This document shows, piece after piece, positions 1-64,000 of a stretch of 64,000 nt of DNA (positions within the stretch are counted from its first letter, which is position 1; each line of letters starts with the position of its first letter). The translations under genes and the position numbers were made by a program. The notes below the pieces were generated by a model. It saw only the letters and a program-made list of their open reading frames with translations, did no database searches and was not told where the DNA came from. Source of the DNA: Psychrosphaera sp. B3R10 (GTDB taxonomy: Bacteria > Pseudomonadota > Gammaproteobacteria > Enterobacterales > Alteromonadaceae); assembly GCF_018861025.1 (NCBI RefSeq), contig NZ_JAHKQH010000028.1, forward strand, positions 51,591 through 115,590, given 5' to 3'.

Positions 1-66
1 GAGGTAGAGTGACTCAGGAGACAAAACCGACGACCACATGGATGTGGGAGGTAGAGTGACTCAGGA
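1..66. repeat. Short tandem repeat, 47-base period, cut by the left window edge
   Basis: Bases 1-19 are repeated exactly at 48-66, so one full 47-base unit and a 19-base partial unit are visible. The unit contains a perfect palindrome CCACATGGATGTGG at 34-47. The period is not a multiple of three and stops occur in frame, so it does not encode a protein repeat. It probably extends to the left of the window. It could be an intergenic repeat family or the end of a small mobile repeat. Confidence 0.6.
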
Positions 67-186
67 ATTATAGGTGGTAACAACTTGCTAAATTCTATTG
101 TGGAAAATTTCAATTTTGAAGAAAAACAAATTAACCTTTGGGGTGCTTACGTTCGACATACTAAAAAGGGAAACTATTCTAGTTAA
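55..186 (+). pseudogene. Orphan C-terminal coding tail, no start codon
   Basis: Frame 1 is open from 55 to the TAA at 184-186 (43 codons) and reads like real protein from base 67 on, ending in VRHTKKGNYSS. There is no plausible start with a ribosome binding site, and the frame is stopped at 52-54 inside the tandem repeat. The likeliest reading is the 3' end of a gene whose upstream part was replaced or interrupted by the repeat. I do not recognise the family. A chance open frame is possible at this length. Confidence 0.3.
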
Positions 187-215
187 TAACAAACTTACAT
201 AAACTCGACAACTCG

Positions 216-590
216 CTAATGCATATTGAAATCTATGGTAATTTCCATAATGTCTGTTGTCCGTTTGCCATCATCCATAGCCGGCTTAAATTTCCACTTT
301 TTCAGAGCATTTAGCGCTGATTTACGAAAAATTCTTTTGGGTTTTTCATCTATGACTTCGATATCTTCAGCTTCCCCCTTTTTATTGACAACAAAAATCA
401 CTGAAACGTAACCTTCTATTTGCCTTAAATAAGCCTCTCTAGGATATTTAGGCGAAACTTTTTTTATCACCTCTGAACTTTGAAATTCAGCAAAGGAAGA
501 ACTACTAAAAACACTCGCTGCAAGTAAGATAGTCTTAAATTTATTAGCTTGAAAAAAACGATACTTGTTCACAAAACGCGTCCCTATCAT
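216..590 (-). CDS. Small secreted TonB C-terminal domain protein
   Basis: The 124-residue product has a probable signal peptide or short N-terminal anchor (residues 1-34, hydrophobic stretch ILLAASVFSSSSFA) followed by a TonB C-terminal domain at about 45-120, with the typical SPKYPREAY motif, the GYVSVIFVV strand and the ALKKWKFKPA segment. It lacks the proline-rich spacer of a true energy-transducing TonB, so it is unlikely to span the periplasm. Such stand-alone TonB-C proteins are common in Alteromonadales and mostly uncharacterised. No exbB, exbD or receptor gene lies nearby. The ATG at 590 has no clear ribosome binding site; an in-frame GTG at 572 is an alternative start. Confidence 0.75.
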   Translation of the reverse strand: MIGTRFVNKYRFFQANKFKTILLAASVFSSSSFAEFQSSEVIKKVSPKYPREAYLRQIEGYVSVIFVVNKKGEAEDIEVIDEKPKRIFRKSALNALKKWKFKPAMDDGKRTTDIMEITIDFNMH

Positions 591-699
591 ACAAGAGTGA
601 CTATTCCGTCATTAGTTTTTTGTAATTAAATGCTAATTTAGCACAATTTCAGATGTTAGCTTAATATGGTTTTTAACCTTAATAAAAATTTTAGGCATA

Positions 700-728
700 A
701 AAAAACCGTGTATTAAACACGGCTTTTT
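700..728 (-). terminator. Rho-independent terminator of recA
   Basis: The stem CCGTGT (706-711) pairs with ACACGG (717-722), is extended by A/T pairs, and is followed in the minus direction by a run of T. It lies 24 bases past the recA stop codon. Confidence 0.8.
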
Positions 729-745
729 CAATTCTTATTTACTAA

Positions 746-1780
746 TTACAATGTCGCTTCTTTATCTTCTGCTTCTTCATCTTTGATTTCAGCTTTTAAT
801 AACAACATGTCACGTAATTTTCCTTCGATCTCGTCAGCCATTGCAGTGTTCTCTTTTAAGAACTTAATGCAGTTAGCTTTACCTTGACCAACTTTATCAC
901 CGCCGTAGGCATACCAGGCACCAGCCTTATCTACCACGCCGTGCTTCACGCCAAGGTCAATCAACTCACCTTCTTTAGAAATGCCTTTGCCATACATAAT
1001 AATAAATTCAGCTTGCTTAAATGGCGGAGCAACCTTGTTTTTGACAACCTTAACTCGCGTTTCGTTACCAATAACCTCATCACCTTCTTTAACCGAACCA
1101 ATTCTACGAATGTCTAAACGAACTGAAGCGTAGAATTTAAGTGCGTTACCACCAGTTGTCGTTTCTGGGTTACCGAACATCACACCAATTTTCATACGAA
1201 TTTGGTTAATGAAAATACATAACGTATTCGAACGTTTAATGTTACCTGTTAACTTACGTAATGCTTGAGACATCAAACGGGCTTGTAGACCCATGTGAGA
1301 GTCGCCCATGTCACCTTCAATTTCTGCCTTTGGTGTTAATGCTGCAACGGAGTCAACAATTAATACATCTACTGCACCAGAGCGAACTAGCATATCCGTA
1401 ATTTCTAATGCTTGCTCACCGGTATCTGGTTGAGATACTAAGAGCTCAGCGACATTTACGCCTAATGCAGAGGCATAAATTGGGTCCAATGCGTGTTCTG
1501 CGTCAACAAACGCACAGGTTTTACCTTCTTTTTGCGCTTCCGCAATAACTTGTAACGTTAATGTTGTTTTACCTGACGATTCTGGACCATAGATTTCGAT
1601 GATACGACCACAAGGTAAACCGCCTATACCAAGCGCGATATCCAGACCAAGTGAACCTGTTGAAATTGAGTCAATATCTAGCGCCTTGCTATCGCCTAGC
1701 TTCATGATTGAACCTTTACCAAATTGACGTTCAATTTGCTGTAAAGCTGCGCCTAACGCTTTTTCTTTATTCGCGTCCAT
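746..1780 (-). CDS. recA: RecA recombinase
   Basis: This is the ATP-dependent strand-exchange protein of homologous recombination and coprotease for LexA. From the ATG at 1780 the product is 344 residues, the usual RecA length, with Walker A GPESSGKT at 65-72, Walker B (LIVDSVAAL) near 140, the L2 loop region and an acidic C-terminal tail ([11 protein letters not shown]). The open frame extends upstream to 1858, but the start at 1780 matches the family and has GGAG seven bases ahead, while the upstream extension overlaps the promoter. The gene has its own SOS promoter and terminator. Unusually, recX does not follow; it lies 24 kb away beside alaS. Confidence 0.98.
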
Positions 1781-1830
1781 CTTAATCTCCAAGAATTTGT
1801 TTTTATGCATTTCGTCATAACTTGCTGCAA

Positions 1831-1858
1831 AGTATACTGTATAATTAAACAGTATCAA
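1831..1858 (-). promoter_or_regulatory. recA promoter with LexA (SOS) box in the spacer
   Basis: Read on the minus strand, a -35 TTGATA (1853-1858) and a -10 TATACT (1831-1836) are separated by exactly 16 bases. Those 16 bases are CTGT-N8-ACAG, a perfect LexA operator core (1837-1852). LexA bound here would block RNA polymerase directly. The transcript would start about 45 bases ahead of the recA ATG. Confidence 0.88.
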
Positions 1859-1885
1859 TAAAAATTTTTATTTATTTAAATATTT

Positions 1886-2389
1886 TCAGCCAACTAGCTC
1901 ACAGGCCTTTGTTAACGCCACCTCAGTAGCTTTTTGTCGTATTTCACTTCGGTTACCTGAAAATGTAAAACACTGTGACCATACAGTACTTTTTTCAACT
2001 TGAGTACTGTCCCTTGTCGCAATCGCTAACCAAACTGTACCAACTGGCTTAAATTCTGTACCGCCACCTGGGCCTGCTATACCACTAACGGCAATTGCCA
2101 CATTAGCATTAGCTGCATTTAGCGCGCCCTTTGCCATCTCGTGAACGGTTTCATCCGATACCGCGCCATAAGTATTTAACGTCTCGGTATTAACACCGAC
2201 CAACCTATGTTTCGCTTCGTTTGAGTAAGTTACATAGGCACAATCAAAATATCCCGAGCTCCCTGCAACCTCTGTTATTGCGTTGCTTATACCGCCACCG
2301 GTACAGGATTCAACGGTCGTTATCTTCCAACCTTTGGCTAACAATAAGTCACCTAATAATTGACTCTGTTTGTATATTTTGTTTTCCAT
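1886..2389 (-). CDS. pncC: Nicotinamide-nucleotide amidohydrolase PncC (CinA C-terminal family)
   Basis: The 167-residue protein is the stand-alone CinA C-terminal domain, which deamidates nicotinamide mononucleotide to nicotinate mononucleotide in pyridine nucleotide salvage. Diagnostic motifs are TVESCTGGGISNAIT near residues 25-39, with the conserved serine and cysteine, YVTYSNEAK, and AVSGIAGPGGG near 100-110. The ATG at 2389 has GAGG upstream. It lies just upstream of recA, as in many gammaproteobacteria, and is divergent from mutS across a 104-base gap that must hold both promoters. The old name cinA refers to the longer competence-linked form with an N-terminal domain, which is absent here. 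Confidence 0.93.
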   Translation of the reverse strand: MENKIYKQSQLLGDLLLAKGWKITTVESCTGGGISNAITEVAGSSGYFDCAYVTYSNEAKHRLVGVNTETLNTYGAVSDETVHEMAKGALNAANANVAIAVSGIAGPGGGTEFKPVGTVWLAIATRDSTQVEKSTVWSQCFTFSGNRSEIRQKATEVALTKACELVG

Positions 2390-2493
2390 TTGGATACCTC
2401 ATGTTTTGTCAGTAAATTTAGCAAGACAGACGGTTTTTGATCTGGGACAATGTTCGATATCATAGACTAAATCACTATTCTGTTAACGCTTTT

Positions 2494-5091
2494 ATGACCG
2501 ATATTTACAGCCCTGAAAACATCTCGCAACAAACTCCAATGATGAAACAATATTTGTCGATGAAAAAAGATCATCACGAAATTTTGTTGTTTTACCGAAT
2601 GGGCGATTTTTACGAACTCTTTTTTGACGATGCAAAAAAAGCCGCCGAGTTACTTGATATATCGTTAACCAAACGAGGTACGTCTTCTGGGCAACCTATT
2701 CCTATGGCCGGCGTACCTTATCATGCGGTCGATAATTATTTGTCGCGTCTAGTGCAAATGGGAGAGTCAGTCGCCCTATGTGAGCAAATTGGTGACCCAG
2801 CGACAAGTAAAGGTCCTGTCGAACGCAAAGTGGTAAGAATCGTTACCCCTGGCACCGTTAGTGATGAAAATCTATTAAATGAGCGGGCTGATAACCTAAT
2901 TTGCTCAGTTTATTCATCTTCCACTAAGTCAGGTGAACAATTTGGTATCGCTTATCTGGATATTAACAGTGGTCGATTTTTAATAAACCAGTTTGACCAA
3001 ATCGCGGATCTAAGTGCCACCCTGACACGTCTTTCCCCAGCAGAGTTGTTATTTCCTGAGAGTTTTCCGCATCTGAGCTTATTACAATCCATTAAGGGAA
3101 CTCGCAGACGTCCCGACTGGGAATATGATTTACAAACCAGCGAACGCGTTTTAGCACAACAATTTAAAACAAAAGACCTTGCGGGCTTTGGCGTAACTAA
3201 TGCACCTGTTGCCATTTGCGCTGCGGGTTGTTTGATGCAATACGTAAAAGACACTCAGCGTACTGCTTTGCCACATATCCGTGCGGTAGTTTTGGAATCT
3301 ATTGAAGATACAATAATTTTGGATTCAGCTACGCGCCGTAATCTAGAGTTAACGCAAAATCTAAGTGGTGGGCAGGAAAATACCTTGTCACAGGTATTAG
3401 ATAAAACATCAACGTCAATGGGAAGCCGACTTCTAAAGCGTTGGATCCACCTACCACGCCGCAATCACAGTGAAATAAATGCTCGACTAGAAGCCGTTGA
3501 ACACATATATAACAAGGCTAATTACGACGAATTTTCTGACATATTAAAACAAATAGGTGATATTGAACGAATTGTTGCCCGCCTTGCGCTTCGTTCGGCT
3601 CGACCTCGGGATTTAGCACGTCTACGAAGTGCAATATTGGTTTTTCCTGCCTTAAAGGCCTTGGTAAGTGATGCGACCGCACTACGATTTAAAGCACTTA
3701 ACAACCAAATTCAAACGTTTCCTGAGCTATCTGATTTACTACAAAAGGCGATTATTGATAATCCACCGGTACTTATTCGAGACGGTGGCGTTATTGCACC
3801 GGGTTACAACGACGAATTAGATGAATGGCGAGAACTCAGTGCTGGCGCAACTCGATTTGTTGAGCAATTGGAAATATCCGAACGTGAACGCACAGGAATT
3901 AGCACACTAAAAGTCGGCTACAATCGAGTGCACGGCTTTTACATTGATATAAGTAAAGCGTACTCAGATAAAGTGCCATCGGAGTACATTCGTCGTCAAA
4001 CATTAAAAAACAACGAACGTTATATTATTCCAGAGTTAAAGGAACACGAAGAGAAAGTCCTGAGCAGTCAAAGTAAAGCATTAGCGCTTGAAAAACGTTT
4101 ATATGAAGAATTGCTCGAACACCTAGCGACATTGATTGAGCCTTTACAGTTGGCGTCTGACGCAATTGCCCAAATCGATGTATTAAACAATTTTGCAGAA
4201 CGCGCCGATGCCTTAAATTACGCAAAACCAGAATTGGTCGAAGGTCGCTTTGTTAAAATCGAAGGCGGTCGTCACCCGGTTGTTGAACAAGTCATGACAG
4301 AACCTTTCATTGCAAACCCTGTGGAACTCGACCAGCAAAACCACCTAGCGATTATCACAGGGCCAAATATGGGCGGTAAATCAACCTACATGCGCCAAAT
4401 CGCACTGATTTGTTTGCTTGCTAATATAGGTAGTTTTGTTCCTGCTGAGCGTGCACAAATTGGTAATATTGACAGGATATTTACCCGTATCGGTGCATCC
4501 GATGATCTGGCTTCTGGCCGTTCAACCTTTATGGTTGAGATGACGGAAACTGCGAACATAATGCATAATGCGACGCCTAATTCATTAGTGCTAATGGATG
4601 AAATTGGCCGCGGGACAAGTACCTACGACGGTCTAAGTTTAGCTTGGGCCTGTGCCCAGCATCTTGCTAATAAGATTGGCGCACTAACGCTTTTTGCCAC
4701 CCATTATTTTGAACTGACACAATATGCAGAACAACAAAAAGGCGTATTTAATGTTCACCTCGATGCCCATGAACACGGTGACGACATCGTCTTTATGCAT
4801 CAAGTTCAACCTGGCGCTGCGAGTAAAAGCTTTGGGATACAAGTGGCTAAACTTGCGGGTCTACCACCAGAAATACTTACTTTTGCAAAAGCCAAACTGC
4901 ACTATTTAGAATCGAATAACATTCCTACCGGCGCAACCCCGACCTCTGCGGACAACCAAGTTCCACAGATGCCATTATTAGTCATGGAGCAGTCTGAGGT
5001 TGTCGATATTTTAAATCAAACCGATATCGATGAGTTGTCACCGCGCCAAGCATGGCAATTGATATTAGAATTAAAGCAAAAGATAAAATAG
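2494..5091 (+). CDS. mutS: DNA mismatch repair ATPase MutS
   Basis: MutS recognises mismatches and small loops and recruits MutL. From the ATG at 2494 the product is 865 residues (E. coli 853). The mismatch-reading F-x-E motif is F39-Y40-E41, the core and clamp domains follow, and the ATPase domain has Walker [10 protein letters not shown] at 623-631, the [16 protein letters not shown] Walker B and signature region, and the [10 protein letters not shown] switch. A short helical region at the C terminus should support tetramers. The frame is open back to a TTG at 2437, but the family N terminus (TPMMKQYL) fits the ATG at 2494, which has only a weak ribosome binding site. Presence of dam at 40 kb fits methyl-directed repair; mutH and mutL are not in the window. 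Confidence 0.97.
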
Positions 5092-5143
5092 AACATCTTA
5101 CTATTGCCATTTAACGGTTAAAGCTAACTTTTAATTGAGGCAT

Positions 5144-5187
5144 AAAAAAGGCCCGACCAAAATAACATTTTGTGTCGGGCCTTTTTA
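5144..5187. terminator. Bidirectional terminator between mutS and the M28 peptidase
   Basis: AGGCCCGAC (5149-5157) pairs with GTCGGGCCT (5174-5182), flanked by A-tracts and T-tracts on both sides, so it can serve both convergent genes. Confidence 0.85.
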
Positions 5188-5233
5188 CTTCTATGTATAC
5201 GATTCACATAATTAATAGATCATTCAGCGAAAC

Positions 5234-6559
5234 TTAGTATATTTTTCCGGAAGCTTGCTCTGGCTTTGGTTCTATTCGACTCGGTGTAATCGTCCCATCA
5301 TTTATTCCCTCAGAAAATAGCTTTATGGTATTCACTACGTTATTCATCGATTCAAGATTTAGCGTTGAAACGTCATCGGTCACTTGATGATAATGGATAT
5401 CTTTATCTAATTGTGTTGTAGAGAACGAATGAGCAGGCACGCCAAACTTAGCTAAAGAGGCGTTGTCCGAGCGATAAAACAATCTTTGATCTGGATACGG
5501 ATCTGCATGAACTTTGATGCCTTCTGGCTCCAAATAGTTATTAATGAGCGTCATAAAATTAGAACGCTTAGGACCCGTAATCCAAGTAATACCTGGACCA
5601 AACTTTGATGGTTTACCTATCATTTCAATATTAACCATGGCAATAATTTTTGCCGGATCCAATTGTTTTGAAAAAAACTTAGAACCAAAACCACCAATTT
5701 CTTCACCCGAAAAGGCTGAAAATATTAACGTGCGTTTGTTTTTGTTTTGCGCCGCAAATTGCGCTGCTAAATTAATAACGGCGGAAGTTCCAGATGCATT
5801 GTCGTCAGCACCATTAAAAATTCTATCCTTATCTGCACTGCTACTTTGGTCTTCAGGCATCATACCTAAATGGTCATAATGAGATGAATATAATACATAC
5901 TCATCTTTCAACTCTTGCCCAGGCAATACACCCACAACATTAAATAATTCTTTTATCTCCAACTTAACTTCTGCGTCGGCAACGGCCGATTTTACTGAAG
6001 TGAGATCTGTTAGAACCAAAAAGAGAGTCCCTCGCTCACTTAGACTTTTTTTCGTTAATCCACGGGAGAAATAATTTCGATAAATGTTAAACCATTTCAC
6101 ATGGCTATTGTCGATTAGTACTAAGTGGTTACCACCTAACATATTCAGCTGGCGCAATTCAGTTTTCAGTTCTTGCCCTGGCCCTACATGCGTAACGGAT
6201 AACATATCCAAATTAAACGAACTGTCACCATCCGCCGTACTGACAACCGCCAAATTTACGCCGTCGATTACCGTATTGTTCAGTTTTAAATTCGCTTCTG
6301 TTACCGCATATTTATAAACAGGAACAGCCTGTAAAAATGATTTTTCGCCCCGAAAAGGCTTCAGTCCGATTTCTTTAAATCGGTTTTGGATATAATCTGC
6401 AGCGACGTCAATTTCAGGACTAAAATTGGCTCGACCTTTTAAGTCATCAGACGCGAGATACGTCAGGTCTGCTAGTAATTCATCTTGATATTTATCTTGT
6501 GCTGAGGCATCACTTACAAAAAAAACAAACGCCATTAAGAGAAAAGAAAATTTAGTCAT
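5234..6559 (-). CDS. Secreted M28-family zinc aminopeptidase
   Basis: From the ATG at 6559 (AAGGA six bases ahead) the 441-residue product starts with a clear signal peptide ending ASA-Q at about residue 20. The C-terminal half is a peptidase M28 domain with the co-catalytic zinc ligands visible: H227-x-D229 in SHYDHLG, D252 in NGADDNASGT, catalytic E286/E287 in FSGEEIGG, and a late histidine in HYHQVTDD. It should release N-terminal amino acids from peptides in the periplasm or medium. It is a single-gene unit lying between mutS and rpoS, which are often close neighbours in related genomes. An in-frame extension to 6625 exists but would bury the signal peptide. The exact substrate cannot be read from sequence. 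Confidence 0.9.
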   Translation of the reverse strand: MTKFSFLLMAFVFFVSDASAQDKYQDELLADLTYLASDDLKGRANFSPEIDVAADYIQNRFKEIGLKPFRGEKSFLQAVPVYKYAVTEANLKLNNTVIDGVNLAVVSTADGDSSFNLDMLSVTHVGPGQELKTELRQLNMLGGNHLVLIDNSHVKWFNIYRNYFSRGLTKKSLSERGTLFLVLTDLTSVKSAVADAEVKLEIKELFNVVGVLPGQELKDEYVLYSSHYDHLGMMPEDQSSSADKDRIFNGADDNASGTSAVINLAAQFAAQNKNKRTLIFSAFSGEEIGGFGSKFFSKQLDPAKIIAMVNIEMIGKPSKFGPGITWITGPKRSNFMTLINNYLEPEGIKVHADPYPDQRLFYRSDNASLAKFGVPAHSFSTTQLDKDIHYHQVTDDVSTLNLESMNNVVNTIKLFSEGINDGTITPSRIEPKPEQASGKIY

Positions 6560-6672
6560 TAGTATCCTTGAAATTAACATCTTAAAATTGGTGATTCTAA
6601 TACGATTAGAGTTAAACAACGCCAATAAAAACTCATCTAATAGAGCGATATCGGCAATAAATTGGAAACATT

Positions 6673-6700
6673 AAAAAAGCCAGCGGGTTGGCCGCTGGCT
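6673..6700 (-). terminator. Terminator of rpoS
   Basis: AGCCAGCGG (6678-6686) pairs with CCGCTGGCT (6692-6700), followed in the minus direction by six T residues; 20 bases past the rpoS stop codon. Confidence 0.88.
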
Positions 6701-6720
6701 TTAATTAAAAACATTAGGTT

Positions 6721-7701
6721 TTACACTTCGACTTTAAACAAGGATTCCATGTTAAGGCCTTCATGAGTCGCCATGTCCCGCAAACGACGTAACGCTTCAA
6801 CTTGGATCTGCCTAACACGTTCGCGCGTTAAGCCAATTTCTTTACCCACATTTTCAAGTGTCGAAGGTTCATAACCCAACAGACCAAATCGACGAGCCAA
6901 AACTTCACGTTGTTTTGGATTAAGTTGCTCTAACCAGCTAACAATATTGTCGTTTATATCATCATCCGTCGTTTTAACTTCAGGGCTCTTGCCTCTGTCG
7001 TCCGCTATAATATCTAACAAGACTTTATCCGAGTCACCACCGATTGGTGTGTCGACAGAGCTAATGCGCTCGTTTAAACGTAACATCTTAGAAACGTCTT
7101 CTACTGGGCGATCTAGAGTTGCTGCTATTTCTTCTGCTGTAGGTTCGTGATCGAGTTTTTGGGCAAGCTCTCGCGCCGTACGTAAATAAACATTTAGTTC
7201 TTTCACCACATGTATAGGCAAACGAATCGTTCGTGTCTGATTCATTATCGCGCGTTCAATTGTTTGTCTAATCCACCAGGTCGCGTAAGTAGAGAAACGG
7301 AATCCACGTTCTGGGTCGAATTTTTCCACTGCTCGAATTAAACCTAAATTACCTTCTTCGATTAAATCTAATAGAGCTAAACCACGATTATTGTAACGAC
7401 GGGCAATTTTAACAACGAGTCGTAAATTACTTTCGATCATACGCTTGCGGGAGGCATCGCATCCTCTTAAGGCTTTGCGAGCAAAAAAGACTTCTTCTTC
7501 GGCGGATAGTAATGGTGAAAATCCAATTTCACTAAGATAGATTTGAGTGGCGTCTAAGTTTTTTGGCTGGTCGGCTTTCGCTACAACTTCTTCCTTTTCT
7601 TCCTTTGCGACATCTTCAATGTCATTAATGTCAGGTTCGACTAATTCTAATAGGTCAACTTTTGCGTCCGTTTCGATGTTTTTAACACTAGTTTGGCTCA
7701 T
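6721..7701 (-). CDS. rpoS: RNA polymerase sigma factor RpoS
   Basis: This is the stationary-phase and general stress sigma factor. The ATG at 7701 is preceded by a strong GGAGG and gives 326 residues (E. coli 330). Region 2 is clear ([19 protein letters not shown], then the [13 protein letters not shown] segment), region 3 follows, and region 4 carries the helix-turn-helix [20 protein letters not shown]. The acidic N terminus is variable as in other RpoS proteins. It lies immediately downstream of nlpD, so transcription from inside nlpD is likely by analogy with enterobacteria, though I did not identify that promoter. A rho-independent terminator follows. Confidence 0.97.
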
Positions 7702-7754
7702 ACACGCCTCCAATTTACCCTTCAGTGGATCATCCAGGTGTTGAAATCGAGTGC

Positions 7755-8579
7755 TTAACGTTTTGGAAGGTACTTAAGTGGATTAACAGAACGGCCACGG
7801 AATCGGATTTCAAAATGCAAACGCACTCGATCAGATCCGGATTTTCCCATCTCTGCAATCACTTGACCTGCCTTAACCCAATCTTGTTCTTTCACTTTTA
7901 GTGAACGATTGTGAGCGTAAGCACTCAAATAATCATTGTTATGTTTGACAATAATTAAATTGCCATAACCTCGAAGCGCACTGCCAGCGTAAACCACTTT
8001 GCCGTCTGCTGCAGCAATAATGGAGTCACCTTCTTTTCCACCAAAATCGAGTCCTTTGTTGCCATTTACACGGCTTGAATAAGTCTCAATTATTTTTCCC
8101 TTACTAGGATACCGCCAATTGCGGATCTTACTAGGGAACGGATCTTTATTAGCTTTTTGTGTATCTCTATGATCCTGTTGTTTTTTACCGTACTCCTCTG
8201 ACTTTTCTTTTGCAATAAGTTTTTTGTTATTTTTTCCTAAACTGTCTACTACGCCCACTATAACCTGCTTTGGTGGTTCAGCTTTATTAACGACTGCTTT
8301 GGGGTTAATGATTAACTTTTGGCCCGGGTAAATATTGAATGGTTTATCTATTTTATTTATTTGAGCCAAATACCGAAAGTCTTGCCCAGAACGCCATGCG
8401 ATTGAATAAAGGGTTTCACCCTGTTTAACTTCGTACGTGTCGTCAGACAAAGTATTGCGATAAGAAGGTAAATAGCTTACCCCCGCGTCGCTTATGTCCG
8501 CGATAGGTGCAGGCGCTTTTCGACTCGTGCAACTCGTTAAAATTAAAAACGATATTAGGGCGACTACGACTATTTTCAT
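7755..8579 (-). CDS. nlpD: Murein hydrolase activator NlpD (LysM and degenerate M23)
   Basis: The 274-residue lipoprotein has a lipobox ending at Cys17 (LILTSC), a LysM peptidoglycan-binding domain at about 49-92 ([14 protein letters not shown]) and a C-terminal LytM/M23 domain at about 170-270. The first metal histidine of active M23 enzymes is replaced (GNKGLDF rather than H-x3-D), which is the hallmark of NlpD-type activators that switch on the amidase AmiC at the division site instead of cutting the wall themselves. Its ATG overlaps the yqaA stop as TAATG, so the two are translationally coupled. It is followed by rpoS, the standard arrangement. Confidence 0.95.
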
Positions 8580-9163
8580 TAGAATAATTGTTTATATCCG
8601 ATCAAACCTACGATTAGCACAATCACTAACCAACCTAAAAAGTCCACGTATTCGCGGATCTTATGTTCCATTTTTTCGCCACCAAAATACAAGATCCCAG
8701 CAACCAAAAAGAATCGCATGCCGCGACCAATGGCAGAGGCAAATACAAATGGCCAAAACGCCATCGATAACATACCAGCGCTTACTGTAAATAATTTGTA
8801 TGGAATTGGGGTAAATCCGGCAACAAACACAACTAGCACGCCATATTCGCTAAAATAGTTAACTATTGTTTCGAACTTACTTTGGTAACTCATCATTTCA
8901 ATAAAAGGTAAAACAACTGGCTCGTATAAATACGCACCAAGGAAATAACCGACAATACCACCAATTACAGAACTAATACTGGTTATTGACGCAAAATACC
9001 ACGCTTTTTTAGGTTGACTCAAAACCATTGGAGCCAACATAACATCTGGTGGGATTGGGAAAAATACGGATTCAGCAAAGGTTAAAACCGCTAAATATGC
9101 CGTCGCATATTTGTGTTTTGCCCACTTCAAACATGTATCGTAAAGCGTTGTAAATATTTTCAC
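8579..9163 (-). CDS. yqaA: YqaA-type DedA/VTT-domain inner membrane protein
   Basis: The 194-residue protein has four to five hydrophobic segments and the VTT (SNARE-associated, DedA-like) pattern: FAESVFFPIPPDVMLAP near residues 27-43, the GGIVGYFLG segment near 68-76, and the AGFTPIPYKLFTVSAGM and GRGMRFF motifs. DedA relatives move undecaprenyl phosphate or phospholipids across the inner membrane; the role of the YqaA subgroup is not settled. It starts with GTG at 9163, overlapping the pcm stop codon by one base, and its own stop overlaps nlpD. This placement between pcm and nlpD is seen in several Vibrio and Alteromonadales genomes. Confidence 0.88.
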   Translation of the reverse strand: MKIFTTLYDTCLKWAKHKYATAYLAVLTFAESVFFPIPPDVMLAPMVLSQPKKAWYFASITSISSVIGGIVGYFLGAYLYEPVVLPFIEMMSYQSKFETIVNYFSEYGVLVVFVAGFTPIPYKLFTVSAGMLSMAFWPFVFASAIGRGMRFFLVAGILYFGGEKMEHKIREYVDFLGWLVIVLIVGLIGYKQLF

Positions 9164-9798
9164 TAAATGGTTGCTCCTGCCACTAATGGAACAAACTTAG
9201 CGGGTTCTAAAATAGTTTCGACGAACGTATCGCCATTCCGGACAATTTTAACAAGATGTTGGACACGTTCACCAACCGGTAATATCAAAATACCACCATC
9301 TTTTAATTGTTGTTTCAACGCGGGTGGAACTTCATTAGGTGCCGCTGTCACTATGATGGCATCAAATGGGGCTTTTGACTCCCAGCCTTGCCAACCGTCA
9401 CCATGCTTCATTTGCACGTTGTAAATATCAAGCTGCTGTAACTTACGTTTGGCATTTAGTTGTAAGTTTCTGATCCGCTCTACAGAAAAGACTTTATCAA
9501 ATACTTTACCTAAAATGGCTGCCTGATACCCAGAACCGGTGCCAATTTCCAATACATTGGTTTCGACATTATGTTCAACCAAAAGTTGCGTCATTTTTCC
9601 AACAATATATGGCTGTGAAATTGTCTGACCCTGGCCAATAGGCAAAGCGGTATTTTCATAGGCTTTATGTGCCAGCACAGATTCAATAAAGAAGTGTCTT
9701 GGAACCTCAGACATAGCGTTTAGAACACTGTCATTGGTAACACCTAAAGTTTTTAATTGGCTGACCAGTGCGCCACCACTTCGTGCAAATTGATTCAT
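9163..9798 (-). CDS. pcm: Protein-L-isoaspartate O-methyltransferase
   Basis: Pcm methylates isoaspartyl residues formed by protein ageing so that they revert to aspartate. The product is 211 residues, close to the E. coli enzyme (208). Visible motifs are the GQTISQPYIVGKMTQLL substrate region at about 54-70 and the SAM-binding VLEIGTGSGYQAAIL at about 79-93, then DAIIVTAAP. It starts one base after the surE stop and overlaps yqaA, so it sits in a tightly packed stress operon that leads to rpoS. Confidence 0.96.
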   Translation of the reverse strand: MNQFARSGGALVSQLKTLGVTNDSVLNAMSEVPRHFFIESVLAHKAYENTALPIGQGQTISQPYIVGKMTQLLVEHNVETNVLEIGTGSGYQAAILGKVFDKVFSVERIRNLQLNAKRKLQQLDIYNVQMKHGDGWQGWESKAPFDAIIVTAAPNEVPPALKQQLKDGGILILPVGERVQHLVKIVRNGDTFVETILEPAKFVPLVAGATI

Positions 9799-9799
9799 A

Positions 9800-10552
9800 T
9801 TAAATTTCTAATTGTTTAACCCAGTTCGCAACAGTTTCTAAACTGTCGTATGCCGTCATATCAATTTTTAATGGTGTAATTGATACCTTATTTAGTGAGA
9901 TGGCGTAAAAGTCAGTACCTTCACCCGCATCTAATTCTCTGCCAAGTTCACCGTACCAATAAATATCCCGTCCCCATGGATCTTGCTGTTTTTGCATCAT
10001 TTCAGCTTTATGTCTGCGACCTAAACGCGTCACCTCAAAGCCTGCAATATCTTCATAAGGTAAGTCAGGTACATTGACATTTAAGATCTGATCAGAAGGT
10101 ATCGGATTTTTAATAATGTTCTCAACTACATCACGGGCAACTCTAGCAGCACTTTTAAGGTTATTTTCATTGCGACTCACCAACGACATAGCAACCGCTG
10201 GTAAACCTAAATGACGTCCTTCCGCAGCGGCAGAAACCGTACCACTGTAAAATGTATCATCGCCTAAATTGGCACCATGATTAACTCCAGCTACCACTAT
10301 ATCGGGTTGTGTTTTCATCAATTGGTTAATGGCAAGATGAACACAATCTGTAGGAGTGCCGTTTACACTATAAAAGCCATTTTTATGTTTGTGCAAACGC
10401 AGTGGATTGGTCAACGTTAATGAACTGCTGGCACCGCTTAGATTTCTATCTGGCGCGACAACTGTAACTTCGCCCAGTGTAGAAAGCGCTTCATATAACG
10501 CTTCTAATCCCGGAGCATGCACACCATCATCATTACTGACTAGTATTTTCAC
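9800..10552 (-). CDS. surE: 5'/3'-nucleotidase SurE
   Basis: SurE is a metal-dependent survival-protein nucleotidase that removes phosphate from nucleoside monophosphates. The 250-residue product begins [15 protein letters not shown] with the metal-binding D8-D9 pair, followed by [12 protein letters not shown] and the [23 protein letters not shown] block near 87-109. It uses a GTG start at 10552 that lies inside the 3' end of truD (20-base overlap), indicating coupled translation. Confidence 0.96.
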
Positions 10553-11591
10553 GTTCTAATATCCTTATACATTCGCGAATAACAGAGGTCGCAAATGTGC
10601 CACTCGGCAATTCAAAACTAAGGCTTATATTGTCGCCACTTTGAGTATGTTTTACATTTTGTGGATATAACCACAGCGCCCTGCGTTCTTGTTTGAGGCC
10701 ATTATCGACCAGCAGCTTTACCCATTTAGGATGTTGGGTAGCAATGTCGTTTTCAAGCGTTTGAACGTCCCCTTTTGACAACATCTCGCCGTCACCAAAC
10801 ATAGGACCTGTTAAGTAGATGTCTTTTTCAGCTAAACGTTGATGAATTTCAGGAGCCAATGGTTGTTGAAAATAAGAGTTGCTGCCAGCTAATTCAAAAA
10901 CATCGCCCTCTATTGCAGTTACCTCTGGGTTACCTGCAAGTCGAGCACTGAGTACCTCATTAAATAAAAATGAACGTGCGCCCGATAGACCGAAACCTTT
11001 GACTTTTTTATCACGGATTGCTTCGCCGTCTGCCATCCTATTAGCCCAATTTAGGTTATTTCCCTTAAATCCAAAACGTTGCTCTCCAAAATAATTAGGA
11101 ACACCGTGCTCAGCAATATGGGTCAATCGACGTTGGACATCTGCAATGTCAGACACAGATTTAAGTTGAATATCAAACTGGTTGGATTTTAACGAACCGA
11201 CTTTAAGCTTTCGGTTGTGACGAATCGTTTGTAGCAGTTTAATATTAGGTGTTTCAACACCTGTTAGGTCTGGTTCTTGTTTAACGTTCATTTGAATCGA
11301 AAACCACTGCCGAGTAATGGCGTGTTTGTCCTTTAAACCAGCGTAACCCACATCACGTAAACGTCGTTGCAGAACTTTAGCTAAATGCATACACACTTGC
11401 TGCGTATTCATTGAGGTTTTTTCAATTAACAAATACAGGTTTTCACCTTCACCCGTTAGGTCATAACCTAATTTTTCGGTGACGATAAAGTCCTCTGGTA
11501 CGTCTTTAAAAATTGCCGTTGCGGTAGGTTGTCCGTACGCATATTGCCAATGGTCTAAACGCCAATCTTTAAAATGGGGGGATTCGCTCAT
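10533..11591 (-). CDS. truD: tRNA pseudouridine(13) synthase TruD
   Basis: TruD makes pseudouridine 13 in tRNA-Glu. The 352-residue protein has the family motif [16 protein letters not shown] with the expected catalytic aspartate at D88, plus the inserted TruD-specific domain in the middle ([11 protein letters not shown] marks its entry). The ATG at 11591 overlaps the ispF stop as ATGA, and the 3' end overlaps surE. This is the conserved ispD-ispF-truD-surE-pcm order. Confidence 0.96.
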
Positions 11592-12082
11592 TCTGTTCCA
11601 ACTTTAGTTTTAAACATGAGTACTGACGCTTGAACGCCAATGCCTTCTTTACGACCTTGAAAACCGAGTTTCTCAGTTGTAGTGGCTTTAACCGATACTT
11701 GAGAAACGTCCACAAGTAAATCTTCTGCTAAACATTTACGCATGTTTTCGATATGAGGCGCCATTTTTGGCGCTTCCGCAATAATAGTCAGGTCACAGTT
11801 ACCCACTACAAAATCTAGCTCATTCACTAATTTCACAACATGGCGTAATAATATTCGACTATCGATGTTGTCGTACTGATCAGCCGTATCTGGAAAATGC
11901 TTGCCAATATCTCCTAACGCCAATGCGCCGAGAATAGCATCACATAATGAATGAATAGCGACGTCGCCGTCAGAGTGCGCCACAAAACCTTGTTCATATG
12001 GGATCTTGACCCCTGCAAGCACGATAGGCCCGTTTCCACCAAATTTATGTACGTCGTAGCCGTTTCCAATCCTAATATTCAT
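11588..12082 (-). CDS. ispF: 2-C-methyl-D-erythritol 2,4-cyclodiphosphate synthase
   Basis: IspF cyclises the CDP-methylerythritol phosphate intermediate of the MEP isoprenoid pathway. From the ATG at 12082 it is 164 residues with the zinc ligands D10-x-H12 (GYDVHKFG) and H44 ([13 protein letters not shown]), and the [15 protein letters not shown] tail. The ispD stop TGA shares one base with this ATG (TGATG). A GTG one codon earlier is possible but less likely. It overlaps truD by four bases. Confidence 0.96.
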
Positions 12083-12792
12083 CACTCTTCACTTTGTAAA
12101 AATAATTGCGCTAATTCTAAGTCGTCTGGCTCAGTAATTTTGATATTTCGAGCACTGCTGGCCACTAGCAAAACCCGCTTGTTGTTTAACTCTAGTGCCG
12201 AGGCTTCATCAGTTACTGCAGAGTTTACTAATCCATCCTGCAGTTGACTAACAAGTGCCGTTTCTAATGATTTAATATCGCTGCATTGCGGTGTTAACGC
12301 GTGCCACAAGTCTGTTCTTGGAACAGTATGGTCAACCGAAACTGAATCCGGTTTTGCTCGTTTCATTGTATCTTTAACGCGTACCGCTAAAATTCCTGCT
12401 GACTGCTGCGCTACGCATTGGTGGTACAGTTCAATAATGTCTCGTTCTAAAACACATGGTCGCGCTGCGTCGTGCACCATAACCCAAGACAAATCGAGTT
12501 CTGACGCAAACCTAATGCCACTTAACACGGAATCAGCTCGTTCTTTTCCGCCGATAACCGTTTTCACCTTAGGGTGATGAGCAATTGACAGAGTTGAAAA
12601 TACGGTGTCGTCTGCCGACAGCGCTAAAATAATACTATGAACAAAAGGTAACTCGATGAATTTGTTAATCGTTTGTTCTATAACGGTTAGACCATTTAAG
12701 GTTAAATATTGTTTTGGTACTTCCGATAACATTCGTTTACCAGTGCCAGCTGCCGGGATAACAACTGCCAAACTCGGCAATGGTTCAGTCAT
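12082..12792 (-). CDS. ispD: 2-C-methyl-D-erythritol 4-phosphate cytidylyltransferase
   Basis: IspD couples methylerythritol phosphate to CTP. The 236-residue protein has the nucleotidyltransferase signature [12 protein letters not shown] with R20 and K27 (PKQYL) in the expected catalytic positions, then [11 protein letters not shown] and the TPQ segment near 165. It begins three bases after the ftsB stop and is coupled to ispF, so FtsB, IspD and IspF are probably made from one message. Confidence 0.96.
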
Positions 12793-12795
12793 GGA

Positions 12796-13089
12796 TTAAT
12801 TATCCTCTCGTTTTGGTACTACACGAAAGAAGGTTTCATTCTCTCTAATCATGCCAAGCTCGTTGCGAGCACGCTCTTCAATTCCCTCAAGTCCAACACT
12901 AAGATCTTTTACGTCCGCAGCAATGAGTTCATTTCGTTTAATTAATTGTTCGTTGTCATGTTTTAATTTTGTTACTTCTTTACGATGCGAATTGTAAAAA
13001 TCCACACCATTGTGACCAAATACGAGTCGGTACAATAGTAAGGAAGCTAATACTAATAACAAAAAATTAATTAGGCGCACGCTTTGCAA
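12796..13089 (-). CDS. ftsB: Cell division protein FtsB
   Basis: FtsB is the small bitopic partner of FtsL and FtsQ in the divisome. The 97-residue product has one N-terminal transmembrane helix (about residues 5-22, INFLLLVLASLLLYRLVFG), then a coiled coil (KEVTKLKHDNEQLIKRNELIAA) and the EERARNELGMIRENETFF end that is typical of the family. It lies directly upstream of ispD, its usual neighbour. Confidence 0.94.
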   Translation of the reverse strand: MQSVRLINFLLLVLASLLLYRLVFGHNGVDFYNSHRKEVTKLKHDNEQLIKRNELIAADVKDLSVGLEGIEERARNELGMIRENETFFRVVPKREDN

Positions 13090-13148
13090 ATCTAAAGGTT
13101 AGTCATAACGCTATTATGCAAACGATTTACGAATATAGAAAGAGGGGT

Positions 13149-13799
13149 TTACATATTCAGGGATAATAATTTGTGAAATTGCTGCCAATTGATCCGACTA
13201 GCCAATAACATTTCACGCAAACTCAATAATCTTGGAGTTGTTTTGTGTAGATTAAGCCATTGATGGCCACAACATGCCGCAGACATTATTGGTTTACCCA
13301 ACTTTAATAGTGTTTTGTTGTAGAGCCTATTGGGTTCGAGTTGCTGGCCGTTAAATTGAAACCAACCTTGTTCATTGCAATGTAATCGTTTTTGGTCCCA
13401 ATCAATCTCGTCAATGGTATCGAGCTTTACTTGTTCAATTCCATAATGACTTACTGCGACAGGAACAATGAGTGCCATTTTGGCATGTTGCTGATAATAC
13501 ATTTCCGTTTTTTCTGGGGCGGCTTTTATCGAGAACGGCTTTGCCGATTGTGTACCTAGCCAAGAGCCATTTTGGCTGTCTAAATCGAGCGGAGTGTATA
13601 GTTCGGCGATATGCTCCGACGCTCGTTTGATATAGTAAGGTAAAGACCGAAGTCTTTTTTGAATTGTCTGTAAATCTAACCCTTCGTCTTGGGATAAACG
13701 TTTAAGCTCACGTTCATACAAGGCGTTAGCAAGCTCAGACAAAACCTGATGGTTTGTTCTTTGTTGCCATAAGTTGGGTTGATTGTCAGGCGTCTTCAT
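13149..13799 (-). CDS. Uncharacterised protein between eno and ftsB
   Basis: I do not recognise this 216-residue protein. It has no signal peptide and no membrane segment, is rich in leucine, glutamine and lysine, and looks soluble. The N-terminal half is helical (ALYERELKRLSQDEGLDLQT); the middle has a region of short strands (QGWFQFNGQQLEP) and the end contains a CCGHQW motif near residues 176-181. It starts from a normal ATG and sits between eno and ftsB, which are direct neighbours in many relatives. Codon use resembles the flanking genes, so it looks resident rather than recently acquired. Confidence 0.75.
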   Translation of the reverse strand: MKTPDNQPNLWQQRTNHQVLSELANALYERELKRLSQDEGLDLQTIQKRLRSLPYYIKRASEHIAELYTPLDLDSQNGSWLGTQSAKPFSIKAAPEKTEMYYQQHAKMALIVPVAVSHYGIEQVKLDTIDEIDWDQKRLHCNEQGWFQFNGQQLEPNRLYNKTLLKLGKPIMSAACCGHQWLNLHKTTPRLLSLREMLLASRINWQQFHKLLSLNM

Positions 13800-13840
13800 G
13801 TCAGAAATATAACGCTATATCGAAAAAATACCAAGAAACA

Positions 13841-13872
13841 AAAAAGGGGAATCACAATGAATTCCCCTTTTT
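13841..13872. terminator. Terminator of eno
   Basis: A perfect 12-base stem, AAAAAGGGGAAT (13841-13852) with ATTCCCCTTTTT (13861-13872), and an eight-base loop. It lies 21 bases past the eno stop. The T-tract works on the minus strand, and a weaker one exists on the plus strand. Confidence 0.88.
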
Positions 13873-13893
13873 AAGATTATCGAGCCAGTATAA

Positions 13894-15234
<1,341 letters not shown>

Positions 15235-15241
15235 CTAAGTT

Positions 15242-16906
<1,665 letters not shown>

Positions 16907-17086
16907 TCATCCCAAAAACAAAAAAAACCGCTTGAACAAATATTCAGCGATGAAAGTTTTTTTATTTCAGATGATTGTCAGGACGGGGTGAAAGTATACC
17001 AAACGAACACAAATCCAACAATCTAGGATCGACCCTTAATTTATTTTTTTCTTACCCAATTGTACTTTTTATGAGCCACAATTGAA

Positions 17087-17114
17087 AAATGGCTTGTTTT
17101 TACCCAAGCCATTT
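17087..17114 (-). terminator. Terminator of the oadGAB operon
   Basis: AAATGGCTT (17087-17095) pairs with AAGCCATTT (17106-17114), with T residues following in the minus direction; eight bases past the oadB stop. Confidence 0.75.
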
Positions 17115-17121
17115 AATTTTA

Positions 17122-18252
17122 CTAACCAACGAGTGCTAATAATATACCGGCAGCTACAGCTGACCCAAGCACACCAGCAACGTTTGGTCCCATTGCATGC
17201 ATTAATAAGAAGTTGTGTGGATTTGCTTCCAGACCAACTTTATTTACCACTCGCGCTGCCATCGGAACCGCAGATACACCCGCAGCACCAAGCAACGGAT
17301 TGATCGGTTCTTTACTAAACTTACCTAATACTTTGGCCATCATAACGCCGGCTGCTGTACCGATACTAAATGCAACAGCCCCTAATGCTAAAATACCTAA
17401 CGTATCAACGGTCAAGAATTTATCTGCACTCAACTTAGAACCAACAGCCAAACCTAAGAAGATGGTAACGACGTTGATAAGTTCGTTTTGCGCTGTATTG
17501 CTTAAACGGTCAACAACACCACATTCTTTCATTAAGTTGCCTAGACAGAACATTCCGACAAGCGGAGCTGATGCTGGTAAGAACATTGCTGATAAAAATA
17601 ATACTGCCAATGGAAATAATATTTTTTCTTTTTTAGACACCTGACGTAATTCCGCCATTTTGATTTTACGTTCTTCAACTGTCGTTAACGCTTTCATGAT
17701 TGGAGGCTGAATAATTGGCACCAACGCCATATAAGAATATGCAGCTACCGCAATTGCACCTAACAAATCAGGGGCCAATTTAGACGCCAAGAATATTGCT
17801 GTCGGTCCATCAGCACCACCAATAATGGCAATAGCAGACGCATCTTGTAAGGTAAAGTCAAAACCAGGTATTAGGTTTAATAATATGGCACCAAACAAGG
17901 TCGCAAAAATACCAAACTGAGCTGCGGCACCGAGTAATAACATCTTAGGGTTCGCGATTAACGCCCCAAAGTCTGTCATGGCCCCCACTCCCATAAAGAT
18001 TAGCAGCGGGAATACCCCCGTCTCTATTCCAATGTGGTAGATATAATATAAAAGTCCGCCTTCATCAGTAAAACCCGCCAATGGAATGTTAGCCAAAATG
18101 GCACCAAAACCAATAGGTAATAACAATAAAGGTTCAAAGCCTTTTGCAATCGCGAGATAGAGTAAGCCACAGCCTACTATCATCATCACAATTTGACCCA
18201 TTTCAAAATTCGCAAGGGCCGTTGATGCCCATAGCGTATGCAATCCGTCCAT
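17122..18252 (-). CDS. oadB: Oxaloacetate decarboxylase, sodium-pumping beta subunit
   Basis: OadB is the integral membrane subunit that decarboxylates carboxybiotin and exports Na+. The 376-residue protein is hydrophobic with about nine membrane segments, and has the conserved [10 protein letters not shown] stretch near residues 144-153 and the [17 protein letters not shown] region near 320-340, both known from the Na+ path of the family. It starts four bases after the oadA stop and is the last gene of the oadGAB operon. In marine bacteria this pump links oxaloacetate decarboxylation to the sodium gradient. Confidence 0.95.
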
Positions 18253-18256
18253 TATA

Positions 18257-20038
18257 TTACCCCAGAGTTAGCAAGACATCGCCGGTTGAAACCGAGTCGC
18301 CATCTTTGACATTGATTGAGGAAATAACACCACTTGATGCAGCTCGAATTTCAGTTTCCATTTTCATCGCTTCCATGATGATCACAACATCACCCTCTTG
18401 AACTGCGCTACCTTCAGAAACTAATAACTTGAAAATATTACCTGCTAGTGGCGCATTCAACGTTTCGCTGCCAGTTACTGCTGCGTGCTGTTTACCACTT
18501 TCATCAGATGGTCCTTTGCTTACCACTGAAGTCAACTCACCAGAAGGCGCTACAACCACTTCATAAACTTTACCATCGACTGAAACGCTATACGCTTCAG
18601 GTTCACCGTCTGCAACTGCCGGTTTAGATGACTTGGTTGATTCAACGTCACCAGTAGGGACTGGTTCAAATGCTTCAGGGTTATTGCGATTTTCTAAAAA
18701 TTTCAGACCAATTTGTGGGAATAACGCATACGTTAAGACGTCGTCAATCTGGTCATCGGCTAGCGTAATATCTTTATCCGCTGCAATATTGGTTAATTCG
18801 TCAGTTAAAGACTCAAGCTCATCACTGATAACATCTGCTGGACGACACGTGATAGCGTCCGCACCGTCTAATACTCTAGCTTGTAGCTCAGCATTAACTG
18901 GCGCAGCAGTTGCGCCATATTCGCCTTTTAATACACCCGCAGTTTCTTTGGTAATTGACTTATAACGTTCACCAGTCAATACGTTTAAAACAGCTTGAGT
19001 ACCTACTATTTGCGACGTTGGCGTTACCAAAGGAATAAAGCCTAGGTCTTCACGAACTCGTGGAATTTCTTTAAGTACTTCGTCAAACTTGTCTTCAGCA
19101 CCTTGTTCTTTTAACTGGCCTTCCATGTTAGTTAACATGCCACCAGGAACTTGAGCTAACAAGATACGCGCATCTACGCCTTTCATGCTACCTTCAAACT
19201 TCGCGTACTTCTTACGAACATCACGGAAATAAGCGGCTATCTCAGCAAGTAATACAAGATCAAGGCCTGTATCACGTTCAGTGCCTTCAACAATAGCAAC
19301 CATAGTTTCAGTTGCCGTATGGCCGTACGTCATACTCATTGAGCTAACGGCGGTATCTAACATATCAATACCAGCATCTATTGCTTTTTGGTACGTTGCG
19401 GTAGAAAGACCCGTGGTCGCATGGCATTGCATTGCAATCGGTAGGTCAACAGATTTTTTAAGGCCTAAAATTAATTCTTCACATTCATATGGTTTTAATA
19501 AACCGGCCATATCTTTAATACAGATAGAGTGACAACCCATATCTTCTAGACGCTTAGCCATGTCTAACCACATTTGGATATTATGAACTGGGCTTACTGT
19601 ATACGAAATAGTGCCCTGAGCATGTGCGCCAACATCTACAGCAGATTTAACAGCTGTTTCTAAATTACGGATGTCATTCATTGCATCAAAAATACGGAAT
19701 ACGTCAACACCATTTTTATGAGCACGTTCTACAAACTTACGAACGACATCGTCAGCATAGTGGCGGTAACCTAAAAGATTCTGACCGCGCAATAACATTT
19801 GTTGCTTAGTATTTGGCATCGCCGCTTTTAATGCACGAATACGTTCCCAAGGATCTTCACCAAGATAACGGATACACGAATCGAAAGTCGCGCCACCCCA
19901 AGATTCTACAGACCAATAACCCGCTTTATCGAGTTTTTCAGCAATTGGTAGCATGTCATCTAAGCGCATACGAGTCGCTAGTAACGACTGGTGTGCGTCT
20001 CTGAGCACTAATTCTGTAAGTAATAATGGCTTTTTCAT
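18257..20038 (-). CDS. oadA: Oxaloacetate decarboxylase alpha subunit (biotin carrier)
   Basis: OadA moves the carboxyl group of oxaloacetate to biotin. The 593-residue protein has an N-terminal carboxyltransferase domain with [13 protein letters not shown] (metal ligand D14), a conserved PYC/OADA region, a linker rich in glutamate, serine and proline, and a C-terminal biotinyl domain with EAMKMET, in which K559 is the biotin attachment site. The ATG at 20038 follows GAGG. oadG lies 10 bases upstream and oadB follows, so the pump is encoded as one unit. Confidence 0.97.
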
Positions 20039-20048
20039 GTTCCGTCCT

Positions 20049-20300
20049 CTAATTGTTCTTTTTGCGATGTTGTTTAATGGCAGCGCTTATTGCTGCGACA
20101 ACTTGTTGTGATGTATCGCCAGTAGCAGAGTGTGTATTTCTTCTTGGGGCGGGAGTTGACGTTTCCGGCTCTGGGAATGATTGAACAAAAGAGGTTAACC
20201 CTTTTGTTGCAAAAATCAGTATTGTTAAAAACACAAATACGACCGACATTCCGACCACCATAAGTATGCCTGCTTCTACTAAAAGCTCAGTAACATTCAT
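20049..20300 (-). CDS. oadG: Oxaloacetate decarboxylase gamma subunit
   Basis: OadG is a small membrane protein that anchors the alpha subunit and binds zinc. The 83-residue product has one transmembrane helix at about 10-34 ([20 protein letters not shown]) and a soluble, proline- and threonine-rich tail ending in lysine and asparagine. Assignment rests on size, topology and position as first gene of the operon, since gamma subunits are poorly conserved. Confidence 0.88.
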
Positions 20301-20812
20301 AATCCAACCCTGTTGTATTTAATTAAACAATTTGATCTGGGTGCATATTATTCCACAATAAATGAATAAATAAGCAACGCCCAACGTAATCAAATTAGAG
20401 TATTAGCTCTTAAGTACCACAGAAAACGTTAGAAAGAAAAGTTATTTTTTCTAAATTGGTGCATAAAAGAGCTCGAATTCAGCGAATAAATATAGCTGAA
20501 AACCAGTAAAAATAAAGCTTTGACACAAATGGTCAGTCCATTTTACAAATTAGTAATAATGTAAAACCAAAATGAAGATCCGAGAATGAATATTAACCGT
20601 TCGTAAAGTAATATAATTTGGGGTAACTAAAATTACGGCTGTTATTTTTTTATACAAACTGTGATTGATAATTAAACAGGACTTTTGAGCCCAACAGTTT
20701 TCCAAACCCGAAATAGTATCCTAAACACTATGGCGTCTAAAATATACATCTCAAACCTATAAACTCGTCAACTAATCGTTATAGGTTAGTCGATTTTATA
20801 CGAGGCGATACC
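20301..20812. other. Intergenic region upstream of oadG
   Basis: This AT-rich stretch holds the oadG promoter, which I cannot place with confidence. A plus-strand TTGACA (20520-20525) followed after 18 bases by TACAAA is a possible promoter pointing toward the small frame at 20813. An inverted repeat AACCTATA (20754-20761) with TATAGGTT (20780-20787) lies just ahead of that frame. No family-level signal is recognisable. Confidence 0.4.
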
Positions 20813-20941
20813 GTGGACAACAAAATTATTTTTAAGCGTCTTTGTTATTGCTTATTGAAAATCAATAAAACCCAACAACAGACTGAATTCAAAGCTGTGA
20901 AAAAACGAGAAATTGGGTTATGGCGTAACAATGCGTATTAG
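20813..20941 (+). CDS. Possible 42-residue basic small protein (GTG start)
   Basis: A GTG at 20813 with GAGG eight bases ahead opens 42 codons to a TAG at 20939-20941. The product would be basic, with two cysteines in RLCYCLLK and the end LWRNNAY. It lies in an otherwise empty 800-base gap between oadG and the tRNA operon, downstream of a weak promoter-like sequence. I do not recognise it. It may be a chance frame or a gene remnant; conservation in relatives would be the deciding evidence. Confidence 0.3.
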   Translation: MDNKIIFKRLCYCLLKINKTQQQTEFKAVKKREIGLWRNNAY

Positions 20942-21099
20942 AATTACAAAAATATTAGGGTGTTTAAGACATTTTGATATTGAATTAAGTTTGGAGTTAA
21001 CGAATGAATACCGATGTGGTTTTTATACTGAGTGGGTTTTGTAGTGCGCTGCGTTGAGCGTTTAGAAATGTTTGGGGTGGTAATAAAAAGGTTGTTTCA
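20942..21099. other. Intergenic region downstream of the tRNA operon
   Basis: No gene is seen. The minus-strand tRNA transcript must end here, but I find no strong hairpin with a T-tract; a T-run just past the last tRNA (complement of about 21085-21089) is the only hint. Confidence 0.35.
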
Positions 21100-21176
21100 T
21101 GGCGCGCTCGGGAGGATTCGAACCTCCGACCGCCTGGTTCGTAGCCAGGTACTCTATCCAGCTGAGCTACGAGCGC
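21100..21176 (-). tRNA. tRNA-Arg (anticodon ACG), copy 2
   Basis: This 77-base tRNA has encoded CCA, the acceptor GCGCTCG/CGAGCGC, a D-loop CAGCTGGATAG, the anticodon arm CCTGG-CTACGAA-CCAGG with anticodon ACG (A34 is normally edited to inosine by TadA), and the T-arm GGAGGTTCGAATCCTCC. It is identical to the copy at 21201-21277 and is the last gene of the Ser-Arg-Arg operon. Confidence 0.97.
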
Positions 21177-21200
21177 GCAACAAGAAACAACGTTAAAAAA

Positions 21201-21277
21201 TGGCGCGCTCGGGAGGATTCGAACCTCCGACCGCCTGGTTCGTAGCCAGGTACTCTATCCAGCTGAGCTACGAGCGC
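21201..21277 (-). tRNA. tRNA-Arg (anticodon ACG), copy 1
   Basis: This tRNA is identical over 77 bases to the neighbouring copy, with anticodon ACG and encoded CCA. The two copies are 24 bases apart, so they arose by tandem duplication or are kept identical by gene conversion. tRNA-Ser and tRNA-Arg next to csrA is the common gammaproteobacterial arrangement. Confidence 0.97.
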
Positions 21278-21299
21278 GCTATATCTTTAACACACATTG

Positions 21300-21394
<95 letters not shown>

Positions 21395-21411
21395 ACTCAA
21401 TGTGGATGCGT

Positions 21412-21439
21412 ATAGTAATGATCTGAAAATATAAGTCAA
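21412..21439 (-). promoter_or_regulatory. Predicted promoter of the tRNA operon
   Basis: On the minus strand a -35 TTGACT (21434-21439) is followed after 16 bases by TACTAT (21412-21417), with a short mixed GC stretch before the tRNA-Ser gene. The position, about 18 bases ahead of the mature 5' end, suits a stable-RNA promoter. Confidence 0.45.
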
Positions 21440-21557
21440 ACAAAAAATAACAAATAAATTACTGTCTGCTTTGATTTTGACCAATTTGAAAGTTTACCCA
21501 TCAGATTGACGGATAATCAACCAAGTTTACATACAATTTAAAACGTTAAAATAAAAA

Positions 21558-21576
21558 AGCCGACTCAAGGTCGGCT
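21558..21576 (-). terminator. Terminator of csrA
   Basis: AGCCGAC (21558-21564) pairs with GTCGGCT (21570-21576) around a five-base loop, followed by six T residues in the minus direction; seven bases past the csrA stop. Confidence 0.87.
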
Positions 21577-21582
21577 AAATGC

Positions 21583-21774
21583 TTATTCCGCTTCTGAAGG
21601 TGTTCCACCTTTTTCAGCCTGAATTCGCATGTATATCTCTTCACGGTGAACCGCAACTTCTTTAGGGGCGTTAACACCAATTCTTACTTGGTTACCCTTT
21701 ACACCTAATACAGTGACAGTGACTTCGTCACCAATCATTAATGTTTCACCAACACGACGAGTTAGTATAAGCAT
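21583..21774 (-). CDS. csrA: Carbon storage regulator CsrA
   Basis: CsrA is the dimeric RNA-binding protein that controls translation and stability of many mRNAs by binding GGA motifs. The 63-residue product is full length, with [29 protein letters not shown] and [11 protein letters not shown]; the key RNA-contacting residues L4 and R44-type positions are conserved. The ATG at 21774 has GGAG six bases ahead; that leader itself contains a GGA, which would allow self-regulation. It lies between lysC and the tRNA operon, as in Vibrio and Shewanella. Confidence 0.97.
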
Positions 21775-21885
21775 TATTAGCTCCTTATATGCTTGCTTAT
21801 GTTACTTTCCAGAGGAAAGCCGTATATCCAGCAAAAAGCTGACGAGAGTGATTCTACAGGTAGTGCCACAAACATCCAATTTCTA

Positions 21886-23142
21886 CTAATAACATTTGTT
21901 TAACGCAAAAGCACTGTGAAGCGCTCTCACTGCCAGTTCCATATATTTCTGTTCGACGAGAATGGAAACTTTGATTTCAGAAGTCGAGATCAAATCCACA
22001 TGAACATGTTCATCTGCTAACGTCTTTAGAATTTTACTAACGACGCCAACATGAGATCTCATCCCTACTCCTACTACTGAAATCTTAGCAATAGATTTGC
22101 GACCTTGCACATTATCATTTGATTTATTTTCACTTTTTTGTGACAACCCGCCCAATATGGACATTGTTTTGTCATAATCGGCCTCAGAAACAGTAAAAGC
22201 GAAGTCAAACTTGTTGCCATTTGTCCCGCGTGCTATCGATTGCACAACCATATCTACTTCAATATGTTCATCTGCTACCATTCCAAGAATGTCCGCTGGT
22301 GTCAGATGCGTGGGATCTAAATCATGAAACCACACTAGCGCTTCATCTTTAATCGCAGAAATCGCTGTAACCGCTAATTGTTCCAAAAGGTTTTCCTCAT
22401 AAGTGACTAAGGTGCCTGAATCCGCATAGGGCGTATCGTAATCGGTAAAACTCGAAAGTACCCGCAACTTAACTGAATGATTTAGGGCCATTTCAACTGA
22501 GCGCTTCTGCAAGACCTTAGCACCTAAACTGGCCAACTCTAGCATTTCATCAAACAACAAGTGCTTTATACGCCTAGCGTTGGACTCAATGCGCGGATCG
22601 GTGGTGTATACACCATCAACATCGGTATATATGAGGCATTCGTCAGCTTTTAACGCTGCAGCTATCGCCACTGCGGTTGTGTCTGTGCCACCACGACCTA
22701 ACGTTGTAACATCATTTTCTTTATTTCGACCTTGAAACCCGGCGGCTATAACAATTCGACCGTGGGACAAGTGCTCTTGAATAATCTTTGGGCTTACCGA
22801 CTCAATTCTTGCTTTACCAAATTCACTACTGGTTTTTATGCCAATTTGCTCGGCCAGTAAAGATATGGCGGAATACCCTTTTGACACTAGCGCCATGGCA
22901 AGTAGCGACGCACTCACCTGCTCACCTGTGGTAATCAACATATCCAGCTCACGAGTCGAGGGTTGATTATCAACCTGAGCGGCAAGTTCTATCAGTCGAT
23001 TAGTTTCCCCTGCCATGGCCGAGACAACCACAACAACTTGATGGCCTTGTTGCACCGTATAAATGATACGGTCCGCCACAGCCTTGATTCGCTCGACAGT
23101 GGCAACCGATGTGCCACCATATTTATGCACCAATAATGACAA
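21886..23142 (-). CDS. lysC: Aspartate kinase
   Basis: This enzyme phosphorylates aspartate, the first step to lysine, threonine and methionine. The 418-residue monofunctional protein has the kinase signature KYGGTSV at 7-13, the LGRGGTDTTAVAIAA motif near 148-162, and two C-terminal ACT domains (about 270-340 and 350-415) that bind the feedback inhibitor. The start is a TTG at 23142 with AGAGAA upstream; it gives the family N terminus. It lies between alaS and csrA, a conserved position in this group. Symbol lysC is used for convenience; the inhibitor specificity cannot be read from the sequence. Confidence 0.92.
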   Translation of the reverse strand: MSLLVHKYGGTSVATVERIKAVADRIIYTVQQGHQVVVVVSAMAGETNRLIELAAQVDNQPSTRELDMLITTGEQVSASLLAMALVSKGYSAISLLAEQIGIKTSSEFGKARIESVSPKIIQEHLSHGRIVIAAGFQGRNKENDVTTLGRGGTDTTAVAIAAALKADECLIYTDVDGVYTTDPRIESNARRIKHLLFDEMLELASLGAKVLQKRSVEMALNHSVKLRVLSSFTDYDTPYADSGTLVTYEENLLEQLAVTAISAIKDEALVWFHDLDPTHLTPADILGMVADEHIEVDMVVQSIARGTNGNKFDFAFTVSEADYDKTMSILGGLSQKSENKSNDNVQGRKSIAKISVVGVGMRSHVGVVSKILKTLADEHVHVDLISTSEIKVSILVEQKYMELAVRALHSAFALNKCY

Positions 23143-23167
23143 GTTATTCTCTTTTATCGGGTTATAA

Positions 23168-23193
23168 ACAAAAAACCCAGCTTTACGCTGGGT
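23168..23193 (-). terminator. Terminator of alaS
   Basis: ACCCAGC (23175-23181) pairs with GCTGGGT (23187-23193) and is followed by six T residues in the minus direction, 15 bases past the alaS stop and upstream of lysC, so lysC probably has its own promoter or depends on read-through. Confidence 0.85.
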
Positions 23194-23207
23194 ATTTTAA
23201 GTTATTT

Positions 23208-25832
23208 TTAACTGAGTTTTTCGTTGAGTAACTGCTCAACACTCTCAAGTGCCGCTGGCACATTTTCGGGTTGTGAGCCGCCGGCTTGGGCCATATCTGG
23301 ACGACCACCACCTTTACCACCAACTAACGATGCTGCATGATTGACAATTTCGCCCGCTTTAACTTTGCCCACCAGATCTTTAGTCACACCAGCAATCAAA
23401 CTGACTTTTGAGTCACTCGATGCCGCTAATACGATAACCGCCGAACCGAGTTTGTTTTTCAGCTCATCAACCATACCGCGTAAAGATTTAGGATCGGCAT
23501 CGTCAAGATTAGCAATAAGGCATTTTACACCACCGATGTCTTTCGCCTGTGACACTAAATCGCCACCTTGTTGACTTGCTAATTTCTCTTTCAATTGGCG
23601 AAGTTCTTTTTCTAGCGCTCGTGATTTATTTAGCGTTTGTTCAACTTTTTCCACCAACGTGGCCGCATCACCTTTTAATAAGCTAGCTGCGGTATTGACG
23701 ACATTTTCAGTTGCATGAAGTTGTGCGATAGCTGCCATACCAGTTACTGCTTCAATTCGACGAACGCCTGCCGCAATACCAGCTTCAGAAACAATTTTTA
23801 ACAAACCGATGTCACCAGTACGCCCAACGTGGGTACCGCCACAAAGCTCAATAGAAAAACCGCCCATAGTGACAACACGAACTTCATCGTCGTATTTCTC
23901 ACCAAATAGCGCCATTGCGCCTTTTTCTTTAGCGGCATCAATTTGCATCAATTCTGTATTTAATGCGTGATTCTGTTGAATTTGCTCATTAACCAAACGC
24001 TCAGCGAGTTGTAATTGCTCTGCTGTCACCCCTTCGTAATGTGAAAAGTCAAAACGGAATTTGTCGGCTTCAACAAGCGAACCTTTTTGTCCTACATGCT
24101 CACCTAATACTGTTCTTAACGCAGCGTGTAATAAATGGGTAGCAGAGTGATTTTGTTTAATCGCGCTTCGACGCGCTTCGTCTATCGCTGCATTCACTTT
24201 ACTGCCAATTGTTAATGTTCCAATGACTGTGCCGTAATGACCAATCGCATTGCCAATTTTTTGCGTATCATTAACTGTGAACTCTGCAGAGTCGGCCGCT
24301 AATGTGCCTTTGTCTCCAGATTGACCACCAGACTCAGCATAAAATGGGGTATTGTCTAAAATTACCACACCGCTTTCACCGTCTTCTAAACTGGCAACAG
24401 ACTCACCATTTTTAAACAACTCAATAACGTTTGCGGCATATGAGGTATTGTCAAAACCTTTAAACTCAGTCGATTTCTCTGATTTTATTTGGTCGTTGTA
24501 GTCCGCACCGAAGTTAGACGCTGCTTGTGATTTTTTGCGTTGTGCTTGCATTTCACGTTCAAAACCAGCTTCGTCAATCGTAAGCTCTTTTTCACGTGCG
24601 ATGTCAGCCGTTAAATCCGCAGGGAACCCGTATGTATCATACAGTTTAAAGACTAACTCGCCTGGGATCTCTGTGCCGTTAATATCAGCTAAATTTGACT
24701 CTAAAAGTGCTAATCCGCGTTCTAATGTTTTAGCAAATTGCTCTTCTTCAATGCGTAGCATTTTTTCTACGACCGCTTGTTTTTGAGCAAGTTCTGGATA
24801 GGCTTCGCCCATTTCCTGAACTAAGGTTGCCACTAATTTATTAAAGAATAAATCTTTACCACCAAGCTGATATCCGTGGCGAATTGCACGTCGAATAATA
24901 CGACGTAATACATAACCACGACCTTCATTTGAAGGCATTACACCATCAACAATCATAAATGAACATGAACGGATATGGTCAGAAATAACCCGTAACGATT
25001 TATTTTCCAAATCCGTTACATTCAATAATTTAGCCGTAGCTTTAATTAGTGTCTGGAAAATATCAATTTCGTAGTTCGAATGAACTCCCTGCATAATCGC
25101 AGCAATACGTTCTATGCCCATGCCAGTGTCAACAGAAGGCTTAGGAAGTGGGTTCATCACGCCATCTGCACTGCGGTTGAACTGCATGAATACGATGTTC
25201 CAAATTTCAATGAAACGATCACCGTCTTCTTCAGGTGAACCTGGAGGCCCGCCCCATATGTGTTCACCGTGATCATAAAATATTTCAGAACAAGGACCAC
25301 AAGGACCTGTGTCACCCATAGCCCAGAAGTTATCTGATTCGTATTTTTTTTCAGGAGACTTATCGCCTATACGAACGATTTTTTCCGCCGGAACGCCAAT
25401 TTCTTTATTCCAAATATCAAACGCTTCGTCGTCATTTTCGTAAATTGTTACCATTAATTTCTCTGGTGGTAACTTAATAACAACGGTCAAAAATTCCCAA
25501 GCGTATTGAATGGCTTCACGTTTGAAATAATCACCAAATGAAAAGTTACCTAACATCTCGAAGAAAGTATGGTGACGGGCAGTATATCCAACGTTCTCTA
25601 AATCATTGTGTTTACCGCCTGCGCGGACACAACGTTGCGATGTTGTCGCGCGTGTATAAGCGCGGCTTTCGGCCCCTAAAAAGACATCTTTGAACTGCAC
25701 CATGCCAGCATTAGTAAATAATAAGGTTGGGTCATTCCCAGGTACTAATGAGCTTGAAGAAACAATTTGATGTTGGTTTTTTGCAAAGTAATCTAAAAAT
25801 GCCTGTCTTAAACCGGCCGTCGTGTTATACAT
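23208..25832 (-). CDS. alaS: Alanyl-tRNA synthetase
   Basis: AlaS charges tRNA-Ala and clears mischarged Ser and Gly. The 874-residue product has the class II catalytic core at the N terminus ([31 protein letters not shown]), the editing domain with H562-x3-H566 and C664 in [10 protein letters not shown] as metal ligands, and the C-Ala/DHHA1 end with [15 protein letters not shown]. Length matches E. coli (876). recX is 32 bases upstream and a terminator follows. Confidence 0.98.
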
Positions 25833-25864
25833 ATTTTCTCGCTCATCGTCTTACGTTGTTTGTA

Positions 25865-26353
25865 TTACCAATTGTCTTGGTCAGTCGCCATTGCATATTT
25901 AATTTCGTCTGAGCCAAAACCGCGATACTGTAAAAAACGATACCGTTTGGCCCGTTCTTTATGATCTGCAATTTCAGTAACACCATATTTTTTGTGGTAC
26001 GTCGCTTTCGCCTTTTCAAACCAATCAACTTCAAGGGTTTCAGCAAAAGCATCTATTTGTTCACTTTTAATGCCGTGGGGTCGTAAATCGTTGCGTATTC
26101 GGACTAACCCCAAACCCGCTGCAATTTTTGTTTTTACCACCGCCCGCACATATCGACTTTCATTTAAAAAATCGTTTTTGATAAAATCGGCAATCAGATC
26201 TTCTTTAAGAATTTCATCTTCACAGACTTTATCGAGTTTCTTTCTAAAATCGTATTCTGAAAAATCGCGTTTAGACAACCAATAAAACGCTCGATTACGC
26301 AGTTTAGTGCGATCCGTAATCAGCTCATATTCTTTATTTTTTGTCCAACTCAT
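25865..26353 (-). CDS. recX: Regulatory protein RecX
   Basis: RecX binds RecA filaments and limits recombinase activity. The 162-residue protein shows three RecX repeats: AFYWLSKRDFSEYDFRKKL at about 23-41, DFLNESRYVRAVVKTKIAAG near 61-80, and RAKRYRFLQYRGFGSDEIKYAM near 133-154. The gene overlaps the 3' end of the membrane-protein gene upstream by 20 bases and precedes alaS. It is not next to recA, which lies 24 kb away on the same strand with the rpoS and oad blocks between. Confidence 0.93.
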   Translation of the reverse strand: MSWTKNKEYELITDRTKLRNRAFYWLSKRDFSEYDFRKKLDKVCEDEILKEDLIADFIKNDFLNESRYVRAVVKTKIAAGLGLVRIRNDLRPHGIKSEQIDAFAETLEVDWFEKAKATYHKKYGVTEIADHKERAKRYRFLQYRGFGSDEIKYAMATDQDNW

Positions 26354-27353
26354 CCGTACTCTTTATATCTTTTACGTCAGTCTCTTGCGATGAGGTTTCA
26401 TCTTTTACCTGCACCTCACTGTCTTCTGTCGCAATTTTTTCAGATTGAGCAGGCTCACTTTGCATATCATCTGTCGATACCCGCTCCACTTCATCTGAAG
26501 AAGATAATTTGCGGTCTGCCGCAGCGTTTTTCAATGTTTCTTCGTCAGTTAGTTCACGTTCTGTCCGGCGATTTTCAGTCGTTTCGGTATTTGTCTCTTG
26601 AGCGTCTGCTACTGCTGGTATTTCAGCATCTGATAACTGCTCGCCAGTACTTTGAGCCTGTGAATTTGATTCAGCATTATTAACTGGCTGATAGATATCC
26701 AAAAATGCGTGATAGAAGGACAGGTTACTCAACGACAGCGCAATTAGCCAACCAATCAAAATAACCGGCATACTGACCATCCAAATCGCCATAATCACGA
26801 TGCCATAAATTGTCATCGGCACGACATTTTGCCATCCGGCTTGGAAGCTTTGGTAAATAAGGACTTTAACTGAGCTGTTGGGATTGACCCAGGCAGCAGG
26901 AATTGAAAACGCGGTCGCCATAAAGTTAAGCCCCATAAAGAGCACAAAAATGACAAGTTGATCTAATGCTGGCGGTAAGCCTCCAATCATGGCTTCAGCC
27001 ATATTAGAACCCGCCATTGAAGCAGGAATGCTCAGCAGTATGCTCACCAATGAAATCCGGAATAACACACGGTATTCTCGAATGCGCGATAGATAATGAA
27101 ATAAATCGTTTACCGAAACTTGCTCACCTTGCTCAACTTTCGACGCAACTTGATATAAACCTATAGTCAAAAATGGCAAAAGAAAAACCGCAACGTAACT
27201 GGCCAGTGGGACTAAACTCGCAAGCAATTGAATAGCCATTAATATACCGGCTATAGCCATAAATGGTGCAGGTTGCTGAGTAAAAAGTCGCCATCCACTT
27301 TTAATCCAACTAAACGCACGCAACGAATTGACTCTACTGACTGCTAATTGCAT
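26334..27353 (-). CDS. BPSS1780-like membrane protein with long acidic tail
   Basis: The 339-residue protein has about five or six membrane segments in residues 25-225 (for example MAIAGILMAIQLLASLVPLA and VPMTIYGIVIMAIWMVSMPV) after an N-terminal WIKSGWRLFTQQP motif, a pattern like the BPSS1780 family of proteobacterial membrane proteins. From about residue 225 to the end it is a low-complexity hydrophilic tail rich in glutamate, aspartate, serine and threonine. The function is unknown. It overlaps recX by 20 bases, so the two are co-transcribed. The family call rests on the N-terminal motif and topology only. Confidence 0.65.
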   Translation of the reverse strand: MQLAVSRVNSLRAFSWIKSGWRLFTQQPAPFMAIAGILMAIQLLASLVPLASYVAVFLLPFLTIGLYQVASKVEQGEQVSVNDLFHYLSRIREYRVLFRISLVSILLSIPASMAGSNMAEAMIGGLPPALDQLVIFVLFMGLNFMATAFSIPAAWVNPNSSVKVLIYQSFQAGWQNVVPMTIYGIVIMAIWMVSMPVILIGWLIALSLSNLSFYHAFLDIYQPVNNAESNSQAQSTGEQLSDAEIPAVADAQETNTETTENRRTERELTDEETLKNAAADRKLSSSDEVERVSTDDMQSEPAQSEKIATEDSEVQVKDETSSQETDVKDIKSTDELDKK

Positions 27354-27595
27354 TAACTTTTAACCTAAAATGTCTAAAACAAGTCGCCCATAATGACGAC
27401 AAATATGGCCTGTAATGATACCTAAAAAGCTAATGATTACTAGGCCTTCGTTAATAATTAAGCATTCTAAATTGTGACATCATATTGCCGAATAACATTT
27501 CCCCTCCACACCCATCGTACAATTTGCTTAGAGCACACAAATTTTGTTTCGATTGTTTTAACTCGTTACTCCTTTCATCAATTAAGGTAGTCTAA

Positions 27596-27625
27596 ATGCA
27601 TCTAACTACGCACCTTTTTGTCTGA
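27596..27625 (+). CDS. Possible nine-codon leader frame ahead of the acetyltransferase
   Basis: An ATG at 27596 with AAGGTAG seven bases ahead reads nine codons (MHLTTHLFV) to TGA at 27623, seven bases before the ATG of the next gene, which has no ribosome binding site of its own. Re-initiation from this leader would explain how the downstream gene is translated. No regulatory codon pattern is evident. Confidence 0.3.
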   Translation: MHLTTHLFV

Positions 27626-27632
27626 CTTTCGT

Positions 27633-28895
27633 ATGCTTGAATTTCCAATTTCTGTTAATAACGCACTGCTTCAAGTCAATGTTGCCGATTCATATACGGC
27701 GCTAAGTGACCAGCAAATCGATTTTATTTTTGGCCATAGTGATTCACCATTTAACCAATTTGGCTTTTTGAAGGCGCTCGAAGATTCAGGCTGTATTGGG
27801 CTAAATACAGGATGGTTACCAAAGTATCATTTGATTTATGAACAAGACACATTACTGGGTATGATGATAATGTACGAAAAACACCACTCTTACGGCGAGT
27901 ATGTGTTTGACTGGGCTTGGGCTCAGGCATACCACCAGCATGGCGTCGAGTACTACCCAAAACTGTTATGCGCAATACCCTTCACTCCAGTACCATGTAA
28001 AAAATGGTTAGGGTCAGATACCCTATCTGAATTTGATGTTTTTAGTGCGTTGCAGCAGCATTATCGCGAGTCTTTAGAATACACTGGCCTGCATTTAAAT
28101 TACCCCAATACCCTTGAAGCTTCAGAGTTGCCTCCAGCAATAATGGTCCGAGAAGGTCATCAATTTCATTGGTTCAATTCGGTACCTGTTAATTTGGTGA
28201 ATGATGTTTCCGCTTGCACCGAAACACTAGAGCCAGTCGTTGATGTTGCAAGCAAACAGAATCTAATAAATGCTGACCGCTTTGCAGACTTCGACCATTA
28301 CCTTTCGACAATGACGGCGAGAAAACGCAAGTCGATAAAAAAAGAACGTCTTCAGATTAAAAATTTAGGCATTGAATGCGTTTGGCGAACCGGAACTGAA
28401 ATCACCAAAACAGAGGCTCACGCGTTTTACACTTTTTACCAACTAACCTACGAAATACGGGGGCAACAGGGGTATTTGAATCAAACCTTTTTTGACCAAA
28501 TATTTTCTACGTTATCCGATAATATTCGACTACTCGTGTGTTACCACGACCAACAAGTTGTTGCCACTGCGCTGTATTTTGTTGACGCTAATACGCTTTA
28601 TGGACGCTACTGGGGCTCTGATCAGCAATTCGACCTTCTGCATTTTGAGGCCTGCTATTACCAAGGAATCGCGTATTGCATCGAGCATGGTTTAACCTGC
28701 TTTAACCCTGGTACTCAAGGTGAGCACAAGATCAGTCGAGGCTTCAAGCCAACATTGACCTATTCTTATCATGCGATTTACCTTGATCCATTTGAACAAG
28801 CCATTAAGCGATTTTGTCTGGACGAAAAAGCCCATAATCGTTTATACATGGCTGAATGTGAAAAAAAACTGCCCTTTAAAAAGATCGAATGTTAA
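27633..28895 (+). CDS. FemAB-like GNAT acyltransferase (DUF482/peptidogalycan family)
   Basis: From the ATG at 27633 the product is 420 residues. It matches the DUF482 family of double-GNAT proteins: the N-terminal part has FNQFGFLKALEDSGC, then HHSYGEYVFDWAWAQAYHQHG near 85-105 and YYPKLLCAIPFTPV, and the C-terminal half has MTARKRKSIKKER near 228-240, YGRYWGSD and FNPGTQGEHKISRGF. Members are annotated as peptidoglycan-related but the substrate is unproven. It lies divergent from the membrane-protein gene, with msrAB 77 bases downstream on the same strand. The upstream TTG at 27618 is open but lacks a binding site. Confidence 0.85.
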   Translation: MLEFPISVNNALLQVNVADSYTALSDQQIDFIFGHSDSPFNQFGFLKALEDSGCIGLNTGWLPKYHLIYEQDTLLGMMIMYEKHHSYGEYVFDWAWAQAYHQHGVEYYPKLLCAIPFTPVPCKKWLGSDTLSEFDVFSALQQHYRESLEYTGLHLNYPNTLEASELPPAIMVREGHQFHWFNSVPVNLVNDVSACTETLEPVVDVASKQNLINADRFADFDHYLSTMTARKRKSIKKERLQIKNLGIECVWRTGTEITKTEAHAFYTFYQLTYEIRGQQGYLNQTFFDQIFSTLSDNIRLLVCYHDQQVVATALYFVDANTLYGRYWGSDQQFDLLHFEACYYQGIAYCIEHGLTCFNPGTQGEHKISRGFKPTLTYSYHAIYLDPFEQAIKRFCLDEKAHNRLYMAECEKKLPFKKIEC

Positions 28896-28972
28896 GACCC
28901 ATCCGTATCATTGGTGAAATTAAATGGTGAAAATACCGTTCTACTAAATACATCTCGCATTTGGAGTTTATT

Positions 28973-30271
28973 ATGAAGTTGCCTTCTCTCATTTTGGCCT
29001 GTGTTTTAGCCGTTTTTGTCACTGCATGTAGCCAGGCTCAGGAAGTTAAAAGTTTGATGGGAGACCTTCCCATCGCCGTAAAAACCGACAAACTCAGTGT
29101 GCAGCAAAGTAGTATTGTTTTAGGACTTGGTTGCTTTTGGGGGGCGGAGAAAAAATTTGCTCTATTACCGGGGGTTATCGATGTTAAATCGGGGTATGCC
29201 GACGGACGTGGTTTTGATGCTACTTATAGAAACATAACGCAACGTAAACATAAATTTAACCCAGACAATTATGCCGAAGTAATTGAAGTTACGTTCAACC
29301 CAGAACAAATATCTTTGTCATTAATTTTTAGACACTTTTTTGAATTGCACGACCCTACGCAACAAAACCGTCAAGGTAACGACATTGGCACCCAATACCG
29401 ATCTACGATTTTGTATAACTCGCCTGCAGAAAAACAAGTTGCGTTAGAGGTGCAAGCACAATACCAGACGTTATTAACAAACGCGGGGTTCGATAAAATA
29501 ACAACCAAGCTAGCACCTCTTGATAAATTTCATGCTGCGGAAACTTATCATCAGGATTATTTAGTCAAAAACCCGAACGGATATTGTCCAGACCATTCAA
29601 CCGGAGTGCGGTTTGATAAGACTAAAGATAAATCTCGAGAGGTTGATAATACGGCCATACTGTCAGGCCAGCATATCGTGATCATTGATTCTGAGTTTTG
29701 CCCTTATTGTGACTTATTTAAAAAAGACGTTGCCAATAATTACTCTGGTTCGGTGCCGATGCATTTTCGTAAGGCCATGGAACTCGAAGGTCTTGACGTT
29801 ACCACCCCAACTTGGGCGACACCAACCATATTATTTATGCAGGACGGCGTCGAACAATACGGTATTCAAGGTTATGTGAATAACAAGGATTTTTATAAAG
29901 CCTTAGGTTATTTTAAATTGGGTAAATCTGAAGCATTTAACGTTGCATTTAACGAAGGTACTGACTCACGTTATTGTAAACAATATGAATTATTTAAAAA
30001 TACGCCTGACGGTAAATTTATCGACAAATTATCTGGCATTGCCTTATTTGACACAGACGATAGATTTAACTCTGGTAGCGGTTGGCTGTCGTTTACCAAA
30101 CCGATTGAGGGTACCGTCACGTATGTCGAAGACAATCGCTTTGGAATGCAACGAACAGAAGTTAGGGCGAAAGATTCGGATATTCATTTAGGCCATGTAT
30201 TTGATGACGGTCCTAATGGCAGCAAACGTTATTGCATCAATGCCACGGTTTTGGACTTTGTCGCAGACTAA
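28973..30271 (+). CDS. msrAB: Lipoprotein MsrA-thioredoxin-MsrB methionine sulfoxide reductase
   Basis: The product (432 residues from the ATG at 28973, GGAG eight bases ahead) joins three domains. A lipoprotein signal ends at Cys19 (FVTAC). MsrA spans about 45-215 with catalytic C54 in GCFWG and a C-terminal NPNGYC, reducing methionine-S-oxide. A thioredoxin-like domain at about 230-315 has the redox motif C243-P-Y-C246 and a TPT cis-proline loop. MsrB at about 325-430 has the catalytic C421 in RYCIN and HLGHVFDDGP, reducing methionine-R-oxide. Both CxxC zinc pairs of typical MsrB are missing. The middle thioredoxin could recycle both reductases. It should be anchored in the periplasm and repair oxidised envelope proteins. 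Confidence 0.92.
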   Translation: MKLPSLILACVLAVFVTACSQAQEVKSLMGDLPIAVKTDKLSVQQSSIVLGLGCFWGAEKKFALLPGVIDVKSGYADGRGFDATYRNITQRKHKFNPDNYAEVIEVTFNPEQISLSLIFRHFFELHDPTQQNRQGNDIGTQYRSTILYNSPAEKQVALEVQAQYQTLLTNAGFDKITTKLAPLDKFHAAETYHQDYLVKNPNGYCPDHSTGVRFDKTKDKSREVDNTAILSGQHIVIIDSEFCPYCDLFKKDVANNYSGSVPMHFRKAMELEGLDVTTPTWATPTILFMQDGVEQYGIQGYVNNKDFYKALGYFKLGKSEAFNVAFNEGTDSRYCKQYELFKNTPDGKFIDKLSGIALFDTDDRFNSGSGWLSFTKPIEGTVTYVEDNRFGMQRTEVRAKDSDIHLGHVFDDGPNGSKRYCINATVLDFVAD

Positions 30272-30289
30272 CACTACTCCTTAAACGTA

Positions 30290-30322
30290 AAAATCTAGGC
30301 CAATGCAATTGACCTAGATTTT
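30290..30322. terminator. Bidirectional terminator between msrAB and the DUF938 gene
   Basis: AAAATCTAGG (30290-30299) pairs with CCTAGATTTT (30313-30322), with an inner CAAT/ATTG extension; T residues follow on both strands. It serves the plus-strand msrAB and the minus-strand methionine operon. Confidence 0.78.
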
Positions 30323-30345
30323 ATTATTCGATACCAAACGATTTG

Positions 30346-30987
30346 TTAACAGCGATTAAATACCACAAAAAAGTTGTTAGCTGGCATATCCGACAATGTT
30401 TCAATTTCCAGTTTGCCTTTCGATAATTTCACAACGTCTTCTAAATCCATTAAACCGCCATGACCTTCCGACATTAACCAGTCATTAAACTCTTTGTTTG
30501 ATTCGGTAGTAAACTTATTGTTTTGCTTGAACGGTCCATAACATACCCACTTCTGGCCAGTCGCCAATGCGCCGCAGATCTGCTCAACAAGCTGCTTTGC
30601 ATGGGCACGACTAACAATATGTAAAACATTGCTGGTATAGATAGTATCAAAGTCACCGGCTGGGAATTCATCATCTCCAATTGTATATTCAATCGGTTTT
30701 AAAAAATTAATGATCCCAACTTTCTGAGACGCTTCCCACCACTGATTTAGTCGCTCAAAGTTTTCCTTAACTTCTGTCGGTTGCCAGCGTAACTGGTAAC
30801 AATGTTGGCTTAAATGAATAGCCTGTTGCCCAGTACCTGAGCCGATTTCCAATACTTTGCGTTCGTTAAATTCTAGCTCAACCCATTTATCTAAAATTGG
30901 GCCTTTGTTATTTTCCGCCGCTGTTAACGTCGGTAAATCGCTAAATACATCCGCTGCATGTGACTGTGGTGGTTGAATTATTGTCAT
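30346..30987 (-). CDS. DUF938 SAM-dependent methyltransferase
   Basis: The 213-residue protein is a class I methyltransferase of the DUF938 family, with the SAM-binding [18 protein letters not shown] at about 45-62, the [13 protein letters not shown] motif IV region near 113-125 and WVCYGPFK near 150. Its substrate is unknown. The ATG overlaps the stop of the second metH gene as ATGA, which makes it the last gene of the metA-metH-metH operon; that suggests, without proving, a role tied to methionine or SAM supply. Confidence 0.85.
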
Positions 30988-33614
30988 TCTAAATTTGGAC
31001 CTAACCAGGTTTCAGCTTGTTGCTCATCCCAGCCCTTAAGTTCTGCATATTCTTGCATCTGCGCAAGATCGATTTTAGATACAGCAAAATATTTGGATTT
31101 CGGATGAGAAAAATACCACCCTGAAACCGACGCACCCGGCCACATCGCATAACTCTCTGTCAACGTCATACCAATTTTGTTTTCGACATCAAGTAACTGC
31201 CACAGCTTAGCCTTTTCTGTATGTTCAGGGCAAGCTGGATAACCTGGTGCTGGACGAATTCCTTGATATTTCTCTCTAATTAAGTCGTCATTGGTAAGTG
31301 ACTCGTCTGGTGCATAGCCCCAATATTCTTTACGAACCTGATGATGTAAGTACTCGGCAAGCCCTTCTGCTAAGCGGTCAGTAACCGCTTTAACCATAAT
31401 ATTATTATAGTCGTCATGTTCTTTTAAATACTTATCCGCTAACTCATCAACACCAAATCCAGCTGTAACGGCAAACGCACCTACGTAATCGGCTAGACCA
31501 GATTTCTTAGGCGCAATAAAGTCGCCCAACGCATAGTTTGGCGCATTATTACGGGTTTGGATTTGCTGGCGTAAATTAAATAAACGAGTAACAATCTCAG
31601 TTCGAGACTCATCTTTATATACTTCTATCGTTTCTTCATCTGAGTTTGCTGGGAACAAACCAAACACGGCTTTTGCTTTCACGGTGCCTGACGCAATAAT
31701 TTGGTCAATCATGTCGTTTGCATCGTCAAAAACTTTCTGAGCTTGTTCGCCAACAACTTCGTGTTTCAAAATTGACGGGTATTTACCACTGAGTTGCCAA
31801 GTAAGAAAATAAGGCGTCCAATCTATAAACGGTCGAATGTCTTCTAACGAGATAGAATCCCAAACATGTACGCCCATTTTTTTCGGTACTGGCGGAATGT
31901 AATTTTGCCAATCACCGTCAAATCGATTTGCTCTCGCTTTGTCAAACGAAATAAACTTAGTATTGTCACGTTTACGCTGGTGTTGCTTGATCACTGTTTC
32001 GTATTCTTTCGCTACCTGAGTCATGAAATTAGGTCGTAATTCATCACTTAACAAGTTAGACACAACCGAAACACTGCGGCTTGCATTTGGCACGTAAACC
32101 ACAGGATGTTCGTAATTTGGATTAATTTTTATCGCAGTATGGGCACGTGAGGTTGTCGCGCCTCCGATTAATAATGGTAAGTCTAACCCCTGACGAGTTA
32201 ACTCTTTAGCGACATGCACCATTTCATCTAAAGATGGTGTGATCAAACCTGATAAACCTATGATATCAACCTTTTCTTTTATGGCCGTATCGATGATTTT
32301 TTGGCACGGTACCATAACGCCTAGGTCGATAACTTCATAGTTATTACATTGCAGGACAACGCCGACAATATTTTTACCTATATCATGTACGTCACCCTTC
32401 ACGGTAGCCATTAGAACTTTACCGTTGGTGTAACCGTCTTCTTTTTCTTCTTCAATATATGGGTTCAAATAAGCCACGGCTTGTTTCATAACACGTGCGG
32501 ATTTCACCACTTGTGGTAAAAACATCTTACCTGCGCCAAACAAGTCACCAACGACATTCATACCATCCATTAATGGACCTTCGATGACTTGCAGTGGTCG
32601 GTCGTAAAATTGGCGAGCGGCTTCCGTATCTTCTTCAATAAACGTCGTTATACCTTTAATTAAGGCATGTTCTAAACGTTTTACGACGTCCCAAGAACGC
32701 CATTCTTCGGTTTCAACTTCAACTTTTGAACCATCCCCTCGATACTTAGGTGCAAGATCGAGTAAACGCTCTGTGGCATCGTCGCGACGATTTAGTATAA
32801 CGTCTTCTACCGCTTCACGAAGTTCATCAGGAATGTCGTCGTAAACCGCGAGTTGGCCGGCGTTAACAATCGCCATATCCATGCCCGCTTGAATTGCGTA
32901 ATACAAAAACACAGAGTGCATTGCTTCACGAACAGGATTATTACCACGAAATGAAAATGATACGTTTGATAACCCACCAGACACTTTTGCATGTGGTAGA
33001 TGAGTTTTAATGTCCCGTGTGGCTTCGATAAATGCAACGGCGTAGTTATTGTGTTCTTCAATTCCGGTGGCGACAGCAAAGATATTAGGATCAAAAATAA
33101 TGTCCTGCGGTGGGAAACCGATCTTACCTACCAATAAGTCGTAAGCGAGTTTACAAATTCGGAACTTTTCTTCTCGAGTTTCTGCTTGACCATCTTCGTC
33201 AAAGGCCATTACAACGACAGCGGCGCCGTATCGTTTTAATTTTTTAGCGTGTTCTAAAAATTGTTCTTCACCTTCTTTCAACGAGATGGAGTTTACAATT
33301 GCTTTACCCTGAACACATTTTAATCCCGCCTCAATGACTTCCCATTTAGATGAATCTAACATGATAGGCACACGTGCGATGTCCGGCTCTGAGGCAATAA
33401 GGTTACAAAAACGGGTCATCGCGGCAACTGAATCTAACATGGCTTCATCCATGTTGATGTCGATAACTTGAGCGCCGTTTTCGACTTGTTGACGTGCCAC
33501 ATCAAGCGCGGTTTCGTAATCCCCTTCGAGGATGAGTCGCTTAAACATTGCCGAACCGGTTACGTTAGTTCGTTCACCGACATTAATAAATCTGCTTACT
33601 GATTGCGTGGTCAT
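30984..33614 (-). CDS. metH: Methionine synthase, folate, B12 and activation part (split MetH)
   Basis: The 876-residue protein starts right at the folate-binding domain ([18 protein letters not shown] at 10-27), then the B12 cap and the B12-binding domain with D408-x-H410-x2-G413 (the DxHxxG lower-ligand motif; H410 coordinates cobalt), and ends with the SAM-dependent reactivation domain (about 555-876, ending in a region with [12 protein letters not shown]). It lacks the homocysteine domain, which is encoded by the gene 10 bases upstream in another frame. Together they equal one full E. coli-type MetH (355+876 against 1227). The start ATG at 33614 has a modest AGAAG ahead. Confidence 0.96.
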
Positions 33615-33624
33615 GGTAAAACTT

Positions 33625-34692
33625 CTATACGTTAAATGCTTCTAATCCTGACAGGCGCATAAGTGCGGCTGCAGGTCGAGGTGTTCTTGGCTGCTGACCA
33701 GATACCACATCTACAAATGCTTGGATGTGCTCCGGTGTTGTTCCGCAACAACCGCCAACGATATTTATTAATTTGCTCTGCGCCCACTCACCAATGTGTT
33801 CAGCCATATCTTGGGCGTCCAAATCGTATTCACCAAACTCGTTCGGCAATCCTGCATTTGGGTGCACAGAAACAAAACATTCTGCAAATGACGATAACTC
33901 GTCTACATATTGGCGTAACAAATCTGGACCTAGTGCACAATTTAGCCCAATTGAAATTGGGTTTACATGACAAATTGAATTATAAAATGCTTCCGTTGTC
34001 TGCCCTGACAAAGTACGACCTGAAGCGTCAGTAATGGTCCCCGAAATCATTATTGGCAAACGATGATTTGCTTCTTCAAATGCAACTTCAACAGCGTAAA
34101 GTGCTGCTTTAGCATTCAACGTATCAAATATAGTTTCAACCAAAATTAGATCCGCGCCGCCAGCCATTAGGGCTAGCGTGGCTTTGGTATAGTCAGCAAC
34201 CAAAGCATCAAACGTGATGTTACGAAAACCGGGGTCGTTAACATCTGGAGAAATAGAAGTTGTTTTAGACGTTGGCCCTAAAACACCAGCGACAAATTTC
34301 GGTTTATCTGGGGTTGCCACTTGATCACACGCTTCGCGTGCTAATTTAGCTGCTTCAAAGTTAATTTCATCGGCGAGACTTTCCATCCCGTAATCGGCCA
34401 TCGACGCAACAGTTGCATTAAAACTATTGGTTTCAATAATGTCAGCACCCGCTTCAAGGTAAGCTATGTGAATGTCTTTGATCACTTGAGGTTGCGTCAA
34501 TACTAATAAGTCATTGTTGCCGCGCACGGATGTCGGCCAATCTTTGAATCGCTCGCCACGATAATCATCTTCTTCAAACTTATACTCTTGGATCATTGTG
34601 CCCATTGCACCGTCGAGAAAAAGTACTCTTTGTTTTAACATTGATGTTAATAATTCTGATTGGTCTGGGCGGTAGTCGCCTTTAATAGTCAT
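33625..34692 (-). CDS. metH: Homocysteine S-methyltransferase part of split MetH
   Basis: The 355-residue product is the N-terminal module of cobalamin-dependent methionine synthase. It binds homocysteine through zinc held by C252 (GLNCALG) and C315-C316 ([10 protein letters not shown]), all present. Other family marks are [13 protein letters not shown] at 25-37 and [12 protein letters not shown]. The last residues [10 protein letters not shown] align with the linker that in single-chain MetH continues straight into the folate domain; here a TAG follows. It starts 20 bases after the metA stop. The two subunits must work in trans with the partner gene just downstream. Confidence 0.95.
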
Positions 34693-34712
34693 GTTAAAAT
34701 TTTAACCTTAAA

Positions 34713-35654
34713 TTATGCGAAGTTTTCTGTTCGAATTTTTGCACTAACTTGACTTATATCATATGGCGTCTTTTGGTAAACGTAATAATTTAGCCAGTTA
34801 ATGAATAACAAATAACCATGGGACTGCCACAACTTTATTGGTGGCTGCGTAACATCATCATTTGGAAAGTAATTTACGGGAACTATGGCCTCTAAACCGG
34901 CATCAACATCTCGTTGATATTCGGTCAATAAAGTATTTCGGTCGTACTCAGGATGGCCGGTAATAAATACTTTGGTTCCTGCTTTATCTTGCATTAGGTA
35001 AGCTCCGACTTCGTCACTTCCCGACACTAAGATCAAATCATCTACTTTTTTCAGTTGTTCGATTGGAACTTCACCGTAACGAGAATGCGGGGCAAAAAAT
35101 ACGTCGTCAAAACCACGCATGATTGGCGCTTTACTTTGCCATTTCTGATGTTGATACACGCCACTTAATTTATCGTCGCGGATCTCATGTTGTAAATCGT
35201 GATAGTGGTATATCGCTGCGTGGGCGGCCCAACACAAAAATAGCGTTGAAGTTACGTGATCTTCTGCCCATTTGAAGACTTCCTGGAGTTGAGACCAATA
35301 GGTAACGTCTTCATAACTTTTGAGACCTAGAGGTGCACCCGTAATAATTAAACCATCGTAATTTCGATCTTTAATATCATTAAAATAACGGTAAAACGTA
35401 TCTAAATGATCCTCAGAGGTATTTTTTGCTCTGTGCTCTAAGCGCACTAAATCAATATCAACCTGCAATGGGCTGTTGGATAATAACCGAATTAATTGAA
35501 TTTCTGTCGTTATTTTATCAGGCATCAAATTTAAGATAGCGACTTGCATAGGACGAATGTCCTGCGTGTCAGCTCTATGTTCTGGCATGACATAGATATT
35601 TTCCTGCCTTAAGGCGTCAATGGCAGGTAATTGATCTGGGACTCGAATTGGCAT
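34713..35654 (-). CDS. metA: Homoserine O-succinyltransferase MetA
   Basis: MetA acylates homoserine, the committed step of methionine synthesis. The 313-residue protein has the active-site cysteine C141 (FLCWAAHAA), K47 in LMPDKITTE, and the catalytic H234 and E236 in ITGHPEYDRN. The ATG at 35654 follows GAGGTGA. Acyl specificity (succinyl or acetyl) cannot be settled by eye; succinyl is usual in this group. It heads the operon metA-metH(N)-metH(C)-DUF938, with MetJ-type boxes 55 to 78 bases upstream. Confidence 0.95.
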   Translation of the reverse strand: MPIRVPDQLPAIDALRQENIYVMPEHRADTQDIRPMQVAILNLMPDKITTEIQLIRLLSNSPLQVDIDLVRLEHRAKNTSEDHLDTFYRYFNDIKDRNYDGLIITGAPLGLKSYEDVTYWSQLQEVFKWAEDHVTSTLFLCWAAHAAIYHYHDLQHEIRDDKLSGVYQHQKWQSKAPIMRGFDDVFFAPHSRYGEVPIEQLKKVDDLILVSGSDEVGAYLMQDKAGTKVFITGHPEYDRNTLLTEYQRDVDAGLEAIVPVNYFPNDDVTQPPIKLWQSHGYLLFINWLNYYVYQKTPYDISQVSAKIRTENFA

Positions 35655-35708
35655 GTCTTCACCTCATAAATACTAATCAAGGAAGATTACTTCAAATTTT
35701 AGCAATGT

Positions 35709-35732
35709 CAACATCTAGATGTTTAGACGTCC
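35709..35732. promoter_or_regulatory. Tandem MetJ-type operator (met boxes) ahead of metA
   Basis: Three adjacent eight-base boxes read CAACATCT, AGATGTTT and AGACGTCC; against the MetJ consensus AGACGTCT they match 5, 6 and 7 of 8 positions with the exact eight-base phasing that MetJ-SAM arrays use. A minus-strand TTGACA (complement at 35706-35711) overlaps the box nearest metA, so repressor binding would cover the promoter. metJ itself is not in the window. Confidence 0.65.
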
Positions 35733-36396
35733 ATGCATCCTAAATATTTTTTGGGCTCGCGGTAGAACTTAGTCTGTATTCATATTCCGTATTTATCCTT
35801 GCCTCATTTCCTCTAATCTCATTTCCCATAATAAAGAAAACAAAACACTACGCCAACTCGAAGGATCATCAATGCCATTTGCGGTTGAAACGACAGTACA
35901 TTGGTATTGCCGTTTTTCGCCAAACGTGTCGACAAATATGTAAAACCCGTAATAAGTTACCTTCACAAATCACAACTACATCCAATATTGTCTGCCTTAT
36001 TTGAGATAAGTAAGACAAATAAATTAATTGTAAGTTTCAAACGCAAAATCTTTTCCAAATTATTCCCTTCCATTACGCAATGGTATTTTGCTCAAACAGT
36101 TTCAAAGTCAAAATCAGTTCAAAAATGACTAAAATCTCGGAACCCCCTTAGAACATTAAGATTTGTTTACAACATCAACGTAATTTATTTGACCTAACTC
36201 ATTCCATACAAGGTCAAAAAGATTATAATTTAGACAGACATTGAACACTATCCCAACCCCTTTTTGTAAAAAAAGCGACTAATTTGGATAAATTGGTGGT
36301 CATTAAAATCTATAGATAATATATTGGTTAGTAACTAATGTATGTGAAACAATATAACAAATAACCAGTTACGGTTAGTTGGAGCAATATTTACTA
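35733..36396. other. Intergenic region between metA and the EAL-HDOD gene
   Basis: About 660 bases without a supported gene. The left end belongs to the metA control region. A 75-codon plus-strand frame from a TTG at 35901 has no binding site and is judged spurious. The right end must hold the promoter of the EAL-HDOD gene; I could not pick it out of several AT-rich candidates. Confidence 0.4.
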
Positions 36397-37620
36397 ATGT
36401 ATTTTTACGCCGCTAGACAGCCCATTTTGGACCAGCAGAAAAAGCTTTTTGCCTACGAATTACTGTTTAGAGACGGTGTAAGTAATGTATTTCCCGATAT
36501 TGACGAAGATGAAGCAACCTCACGAATTATTGAAGGTTCGCAGGTCAGTTATGGACTTGAAGACTTTACTGACAATAAGCCAGCATTTATCAATTTCACT
36601 TTAGATACCATTTTAAAAAATTACCCAACAATGATGGCACCTGAAACTATAGTTGTTGAAATACTGGAAACTGTACAACCGGGGCGTCGCTTACTTGCTG
36701 CCGTCAAAGAGTTAAAAGAGTTAGGTTATACAATCGCTCTTGATGACTACGAGCATAAGCCCGTATGGAAACATTTTTATCCGTATATCGATATTATCAA
36801 ATTCGACCTTCGTGCTATGACCATGGACGAAATTGCTGGTATTTTAATTGAGCTCAAGCCTCAATCGCATATAGACATGCTCGCTGAGAAAGTAGAAACC
36901 CTCGAAGAATTTGAACAGTGCAAAAAACTTGGCTTTAAATACTTCCAAGGTTATTTTTTCTCTAAACCTGAACTCGTTAAAGCAAAAAATTTATCACCAG
37001 CGCAAATGACATTAGCCGAATTGTTGTATGAGACTTCGAGTGAAACGTTAGATTTGCCTAAGATCACGCAAATTTTTGAGCGAGACGTCAATCTTTCTTA
37101 TAAATTGCTGCGATATACAAATTCAGCAGCATTTAAACGTCGTGCCGAAATTTCAACAATCAAACAAGCCCTAGTCGTATTAGGCCAGCACGAACTTAGA
37201 AAATTCCTATCATTGCTATTTACCGCCCAAGTGAATAACAGCAAACCACAAGAGCTATTAAAAATGGCGATGGTTAGAGCGCGATTTAGTGAATTGTTAG
37301 CTGCAGAGAATACTCAAATTGATTCAGCAATGGCGTTTTTAACCGGTATGATGTCACTTATCGACGCGATATTAGATGAATCAATAGATAAGATAATGGA
37401 GCAATTGCCACTGGCAGCTGAGATTAAAAACGCCCTAATTAAAGGTGAAGGACAGCTGGCGGAAATATTAAAACTTGCCATTACATTTGAAAAAGGTGAC
37501 TGGGAACAAGAGTCGAAACTTGAATCTGTGTTAAATCTTAGTGGTAAACAAATTTCAGCTAAGTTTGCCGAAGCCATTAGTTGGGCCGATGACCAACTTT
37601 CACTTATATCTTCCGTTTAA
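36397..37620 (+). CDS. EAL-HDOD signalling protein (YuxH type)
   Basis: From the ATG at 36397 the product is 407 residues: an N-terminal EAL-fold domain (about 1-200) and a C-terminal HDOD domain (about 205-390). The EAL part reads FAYELLFRDGV in place of a catalytic E-A/V-L site, ALDDYEH and FQGYFFSKPE, and lacks several metal ligands of active cyclic-di-GMP phosphodiesterases, so it more likely binds or senses than cleaves. HDOD domains act in regulation of motility and stress. GGAG lies 12 bases ahead of the ATG; an in-frame TTG at 36379 is less likely. It is a single-gene unit ending at a strong terminator. Confidence 0.9.
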   Translation: MYFYAARQPILDQQKKLFAYELLFRDGVSNVFPDIDEDEATSRIIEGSQVSYGLEDFTDNKPAFINFTLDTILKNYPTMMAPETIVVEILETVQPGRRLLAAVKELKELGYTIALDDYEHKPVWKHFYPYIDIIKFDLRAMTMDEIAGILIELKPQSHIDMLAEKVETLEEFEQCKKLGFKYFQGYFFSKPELVKAKNLSPAQMTLAELLYETSSETLDLPKITQIFERDVNLSYKLLRYTNSAAFKRRAEISTIKQALVVLGQHELRKFLSLLFTAQVNNSKPQELLKMAMVRARFSELLAAENTQIDSAMAFLTGMMSLIDAILDESIDKIMEQLPLAAEIKNALIKGEGQLAEILKLAITFEKGDWEQESKLESVLNLSGKQISAKFAEAISWADDQLSLISSV

Positions 37621-37641
37621 AATAGATTTTTAGTCAATATT

Positions 37642-37679
37642 AAAAAGCGCAGTCACCAAAATTGGTGCTGCGCTTTTTT
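37642..37679. terminator. Bidirectional terminator between the EAL-HDOD gene and comEA
   Basis: A long stem AAAAAGCGCAG (37642-37652) with CTGCGCTTTTTT, extended by CACCAA/TTGGTG, with T residues on both strands; it serves both convergent genes. Confidence 0.88.
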
Positions 37680-37755
37680 ACATCTCAAAATTATCCTGAA
37701 ATGAATTTATTCATTTAGGCATCTTTGAAATAATTCAATGCCATAAACTAAATCA

Positions 37756-38073
37756 CTAAATTCTGAATTGAGGCTTAATTTTAGCAAATAGTTTGGGACC
37801 AATGCCTTTAATTTCTTTTAGTTCAGAGAGTGTTTTAAACTTTCCTACCTTTTTGCGATATGCAAGTATTGCTGCCGCTTTACTTTTGCCAAGTCCTTTA
37901 ACTTTAATTAGCTCGTTTAAGCCAACGCGGTTAAGATCAAGCAATGAGTGACTGCTTACCTGTTTAACTTGTGCATTTGTTCCATCATTAACCATAGGCA
38001 AAGCAGACGCACTGTGCGAACCAAACAAGCTGCCAATAATTAAAAGTAGATATTTTACTGAACGTCCTTTCAT
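37756..38073 (-). CDS. comEA: ComEA-like helix-hairpin-helix DNA-binding protein
   Basis: The roughly 105-residue product has a signal peptide (to about residue 25, ending SASA) and a C-terminal double helix-hairpin-helix domain: LDLNRVGLNELIKVKGLGKSKAAAILAYR and the following FKTLSELKEIKGIGPKLF. This is the ComEA type that binds incoming DNA in the periplasm during transformation. Two adjacent ATG codons are possible; the second at 38073 has the better spacing to AAGGA. Together with the pilMNOPQ operon at 44-49 kb it fits competence, though the protein is also found in strains not known to be transformable. Confidence 0.85.
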   Translation of the reverse strand: MKGRSVKYLLLIIGSLFGSHSASALPMVNDGTNAQVKQVSSHSLLDLNRVGLNELIKVKGLGKSKAAAILAYRKKVGKFKTLSELKEIKGIGPKLFAKIKPQFRI

Positions 38074-38172
38074 CATATTTCCTTTTTGTAGTTTAAGAAC
38101 ATTCCAAATAGTAAGTTAGAATGCTGAAACCACAAGTCCAGTTTTTATCAAAAAAGTACAGTTTACATGAGG

Positions 38173-39045
38173 TTAAGAACTTACGAGTTGCTCGAGTACG
38201 CGCTTAATTTGAACCCCAATATTGGAATAGAATACTCTTCGGTGACTCGTTTTCCGCCACACTAGACTCAAGTTACGAAACGCATTTTTATCCTCTAGCT
38301 CAGCGACCTGCAGCTTATGGCGGTCAACAAAGCCAGATTTAATGGCGAGCTTAGTTAAATAAGTTGCGCCTGCATGCCCCTCTACCATTGCCAATAAAGT
38401 CGTTAAACTACTGGCCTGGAATGGATGAACATCTTTAGATTCAGACAAGCTACAGCCACTAATCGTATGCTCTGACAAACAATGATCGCGTTCTAACAAA
38501 TAGACATTATTTTCTACATTATCTTTATGAAAAACATGGTAAAACTGATCTTTAATCAAATGATACTCAACAAATTCGCCGACGTTATAAGGCGTCGCCA
38601 TCAACACCATGTCAAGTCGGCCCTCTCGAAGTAAAGACAGGCAGTTGTCCGTTGTATCTTCACGTAAATAAAGGTCCAATTTAGGGAATTGCTCTGCACA
38701 ATCTTTAATTAAAGGATTTACAACAAATGGGGCGATGGTAGGGATAATACCTAAGTGCAATTCACCGCCGTATTGGTTGCCATCTGATGTTGCCGTGGCC
38801 ACGAGATCAGCGCTGCTTTCTAAAATTTCCCGAGATTTTTTAACGACATCGACACCAACAGGGGTAAACACAAACGTTTTGTGGTCGCGTTCGATTAACT
38901 GTGCATCTAATTGCTCTTCCAAGGCTTGAATTGCACTACTTAATGTTGATTGTGAAACAAAACACTTTTTTGCTGCCTGACCAAAATGTCCAGTATCGTA
39001 CAAAGAAACTAAGTATTTTAGCTGCTGGAGCTTGGGTAACTTCAT
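38173..39045 (-). CDS. oxyR: Hydrogen peroxide sensor OxyR (LysR family)
   Basis: The 290-residue protein has an N-terminal winged helix-turn-helix (about 1-60, LKYLVSLYDTGHFGQAAKK) and a substrate-binding-type sensor domain. The two redox cysteines of OxyR are present as C189 (RDHCLSEH) and C198 (SGCSL), with the same nine-residue spacing as C199 and C208 of E. coli, so peroxide sensing by disulfide formation is expected. It is divergent from two small genes. Targets are not visible in the window, though msrAB and comEA lie near. Confidence 0.93.
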   Translation of the reverse strand: MKLPKLQQLKYLVSLYDTGHFGQAAKKCFVSQSTLSSAIQALEEQLDAQLIERDHKTFVFTPVGVDVVKKSREILESSADLVATATSDGNQYGGELHLGIIPTIAPFVVNPLIKDCAEQFPKLDLYLREDTTDNCLSLLREGRLDMVLMATPYNVGEFVEYHLIKDQFYHVFHKDNVENNVYLLERDHCLSEHTISGCSLSESKDVHPFQASSLTTLLAMVEGHAGATYLTKLAIKSGFVDRHKLQVAELEDKNAFRNLSLVWRKTSHRRVFYSNIGVQIKRVLEQLVSS

Positions 39046-39243
39046 ATAAATAGCCTTTCCTGAAGTATCAATTTATCGCATATTTTATGGCGCTTACCTT
39101 ACCGAATAACCTCCCAACTGACAAAGAGATTCAATAAATTGTTACTTGGTCGGCCAATATCTTGATTCTACCGCAATAGCATATTTTTTTTCATAAACTC
39201 TATTATTCTTATACGTACGAAAAACGCGCGGGGAGAAAATCCT

Positions 39244-39531
39244 ATGAACGTTTCACATATAAGAAAAGCAATATTGGTATCAACAGTAATATTTTGTTCA
39301 GCAACAACAGCAGCGACAGTTTCGAATGTTGATTGCGAATGTGCTCAAAAACAAAACGGCTGTGAAGCACCAAAAGCCCAAAGCCCTAGTTGGTGGAATT
39401 GGATAACTGGCAACAAAAATGGTTCGCAATTCCACTTTTTTGACCTTATTGAATTACTACACAATAGTGACAAGGTTGCCGCAGTAGACAAGGGAGAGAT
39501 TGAGGGTGAAAACGATAAAAGTAACGCATAA
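39244..39531 (+). CDS. Small secreted cysteine-containing protein of unknown function
   Basis: I do not recognise this 95-residue protein. It has a signal peptide (about 1-24, cleavage after TTAA or nearby), then a short cysteine cluster CECAQKQNGC, a tryptophan-rich stretch SWWNWITGN and an acidic C terminus. The ATG at 39244 follows GGGGAG. It overlaps the DUF2970 gene by 26 bases and is divergent from oxyR. The two cysteine pairs suggest a small disulfide-bonded or metal-binding periplasmic protein. Confidence 0.65.
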   Translation: MNVSHIRKAILVSTVIFCSATTAATVSNVDCECAQKQNGCEAPKAQSPSWWNWITGNKNGSQFHFFDLIELLHNSDKVAAVDKGEIEGENDKSNA

Positions 39532-39712
39532 ACCGAGCTTTTTTTCCGCTTTGAAAAGTGCAGCGTCTGCCATGATTGGCATTCAAAAGTCAGATAAACA
39601 CAGTTCAGATTTTAATTCAGATACACCATTTCCATTTATTTTGGCTGGCGTTATTTTAGTGATTGGGTTTATTTTAGCACTGATCACGATTGTTAATTTT
39701 GTTGTCGGCTAG
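39506..39712 (+). CDS. DUF2970 small membrane protein
   Basis: From the GTG at 39506 (GGAGA eight bases ahead) the 68-residue product fits DUF2970: the KPSFFSALKSAASAMIGIQ N-terminal helix, a short polar linker, then one transmembrane segment at about 45-67 (FILAGVILVIGFILALITIV). Its function is unknown. It overlaps the end of the secreted-protein gene by 26 bases, so the two are translated from one message. Confidence 0.85.
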   Translation: MKTIKVTHKPSFFSALKSAASAMIGIQKSDKHSSDFNSDTPFPFILAGVILVIGFILALITIVNFVVG

Positions 39713-39757
39713 GACGAGTTAAATTAAGTTGCGATACGTATATAGCGATATCTAAGT

Positions 39758-39786
39758 AGCGATTTACAGCAAAGTGTTAAATCGCT
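39758..39786 (+). terminator. Probable terminator after the DUF2970 gene
   Basis: AGCGATTTA (39758-39766) pairs with TAAATCGCT (39778-39786), followed by GCAATTTT. The T-tract is weak; it lies just before the convergent dam stop. Confidence 0.5.
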
Positions 39787-39792
39787 GCAATT

Positions 39793-40635
39793 TTACCGAG
39801 ACTTAACGATTACCTTATCTGGGCAATAGTAAGCAAATATCTCACCTACCTTCTTTCTCGTCGCGCCATTTTGGCTAATGTTCCTGCTAACCTTTACAAA
39901 ACTATGTTTAGCTTCATGGTAAAGCTTTCTAGTGAGTTCAGTGTCATGATTACTAATCAGTACTGGGATCTTTCTATTGAACGCTGTGTGTTCTGCCAAA
40001 AGCGCTAATTTGGCCTGCTCATTTGGATCAAAGCCGCCTACCGAATAACTCGTAAATTTTGCGGTTTGACTTAATGGAGCGTATGGCGGATCGCAGTAAA
40101 TAACAGAACCGGCCCTTGCCCGCGAAAACGTCTTTTTATAATCCTCACAAACAAACTTAGCTTTTTTAGCTTTTTCCGAAAATGCATAAATTTCATTTTC
40201 TGGAAAATAGGGTTTGTTGTAGTCACCAAAAGGCACATTAAAGCCTCCTTTCAAATTATAACGACATAACCCGTTATAGCCGTGGCGATTCAAATAGATA
40301 AATAACAAGGCTCGATAATACAGATCGGTAGTGGTATTGAACTCCTGGCGCAAACCGTAATACATCACTTTGTCGTTGTTTTTCTGATTGAAAAGCGTTC
40401 GAGCATCAGTGACAAGTGTCTTTGGTCGCGACTTTACATATTTGTATAATCGAATTAAATCTGGATTAACGTCATTTAGTAGGTAAGAATCATAGTTACT
40501 ATTGAGAAAAACAGAACCGGCACCGACAAACGGTTCAACCAATTTTTTCCCCTCCGGCAATCTGGAGTGGATCTGCTCAATAAGGCTGTACTTTCCGCCG
40601 GCCCACTTAAGAAAGGCTCTGGTTTTCTTGGTCAT
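39793..40635 (-). CDS. dam: DNA adenine methylase Dam
   Basis: Dam methylates adenine in GATC and marks the old strand for mismatch repair. The 280-residue protein has motif I as FLKWAGGKYSLI at 9-19, EPFVGAGSVF near 34-43 and the catalytic motif IV DPPY at 182-185, in the order of the alpha-class (M.DpnIIA-like) family. It starts two bases after the damX stop, in the conserved aroK-aroB-damX-dam cluster. The presence of mutS nearby in the window fits the methyl-directed repair role. Confidence 0.96.
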   Translation of the reverse strand: MTKKTRAFLKWAGGKYSLIEQIHSRLPEGKKLVEPFVGAGSVFLNSNYDSYLLNDVNPDLIRLYKYVKSRPKTLVTDARTLFNQKNNDKVMYYGLRQEFNTTTDLYYRALLFIYLNRHGYNGLCRYNLKGGFNVPFGDYNKPYFPENEIYAFSEKAKKAKFVCEDYKKTFSRARAGSVIYCDPPYAPLSQTAKFTSYSVGGFDPNEQAKLALLAEHTAFNRKIPVLISNHDTELTRKLYHEAKHSFVKVSRNISQNGATRKKVGEIFAYYCPDKVIVKSR

Positions 40636-40637
40636 GG

Positions 40638-42155
40638 TTACTCGGCTTTTTCGAAACGTTGATTATAAGTTTGAATTTGTTGTTGGATCACCGACACTGA
40701 TTTTGCCCAAGCATTCGGCTCGAGGCGTGAGGCAACTTCGCGAGCTTGTGTAATGGTATCAAATAAGCCATAAGTCACCACTATCCAATCTGTCCCATTT
40801 CGTTGAATTTTGTAAATCCGAAATTCACTGGGCTTTACTGGCGCTGAAACTAAATACTCAGCTAAAGTTGGCTCTGAGCTAACCGCAGTAAACTGCAATA
40901 CATAGCGGTCTTTTGGCAATGACATAAACGCGTCATTGTCAATTTTATACAAACTTGTTTGCGGCTGTTCTGGGTAATTCTCTGATGCCGTTGCAATAAT
41001 TAAGTCACTGTCGTTCACAACCTGTTTGGCTGCGGCCGCTGACTTAGACAGTTGATTTTCCACCGACTGTTTTTTAACGGTAGGAGGAGTATTAGTAGCT
41101 AATGACAGCGTAGATTTTACGGATGTCGTTCCCGTCACTTTTGCGCTGTCCTCCGCATTGCCACCTTTATCAGGTTTTGTCTGCGGCGTGATGACCGAGG
41201 CTGGGTCATCCAAAGATGCTTGTAACGCAGTAAACATTTCTTCAGCGGACGCTGTCCGGGTCGCCGCAAGATCATCGGCATACAAGGTACGACTTTTAAA
41301 TTCTGGTATCGACACCTTTTTATTGGCGTTGAGCACTTGTTTCACCGCCAAAGACTCATCATCCTCCGGACCAATATGTTGCTTTGCAACGTTTGGAGTT
41401 GAGTCAAAATAACCCACATTGTAGGCATAAATCCCAAGGGCAAGAAGTAAACTTGCGAGCGTGACAATTGCCCCCCAAAGTTTGATATTTAAGCCGCCTG
41501 AATTAACTAACTCTAAGTTATTTTGGTCGTTATAGGCCAATAACTGGATCGGAACACCTTTTGAGTTTTCAATCCAACGCTTCAACTTTGAATCGGTAAT
41601 GGCTGGCAACTCAGAAAAATACGTATTTAGCAGATGATAACTTTCGTCCTTTGACAACCTAGGTATTGATTCAACGGCGATAAGCTGTGAATTAATATTT
41701 AATAAGGTGGCCGAGATTGACTTGTCGAAACTGAGTACAATTGAAAACTGGATACCCGCACCGTTAATTTGGCTAAAGACCTGTAATAACTCACCAACCA
41801 GTTTTGCAGACATATAGTGCGCATTATCTATCGCTACCATTAGTTCAGTTTGCTGATTAAACTCAAGGAATGAGCTTACAAGAGGTTTTTCTGGGTCAAA
41901 TAGTACATTGCCAAACAATTGCTCTATTATCCGGCTACGGAGCTGTACATCCGTGATGTTTTTTGAAGCTGTGACATAACATTTGTTGGCATCTGGCATC
42001 GCCGTTGTTAAAACTTCTTCTAACAAAACGGTTTTGCCAAACCCCATGCCGCCTTCAAGCGCAACGATCTTGTTTTGAGTTAACAAAGAACGAAGTTGAA
42101 CTAAATAATTTAGTCGACTTGGTGGGAAGTAGAAATTAGAGCCCAAAGCGGTCAT
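40638..42155 (-). CDS. damX: DamX-type AAA and SPOR domain membrane protein
   Basis: The 505-residue protein has an AAA ATPase-like N-terminal domain with Walker A GGMGFGKT at 35-42 and a Walker B-like LMVAIDNAHY near 108-117, one transmembrane helix at about 228-246, a long disordered region, and a C-terminal SPOR domain (about 420-500, DRYVLQFTAVSS) that binds peptidoglycan with denuded glycan strands at the septum. It is a divisome-associated protein in enterobacteria. The ATPase part is cytoplasmic. Its ATG overlaps the aroB stop by four bases. Confidence 0.9.
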   Translation of the reverse strand: MTALGSNFYFPPSRLNYLVQLRSLLTQNKIVALEGGMGFGKTVLLEEVLTTAMPDANKCYVTASKNITDVQLRSRIIEQLFGNVLFDPEKPLVSSFLEFNQQTELMVAIDNAHYMSAKLVGELLQVFSQINGAGIQFSIVLSFDKSISATLLNINSQLIAVESIPRLSKDESYHLLNTYFSELPAITDSKLKRWIENSKGVPIQLLAYNDQNNLELVNSGGLNIKLWGAIVTLASLLLALGIYAYNVGYFDSTPNVAKQHIGPEDDESLAVKQVLNANKKVSIPEFKSRTLYADDLAATRTASAEEMFTALQASLDDPASVITPQTKPDKGGNAEDSAKVTGTTSVKSTLSLATNTPPTVKKQSVENQLSKSAAAAKQVVNDSDLIIATASENYPEQPQTSLYKIDNDAFMSLPKDRYVLQFTAVSSEPTLAEYLVSAPVKPSEFRIYKIQRNGTDWIVVTYGLFDTITQAREVASRLEPNAWAKSVSVIQQQIQTYNQRFEKAE

Positions 42156-43219
42156 TGTAAAATTAGTTTCAGTTCACTCTCGGTTACGTCTGTAACCAGT
42201 ATCGCCTCACCTAAGTGTTTCGGCAATACAAATCTTATGGTTTGTGCCTGAACTTTTTTATCTTTTTTCATATGAGGAATATATTGCTCATATGACATTT
42301 GTGCAGGTCCTTTCGAAGGTAACGAAAACGCGTCATTTAGAGCAACGATGCGATTAACGTCAGCATCCGATAACCAACCACGTAATTTGGCTAATTCGGA
42401 AGCTTGCACCATACCGACAGCAACTGCTTCGCCGTGAAGCCAATTGCCATACCCCATTTCAGCTTCGATAGCGTGCCCAAAAGTATGACCTAGGTTAAGC
42501 AATGCTCGAACACCACTTTCTTTTTCATCTTGCGCAACAATATCAGCTTTATTTTGGCAGCATTGCTTAATGATATAAGACAATACACTTGGAACTTTCG
42601 CTGAAATTTCAGCTAGGTTAACTTCGAGATATTCAAATAATTGAATGTCACCCAAAATACCGTATTTAATAACCTCAGCCATTCCTGCTGAAAACTCTCT
42701 ATCAGGCAATGAAGAAAGGGAATCAATATCAATAATTACGGCTTTAGGTTGGTAAAACGCACCAATCATATTTTTGCCGAGTGGATGATTAACTGCCGTT
42801 TTTCCGCCTACTGATGAGTCAACTTGACTCAATAAGGTTGTTGGGACTTGAATAAAATCAACACCACGTTGGTAGGTGGCCGCAACAAAACCTGTCACGT
42901 CGCCTATTACACCGCCACCTAAAGCAATTAGGGTTACATCACGACCATAGTTACCCGAAAGTAAAAAGCTCATGATATGTTCGTAACTTGCTAATGTTTT
43001 GTATGCTTCACCATCAGGTATGGTCACAGTCGCTACATCATATTGAGATAGCAATTCTGCAACTTCGGTGGCAAAGATGGGTGCTAAAGTATCATTTGTA
43101 ACAATGACAACTTTAGTTCCTTTGATGTGTTGCGAAAACAAAGAAGCATCAAACATCGCTCCCTGTTTTATATAAATCGGGTAGCTGCGTTCACCTAACG
43201 AAACATTTAGGGTTTCCAT
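42152..43219 (-). CDS. aroB: 3-dehydroquinate synthase
   Basis: AroB makes dehydroquinate from DAHP, step two of the shikimate pathway, with NAD and zinc. The 355-residue protein has the GGGVIGDVTGFVAATYQRGV core near 98-117, PTTLLSQVDSSVGGKTAVNHP near 126-147, and the metal histidines in NLGHTFGHAIE and LHGEAVAVGM. It begins 18 bases after aroK and overlaps damX. Confidence 0.97.
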   Translation of the reverse strand: METLNVSLGERSYPIYIKQGAMFDASLFSQHIKGTKVVIVTNDTLAPIFATEVAELLSQYDVATVTIPDGEAYKTLASYEHIMSFLLSGNYGRDVTLIALGGGVIGDVTGFVAATYQRGVDFIQVPTTLLSQVDSSVGGKTAVNHPLGKNMIGAFYQPKAVIIDIDSLSSLPDREFSAGMAEVIKYGILGDIQLFEYLEVNLAEISAKVPSVLSYIIKQCCQNKADIVAQDEKESGVRALLNLGHTFGHAIEAEMGYGNWLHGEAVAVGMVQASELAKLRGWLSDADVNRIVALNDAFSLPSKGPAQMSYEQYIPHMKKDKKVQAQTIRFVLPKHLGEAILVTDVTESELKLILQ

Positions 43220-43237
43220 ACTGACAGCCTCCGCTAT

Positions 43238-43756
43238 TTAGAAATCGAGTTTACTAATAATTTCGTTTGCAACAACACGTGCACTTTGTTCATCGGTTTT
43301 AACCACGATGTCAGCCACTTCTTCATAAAGTGGATTACGTTCTTCAGACAAGCGAATCAATACATCTTTCGCTGGTTCTTCAGTCTGTAACAAAGGTCTA
43401 CGCTTATCACGTTGAGTACGAGCAACTTGTTTTTCAATTGGGGTTTCCAAATAAACTACAATTCCACGTGCGGATAGACGATTACGAATTTCTTTACTGA
43501 CAACTGAGCCACCGCCTGTGGCTAACACAATACCTTGTTTTTCGGTCAATTCAGTGATGACAGATTCTTCGCGTTGGCGAAAACCCTCTTCACCTTCGAT
43601 ATCAAATACCCATGCGATATCAGCGCCGGTACGACGCTCTATTTCCTGATCCGAATCGACAAACTGCAAATGCAATTGATCGGCGAGGTGTCTGCCGATT
43701 GTGCTTTTACCCGCGCCCATTGGACCAACTAAGAAGATGTTACGTTTTTCAGCCAT
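43238..43756 (-). CDS. aroK: Shikimate kinase I
   Basis: AroK phosphorylates shikimate. The 172-residue protein has Walker [13 protein letters not shown] at 11-22, the substrate motif [11 protein letters not shown] near 34-44, the GEEGFRQRE motif and LATGGGSV near 80-87, and the [14 protein letters not shown] lid segment. It is the first gene of the aroK-aroB-damX-dam run and follows the pilMNOPQ operon, the normal order. Confidence 0.97.
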
Positions 43757-43895
43757 ATTACCTAATTCAAATACTATGTTTTGTGTTTACAACAAGCCCA
43801 AGGCACCATACTTCGCGCCCATGAAAAATTTAAGGCGCGAATTATCGCAAAAAAAGTGGCAAAATTGCAACTAAGAGTTGTCAATAAGAAGCTAA

Positions 43896-46025
43896 CTACA
43901 ATGCATCAGTAACAATTTTAGGTGTTACGAAGATTAAAAGTTCGCGTTTTTCGTTAAAAGAAGTATCCGTTCTGAACAATCTACCAATAAATGGTAGGTC
44001 ACCTAACAGCGGAACTTTACTTACGGAGTTTATCACTTGTTGCTGATATATTCCCCCCAATACTATAGTTTCACCATTAACAGCTGTGACTTGTGTTTGT
44101 AGTTGCTGCGTATCAATCGCGACAGCTGGGCCAGTTGGTGTAGAAACTGTATCGCCCCGCGCATCTTGAGTGATGTTTAAATCTAATATTACACTGTTAT
44201 CTGGCGTGATTTGCGGTGTAACTTCCAAACTCAAAACCGCTTTTTTGAATGTCACAGTTGTTGCACCACTCGACGCAGCCTGAACATAAGGTATTTCTGT
44301 ACCCTGCTCAATCCGTGACATTTTTTGATTTGAAGCCGTGATACGTGGGGTTGCAACTATCTCACCCTTATTTTCACGCTCTAATGCAGATAATTCTAAA
44401 TCTAATAATGTACCGTCAGCTAAACGGGCTATTTGCACAGCAATACTACCTGCAGGGCTTGCAACGGGTAAGTTTACATTTAGTCGTTGGGCTACAGGTA
44501 TTGCAAGGACACTAGTTTGGTCGCCGCCTGCAGTCGCAGTATCTTGATTGTAATTTGCTGAACCAGCGCCATCCAATGACCCGCTGATACCCGAAGTATA
44601 ACCACTGCTTGGTGCATTTCGGTCAGTAATACCCCAACGAATACCAAGTTGCTCGTCAATATTGTCACGAATTGTGACCATTCGAGCCTCAATAATAACC
44701 TGTTTAATTGGAATATCTAATGTTCTAACTGCTTTTTTAACGGTTTCGATACCATCAAACGTATCTTTAACTAAAAGTGTATTAGTTCTGTCGTCCACCG
44801 ATACTTGACCGCGTGGTGTTAAAATTGACGTTCCATCTGATTTTAACAATGCCGCGATATTCACCGCTTTCGCGTAGTTTATTTGAATAAATTCGGACAC
44901 CAGCGGTTCGTTTTCTTCCACTTTTTTACGTGCTTCAAGTTCCCGTGCTTCACGAGCGGTTAATTCATCCGCTGGGGCAACCATTAATACATTGCCGTCC
45001 ATGCGTTTATCTAAACCTTTCGTTTTTAATACGATATCGAGCGCCTGATCCCACGGTACGCCATTTAATCTTAGTGTTAATGACCCAGACACTGTATCCG
45101 ATACCACTAAGTTAAACCCGTTGTAGTCGGCAATTATTTGTAAAACAGTTCGTATTGGTAAATCCTGGAAGTTTAGGGATATCGGCTGACCTTGATACTC
45201 AGTTCCGCCGGCTAATATGCCTTGTTGCTCTGCGGCTTTAATGACAGATAAAGTGAAGATATTATCAAGTTGTTGGAAGTCATACTCAAACTCACCGTCA
45301 ACATTAACAACTAAACGCGTATTAACGCCCACTTGGAATGTTTCAATACCACCTACCACAGTGCCAAAGTCGGTCACGTCCATTTTATAAAGCAGTTCAT
45401 TTACAATATCAGTATTGTGAAACTCAATAAAAATTTGATTGTCAGAGGAAGTGACATCAACCGCTGCCATATTATCGCGTAGGAACACCAAAACACGGCC
45501 TTCGGTTTCTTGACCGGGATCTGTACCACGACGGAAGTCTAAAGCTTGAATGCGATTGATAAGTGTAATTGCAGTGTCTTGTTGTGCTTGAGCTTCTAAC
45601 GATGCATTGTCTGAAACACGAATAAAGAAACGATTACCTTCAACACGTGATTGATAGATTTTTAAGTAATCGAGTAAAATGCTCACCATAACGCCGTCAT
45701 CCATATACTGGGTTTCAACATTAATAACGCCATCTTTCTCGATTAATACGTTAGCTAGGCTTTCTTCAAAATCAGTTTCGTCAAAAAACATTTCAATTCG
45801 AGCAGGTTCGTTATAAACCTGAACATTTGGATCTGCGTAGAGTTCTTCATCAAAGACAAATTCGAGTTCAGTTTCACCTTTAACAATTGGGCTATATCGA
45901 ATGTCATACAACAAAGGTATCGATTGTGCGGTAAACACCATAAAAAGGGCAAACATCCCAACAAGCGATCGCACCGTTGCAGATTTATTTTTATTTTTTG
46001 TTTGAAAATCCATATTTTTGACCAT
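43896..46025 (-). CDS. pilQ: Type IV pilus secretin PilQ
   Basis: PilQ forms the outer-membrane pore for the type IV pilus. From the ATG at 46025 the protein is 709 residues with a signal peptide (MFALFMVFTAQS region), AMIN domains that bind peptidoglycan (about 35-220), an STN domain (QPISLNFQDLPIRTVLQII, near 295-315), an N1 secretin domain and the C-terminal secretin barrel with the VPLLGDLPFIGRLFR signature near 675-689. The frame runs back to 46085 inside pilP, so the start at 46025, two bases after the pilP stop, is chosen. Confidence 0.95.
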   Translation of the reverse strand: MVKNMDFQTKNKNKSATVRSLVGMFALFMVFTAQSIPLLYDIRYSPIVKGETELEFVFDEELYADPNVQVYNEPARIEMFFDETDFEESLANVLIEKDGVINVETQYMDDGVMVSILLDYLKIYQSRVEGNRFFIRVSDNASLEAQAQQDTAITLINRIQALDFRRGTDPGQETEGRVLVFLRDNMAAVDVTSSDNQIFIEFHNTDIVNELLYKMDVTDFGTVVGGIETFQVGVNTRLVVNVDGEFEYDFQQLDNIFTLSVIKAAEQQGILAGGTEYQGQPISLNFQDLPIRTVLQIIADYNGFNLVVSDTVSGSLTLRLNGVPWDQALDIVLKTKGLDKRMDGNVLMVAPADELTAREARELEARKKVEENEPLVSEFIQINYAKAVNIAALLKSDGTSILTPRGQVSVDDRTNTLLVKDTFDGIETVKKAVRTLDIPIKQVIIEARMVTIRDNIDEQLGIRWGITDRNAPSSGYTSGISGSLDGAGSANYNQDTATAGGDQTSVLAIPVAQRLNVNLPVASPAGSIAVQIARLADGTLLDLELSALERENKGEIVATPRITASNQKMSRIEQGTEIPYVQAASSGATTVTFKKAVLSLEVTPQITPDNSVILDLNITQDARGDTVSTPTGPAVAIDTQQLQTQVTAVNGETIVLGGIYQQQVINSVSKVPLLGDLPFIGRLFRTDTSFNEKRELLIFVTPKIVTDAL

Positions 46026-46027
46026 TT

Positions 46028-46552
46028 TTATTCTTCTGCCGTAGCTTCTGCCATTAACACGGTTGCCGTTCGCTCTTTCCAGCAACCCGCACCGTCGGGG
46101 ATCAGTTCAATTAAATCTACTTGATTATCCGTAACCGAAGTTATTCTACCGTTAAATAGACCAATATAGTTATCATTAGTTACTCTATGTAATGAACCAT
46201 CTGTTGCTTCTACTAACGCCCAAATTTGATTATTCGTGCCTAACGTACCTTTCATGCTTAAATTATCAAGCGCAAATTTTTCCAAAGGTTGTTTTCTTCT
46301 TCGATGATCAGGGGCAAGGCAATTTTGAACTGGGACAAAATTTTCTTCAATAGCTTCAGGTGAAGGCAACTCAAACGGACTTCGCGTAATGACTGCTTCA
46401 TAATCGACATGAACAAACTTTTTGACTTCTGGGATTGGATCAATCTTAACCGGTGCGCCGTTTTTCACCTCATTCATATACTGCTGAATATCAGACACGT
46501 CATCGTAACAACCTTGAACCAAAAGAGTGAATAATAACATTAACCGTTTCAT
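46028..46552 (-). CDS. pilP: Pilus assembly lipoprotein PilP
   Basis: PilP is the inner-membrane lipoprotein that links PilQ to the PilN-PilO complex. The 174-residue product has a lipobox at Cys15 (LVQGC), a proline-rich, disordered linker and a C-terminal beta domain that includes LEKFALDNLSMKGTLG and VEATDGSLHRVTNDNYIG. It overlaps the pilO stop as TAATG. Confidence 0.93.
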   Translation of the reverse strand: MKRLMLLFTLLVQGCYDDVSDIQQYMNEVKNGAPVKIDPIPEVKKFVHVDYEAVITRSPFELPSPEAIEENFVPVQNCLAPDHRRRKQPLEKFALDNLSMKGTLGTNNQIWALVEATDGSLHRVTNDNYIGLFNGRITSVTDNQVDLIELIPDGAGCWKERTATVLMAEATAEE

Positions 46553-47157
46553 TACTTCGACTCCTTATAGCGGTAGGTTTTAGCGACAACATTTAGTCTA
46601 AGCTCTTTATCCCGAGCATCTTCAATCGAAAATTCGTGCAAGGTTACAATCCGCGGCAGTGCTGCAACTTTACTGACAAATTGGCCAAATTCATGGTAAT
46701 CGCCAATAACTTCTATTTGAATAGGTAATTCTGTATAAAACTCGTTTTCTATTTCCGGTAACCAATTAATTCGAATAAACGTCAAACCCGAGGTTGTACC
46801 TACGTAGGTTATGTCATCTAGCAATCCTGGTGTTTCATGAGACGATGGCAACCTTTTCAGTAACAAAGAAAAATTTTGTTCCATGTCTGTCATCTGTGAT
46901 TTGTAAGAATCAAGGTTGACCGCAGCCCCATATTTTATTCGGTACGTCTTTCTAAGCTGTTGTTCATTGGCTTCAGCTTGTTCTAATTCACTGATTTTTC
47001 CACTGACCAAAAACATATAACTCAACACCGAGACCGCAATGGCAACAACTAAAGCCATTGCAATTTTGGCCGCTTTTGGCCAAGACCCCATATTTTCAAA
47101 ATCGATATCATTGATATCAAATTCTGATAAGTCAAAATTCAGCTTGTCGAAGTTCAT
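46552..47157 (-). CDS. pilO: Pilus assembly protein PilO
   Basis: The 201-residue bitopic protein has a cytoplasmic N terminus, one transmembrane helix at about 31-52 (IAMALVVAIAVSVLSYMFLV), a coiled coil and a ferredoxin-like periplasmic domain (FIRINWLPEIENEF; IEVIGDYHEFGQFV). It dimerises with PilN in the alignment complex. It starts four bases inside the pilN 3' end. Confidence 0.93.
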   Translation of the reverse strand: MNFDKLNFDLSEFDINDIDFENMGSWPKAAKIAMALVVAIAVSVLSYMFLVSGKISELEQAEANEQQLRKTYRIKYGAAVNLDSYKSQMTDMEQNFSLLLKRLPSSHETPGLLDDITYVGTTSGLTFIRINWLPEIENEFYTELPIQIEVIGDYHEFGQFVSKVAALPRIVTLHEFSIEDARDKELRLNVVAKTYRYKESK

Positions 47158-47723
47158 TTTTTCGCTCCAACTTGCTCAGGTAAGTACTCAGTTACTTTTA
47201 TTGTCATCTTAAAGTTACTTAACAAAGAGTTTTCTTTTTTGCCTGCAACAATCGATTCTAGTATAGCGTCCGACAATAGTTCGGATTTGTCGATTTGACG
47301 GATCATATTGGCCAAACGGTTGTTAGATTCACTTCGGCCTGTTACTAAAATTAAATTATCTTTCTTCTCAACTCTAGTCAGGTAAATCCCAGCAGGCACA
47401 ATTGCGGCAACTTCATTCAGCACCTGAGTACCTAAATTACGTGAGCTTTGCAGTTGTTCAATCAATCGAATACGTTGGTTTAGATTATCTTTTGTATCAT
47501 TCAAATTTCGAATTTCGCGGATCCGCTTATCCAAAATTGAGATTTCACTTTTTAAATAGTTATTGCGATATTCTTGTCCGGCAATCCGTTCAGAAAAGTA
47601 AAAGTTTAGTAAAAAAACGAAAAAGACAACAATAGCCGATAATCCAGCCAATATAGCAATGAATTGCTGTTGCATTTCCCTTCTGGCATTTTCACGCCAT
47701 GGTAATAGATTTATATATGGCAT
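47154..47723 (-). CDS. pilN: Pilus assembly protein PilN
   Basis: The 189-residue protein begins with the conserved cytoplasmic INLLPWRENARR motif that docks to PilM, then a transmembrane helix at about 22-44, a coiled coil and a periplasmic domain with GIYLTRVEKKDNLILVTGRSES. The start lies 13 bases inside pilM. Confidence 0.94.
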   Translation of the reverse strand: MPYINLLPWRENARREMQQQFIAILAGLSAIVVFFVFLLNFYFSERIAGQEYRNNYLKSEISILDKRIREIRNLNDTKDNLNQRIRLIEQLQSSRNLGTQVLNEVAAIVPAGIYLTRVEKKDNLILVTGRSESNNRLANMIRQIDKSELLSDAILESIVAGKKENSLLSNFKMTIKVTEYLPEQVGAKK

Positions 47724-48802
47724 TCAGAAAAACTCCTTAGCGCCAATCCGGTTGCAATCATCAACTGAGGTTGAATTAGATTAATTTCATCTAAATCCAA
47801 TTCGGCTGCGACTTCCATATTTTTTAATGGGTTTGCAATTACGGTGTGTATTCCAAGTTCATCAATTAACAAACGATCTAAACCATTTATTAACGCTGTG
47901 CCGCCAGAGAGAACGATGTAATCGACGTTTTCTTTTTCACTGGTATTTAGGAACATTTGAATCGAACGACGAATTTGTTGAAGTAAAGCCGTCTGGAACG
48001 GAGCCAAAACTTCAAACGTGTAATTTGGAGGTAAATTACCTAGTACCTTATCTCGCTCAGACTCTTCGAACGATTTACCATAATAGGTAACAATTGAATT
48101 TGTGAACTGTTCGCCACCAAATACCTGATCTCGGGTATAAAGTGCCCTTTCACCCTGTACGATACTTACCAGCGAAATTTGTGCACCGATATCGACAAAG
48201 GCAACAACTTTATCTTCAGCGTCGTCTGGTAATTGACTAAAGCACAATCGACCAGCTCGACTTAAGGCGTAACTCTCAACGTCCATGACTTTCGGCTCAA
48301 AGCCGCCATCCATTACCGCGTGAGATCTAACTTCGATATGTTCAGTACGTGCTGCACTTAACAAAACATCAACCTTGGAAGGATCAGCTTTATTCACGTT
48401 TAGCTTTTCAAAATCTAAGCTAACTTCGTCAAGAGGGTATGGGATCAAAGAGTCTGCTTCAATTTCAATTTGACTTTCTAATTCAGATTCAGAAAGCGAA
48501 ACATCCATATAGATAACTTTTGTTATCACACTAGCTCCTGATATCGCGACGGCAGCATGTTTGACATTTTTAGGCATATGTTTACGAATTTTTGCAATCA
48601 CACGAGATACAGCTTCAATATCTTGAATTTCACGATCCTTTATCATTCCTTTAGGCATTGGTTCTAATGCCGCGGCTTCCATACGAAAGATTCCATGTTG
48701 TTCTGACAACAACACAGCCTTTACTGAGTGTGACCCTATATCGATTCCCACCATATAAGGGACACTCTTGGTGAAAAACTTTTTGATTATCTCAACTATC
48801 AT
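47711..48802 (-). CDS. pilM: Type IV pilus actin-like protein PilM
   Basis: PilM is a cytoplasmic actin-like ATPase of the pilus alignment complex. The 363-residue product has the phosphate-1 motif VGIDIGSHSVKAVLL near 18-32, the AISGASVITK segment, DIGAQISLVSI (phosphate 2) near 205-215, and YIVLSGGTALINGL near 295-308. It is the first gene of pilMNOPQ and is divergent from mrcA across 144 bases. Confidence 0.95.
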   Translation of the reverse strand: MIVEIIKKFFTKSVPYMVGIDIGSHSVKAVLLSEQHGIFRMEAAALEPMPKGMIKDREIQDIEAVSRVIAKIRKHMPKNVKHAAVAISGASVITKVIYMDVSLSESELESQIEIEADSLIPYPLDEVSLDFEKLNVNKADPSKVDVLLSAARTEHIEVRSHAVMDGGFEPKVMDVESYALSRAGRLCFSQLPDDAEDKVVAFVDIGAQISLVSIVQGERALYTRDQVFGGEQFTNSIVTYYGKSFEESERDKVLGNLPPNYTFEVLAPFQTALLQQIRRSIQMFLNTSEKENVDYIVLSGGTALINGLDRLLIDELGIHTVIANPLKNMEVAAELDLDEINLIQPQLMIATGLALRSFSECHI

Positions 48803-48946
48803 GTCAAGTAACTGAGCTTCCTGAAAAAATATGCTTTAATACAGAGATTAGACGCTTTTTAATCGAATAAAAAGCCTTTTCTCTATGCTGGTTCTAGTTA
48901 TACTATCAGCTCGTTACATATTGACAAATTTTTTTAGGTAGTTTCA

Positions 48947-51478
48947 ATGGTTTGGCTGAATAAATTACTACGAATATTATTCTATTGTGGATTATTAGGG
49001 CTTACGGTTTTAGTTTCATTTTATTTTTATATTCAAGATGAATTGCCTGATGAGGCATCAATTCGCGACGTTCAGTTCCAAATACCGATGAAAATTTATA
49101 CAGCGGATGGCGAACTGATCTCCCAATTCGGTGAAAAACGCCGTAACCCATTACTTTATGAAGAAATTCCGCCTCAGCTGATGGAGGCGATTATTGCCAC
49201 CGAAGACTCTCGATTTTACGAACACTTTGGATTTGATCCTATCGGGATCGTTAGGGCCGCTTTTGTTTCTATTACAAAAGGTCGTGCCGCACAGGGCGCA
49301 AGTACCATAACCCAACAGCTCGCTCGAAACGTATTTTTAACATTTGATAAAACCATTATCCGAAAAGTAAAAGAACTTTATATCGCTTTGCACCTTGAGC
49401 AAATCTTAACAAAAAAAGAAATTATAACGCTTTATCTCAACAAGATTTATTTTGGTAACCGAGCCTATGGTATCGGGGCTGCAGCGCAAGTCTATTACGA
49501 TAAGCCAATTAATGAATTGACGCTGCCACAACTTGCGTTAATCGCTGGCTTACCAAAAGCTCCTTCGTCATATAACCCGGTTCGCAATCCAGCTAAAGCC
49601 AAATGGCGTCGAAATGTTGTACTCGGACGTATGTTCACTGTCGGTGCGATTGATGAAGCGACATATAAAGAAGCAATTGAAGCGCCAATTACAGCAAAAC
49701 TCCACGGCGCCAATATTACCGCACATGCCCCTTACGTCGCAGAAGAAGTAAGGAAAGAAATGGTTGAGCGTTATGGTAAAGAAAAAGCTTATACCGAAGG
49801 ATTTAAAGTTTATACAACAATAGATGCTAAAACGCAGAAAGCCGCACAGATTGCGTTAAGAAATAATATTTTTGCCTATGACGAGCGACATGGTTATCGA
49901 GGCGCTACGCTCACTTTATGGAGTGAGGAAGAGACAGACAGTACAACTTCTGCTAATGCCAGTTGGAGTCTAGAAAAGATCGACCAAAGGTTGTCTCGCC
50001 TTAAGCAATTTAATGAATTAATGCCTGCGGTTGTTACAAATACAACAGAGCAAACCGCTTATGTGCAGCTCAAAGGCAATCAATTTGACGTGATTGAGTG
50101 GGACAACTTGAGTTGGGCTCGTGCTTATATTAGTGACGACAAACAAGGGCCAGCCCCTAAATTGGCGTCTGACATCTTAGTGCCTGGCGCGCAGATATGG
50201 GTTCGAAAACTTGAAGATGGTCGCTTACGTTTAAGTCAGATCCCAAGTGTCACCTCGTCAATCGTGGCACTTGATCCGAACAACGGTGATATCAAAGCTC
50301 TGGTCGGTGGTTACAATTTTGTTGGTAATCAGTACAACCGAGTGACTCAAGCAAAACGCCAAATCGGCTCAAACATTAAGCCCTTTATCTATTCTGCCGC
50401 CCTAGAAAATGGCTTTACATTAAGTAGTTTAATAAACGACGCACCAATCAATAAATGGGATAAGAATCTTGGCACAGCATGGCGTCCAAAAAATTCGCCT
50501 GAAAATTATGATGGTCCTACGCGAGTTCGACGTGGACTTGCTCAGTCTAAAAACGTGATGTCGGTTCGATTAATGCGTTCATTGGGGATCCAAAAAACAG
50601 TTGATCACCTAACCAAATTTGGTTTTGCTGAAAGCGATTTACCTAAAAATGAATCACTTTCACTTGGTTCGGCATCGTTAACGCCGATTTCAGTTGTGAC
50701 TGCAATGAGTGCGTTTGCAAATGGCGGGTATTTAGTTAAAGCAAATCTTATTGATCATGTCACTGATGCAAGCGAAAAAAATGTTTTCCAAGCGACAAAA
50801 TATATTGCAAGAGAGCCTTCACAATTAGAACCGTTAGACGCACTTACTGACGATAACGTTGAGGTCACAGAGGATTCGGTTGAATCATTTGCCTTAGACG
50901 CCCCACGAGTCATTAGTAGAGAAAATGCGTTTTTAGTTGCAGACGCAATGAACAGCACCGTTTGGGGAGGCGGAACATGGAGTAAAGGTAATGGCTGGAA
51001 CGGTACTGCGTGGCGAGCACAAACGTTAAAACGTCGAGACCTCAGTGGCAAAACAGGGACAACGAATAGAGCTGTAGACACATGGTTTACCGGCTTCACC
51101 CCCAAATTAGTGGCTACAACCTGGGTCGGCTTTGACGCACCGGGACGTCCGTTGGGCCGAACCGCTTATAATAGCAATTTAGGTGACGGGCATATTTATG
51201 GCGCGGAATCAGGCGCGAAAACCGCATTGCCTGGCTGGGTAGATTTTATGAGTCGCGTTTTACCTGACATTCCTGTTACCTATCGAGAAATTCCAGAGGG
51301 GGTTGTTTCCGTCAGGATAGATCGAGAAACAGGACTTCTATCTAGAAAAACAGATTACACAACCCGATTTGAATACTTCAAAAAAGGTACTGAACCAGAC
51401 AAATATGCAGAAAACTCCCGACCTGTGAATATCGACGACGAAGAGGACTTTATTGCCGAAGAAGAAGAGTTGTTTTGA
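48947..51478 (+). CDS. mrcA: Penicillin-binding protein 1A
   Basis: MrcA is a bifunctional peptidoglycan synthase. The 843-residue protein has an N-terminal membrane anchor (about 7-28), a glycosyltransferase GT51 domain with catalytic glutamates in ATEDSRFYEHFG and ITQQLARNVFL, an OB-like insert, and a transpeptidase domain with the S475-x-x-K478 catalytic pair (GSNIKPF), the SKN motif and K702-T-G-T705. It ends with a very acidic tail. It is divergent from pilM, the normal arrangement. AGGTAG precedes the ATG. Confidence 0.97.
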   Translation: MVWLNKLLRILFYCGLLGLTVLVSFYFYIQDELPDEASIRDVQFQIPMKIYTADGELISQFGEKRRNPLLYEEIPPQLMEAIIATEDSRFYEHFGFDPIGIVRAAFVSITKGRAAQGASTITQQLARNVFLTFDKTIIRKVKELYIALHLEQILTKKEIITLYLNKIYFGNRAYGIGAAAQVYYDKPINELTLPQLALIAGLPKAPSSYNPVRNPAKAKWRRNVVLGRMFTVGAIDEATYKEAIEAPITAKLHGANITAHAPYVAEEVRKEMVERYGKEKAYTEGFKVYTTIDAKTQKAAQIALRNNIFAYDERHGYRGATLTLWSEEETDSTTSANASWSLEKIDQRLSRLKQFNELMPAVVTNTTEQTAYVQLKGNQFDVIEWDNLSWARAYISDDKQGPAPKLASDILVPGAQIWVRKLEDGRLRLSQIPSVTSSIVALDPNNGDIKALVGGYNFVGNQYNRVTQAKRQIGSNIKPFIYSAALENGFTLSSLINDAPINKWDKNLGTAWRPKNSPENYDGPTRVRRGLAQSKNVMSVRLMRSLGIQKTVDHLTKFGFAESDLPKNESLSLGSASLTPISVVTAMSAFANGGYLVKANLIDHVTDASEKNVFQATKYIAREPSQLEPLDALTDDNVEVTEDSVESFALDAPRVISRENAFLVADAMNSTVWGGGTWSKGNGWNGTAWRAQTLKRRDLSGKTGTTNRAVDTWFTGFTPKLVATTWVGFDAPGRPLGRTAYNSNLGDGHIYGAESGAKTALPGWVDFMSRVLPDIPVTYREIPEGVVSVRIDRETGLLSRKTDYTTRFEYFKKGTEPDKYAENSRPVNIDDEEDFIAEEEELF

Positions 51479-51507
51479 TCAATTCGTTACTTAAGTTCGA
51501 TTAATCA

Positions 51508-52080
51508 CTATAACGCCTTTTTCTTTTTAAACTTATTGGCAATGACGTGTTTTTGATACGCGACAAGCGCATTATAAGAATCATTTGTTACGGCTTCAAT
51601 TGGGGTTCTATAGGCAATGTCGCGTAACCATTCAATATTATAAGGGCATGTGTTGATGAGTTGTTTAACTGACTCAATAGCTAATGCCTTATCCTCCACA
51701 TGACAATAAAACAACGCTTCTGCGAACATCGTTGGCGTAATCACAAAGACATTGTCTCGGTTCAATGCGTCGACGTTTAGCCCTTCTGCACTGGATGTTT
51801 GGGGTGGTGTTTCGATAAAGCGCGGATCAAAATTTGACATCGCTAAGTTGCGATTTGGTTGTACCAAGTGCACCGTTTTATCGAGCTGTTTTAACGTCTT
51901 TCCGGTTTTTTGTTTAAAACCATACTGCGCAAAAAACTGGATAATATAGTTGCGTTGTCCTATTGAAAGAACATCATAGTCATTCCGCAAAAACCAATTG
52001 TCATCATAAACTGTCACAAGTGGCAGCGCACTTATGGCATATAGGTTTTTATCTGATTTTATGTCATTGAATAAACGCAT
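51508..52080 (-). CDS. Uncharacterised protein facing mrcA
   Basis: I do not recognise this 190-residue protein. It has no signal peptide or transmembrane segment. Visible stretches are FLRNDYDVLSIGQRNYIIQFFAQYG near 30-54, an ITPTMFAEALFYC helix near 114-126, and a strongly basic C terminus (KFKKKKAL). Composition resembles neighbouring genes. It is convergent with mrcA (30 bases between the stops) and lies upstream of no other gene, so context gives little hint. Confidence 0.7.
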   Translation of the reverse strand: MRLFNDIKSDKNLYAISALPLVTVYDDNWFLRNDYDVLSIGQRNYIIQFFAQYGFKQKTGKTLKQLDKTVHLVQPNRNLAMSNFDPRFIETPPQTSSAEGLNVDALNRDNVFVITPTMFAEALFYCHVEDKALAIESVKQLINTCPYNIEWLRDIAYRTPIEAVTNDSYNALVAYQKHVIANKFKKKKAL

Positions 52081-52109
52081 ACATTGTCCACATTCTCGTT
52101 ATCAGAACT

Positions 52110-52141
52110 AATACCACAACAAACCAATACCACAACAAACC
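52110..52141. repeat. Direct repeat of a 16-base unit
   Basis: Two exact copies of AATACCACAACAAACC lie end to end between the unknown gene and the malic-enzyme terminator. Probably a local slippage duplication. Confidence 0.75.
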
Positions 52142-52153
52142 AATAAGATACAA

Positions 52154-52177
52154 AAAAACCGCATTAATGCGGTTTTT
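52154..52177. terminator. Terminator of the malic-enzyme gene
   Basis: AAAAACCGCAT faces ATGCGGTTTTT across TA, a near-perfect palindrome with T residues on both strands, about 40 bases past the malic-enzyme stop. Confidence 0.85.
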
Positions 52178-52214
52178 ACGTTTAGCGCTAATTTGCAGTT
52201 CAGTCAAAAATAGA

Positions 52215-53438
52215 TCAAAAACCTATTTTGGCAACACCAGACTTAATAGCGGCTTCTGAAACGGCATTTGAAACGCGTTCCAGCAAACGAGCATCCATCG
52301 GTTTAGGTATAATGTAATTTCGGCCAAACTCAAGAGAAGTTAGATTTGACGCAACTAAAACTTCTTGCGGCACGGGTTCTTTTGCTAAAGAACGAATCGC
52401 TTCAACCGCAGCTATCTTCATTTCATCATTTATAGCAGTTGCTCTTACATCTAATGCACCGCGGAAAATGAACGGGAAACACAAAACGTTGTTAACTTGA
52501 TTAGGATAATCTGAACGGCCTGTCGCCATAATTAAATCATCGCGAACGGCTCTTGCTAATTCAGGTTTTATCTCAGGATCTGGATTTGAACAAGCAAATA
52601 CCACAGGATTAGGAGCCATAAGTTTGAGTGCATGTTGACTCAGTAAGTTTGCTCCAGAAACCCCTACAAATACATCTGCGCCATCCATCACATCTTCTAA
52701 AGTACGTTTATCAGTATTGTTGGCAAAACGCTCCTTGAATTCATTCAGGTCGTCACGACGAGTATGGATAACCCCTTGGCGGTCTAACATATAGATGCGT
52801 TCACGTTGCGCACCGCATTTGATAAGTAATTCCATACAAGCAACTGCCGCTGCGCCAGCGCCTAAACAAACAATAGTCGCCTCTTCTAATCTTTTACCCT
52901 GAATTTCTAAGGCATTTAACATGCCGGCAGCCGTAACTATTGCGGTTCCGTGTTGGTCATCATGAAATACCGGAACGTTACAACGTTTGATAAGTTCTCT
53001 TTCTATTTCAAAACATTCCGGTGCTTTGATGTCTTCCAAATTTATGCCGCCAAACGAATCTGCAATACTTGCAACTGTGTTAATAAACTCAGCGGGGGTT
53101 TTATGTGTTACTTCAATGTCAAACGAATCAATATTGGCGAAACGTTTAAACAATAGCGCCTTACCTTCCATTACTGGTTTAGACGCCAATGGACCAAGAT
53201 TACCCAAACCTAGTATCGCTGTACCATTTGTAATGACCGCAACGGTATTTCCCTTTGACGTGTATTTATATGCGTTATCAGGATCTGCAGCAATTTCTCT
53301 CACCGGTTCAGCAACACCAGGACTATAAGCCAAAGAAAGGTCATCGACAGTTTCCGCCGGTTTTGTTAAGGCAATACAAATCTTTCCTGGAGTAGGTTCT
53401 GAATGGTACTGCAGTGCACGTTTCTTTAAATCCGACAT
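52215..53438 (-). CDS. NADP-type malic enzyme, short form
   Basis: This enzyme decarboxylates malate to pyruvate. The 407-residue product has the malic domain (AYSPGVAEPVREIA near 37-50, the catalytic lysine region VMEGKALLFKRFANID near 89-104, PVFHDDQHGTAIVTAAG near 155-171) and an NAD(P) domain with CLGAGAAAVACMELL. It resembles MaeB but ends after the nucleotide-binding domain, without the C-terminal phosphotransacetylase-like domain of E. coli MaeB (759 residues). Cofactor choice is not certain. Together with the oad pump it feeds pyruvate from C4 acids. Confidence 0.93.
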   Translation of the reverse strand: MSDLKKRALQYHSEPTPGKICIALTKPAETVDDLSLAYSPGVAEPVREIAADPDNAYKYTSKGNTVAVITNGTAILGLGNLGPLASKPVMEGKALLFKRFANIDSFDIEVTHKTPAEFINTVASIADSFGGINLEDIKAPECFEIERELIKRCNVPVFHDDQHGTAIVTAAGMLNALEIQGKRLEEATIVCLGAGAAAVACMELLIKCGAQRERIYMLDRQGVIHTRRDDLNEFKERFANNTDKRTLEDVMDGADVFVGVSGANLLSQHALKLMAPNPVVFACSNPDPEIKPELARAVRDDLIMATGRSDYPNQVNNVLCFPFIFRGALDVRATAINDEMKIAAVEAIRSLAKEPVPQEVLVASNLTSLEFGRNYIIPKPMDARLLERVSNAVSEAAIKSGVAKIGF

Positions 53439-54020
53439 TGATATAATCCCAGTTGCGTAGTTCTAATTATTAATTGTTGTCCTAGCCTAACGATCCTCGT
53501 TGATCAAAATTAGGCGTAATCGGACGGTCAATTTACTACTAAAGTCGTAGATAAAAAACCGTTTACTGGTAATAAGTTATAGCATGTCTACCTGTTCGTA
53601 CCAGTTGGGTGTAATTTAACTACAAATAACAACAATTGATGAATTAAGTGCAACTAATAGATGCACCAAGTAAAACTTTTTCTAAGAAGTTCATAGATAT
53701 TTTAATGATTTAGCTCTGTATCGTGTTGATTCACGTAAATTAACTAAAATTCGCGAAACTTTCAGTTGTAGATTAATTACAACGAACACCCGTTAGAAAA
53801 ATAGTGAATATTGCTAAAAAAAATGGAGATAAATATTGAAAACCAGCACATTGAAACGCTCGACATCATTAAATGTGGCACTTGTAGCATGTAATTCGAG
53901 GTTAACGGGATAAACTACTCATGCGCAATTGGTGAGTTAGAACAATAAAAATTTTGAGACTCAAAATCTAGGCACAAAAAAAGCACCCTAAGGTGCTTTT
54001 CTTTAGATGCTTGGCAACAA
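53439..54020. other. Intergenic region upstream of the malic-enzyme gene
   Basis: About 580 AT-rich bases. I see a dyad GTTGTA (53765-53770) with TACAAC (53778-53783), a 17-base palindrome ATTTTGAG-A-CTCAAAAT (53951-53967) and the rpmE terminator (53979-54000). A 23-codon plus-strand frame at 53823-53894 that ends CGTCSM has no binding site and is not called. The malic-enzyme promoter must lie toward the left end. Confidence 0.4.
53979..54000 (-). terminator. Terminator of rpmE
   Basis: AAAAGCACC (53979-53987) pairs with GGTGCTTTT (53992-54000) around CTAA, with A/T tracts on both sides; 20 bases past the rpmE stop. Confidence 0.87.
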
Positions 54021-54233
54021 TTACTTTTTGCCCAACATACCGAAACGGTTTTTAAACTTATCAACACGACCACCAGTAGTAGCAGCTTTTTGCTGACCAG
54101 TGTAGAACGGGTGACAAGCTGAACATACGTCTAAGTGAAGGTCTTTACCTAGAGTAGAACGAGTAACGAATTTGTTACCACATGAACAAGATACGTTGAT
54201 CTCGTTGTACTGCGGATGGATATCTTTTTGCAT
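54021..54233 (-). CDS. rpmE: 50S ribosomal protein L31, zinc-binding form
   Basis: The 70-residue protein is ribosomal L31 of the zinc-containing (C+) type, with ligands C16, C18, C37 and C40 ([16 protein letters not shown]), and the family end [12 protein letters not shown]. Bacteria of this group often hold a zinc-free paralogue under Zur control; it is not in the window. It is transcribed alone, with its own terminator. Confidence 0.97.
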
Positions 54234-54362
54234 TTTGGATTACCTCAGTGGGCCGCATCGCCATCCGATCTTAATGTCGAATACCATACGAAGTTAATAA
54301 AATTAAGGGCGCGAATTATAAATGGAAAAATAAAAAGATCAAGGCTTAAACTGCAGAAATAA

Positions 54363-54716
54363 TCAACGACGGACTTGTCGACGGTTATTCTGGGCTTCTT
54401 CAATTAATTTAACTTGTTCAGGATTTATGTAAATACTGCTACCAGGGTATGGTTGGCCGTAGGAGTAATTCCAATTTTCAGGTTGAAACTCCGAAACCAA
54501 TCGATTTACACGATTGCACAGCTTGACCTTAGGTTTAAACCCAAGTTTTTTCTCATAGTCTTGCAAATAGCTACTATCTATTTGCTCAAATGCTAATATA
54601 CAGTATCCTTCTGTAGAATAAATTCTTGCTTCCTTAGCATCTACATTGTTATTAAATGTAAGAGTCCCTATAAAGGTAGCTAACCCGAAACTCAAAATAT
54701 GTCGAAACGAAGCCAT
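54363..54716 (-). CDS. Small secreted protein of unknown function
   Basis: I do not recognise this 117-residue protein. It has a signal peptide (about 1-27, ending VDAKE), two cysteines (GYCILAF near 38-40 and KLCNRV near 68) that could form a disulfide, a tyrosine- and proline-rich segment (NWNYSYGQPYPGSSIY) and a basic end (NNRRQVRR). The gene is divergent from priA across 86 bases and lies upstream of rpmE on the same strand, 129 bases apart. Confidence 0.65.
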   Translation of the reverse strand: MASFRHILSFGLATFIGTLTFNNNVDAKEARIYSTEGYCILAFEQIDSSYLQDYEKKLGFKPKVKLCNRVNRLVSEFQPENWNYSYGQPYPGSSIYINPEQVKLIEEAQNNRRQVRR

Positions 54717-54802
54717 TAATGAATAACGCCTATAATATAAACCGCATCAAAAGTAAGTGATTGCTAATCTGATGTCAAGCTATCTAATTGTTGGCGCATG
54801 CC

Positions 54803-57001
54803 ATGTTTGAGTTAGAATATAAAATAATACGCGTTGCGTTAAACGTACCGCTGCGTCGATTATTCGATTATGCCCTTACAGAAAAGCAAAACGGACTGAC
54901 CATTTGTGCTGGCCAACGTGTGCTAGTACCCTTTGGAAATAAGTCCCTTGTGGCTATTGTTGTTGAGTACGACGTCACCACGGACATCCCGGATTCTAAG
55001 CTTAAATCTATTATTGAAATGATAGATAGCCAGCCTGTCTTTAACGAAGAGCAAATTGGCTTTTTAAATTGGGCAGCCAAATACTATCAACATCCACTAG
55101 GCGATGTTTATTACAGTGCTTTACCCAAATTATTGAGAGAAAACAGACAACTAGAGGCTCTTTTACCTGAATCATTAGTTGCAACGCCAATGATGCCAAA
55201 ACGCAGTGAGTTTTCTGCCAACGCCAAAAAGCAAATACAGCTCTATGATCTTTTAAAGCACAAGACACTAAGTCGAATCCAATTGGCAGACCACGGGATT
55301 ACCGCCCCCACTATTAAAAAATTTGTCGACCAAAAGTGGGCGGAATGGCAAAACATAAAGCCCGCCCCCACCACGATTGATAAATCGCAACTACAACCAG
55401 GTTTAGCGCTAAATGCAGAGCAAGCACTCGCTGTTGCCGCGATAAATCAATGCTTTGGTCACACAACCTTTTTACTCGATGGTGTCACCGGCAGCGGTAA
55501 AACTGAAGTTTATCTGCAGGTAATTGAACAACGTTTATTAAAACAGCAGCAAATTCTCGTGTTAGTGCCTGAAATTGGGTTAACTCCACAAACCATAAAA
55601 CGATTCGAACAACGATTTAAGCTTTGCATTGCGTTATGGCATTCCGGTATGACGGATAAACAAAGGTTTGATACGTGGCAAAAGACCCAATCTGGCGAAG
55701 CCAAAATCATCATATCGACTCGCTCTGGAGTGTTTTTACCATTCGCAGATTTAGGTTTGATTATTATCGATGAAGAACACGACCCATCATTTAAACAACA
55801 AGACGGGTTTAAGTATCACAGTCGCAGCATCGCACTTTATCGCGCCAACAAATTTCAAATCCCGGTTGTTTTGGGATCGGCAACGCCGTGTTTAGAGACT
55901 TTAAACAATGCAATGACCCAGAAGTTTCATCATTTAAAGCTGAACCAACGTGCAGCTGGCAGCCAAATGCCAACGATGAAATTGTTAGACCTAAATTTAT
56001 GTCCACAGGATTCCGGCTTAGGAACTCCGTTGATAGAACGCATCGGTGAACAACTAGCCCAAGGTCATCAAGTGATGCTGTTTATTAATCGACGTGGTTA
56101 TGCGCCTGTATTGATGTGTGAAGAGTGTCATTGGCTAACTGAATGTCATCGTTGCTCAAGTTATATGACTTACCATCGCAATATCAACCAACTCATTTGT
56201 CACCATTGTGGTCATCAGCATCCTACCGTTCACCAATGTATGAGTTGTGGTTCAACACGATTAACCGCGGTTGGCGTTGGTACCGAACAACTTGAATATA
56301 AATTGCGAGAATTGTTCCCTGATATTCCTTTAACTCGCTTGGATAGAGACAGCACAAGTAAAAAAGGACAGTTCCAGGAAGTCCTCGAAAAGATAAATCA
56401 AAAAGGCCCTCAGATCATCGTAGGCACACAGATGATTGCCAAAGGACATCACTTTCCTAATGTCAGCTTAGTTGGTGTAGTCGACGTTGACGGTGCCCTT
56501 TTTAGCAGCGATTTTCGTGCTCCAGAAAAACTCGTTCAGCTCATTGTCCAAGTGAGCGGACGCGCTGGTCGAGGCAGTATAAAAGGTGAAGTTTGGCTGC
56601 AAACCCGATTCCCTGAACATCCGGTCATTCAAGATGTTGTTAACTACACATATAATGATTTTGCCGTATTTACGTTAAATGAACGTAAAATGTTACATTT
56701 GCCGCCGTTTTCTCACCATATTCTATTAAAAGCCGAATCGACCCACGAAACAGCGGGTCTTGAATGGCTAAATGGACTTTTGCCACATTTAAGACAATTC
56801 CCAAATCTGCAAACTTTAGGTCCGAGTCCAGCCGCCATGATGAAAAAAGCCGGTAAATTCCGCTTTCTTCTGACATTACAGTGCCAATCTCGACCTTATT
56901 TGCACAAAGTTGTCGATTGGCTCATTGAAAACTTGGATACTATTCAAAAGGATAATAGAATCCGTTGGAGTATCGACGTTGATCCTATCGATCACAACTA
57001 A
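54803..57001 (+). CDS. priA: Primosomal protein N' (PriA helicase)
   Basis: PriA restarts stalled replication forks. From the ATG at 54803 the protein is 732 residues (E. coli 732). It has the N-terminal 3'-DNA-binding domain, Walker A GVTGSGKTE at 227-235, the DEEH box at 323-326, a zinc-binding region with eight cysteines around 435-485 (CEECHWLTECHRC, CHHCGHQHPTVHQCMSC), and helicase motifs V and VI (VGTQMIAKGHHF; VSGRAGRG). The frame extends to a TTG at 54788; the ATG fits the family. Confidence 0.97.
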   Translation: MFELEYKIIRVALNVPLRRLFDYALTEKQNGLTICAGQRVLVPFGNKSLVAIVVEYDVTTDIPDSKLKSIIEMIDSQPVFNEEQIGFLNWAAKYYQHPLGDVYYSALPKLLRENRQLEALLPESLVATPMMPKRSEFSANAKKQIQLYDLLKHKTLSRIQLADHGITAPTIKKFVDQKWAEWQNIKPAPTTIDKSQLQPGLALNAEQALAVAAINQCFGHTTFLLDGVTGSGKTEVYLQVIEQRLLKQQQILVLVPEIGLTPQTIKRFEQRFKLCIALWHSGMTDKQRFDTWQKTQSGEAKIIISTRSGVFLPFADLGLIIIDEEHDPSFKQQDGFKYHSRSIALYRANKFQIPVVLGSATPCLETLNNAMTQKFHHLKLNQRAAGSQMPTMKLLDLNLCPQDSGLGTPLIERIGEQLAQGHQVMLFINRRGYAPVLMCEECHWLTECHRCSSYMTYHRNINQLICHHCGHQHPTVHQCMSCGSTRLTAVGVGTEQLEYKLRELFPDIPLTRLDRDSTSKKGQFQEVLEKINQKGPQIIVGTQMIAKGHHFPNVSLVGVVDVDGALFSSDFRAPEKLVQLIVQVSGRAGRGSIKGEVWLQTRFPEHPVIQDVVNYTYNDFAVFTLNERKMLHLPPFSHHILLKAESTHETAGLEWLNGLLPHLRQFPNLQTLGPSPAAMMKKAGKFRFLLTLQCQSRPYLHKVVDWLIENLDTIQKDNRIRWSIDVDPIDHN

Positions 57002-57023
57002 ATTGAATTAAGGCTCTTTGCCC

Positions 57024-57569
57024 ATGAAAAATAAAGATTACGTGAGTCAACCTAAGCAAAAAAGACCCAAGCCCCCAAAAGAATCAACACCACCAAAAAG
57101 ACCATTTCCAATCATAAAAGCAATTATTGTTTTATCTTTGGTCGCGGGTTTTGGTTATTTTCTATTAAATATCAAAGATGACGGGCTTATTACCGACGGT
57201 GCAAATCCAGAAACGAAACCTGATGTTGTTAAAAAACAAGCGGTTCCACCTCCACCAGAAGATGAGACTTGGACTTTTATTGAAGAGTTAGAGAACAAAA
57301 AAGTAAAAGTTACAGCTGATGAACTCGAAGACAAGGGGCCATTTTTGATGCAATGCGCCTCGTTACGGCATTCAGACCAAGCTGAATCTTTAAAAGCGAA
57401 AATTGCATTTGCCGGTTTCGAGTCACAGGTAAAACGTGTCGAAGGCAGCAGCGGAGTTTGGTATAAAGTCATTTTGGGGCCATTCGACCGCAAACGAGAC
57501 GCTGAAAAAACACGTCATGTATTAAAGAGTAATAACATTAATTACTGTGAAATATGGTTGTGGCGTTAA
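57024..57569 (+). CDS. ftsN: FtsN-like SPOR-domain division protein
   Basis: The product is 181 residues from the ATG at 57024. It has a basic, proline-rich cytoplasmic N terminus, one transmembrane helix at about 31-50 (AIIVLSLVAGFGYFLLNI), a short periplasmic linker and a C-terminal SPOR domain (about 106-180) with FLMQCASLRHSDQAESLKAK and VWYKVILGPF. It follows priA by 22 bases, the location of ftsN in many gammaproteobacteria, but is shorter than E. coli FtsN (319) and is not followed by hslVU. The FtsN role is inferred from topology and position. Confidence 0.85.
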   Translation: MKNKDYVSQPKQKRPKPPKESTPPKRPFPIIKAIIVLSLVAGFGYFLLNIKDDGLITDGANPETKPDVVKKQAVPPPPEDETWTFIEELENKKVKVTADELEDKGPFLMQCASLRHSDQAESLKAKIAFAGFESQVKRVEGSSGVWYKVILGPFDRKRDAEKTRHVLKSNNINYCEIWLWR

Positions 57570-57617
57570 GTAATACCAATCAACAGCAACAACAATAATT
57601 TTTGTAGCGATAATAAA

Positions 57618-57639
57618 AAGCCACTGATGTCAGTGGCTT
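57618..57639. terminator. Bidirectional terminator between ftsN and pmbA
   Basis: AAGCCACTGA (57618-57627) pairs with TCAGTGGCTT (57630-57639), an exact ten-base stem with a two-base gap in the middle; short T-rich tracts on both sides serve both convergent genes. Confidence 0.82.
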
Positions 57640-57669
57640 GTTTTATTTCATAGCAGTTGTCTAGCGACT

Positions 57670-59013
57670 TTAACTTCCGGCAATTTGCATATTTTCTATT
57701 AATACTGAACCCGTTTGGACCGCTCCTCGGCGTTCAACGTCACCACCAATTGCCACTATTTGCTTAAACATTTCGGCTAGATTACCAGCAATGGTTACCT
57801 CAGAAACTGGGAATTGGATTTCACCATTTTCAACCCAAAAGCCAGCAGCACCACGGGAATAGTCACCGGTTACTGTATTTACACCTTGTCCCATTAACTC
57901 AGTCACCAGCAGACCTGTGCCCATTTGCTTTAATAAAGCATCAAGATCAGCTTCAGTATGTTTCACCAACCAGTTATGAATGCCACCTGCATGCCCAGTG
58001 GATTTCATGCCTAATTTTCGACCAGAATAACCAGTGAGTAAATAGGTTGTTAACACGCCAGCATCTATAATTTCTCTGTCTAACGTTTTAACACCTTCCG
58101 AGTCGAATGGACTGCTCGCCAACCCTTTCATGATATGTGGTCGTTCACTAATGTTAACAAAGTCTGGGAAAATTGATGTACCAAGCGAATCCATCAAAAA
58201 TGATGAATTACGGTATAAACTGCCGCCAGAAACAGCCGAAACTAAATGCCCAAATAAACTCGAAGCGATTTCGGCATGAAATATAACTGGTGATTGGCAG
58301 GTATTTATTTTTCGAGCACCTAACATAGAAACAGCAGCCTGCGCCGCTTTTTCACCGACCCAAATTGGTCTTTTTAGTAGGTTAAATTCACGTTCTACGG
58401 TATACGCATAATCGCGTTGCATGTCTTCGTCAACTTGTGCAATTACCGAACAACTCAAGTTGTGTCGCGTACTTGCATAACCCTCAATAAAGCCCTCACT
58501 GCTACCATAGACTTTAAAGCCTTCATACGAAGAAAGGGATGCACCGTCACTGTTCGTTATTCTAGCGTCGGTTTCGAATGCGGTTTTTTCAGCTTCAATA
58601 CAGTACTTAATGGCTTCTTCTGGACTGATTTGATGCGGATGATAAAGATCTAAGTCTAGAATATTAGTGGCTAGCTCATCATTATCGACCAATCCAGAAC
58701 ATTCATCTTCTGATGTATACTTAGCGATGTCGATGGCCGCTTTAACGGCTTGCTTCAATGCGTCGTGAGTTAAATCTGCGGTTGAGGCCGAACCTTTATG
58801 TTGTCCAACATAAACGGTGATGCCTAACGCACCTTCTTGATTAAATTCGATATTCTCTAATTCTTGGCAACGACTTGAAACTGTGATGCCTTTTGATTTA
58901 CTGATAACAGCTTCCGCAGAAGTAGCGCCATAGGTTTTCGCCATTTTCATTAAGTCGGCGATGGCGTCTTTAACCTGACTAATATCCTCGGAAACATCAT
59001 ATTGCTGGGACAT
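57670..59013 (-). CDS. pmbA: Metalloprotease subunit PmbA (TldE)
   Basis: PmbA/TldE is the inactive-fold partner of TldD; the pair degrades unfolded peptides and matures some small peptides such as microcin B17 and the CcdA antitoxin in E. coli. The 447-residue protein has the TldD/PmbA N-terminal domain (AEAVISKSKGITVSSR near 34-49; EGALGITVYVG) and a C-terminal domain with RDYAYTVERE, SGRKLGMKSTGHAGGIHN and VTGDYSRGAAGFWVENG. It lacks the HExxxH metal motif that is present in TldD here. tldD lies 0.7 kb away, with yjgA between. Confidence 0.95.
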   Translation of the reverse strand: MSQQYDVSEDISQVKDAIADLMKMAKTYGATSAEAVISKSKGITVSSRCQELENIEFNQEGALGITVYVGQHKGSASTADLTHDALKQAVKAAIDIAKYTSEDECSGLVDNDELATNILDLDLYHPHQISPEEAIKYCIEAEKTAFETDARITNSDGASLSSYEGFKVYGSSEGFIEGYASTRHNLSCSVIAQVDEDMQRDYAYTVEREFNLLKRPIWVGEKAAQAAVSMLGARKINTCQSPVIFHAEIASSLFGHLVSAVSGGSLYRNSSFLMDSLGTSIFPDFVNISERPHIMKGLASSPFDSEGVKTLDREIIDAGVLTTYLLTGYSGRKLGMKSTGHAGGIHNWLVKHTEADLDALLKQMGTGLLVTELMGQGVNTVTGDYSRGAAGFWVENGEIQFPVSEVTIAGNLAEMFKQIVAIGGDVERRGAVQTGSVLIENMQIAGS

Positions 59014-59102
59014 ATATACTCAAAAAATTTAGTGAAAATGCTCGCGTGAGGATAGCATAAAACCTATACTCCAGTTATCAAAAAATAAGACTTTTTTATC
59101 CT

Positions 59103-59621
59103 ATGACAAAGCCATATTATTTAATGCCTGATGATGAAAATTACATCAGTAAAACAGAAATAAAGAAAGAAGTTAAAGAGCTACAAGCTTTAGCTACACA
59201 GCTGACTAAGTTGTCTAAATCCCAGCGACTAAAATTGCCGGCGAGTGACGAGCTAAGAGAAGCATTCAAATTAGCTGACAAGATCAGTAATAAGCCAGAC
59301 GCATTACGTCGCCACTTTCAGTTTATGACTAAGTTGTTACGTGATGAAGATATCGAAGGTTTAAAACGTGAATTGCATAAGTTTATTGCGCCTAAAAATG
59401 CACCTGACAAATTTTCTCTAGAGATTGAAAGTATCCGTCAGGGACTTATAGACAATGGAGATAAGGCAATTGACGCCCTACTTGAACGTTGCCCTTCCTT
59501 GGATAGACAACGTCTTCGTCAGCTGACTCGTCAAGCTGCAAAAGAAGTTGCTAAAGAGAAACCGGGCAAAAGTTTTAAAGAGATATTTCAGTATATTAAA
59601 ACTGGACTGCAAAACGTTTAA
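59103..59621 (+). CDS. darP: Ribosome-associated protein YjgA (DarP)
   Basis: The 172-residue protein belongs to the YjgA/DUF615 family, which binds 50S subunit intermediates and aids late assembly. It is helical and highly charged, with the typical LPASDELREAFKLADKI near 54-70, DALRRHFQFMTKLLRDED near 75-92 and CPSLDRQRLRQLTRQA near 132-147. The ATG at 59103 has no clear binding site. It is divergent from pmbA, a conserved arrangement. Confidence 0.93.
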   Translation: MTKPYYLMPDDENYISKTEIKKEVKELQALATQLTKLSKSQRLKLPASDELREAFKLADKISNKPDALRRHFQFMTKLLRDEDIEGLKRELHKFIAPKNAPDKFSLEIESIRQGLIDNGDKAIDALLERCPSLDRQRLRQLTRQAAKEVAKEKPGKSFKEIFQYIKTGLQNV

Positions 59622-59647
59622 ATAACTAAGTTATAAAAACGTTTTGC
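59609..59647 (+). terminator. Possible terminator of darP
   Basis: GCAAAACGTTT (59609-59619) pairs with AAACGTTTTGC (59637-59647) around a 17-base loop; the stem includes the end of the gene and its stop codon. The tail after it (TATCTT) is weak. Confidence 0.4.
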
Positions 59648-59693
59648 TATCTTAAAAGCTTGGTTGAACTGAATTCAGTTAGCTGGAAACCGC

Positions 59694-61133
59694 TTATTGG
59701 GTGCCGCCAACAGTCATCTCATCGAGTTTGAGTGTTGGTTGTCCTACGCCTACCGGAATACTTTGCCCGTCTTTTCCGCAAACACCGACGCCCTTATCCA
59801 ACGCTAAATCATTGCCGACCATAGAAACCATTGCCATTGCATCTGGCCCGTTGCCGATTAATGTCGCCCCTTTTACAGGTGTACTAATCTTGCCGTCTTT
59901 AATTAAATAGGCTTCAGAAGCCGAAAACACAAACTTGCCCGACGTTATATCAACTTGACCGCCGGCAAAATTATTAGCATAAATTCCGTCTTTAACACTG
60001 GCAATAATTTCTTCAGGGGAACTTTCACCAGGCAACATATAAGTATTGGTCATTCGTGGCATGGGTAAGTGAGCATAAGACTCTCTTCTACCGTTCCCCG
60101 TTGGCTCTACGCCCATTAAACGAGCATTCATCTTGTCTTGCATATACGACTTTAATACGCCGTCTTCAATCAAAACATTGTATTTTGATGCAACACCTTC
60201 ATCATCGATGTTAATTGAACCACGGCGATTTAGCATAGTGCCGTCGTCAACAATAGTACATAACTCAGAGGCAACGGATTGACCAATCTTACCACTGTAG
60301 TTGCTTGACCCTTTTCGGTTAAAATCACCTTCAAGACCGTGCCCTACCGCTTCGTGCAACAACACACCTGGCCAGCCATTACCTAATACAACTGGCATAG
60401 TACCTGCCGGCGCTTCGATAGCGTCTAAATTAACGGTCGCCATCTTAATCGCTTCGTCGGCAATCTGTTGATATCGTAATTTACCATCGACCAATTCAAC
60501 AAAAAAACCATAATCTGTACGTCCACCAGCGCCTGCGCCACCACGCTCTCGACGACCGTCTTTTTCTAAAACAACAGAGCAGTTTAAGCGGACTAACGGA
60601 CGAGTATCTGTTCCCCACGTCCCATCGCTTGCGGCCACTAAAACTTGTTCATAAACTCCTGAGATGCTTACTACGATATTTTGTGATGTTGGTGATTGCT
60701 GACGGATGTAGCTGTCGACGCTACGCAACAAAGCAACTTTTTCATCATTTGACATTAAGTTTAACGGATGACGATCAGGGTAGATTTTATTAGCTTTAGT
60801 TTTACTAAAGACTTGTTGTTTTGCATGTGCACCCGCGGCGCTTATACTTCTGGCCGTTGTGGCCGCATCGTTAATTGCTTTAGCATTGATATGGTCAGAA
60901 TAAGATAAGCCCGTTTTTTCGCCACTAACCGCACGTACGCCAACACCTTGTTCTATATTGTAAGAGCCATCTTTGATGATCCCATCTTCCATCACCCAAG
61001 ATTCATGATAACTCGCTTGAAAATACAAATCTGCGTAATCCAACTTATGTTCAAGCATGATTTCCAAACCGTTAAATACATCCTGTTCGGTCAATTTATT
61101 TGCGTCTAATATATGTTGCTCTACACTATTCAA
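59694..61133 (-). CDS. tldD: Metalloprotease TldD
   Basis: TldD is the catalytic subunit of the TldD-TldE peptidase. The 479-residue protein has the zinc motif H260-E-A-V-G-H265 ([15 protein letters not shown]), and later [18 protein letters not shown], a zinc-ligand region of the C-terminal domain, and [17 protein letters not shown]. It starts with TTG at 61133 (AAGAGA upstream), which gives the family N terminus ([10 protein letters not shown]). It lies 10 bases downstream of the nitrilase gene and is probably in one operon with yhdP. Confidence 0.96.
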
Positions 61134-61143
61134 AATTGTCTCT

Positions 61144-61974
61144 TTACTTTAATTTGTAGTTTATTCGGTTGTGTTCTGCGACGGGCATTTGACGACGAAC
61201 TTGTGCCAGATAATTAATATCTAGCTCCGCGCTATATAAGCCAATGTCGAGTTTGGCGTCACTTAAAATTTGTCCCCACGGGTCTACTATCAAGCTGTGT
61301 CCGTAAGTTTCCCGGCCATTTTGATGCCTTCCCACTTGATTACAAGCCGCAACATAACATTGTGTTTCAATTGCCCGGGCCTGCACCAATGTATGCCAAT
61401 GAGCCGCTCCTGTGGTTTTAGTAAATGCACTCGGCAATAAAATTAAATCTACCTCAAAGTCTTGTCTAAGTATTTGAAACAAGCCTGGGAACCTGAGGTC
61501 ATAACAAATCGCTATTCCAACGTTTAACTCACCAACCTTAAAAATCGCAAGTCTGTCCCCCGCCTCTGCAGTATCAGATTCTCGGTAATTTTTAGTGCCA
61601 TCGGCAACGGTAACGTCAAACAAATGGATTTTTTGATAATCTAAAACTAATTCGCCTGTTGGGCCAAATACCAAACAGACGTTTTTAAACTTTTTACTGT
61701 CGTTGCCAGTAATTGGCATGCTGCCAGCAACTAAGTAGATCTTAAATTTACGTGCGATATTTGCCAAATCGGCTTGTAATTGACCTGCGCCAATAGGTTG
61801 AACGATGTCAAAACTGCCGGACTCTTTACCACCAAAATACGCAAAACACTCTGGTAAAACCACAATATTACCGCTGACTTCATCGGCGCGTTCGTTCAAT
61901 AAAGATTGAACCGTCGAGATATTTTCCTCAACATTCGGAGCGGAGGTCATTTGTAAGTTAAATACTTTTACCAT
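61144..61974 (-). CDS. Nitrilase-superfamily amidase (Nit/YbeM-like)
   Basis: The 276-residue enzyme has the nitrilase catalytic triad visible as E42 (LPECFAYFG), K115 (YQKIHLFDV) and C157 ([14 protein letters not shown]). The Nit2/YbeM branch hydrolyses amides; several members remove deaminated glutathione, which is plausible here. It overlaps the end of yhdP by seven bases and is followed by tldD, an order common in gammaproteobacteria. Confidence 0.93.
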
Positions 61975-64000
61975 GGGCCGTCTCCCTTTTCTGCTGTCTC
62001 TGGTTGTTTATCGTCTTGATTGACTTTTTTCTTTTTAGCGCCTTTGGTCTGACGTTTTTGTTTTACGTCATCGGGTAACTTAACGGTGCGCGTAAAACGC
62101 TCCACTTCTTTTACTTTTGGATCGGACAAGTCACCGGTGATCTTTAATTTAATTTCAGATACCACGGGGGCATTTTCAATAATTTTGTCCAACGCTATAG
62201 CCGCCAATAATGTCAGTCCACCATCAGCTGGCGCAAACCAAGCCGCTATTGCAGGAAGGCTCGAAGTCACTTTCGGTTTAAAGCTAACATTATAATCTAG
62301 AGTATTTTTAGCAAGGTCTGTTTGACCCGCCATATTCATATCACCGGCAACACCATCCATTTTAATATTGTCGGTTAATGCAACGCCATTACGTAAAACG
62401 ATATCGCCTTTGATGTCATTATAAAAAAGGCCTTTGGCAAAAACATCACTGAAATCAAACTTCAGTTTACGATAAAGCGAGTCTAGGCTAAATAATGAGA
62501 ATATTCGTGCTCCCTGATCACTTATCTCGCTAAGCGAACCTTCACCCAATTTAAAATCGGCTTTACCATTTAATTTTTCATAACTAAATTCATGTGGTGC
62601 AGTATCCCATCTTAGGGCTAAATTAATTGTTGCATCACTTTCTTTAATACCAGAATTTAACCCCCAATTTTGTAACCACTTACCGAAGTATCGAGAATAC
62701 AACTTACCTTTCAGTGACGTAACACCGCCGGCTTCGTTGCCAAGCCAACTTCCCGTCGCTTCCAATTTAGTTCGTTCATATTCGAATGAGAATGTCTCAA
62801 TGACCAGTTTATTGTCCACAGGTTTTGCTGTGAGTTGAACTTTACCTAATGGTTTCTCATTAAATGAGCATACTTCACATTTAAATCGTATTGGTGGCAA
62901 GCTACGAATAAGCTCTGCAGAATCGGTTATCGAATTACTGGCGCGAGCTTCAACAGGTTGCACCGTTTTATCTAATCCGATATTTTCATTAGGTGTCTGA
63001 CCAATAGGAGAGACAAGGCCTGAAGAAATTAGTTCTGACGTTTTAGTTTGTGCTGCTGTTGGCTCACCACTAGTGACAATTTGCAAAAACTGAGAATCAA
63101 TGAGGATCCCGTCTTTATTAATATCATTAAATACCGTTATATCAGTCAATGTCTGCTGCGCGCCAATCGAAAACAACCAGCCCGTTGCTTTGTTAGTGGC
63201 ATTTAAACTTACATTTTTCCAGTCTTGTCCTAGAATATTAAAGTGCGAAATCACCCCATTTATGGCCGTTGGCGCGTCTATAACGCCTATGCTACTAGGA
63301 TCAGATTCAGGTAAGGCGTGGATTATATCTATGACGAAATTTAGTGTTGGTTCAAATTCAATAAAAGGCGTATCGATTGAAATATCAAAGCCCGATTCTG
63401 GCAATACGCCCGTCCCGCCACCAATGGCTAAATGCGCGCGTTCTAAGCGACTTGAGCCTTCTGGTATTTCTGCGGTAAAGACAAGTCTATTTTCGATTTC
63501 AGCAACAATACTACTATCATCCTGATCGCCCGATACTGATATATCTAAACTTGCATATTTACCCGCAGCCTTTTCTAGTGGCCCAGAAATATTCAATGCG
63601 ACATCGGTCAAATCTGATTTGCCGTCTACGACATACTGAAATGCTTCGTCATCGATATTAACTTCGACGTTGAGCATTGATGAAAACTCACCAGATGCGT
63701 GTTCAAAGACCGGTAATTCAAACACATTATTTAGTTGATCAACTGACCATGTTGAAACCAAGTCACTTTTTATATGGTAACCGTCTTCACCTTGAGCACC
63801 AGAAACATTAAATGTCACCGGCAGTTTATGCCAATCAGCAGATTTAGCTTCAACACTAAACTTTTCGTTGGCAAAGGTAATTACTGAATCTATCTTTTCA
63901 AATTCGGTATAGAGTTTTGGCAAATTTAAAGTCGACTTATGTGTATCTAATGTCCCCGATGCAAACACTTGAGGGATATCGCCATTTGGCAATGGACTGC
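61968..64000 (-). CDS. yhdP: YhdP/AsmA-like lipid transport protein, 3' part only
   Basis: The frame is open to the right edge, so only the last 677 or so codons are in the window (E. coli YhdP is 1266 residues). The visible part has the long beta-rich repeats of the DUF3971/AsmA2 region, ending in SLFSLDSLYRKLKFDFSDVF and the AWFAPADGGLTLLAAIALD segment, and a lysine-rich tail. YhdP is one of the AsmA-like bridges that carry phospholipid from inner to outer membrane. It is upstream of and overlaps the nitrilase gene. The start codon is outside the window. Confidence 0.92.
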   Translation of the reverse strand, partial: SPLPNGDIPQVFASGTLDTHKSTLNLPKLYTEFEKIDSVITFANEKFSVEAKSADWHKLPVTFNVSGAQGEDGYHIKSDLVSTWSVDQLNNVFELPVFEHASGEFSSMLNVEVNIDDEAFQYVVDGKSDLTDVALNISGPLEKAAGKYASLDISVSGDQDDSSIVAEIENRLVFTAEIPEGSSRLERAHLAIGGGTGVLPESGFDISIDTPFIEFEPTLNFVIDIIHALPESDPSSIGVIDAPTAINGVISHFNILGQDWKNVSLNATNKATGWLFSIGAQQTLTDITVFNDINKDGILIDSQFLQIVTSGEPTAAQTKTSELISSGLVSPIGQTPNENIGLDKTVQPVEARASNSITDSAELIRSLPPIRFKCEVCSFNEKPLGKVQLTAKPVDNKLVIETFSFEYERTKLEATGSWLGNEAGGVTSLKGKLYSRYFGKWLQNWGLNSGIKESDATINLALRWDTAPHEFSYEKLNGKADFKLGEGSLSEISDQGARIFSLFSLDSLYRKLKFDFSDVFAKGLFYNDIKGDIVLRNGVALTDNIKMDGVAGDMNMAGQTDLAKNTLDYNVSFKPKVTSSLPAIAAWFAPADGGLTLLAAIALDKIIENAPVVSEIKLKITGDLSDPKVKEVERFTRTVKLPDDVKQKRQTKGAKKKKVNQDDKQPETAEKGDGPW

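Follow-up and report, generated by a model that had tools for sequence, protein, structure and literature searches.

How could one exported polypeptide carry two methionine sulfoxide reductases (Msr) together with the thioredoxin that would serve them both, and which repair system of the cell envelope might it stand in for? The question is raised by a gene in a window of 64,000 nucleotides (the whole stretch of DNA that was analyzed) from Psychrosphaera sp. B3R10. The gene, msrA-trx-msrB, occupies positions 28973 to 30271 on the plus strand, with a GGAG six bases upstream of its ATG start codon at 28973 and a stop codon at 30269-30271. Its 432-residue product is a predicted lipoprotein in which MsrA, a thioredoxin fold and MsrB follow one another in that order. 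An exported three-part enzyme of this kind, with the recharging domain in the middle, should repair both isomers of oxidized methionine.

Domain organization and conserved cysteines

The domain order given in the initial annotation was borne out by Pfam hits, AlphaFold2 models and fold matches. Residues 1-19 (28973-29029, plus strand) form a signal peptide and lipobox, recognized by eye and by pattern scan: VTAC at residues 16-19 follows an N-terminal hydrophobic stretch, C19 would be lipidated, and a serine stands at +2, in agreement with the lipoprotein signal that had been called earlier. The MsrA domain (about residues 45-217; 29105-29623, plus strand) matches Pfam PMSR (PF01625) over residues 48-205 (E 7e-49, 166.4 bits against a cut-off of 23.7) and exceeds the cut-off of the MsrA model TIGR00401 (158.4 bits against 108.1). 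It contains the nucleophile C54 (GCFWG) and the resolving cysteine C205 (NPNGYC), and the comparison of structures gave it matches at Z 22-24. The thioredoxin-fold domain (about residues 230-316; 29660-29920, plus strand) carries C243-P-Y-C246 and a candidate cis-proline, P284 (ATPT). Its match to Pfam Thioredoxin_2 (PF13098, residues 234-311) is barely over the cut-off (27.3 bits against 27), with E-values of 4.9e-6 for the whole protein and 1.3e-7 for the domain alone. The MsrB domain (residues 319-432; 29927-30268, plus strand) matches SelR (PF01641, residues 319-430, E 1.1e-30, 106.4 bits against 24.9), barely exceeds the MsrB model TIGR00357 (113.4 bits against 113.05), and has the nucleophile C421 in an RYCxN motif and a proposed resolving cysteine, C335.

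The mature part after C19 holds only six cysteines, at 54, 205, 243, 246, 335 and 421. They were followed in an alignment of 43 three-domain rows, made up of the window protein, 29 of the 80 loci returned by one scan of genome contigs, and 13 loci from the window's order; L013, L015, L035-L042, L044, L049, L053, L056 and L061 were left out as truncated, at contig ends or without the middle domain. C54, C205, C243, C246 and C421 are kept in 43 of 43 rows, which rules out a chance reading of the open reading frame and upholds the earlier statement that the catalytic cysteine of MsrB is retained. Both zinc-binding CxxC pairs of MsrB are gone, as had been noted; their positions are occupied by DKLSG and KDSDIH. 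The position of the resolving cysteine in SGCGW-type MsrBs, which is the customary one in MsrAB and PilB, is S369 in the window protein.

The middle thioredoxin-fold domain

A full-length AlphaFold2 model based on 40 homologues had a mean pLDDT of 88.0 and a pTM of 0.57, values that make each domain confident but not the mutual placement of the three. Folded alone with 38 sequences, the middle domain reached a pLDDT of 91.9 and a pTM of 0.84. The initial annotation had staked its reading beforehand on a thioredoxin fold for residues 230-315, and the separately folded domain has that fold. Thioredoxin_2 (PF13098) was matched by all 38 family sequences of the domain.

Among solved structures, the middle domain is matched best by SoxS, a periplasmic thioredoxin from Paracoccus pantotrophus (3d4t, 3dml), though others are nearly tied with it. 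SoxS ranked first by three methods: in the profile search (3d4t, E 5.5e-7) it was followed by the two-domain oxidoreductase 1j08 (E 6.2e-7), whose best single domain scored 16.0 bits against 32.2; in Foldseek (E 3.3e-5) by the thioredoxin mutant 2fch (E 4.3e-5); and in VIA-align (Z 12.4, rmsd 1.8-1.9 over 87-88 residues) by thioredoxins that reach Z 11.8 (6esx), a tie by the rule of that tool. Because the lead of SoxS over other thioredoxins is small, "SoxS-like" is used here only as a label for the nearest structure, with kinship unproven. SoxS is free-standing, whereas the middle domain is fused, and the identity between them is about 20-23%.

Comparison with known enzymes

PilB (MsrAB1) of Neisseria and Fusobacterium, described for its periplasmic form as Trx-MsrA-MsrB, has a thioredoxin domain whose recharging partner is DsbD in Neisseria and probably CcdA in Fusobacterium (PMC6210582, PMC12288474). 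PilB and the window protein both have three domains, one of them a fused thioredoxin domain, which is N-terminal in PilB and central (230-316) in the window protein. The MsrB resolving cysteine of PilB is given as Cys-440, with a CGWP signature (PMC6316033), while that of the window protein is proposed to be C335. Scores fell below the NCBIfam cut-offs both for PilB-type Trx-MsrA-MsrB proteins (NF010625, 233.5 bits against 522) and for bifunctional Msr B/A proteins (NF004042, 243.3 bits against 330). The window protein would work like PilB but, by domain order and by the NCBIfam cut-off, is not a PilB.

The central thioredoxin domain that had been said to set the protein apart from PilB is thus confirmed, but the order had already been named, as MSRA-Trx-MSRB, for archaea, and is said there to resemble bacterial fusions in general architecture (PMC6211008). 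The likeness to the archaeal proteins extends to the order, compared by name alone; the passages of that paper on this order give no cysteine analysis. It was the only open-access paper found to use hyphenated names such as MsrA-Trx-MsrB. A search for the same order across genomes, as the initial annotation had proposed, returned MsrA-Trx-MsrB from many of them, and a unique domain order, being also in print (PMC6211008), was rejected as a feature of this protein. The chemistry, too, is known already. In the open-access literature we found no paper that treats the bacterial fusion family, its middle domain or cysteine classes, or the rarity of the fusion in genomes with MsrP.

Two-domain MsrAB proteins (H. 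pylori, S. pneumoniae, H. influenzae) are without a thioredoxin domain; those of H. pylori (7e43) and S. pneumoniae (3e0m) have MsrA followed by MsrB and, like the window protein, no cysteines at the zinc positions. The operon of H. influenzae is described as encoding a separate thioredoxin and CcdA (PMC9404787). The MsrB of X. campestris (3hcj, 3hci) is zinc-type and free-standing, whereas that of the window is zinc-free and fused.

The second cysteine of the MsrB domain

C335 is well placed as a candidate resolving cysteine of MsrB, since its counterpart in the alignment is the cysteine of the PFC motif in X. campestris MsrB, an enzyme with a resolving disulfide; the suggestion made for this residue in the initial annotation is therefore plausible by alignment. 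A Dokdonella MsrB (L124) links the two proteins: it matches X. campestris MsrB 3hcj at E 1e-64 with the PFC cysteine aligned, and it is 39% identical to the window MsrB domain, with C335 on that same cysteine. Within the aligned residues 3-134 of 3hcj, the sole cysteine besides the zinc ligands and the nucleophile sits at the C335 position, and the window MsrB has the X. campestris-type layout, with a cysteine at the PFC position (C335) and none at the SGCGW position (S369). The disulfide of the X. campestris enzyme is described as joining the active-site cysteine to a resolving cysteine downstream of the N-terminal helices (PMC7475093).

MsrBs outside the fusion provide a background for these observations. 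Thirty-three loci were tried, most of them picked as good matches to the family profile; L044, L061, L141 and L151 gave no sequence by motif, leaving 29. Zinc cysteines are missing from 23 of the 29, a cysteine at the C335 position occurs in none of those 23, and 24 of the 29 have no cysteine at either resolving position. Alignments of the MsrAB structures 7e43, 3e0m and 5fa9 likewise show no cysteines at the zinc positions. The MsrB of PilB is zinc-free as well. Zinc-free MsrBs being common, zinc loss was rejected as a remarkable feature, and the weight that had been placed on it as unusual falls away.

Distribution of the fusion and its cysteine classes

Sources of the fusion family include Kangiella, Aliikangiella, SAR86, Dokdonella, Sulfurimonas, Halochromatium, Thiomicrorhabdus, Thiobacillus and Rhodocyclaceae. 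Among the matches listed, and counting the window's own genome each time, the full-length fusion was found in 24 of 147 genomes of the window's family, 14 of 197 of its order and 6 of 369 of its class; within the genus the fusion was present in four of five genomes, again among the matches listed. In another order of the same class (that of genome G253), 40 of 62 genomes contain a pair of thioredoxin and MsrB domains in which CxxC is intact; of these, 36 have all three domains in one frame, one (G732) has a frame break in MsrA, and three are without MsrA in frame. Three further genomes of that order have a degenerate thioredoxin part.

We compared 112 full rows, which include near-copies (L004/L084, L096/L159) and reduce to 99 at 95% identity; L189, L199, L226 and L227, which are partial, and L224, L225 and L229 were dropped before the count. 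The rows fall into three classes. Clade I, to which the window protein belongs, has both CxxC and C335 (49 of 112); clade II, which includes the protein of Halochromatium roseum (L016), has CxxC and threonine or serine at 335 (60 of 112); and three rows from one genus (L133, L205, L206) have C335 but no CxxC. No row among the 112 is without both. At 95% identity the classes number 45, 52 and 2, respectively. In a quick tree of MsrB, based on few columns, clade I, clade II and the group without CxxC each occupy one side of a branch (support 99, 92 and 98), and in the same tree, which is unrooted, the group without CxxC adjoins clade II.

The N-termini vary. A lipobox was found by a simple pattern in only 18 of the 112 rows, which speaks against the lipid anchor as a trait common to the family; 86 rows have a hydrophobic N-terminus and eight have neither. 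None of the three proteins without CxxC has a hydrophobic N-terminus. In clade I, L011 (Sulfurimonas) and L129 start almost at MsrA, seemingly with no export signal, and keep CPYC or CPFC.

The distribution is suggestive, and no more, of a C335 that is old in the family and disappeared from clade II, in which the nucleophile can be served directly by the fused thioredoxin, but persisted in the lineage whose thioredoxin site became inactive and whose protein turned cytoplasmic, in reach of ordinary thioredoxin. We word this history so cautiously because it concerns one event in one lineage, the tree is unrooted, and outside MsrBs often have neither cysteine. A stricter rule, that either the fused CxxC or C335 is required, was weakened by the 24 of 29 outside MsrBs with neither and by the confinement of CxxC loss to one lineage of three genomes. 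A single origin of the fusion is only suggested, with support of 91 in the quick MsrB tree of few columns and 13 in the MsrA tree.

Partial and broken forms

The modules of the fusion also occur in part. MsrA-Trx without MsrB was found in L036-L039, L041 and L042 (Guyparkeria, Thiodiazotropha and a Halothiobacillaceae metagenome-assembled genome) and in genome G588 (L224); a simple motif search of loci L036, L037 and L042 gave no MsrB-like frame of at least 100 aa. Trx-MsrB without MsrA in frame was found in L199, L226 and L227 (G699, G700 and G702, all of one genus), which are putative lipoproteins. Because both forms occur, the thioredoxin domain is seen to stay with either reductase. In L189 (G732), a break inside MsrA divides the fusion between two overlapping frames, through either an assembly error or a broken gene. 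A different fusion was seen in the Kangiella genome G198, where a frame of 424 aa (L126:1486-2760, minus strand) has a zinc-type MsrB at the C-terminus of another protein, which by eye we take to be a ketopantoate reductase.

These forms bear on what the middle domain and C335 do. SoxS, the closest solved structure, is described as acting on SoxYZ, in which it reduces false mixed disulfides (PMC10451225), and several members of the fusion family come, to judge by the record names, from sulfur-oxidizing genera; the middle domain could on those grounds be an independent envelope thiol reductase, SoxS-like or DsbC-like, that shares only the anchor with its neighbors and is not the Msr reductant. 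We regard this as very improbable: the domain always adjoins an Msr domain in the rows examined, the MsrA-Trx and Trx-MsrB forms included, its active site is lost only in the lineage that is also without an export signal, and the fused thioredoxin domain of PilB is described as recycling Msr sites (PMC6316033, PMC12288474). It has somewhat more in its favor, yet is still unlikely in our judgment, that C335 is a dispensable leftover and the fused thioredoxin domain attacks the sulfenic acid of C421 directly. Such an attack would be needed in clade II, whose 60 rows keep CxxC, have threonine or serine at 335 and, as aligned, no other MsrB cysteine, unless an outside thiol does the work; and a resolving cysteine at the known positions is not obligatory, since 24 of the 29 MsrBs outside the fusion have neither. 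Against the leftover stands the constancy of C335 in clade I. A relic cysteine would be expected to drift, but the rows with CxxC and C335 span two phyla and, because they form one side of a branch of the MsrB tree (30 rows, support 99), no loss of C335 is seen inside the clade. In 48 of the 49 rows C335 is the sole MsrB cysteine besides C421 (L164 has another at 362), and the three proteins without CxxC have it as well.

Genomic surroundings

A conserved operon was considered and rejected, as the neighbors in the window are not kept beside the fusion in relatives. Eight of them (AlaS, RecX, a membrane protein, a FemAB-like protein, DUF938, two MetH pieces and MetA) were not found in the loci compared first, bar one distant FemAB-like match at the edge of L034, and none was found in 14 loci of the same family, whose flanks reach no further than about 1.5 kb past the match. 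The FemAB-like acyltransferase (PF04339; 27618-28895, plus strand) sits immediately upstream of the fusion gene, 77 bases from it and on the same strand. On the minus strand, at 30984-34692, MetH is present as two adjacent open reading frames of 355 and 876 aa (named by eye), with 10 bases between them and not as one chain. A consensus scan gave no plus-strand promoter; on the minus strand it returned a single promoter hit, within the gene, and a single terminator-like site, neither in excess of what shuffled sequences give.

Relation to the molybdenum system MsrPQ

The main new result is that the fusion and MsrP rarely co-occur. MsrPQ is described as repairing both sulfoxide isomers in the envelope (PMC9404787), the same task that is expected of the fusion, but it is an unrelated molybdoenzyme fed by a membrane cytochrome subunit, MsrQ. 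Within the window's family, MsrP was over the cut-off in one of 24 fusion genomes and in 104 of 123 others, with fusions counted among the matches listed (Fisher p 2e-14, a value that carries no correction for ancestry, in a pattern much of which follows genera). The window's genome itself gave no MsrP match. In the order of G253, three of the 40 genomes whose pair is intact have MsrP, compared with none of the three with the degenerate form and 15 of 19 without the pair. Within a single genus (g258) the numbers are 3 of 19 fusion genomes and 11 of 13 without the fusion. Both systems occur together in four genomes (G687, G725, G733, G746). In two genomes, G588 and G626, the fusion match ends after the thioredoxin domain, and MsrP is present in both; no long frame was found in the stretch of G626 that was examined. 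We found no statement of this anti-occurrence in the open-access literature.

Genomes with neither system were searched further. Eighteen of the 147 family genomes have no fusion among the matches listed and no MsrP match at E 0.001. In eight of them (L232-L239) a single frame contains both the MsrA motif and a match to the MsrB profile, and its N-terminus looks hydrophobic by eye. For nine of the remaining ten genomes, one MsrB match apiece was examined; none has MsrA in frame, and one (G573, L243) has an export-like N-terminus. The tenth, G688 (88% complete), gave no MsrB match. About nine family genomes thus show no exported Msr in the hits examined. In G641, whose MsrA-MsrB frame (L240) looks exported, MsrP is matched only in part (C13:34860-35447, minus strand), and the matched stretch has three stops in frame.

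The fusion seems to be an envelope Msr system that is interchangeable and needs no molybdenum, and our reading is that several such interchangeable systems are distributed across these genomes. Shared ancestry alone, with no functional exchange, could produce a similar pattern: the family genomes are not independent of one another, and among those searched the fusion is held, in the matches listed, by only seven genera, mostly genus-wide. We nonetheless doubt that ancestry is the whole explanation. The anti-occurrence repeats in a second order (that of G253) and within genus g258, and the two truncated fusions (G588, G626) sit in MsrP-bearing genomes.

Proposed function and electron supply

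We consider it likely that the protein is an exported, lipid-anchored Msr for envelope proteins, in which C54/C205 act on Met-S-sulfoxide, C421/C335 act on Met-R-sulfoxide, C243/C246 of the SoxS-like domain reduce either, and DsbD recharges the latter, so that the whole does the job of MsrPQ. In Msr chemistry as described in PMC6211008, nucleophilic cysteines attack the sulfoxide isomers and become sulfenic acids. C54 of the MsrA domain would form the sulfenic acid on attack of Met-S-sulfoxide, to be resolved by C205, and C421 of the MsrB domain would do the same with Met-R-sulfoxide, to be resolved by C335. The C243/C246 pair would reach either disulfide and reduce it, and inner-membrane DsbD would in turn recharge that pair, as nDsbD does for PilB (PMC6210582). 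The fusion would in this way take over the job done in most relatives by MsrPQ.

A DsbD-like donor had been foreseen for this enzyme, and a DsbD of 616 aa is encoded in the same genome, with N-terminal and membrane domains by Pfam and a C-terminal thioredoxin part by eye. The other MsrA and MsrB of the genome, the latter zinc-type, are both short, and inspection by eye showed no export signal in either. The description of the enzyme as self-contained was too strong, because electrons must still be supplied from outside, probably by DsbD. By the +2 rule of E. coli, a lipoprotein with serine at +2 is sorted to the outer membrane. Because the serine at +2 points to that membrane, contact with inner-membrane DsbD would be awkward; the same problem of reach from lipoprotein to DsbD is discussed for PilB (PMC6210582).

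A wider reading, which we put forward tentatively and as somewhat less probable than its opposite, is that the fused thioredoxin and the MsrB resolving cysteine are alternative rechargers of one site. The MsrA-(SoxS-like)-MsrB family would then be a thiol-based, molybdenum-free system repeatedly exchanged with MsrPQ; the clade without a second MsrB cysteine would be resolved directly by the fused CxxC, and the lineage without the thioredoxin site and the export signal would rely on C335.

The three-domain forms with or without C335, the MsrA-Trx and Trx-MsrB forms and the form with a dead thioredoxin make up a natural series on how two reductases are served by one tethered thioredoxin. As a rule, a related bacterium has the fusion or else a molybdenum enzyme, unrelated to it, for the same repair, and rarely the two together. 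The rare co-occurrence with MsrP predicts that the fusion should restore envelope methionine repair in an msrP-deficient strain without molybdenum; if it does, two unrelated chemistries would occupy one functional slot.
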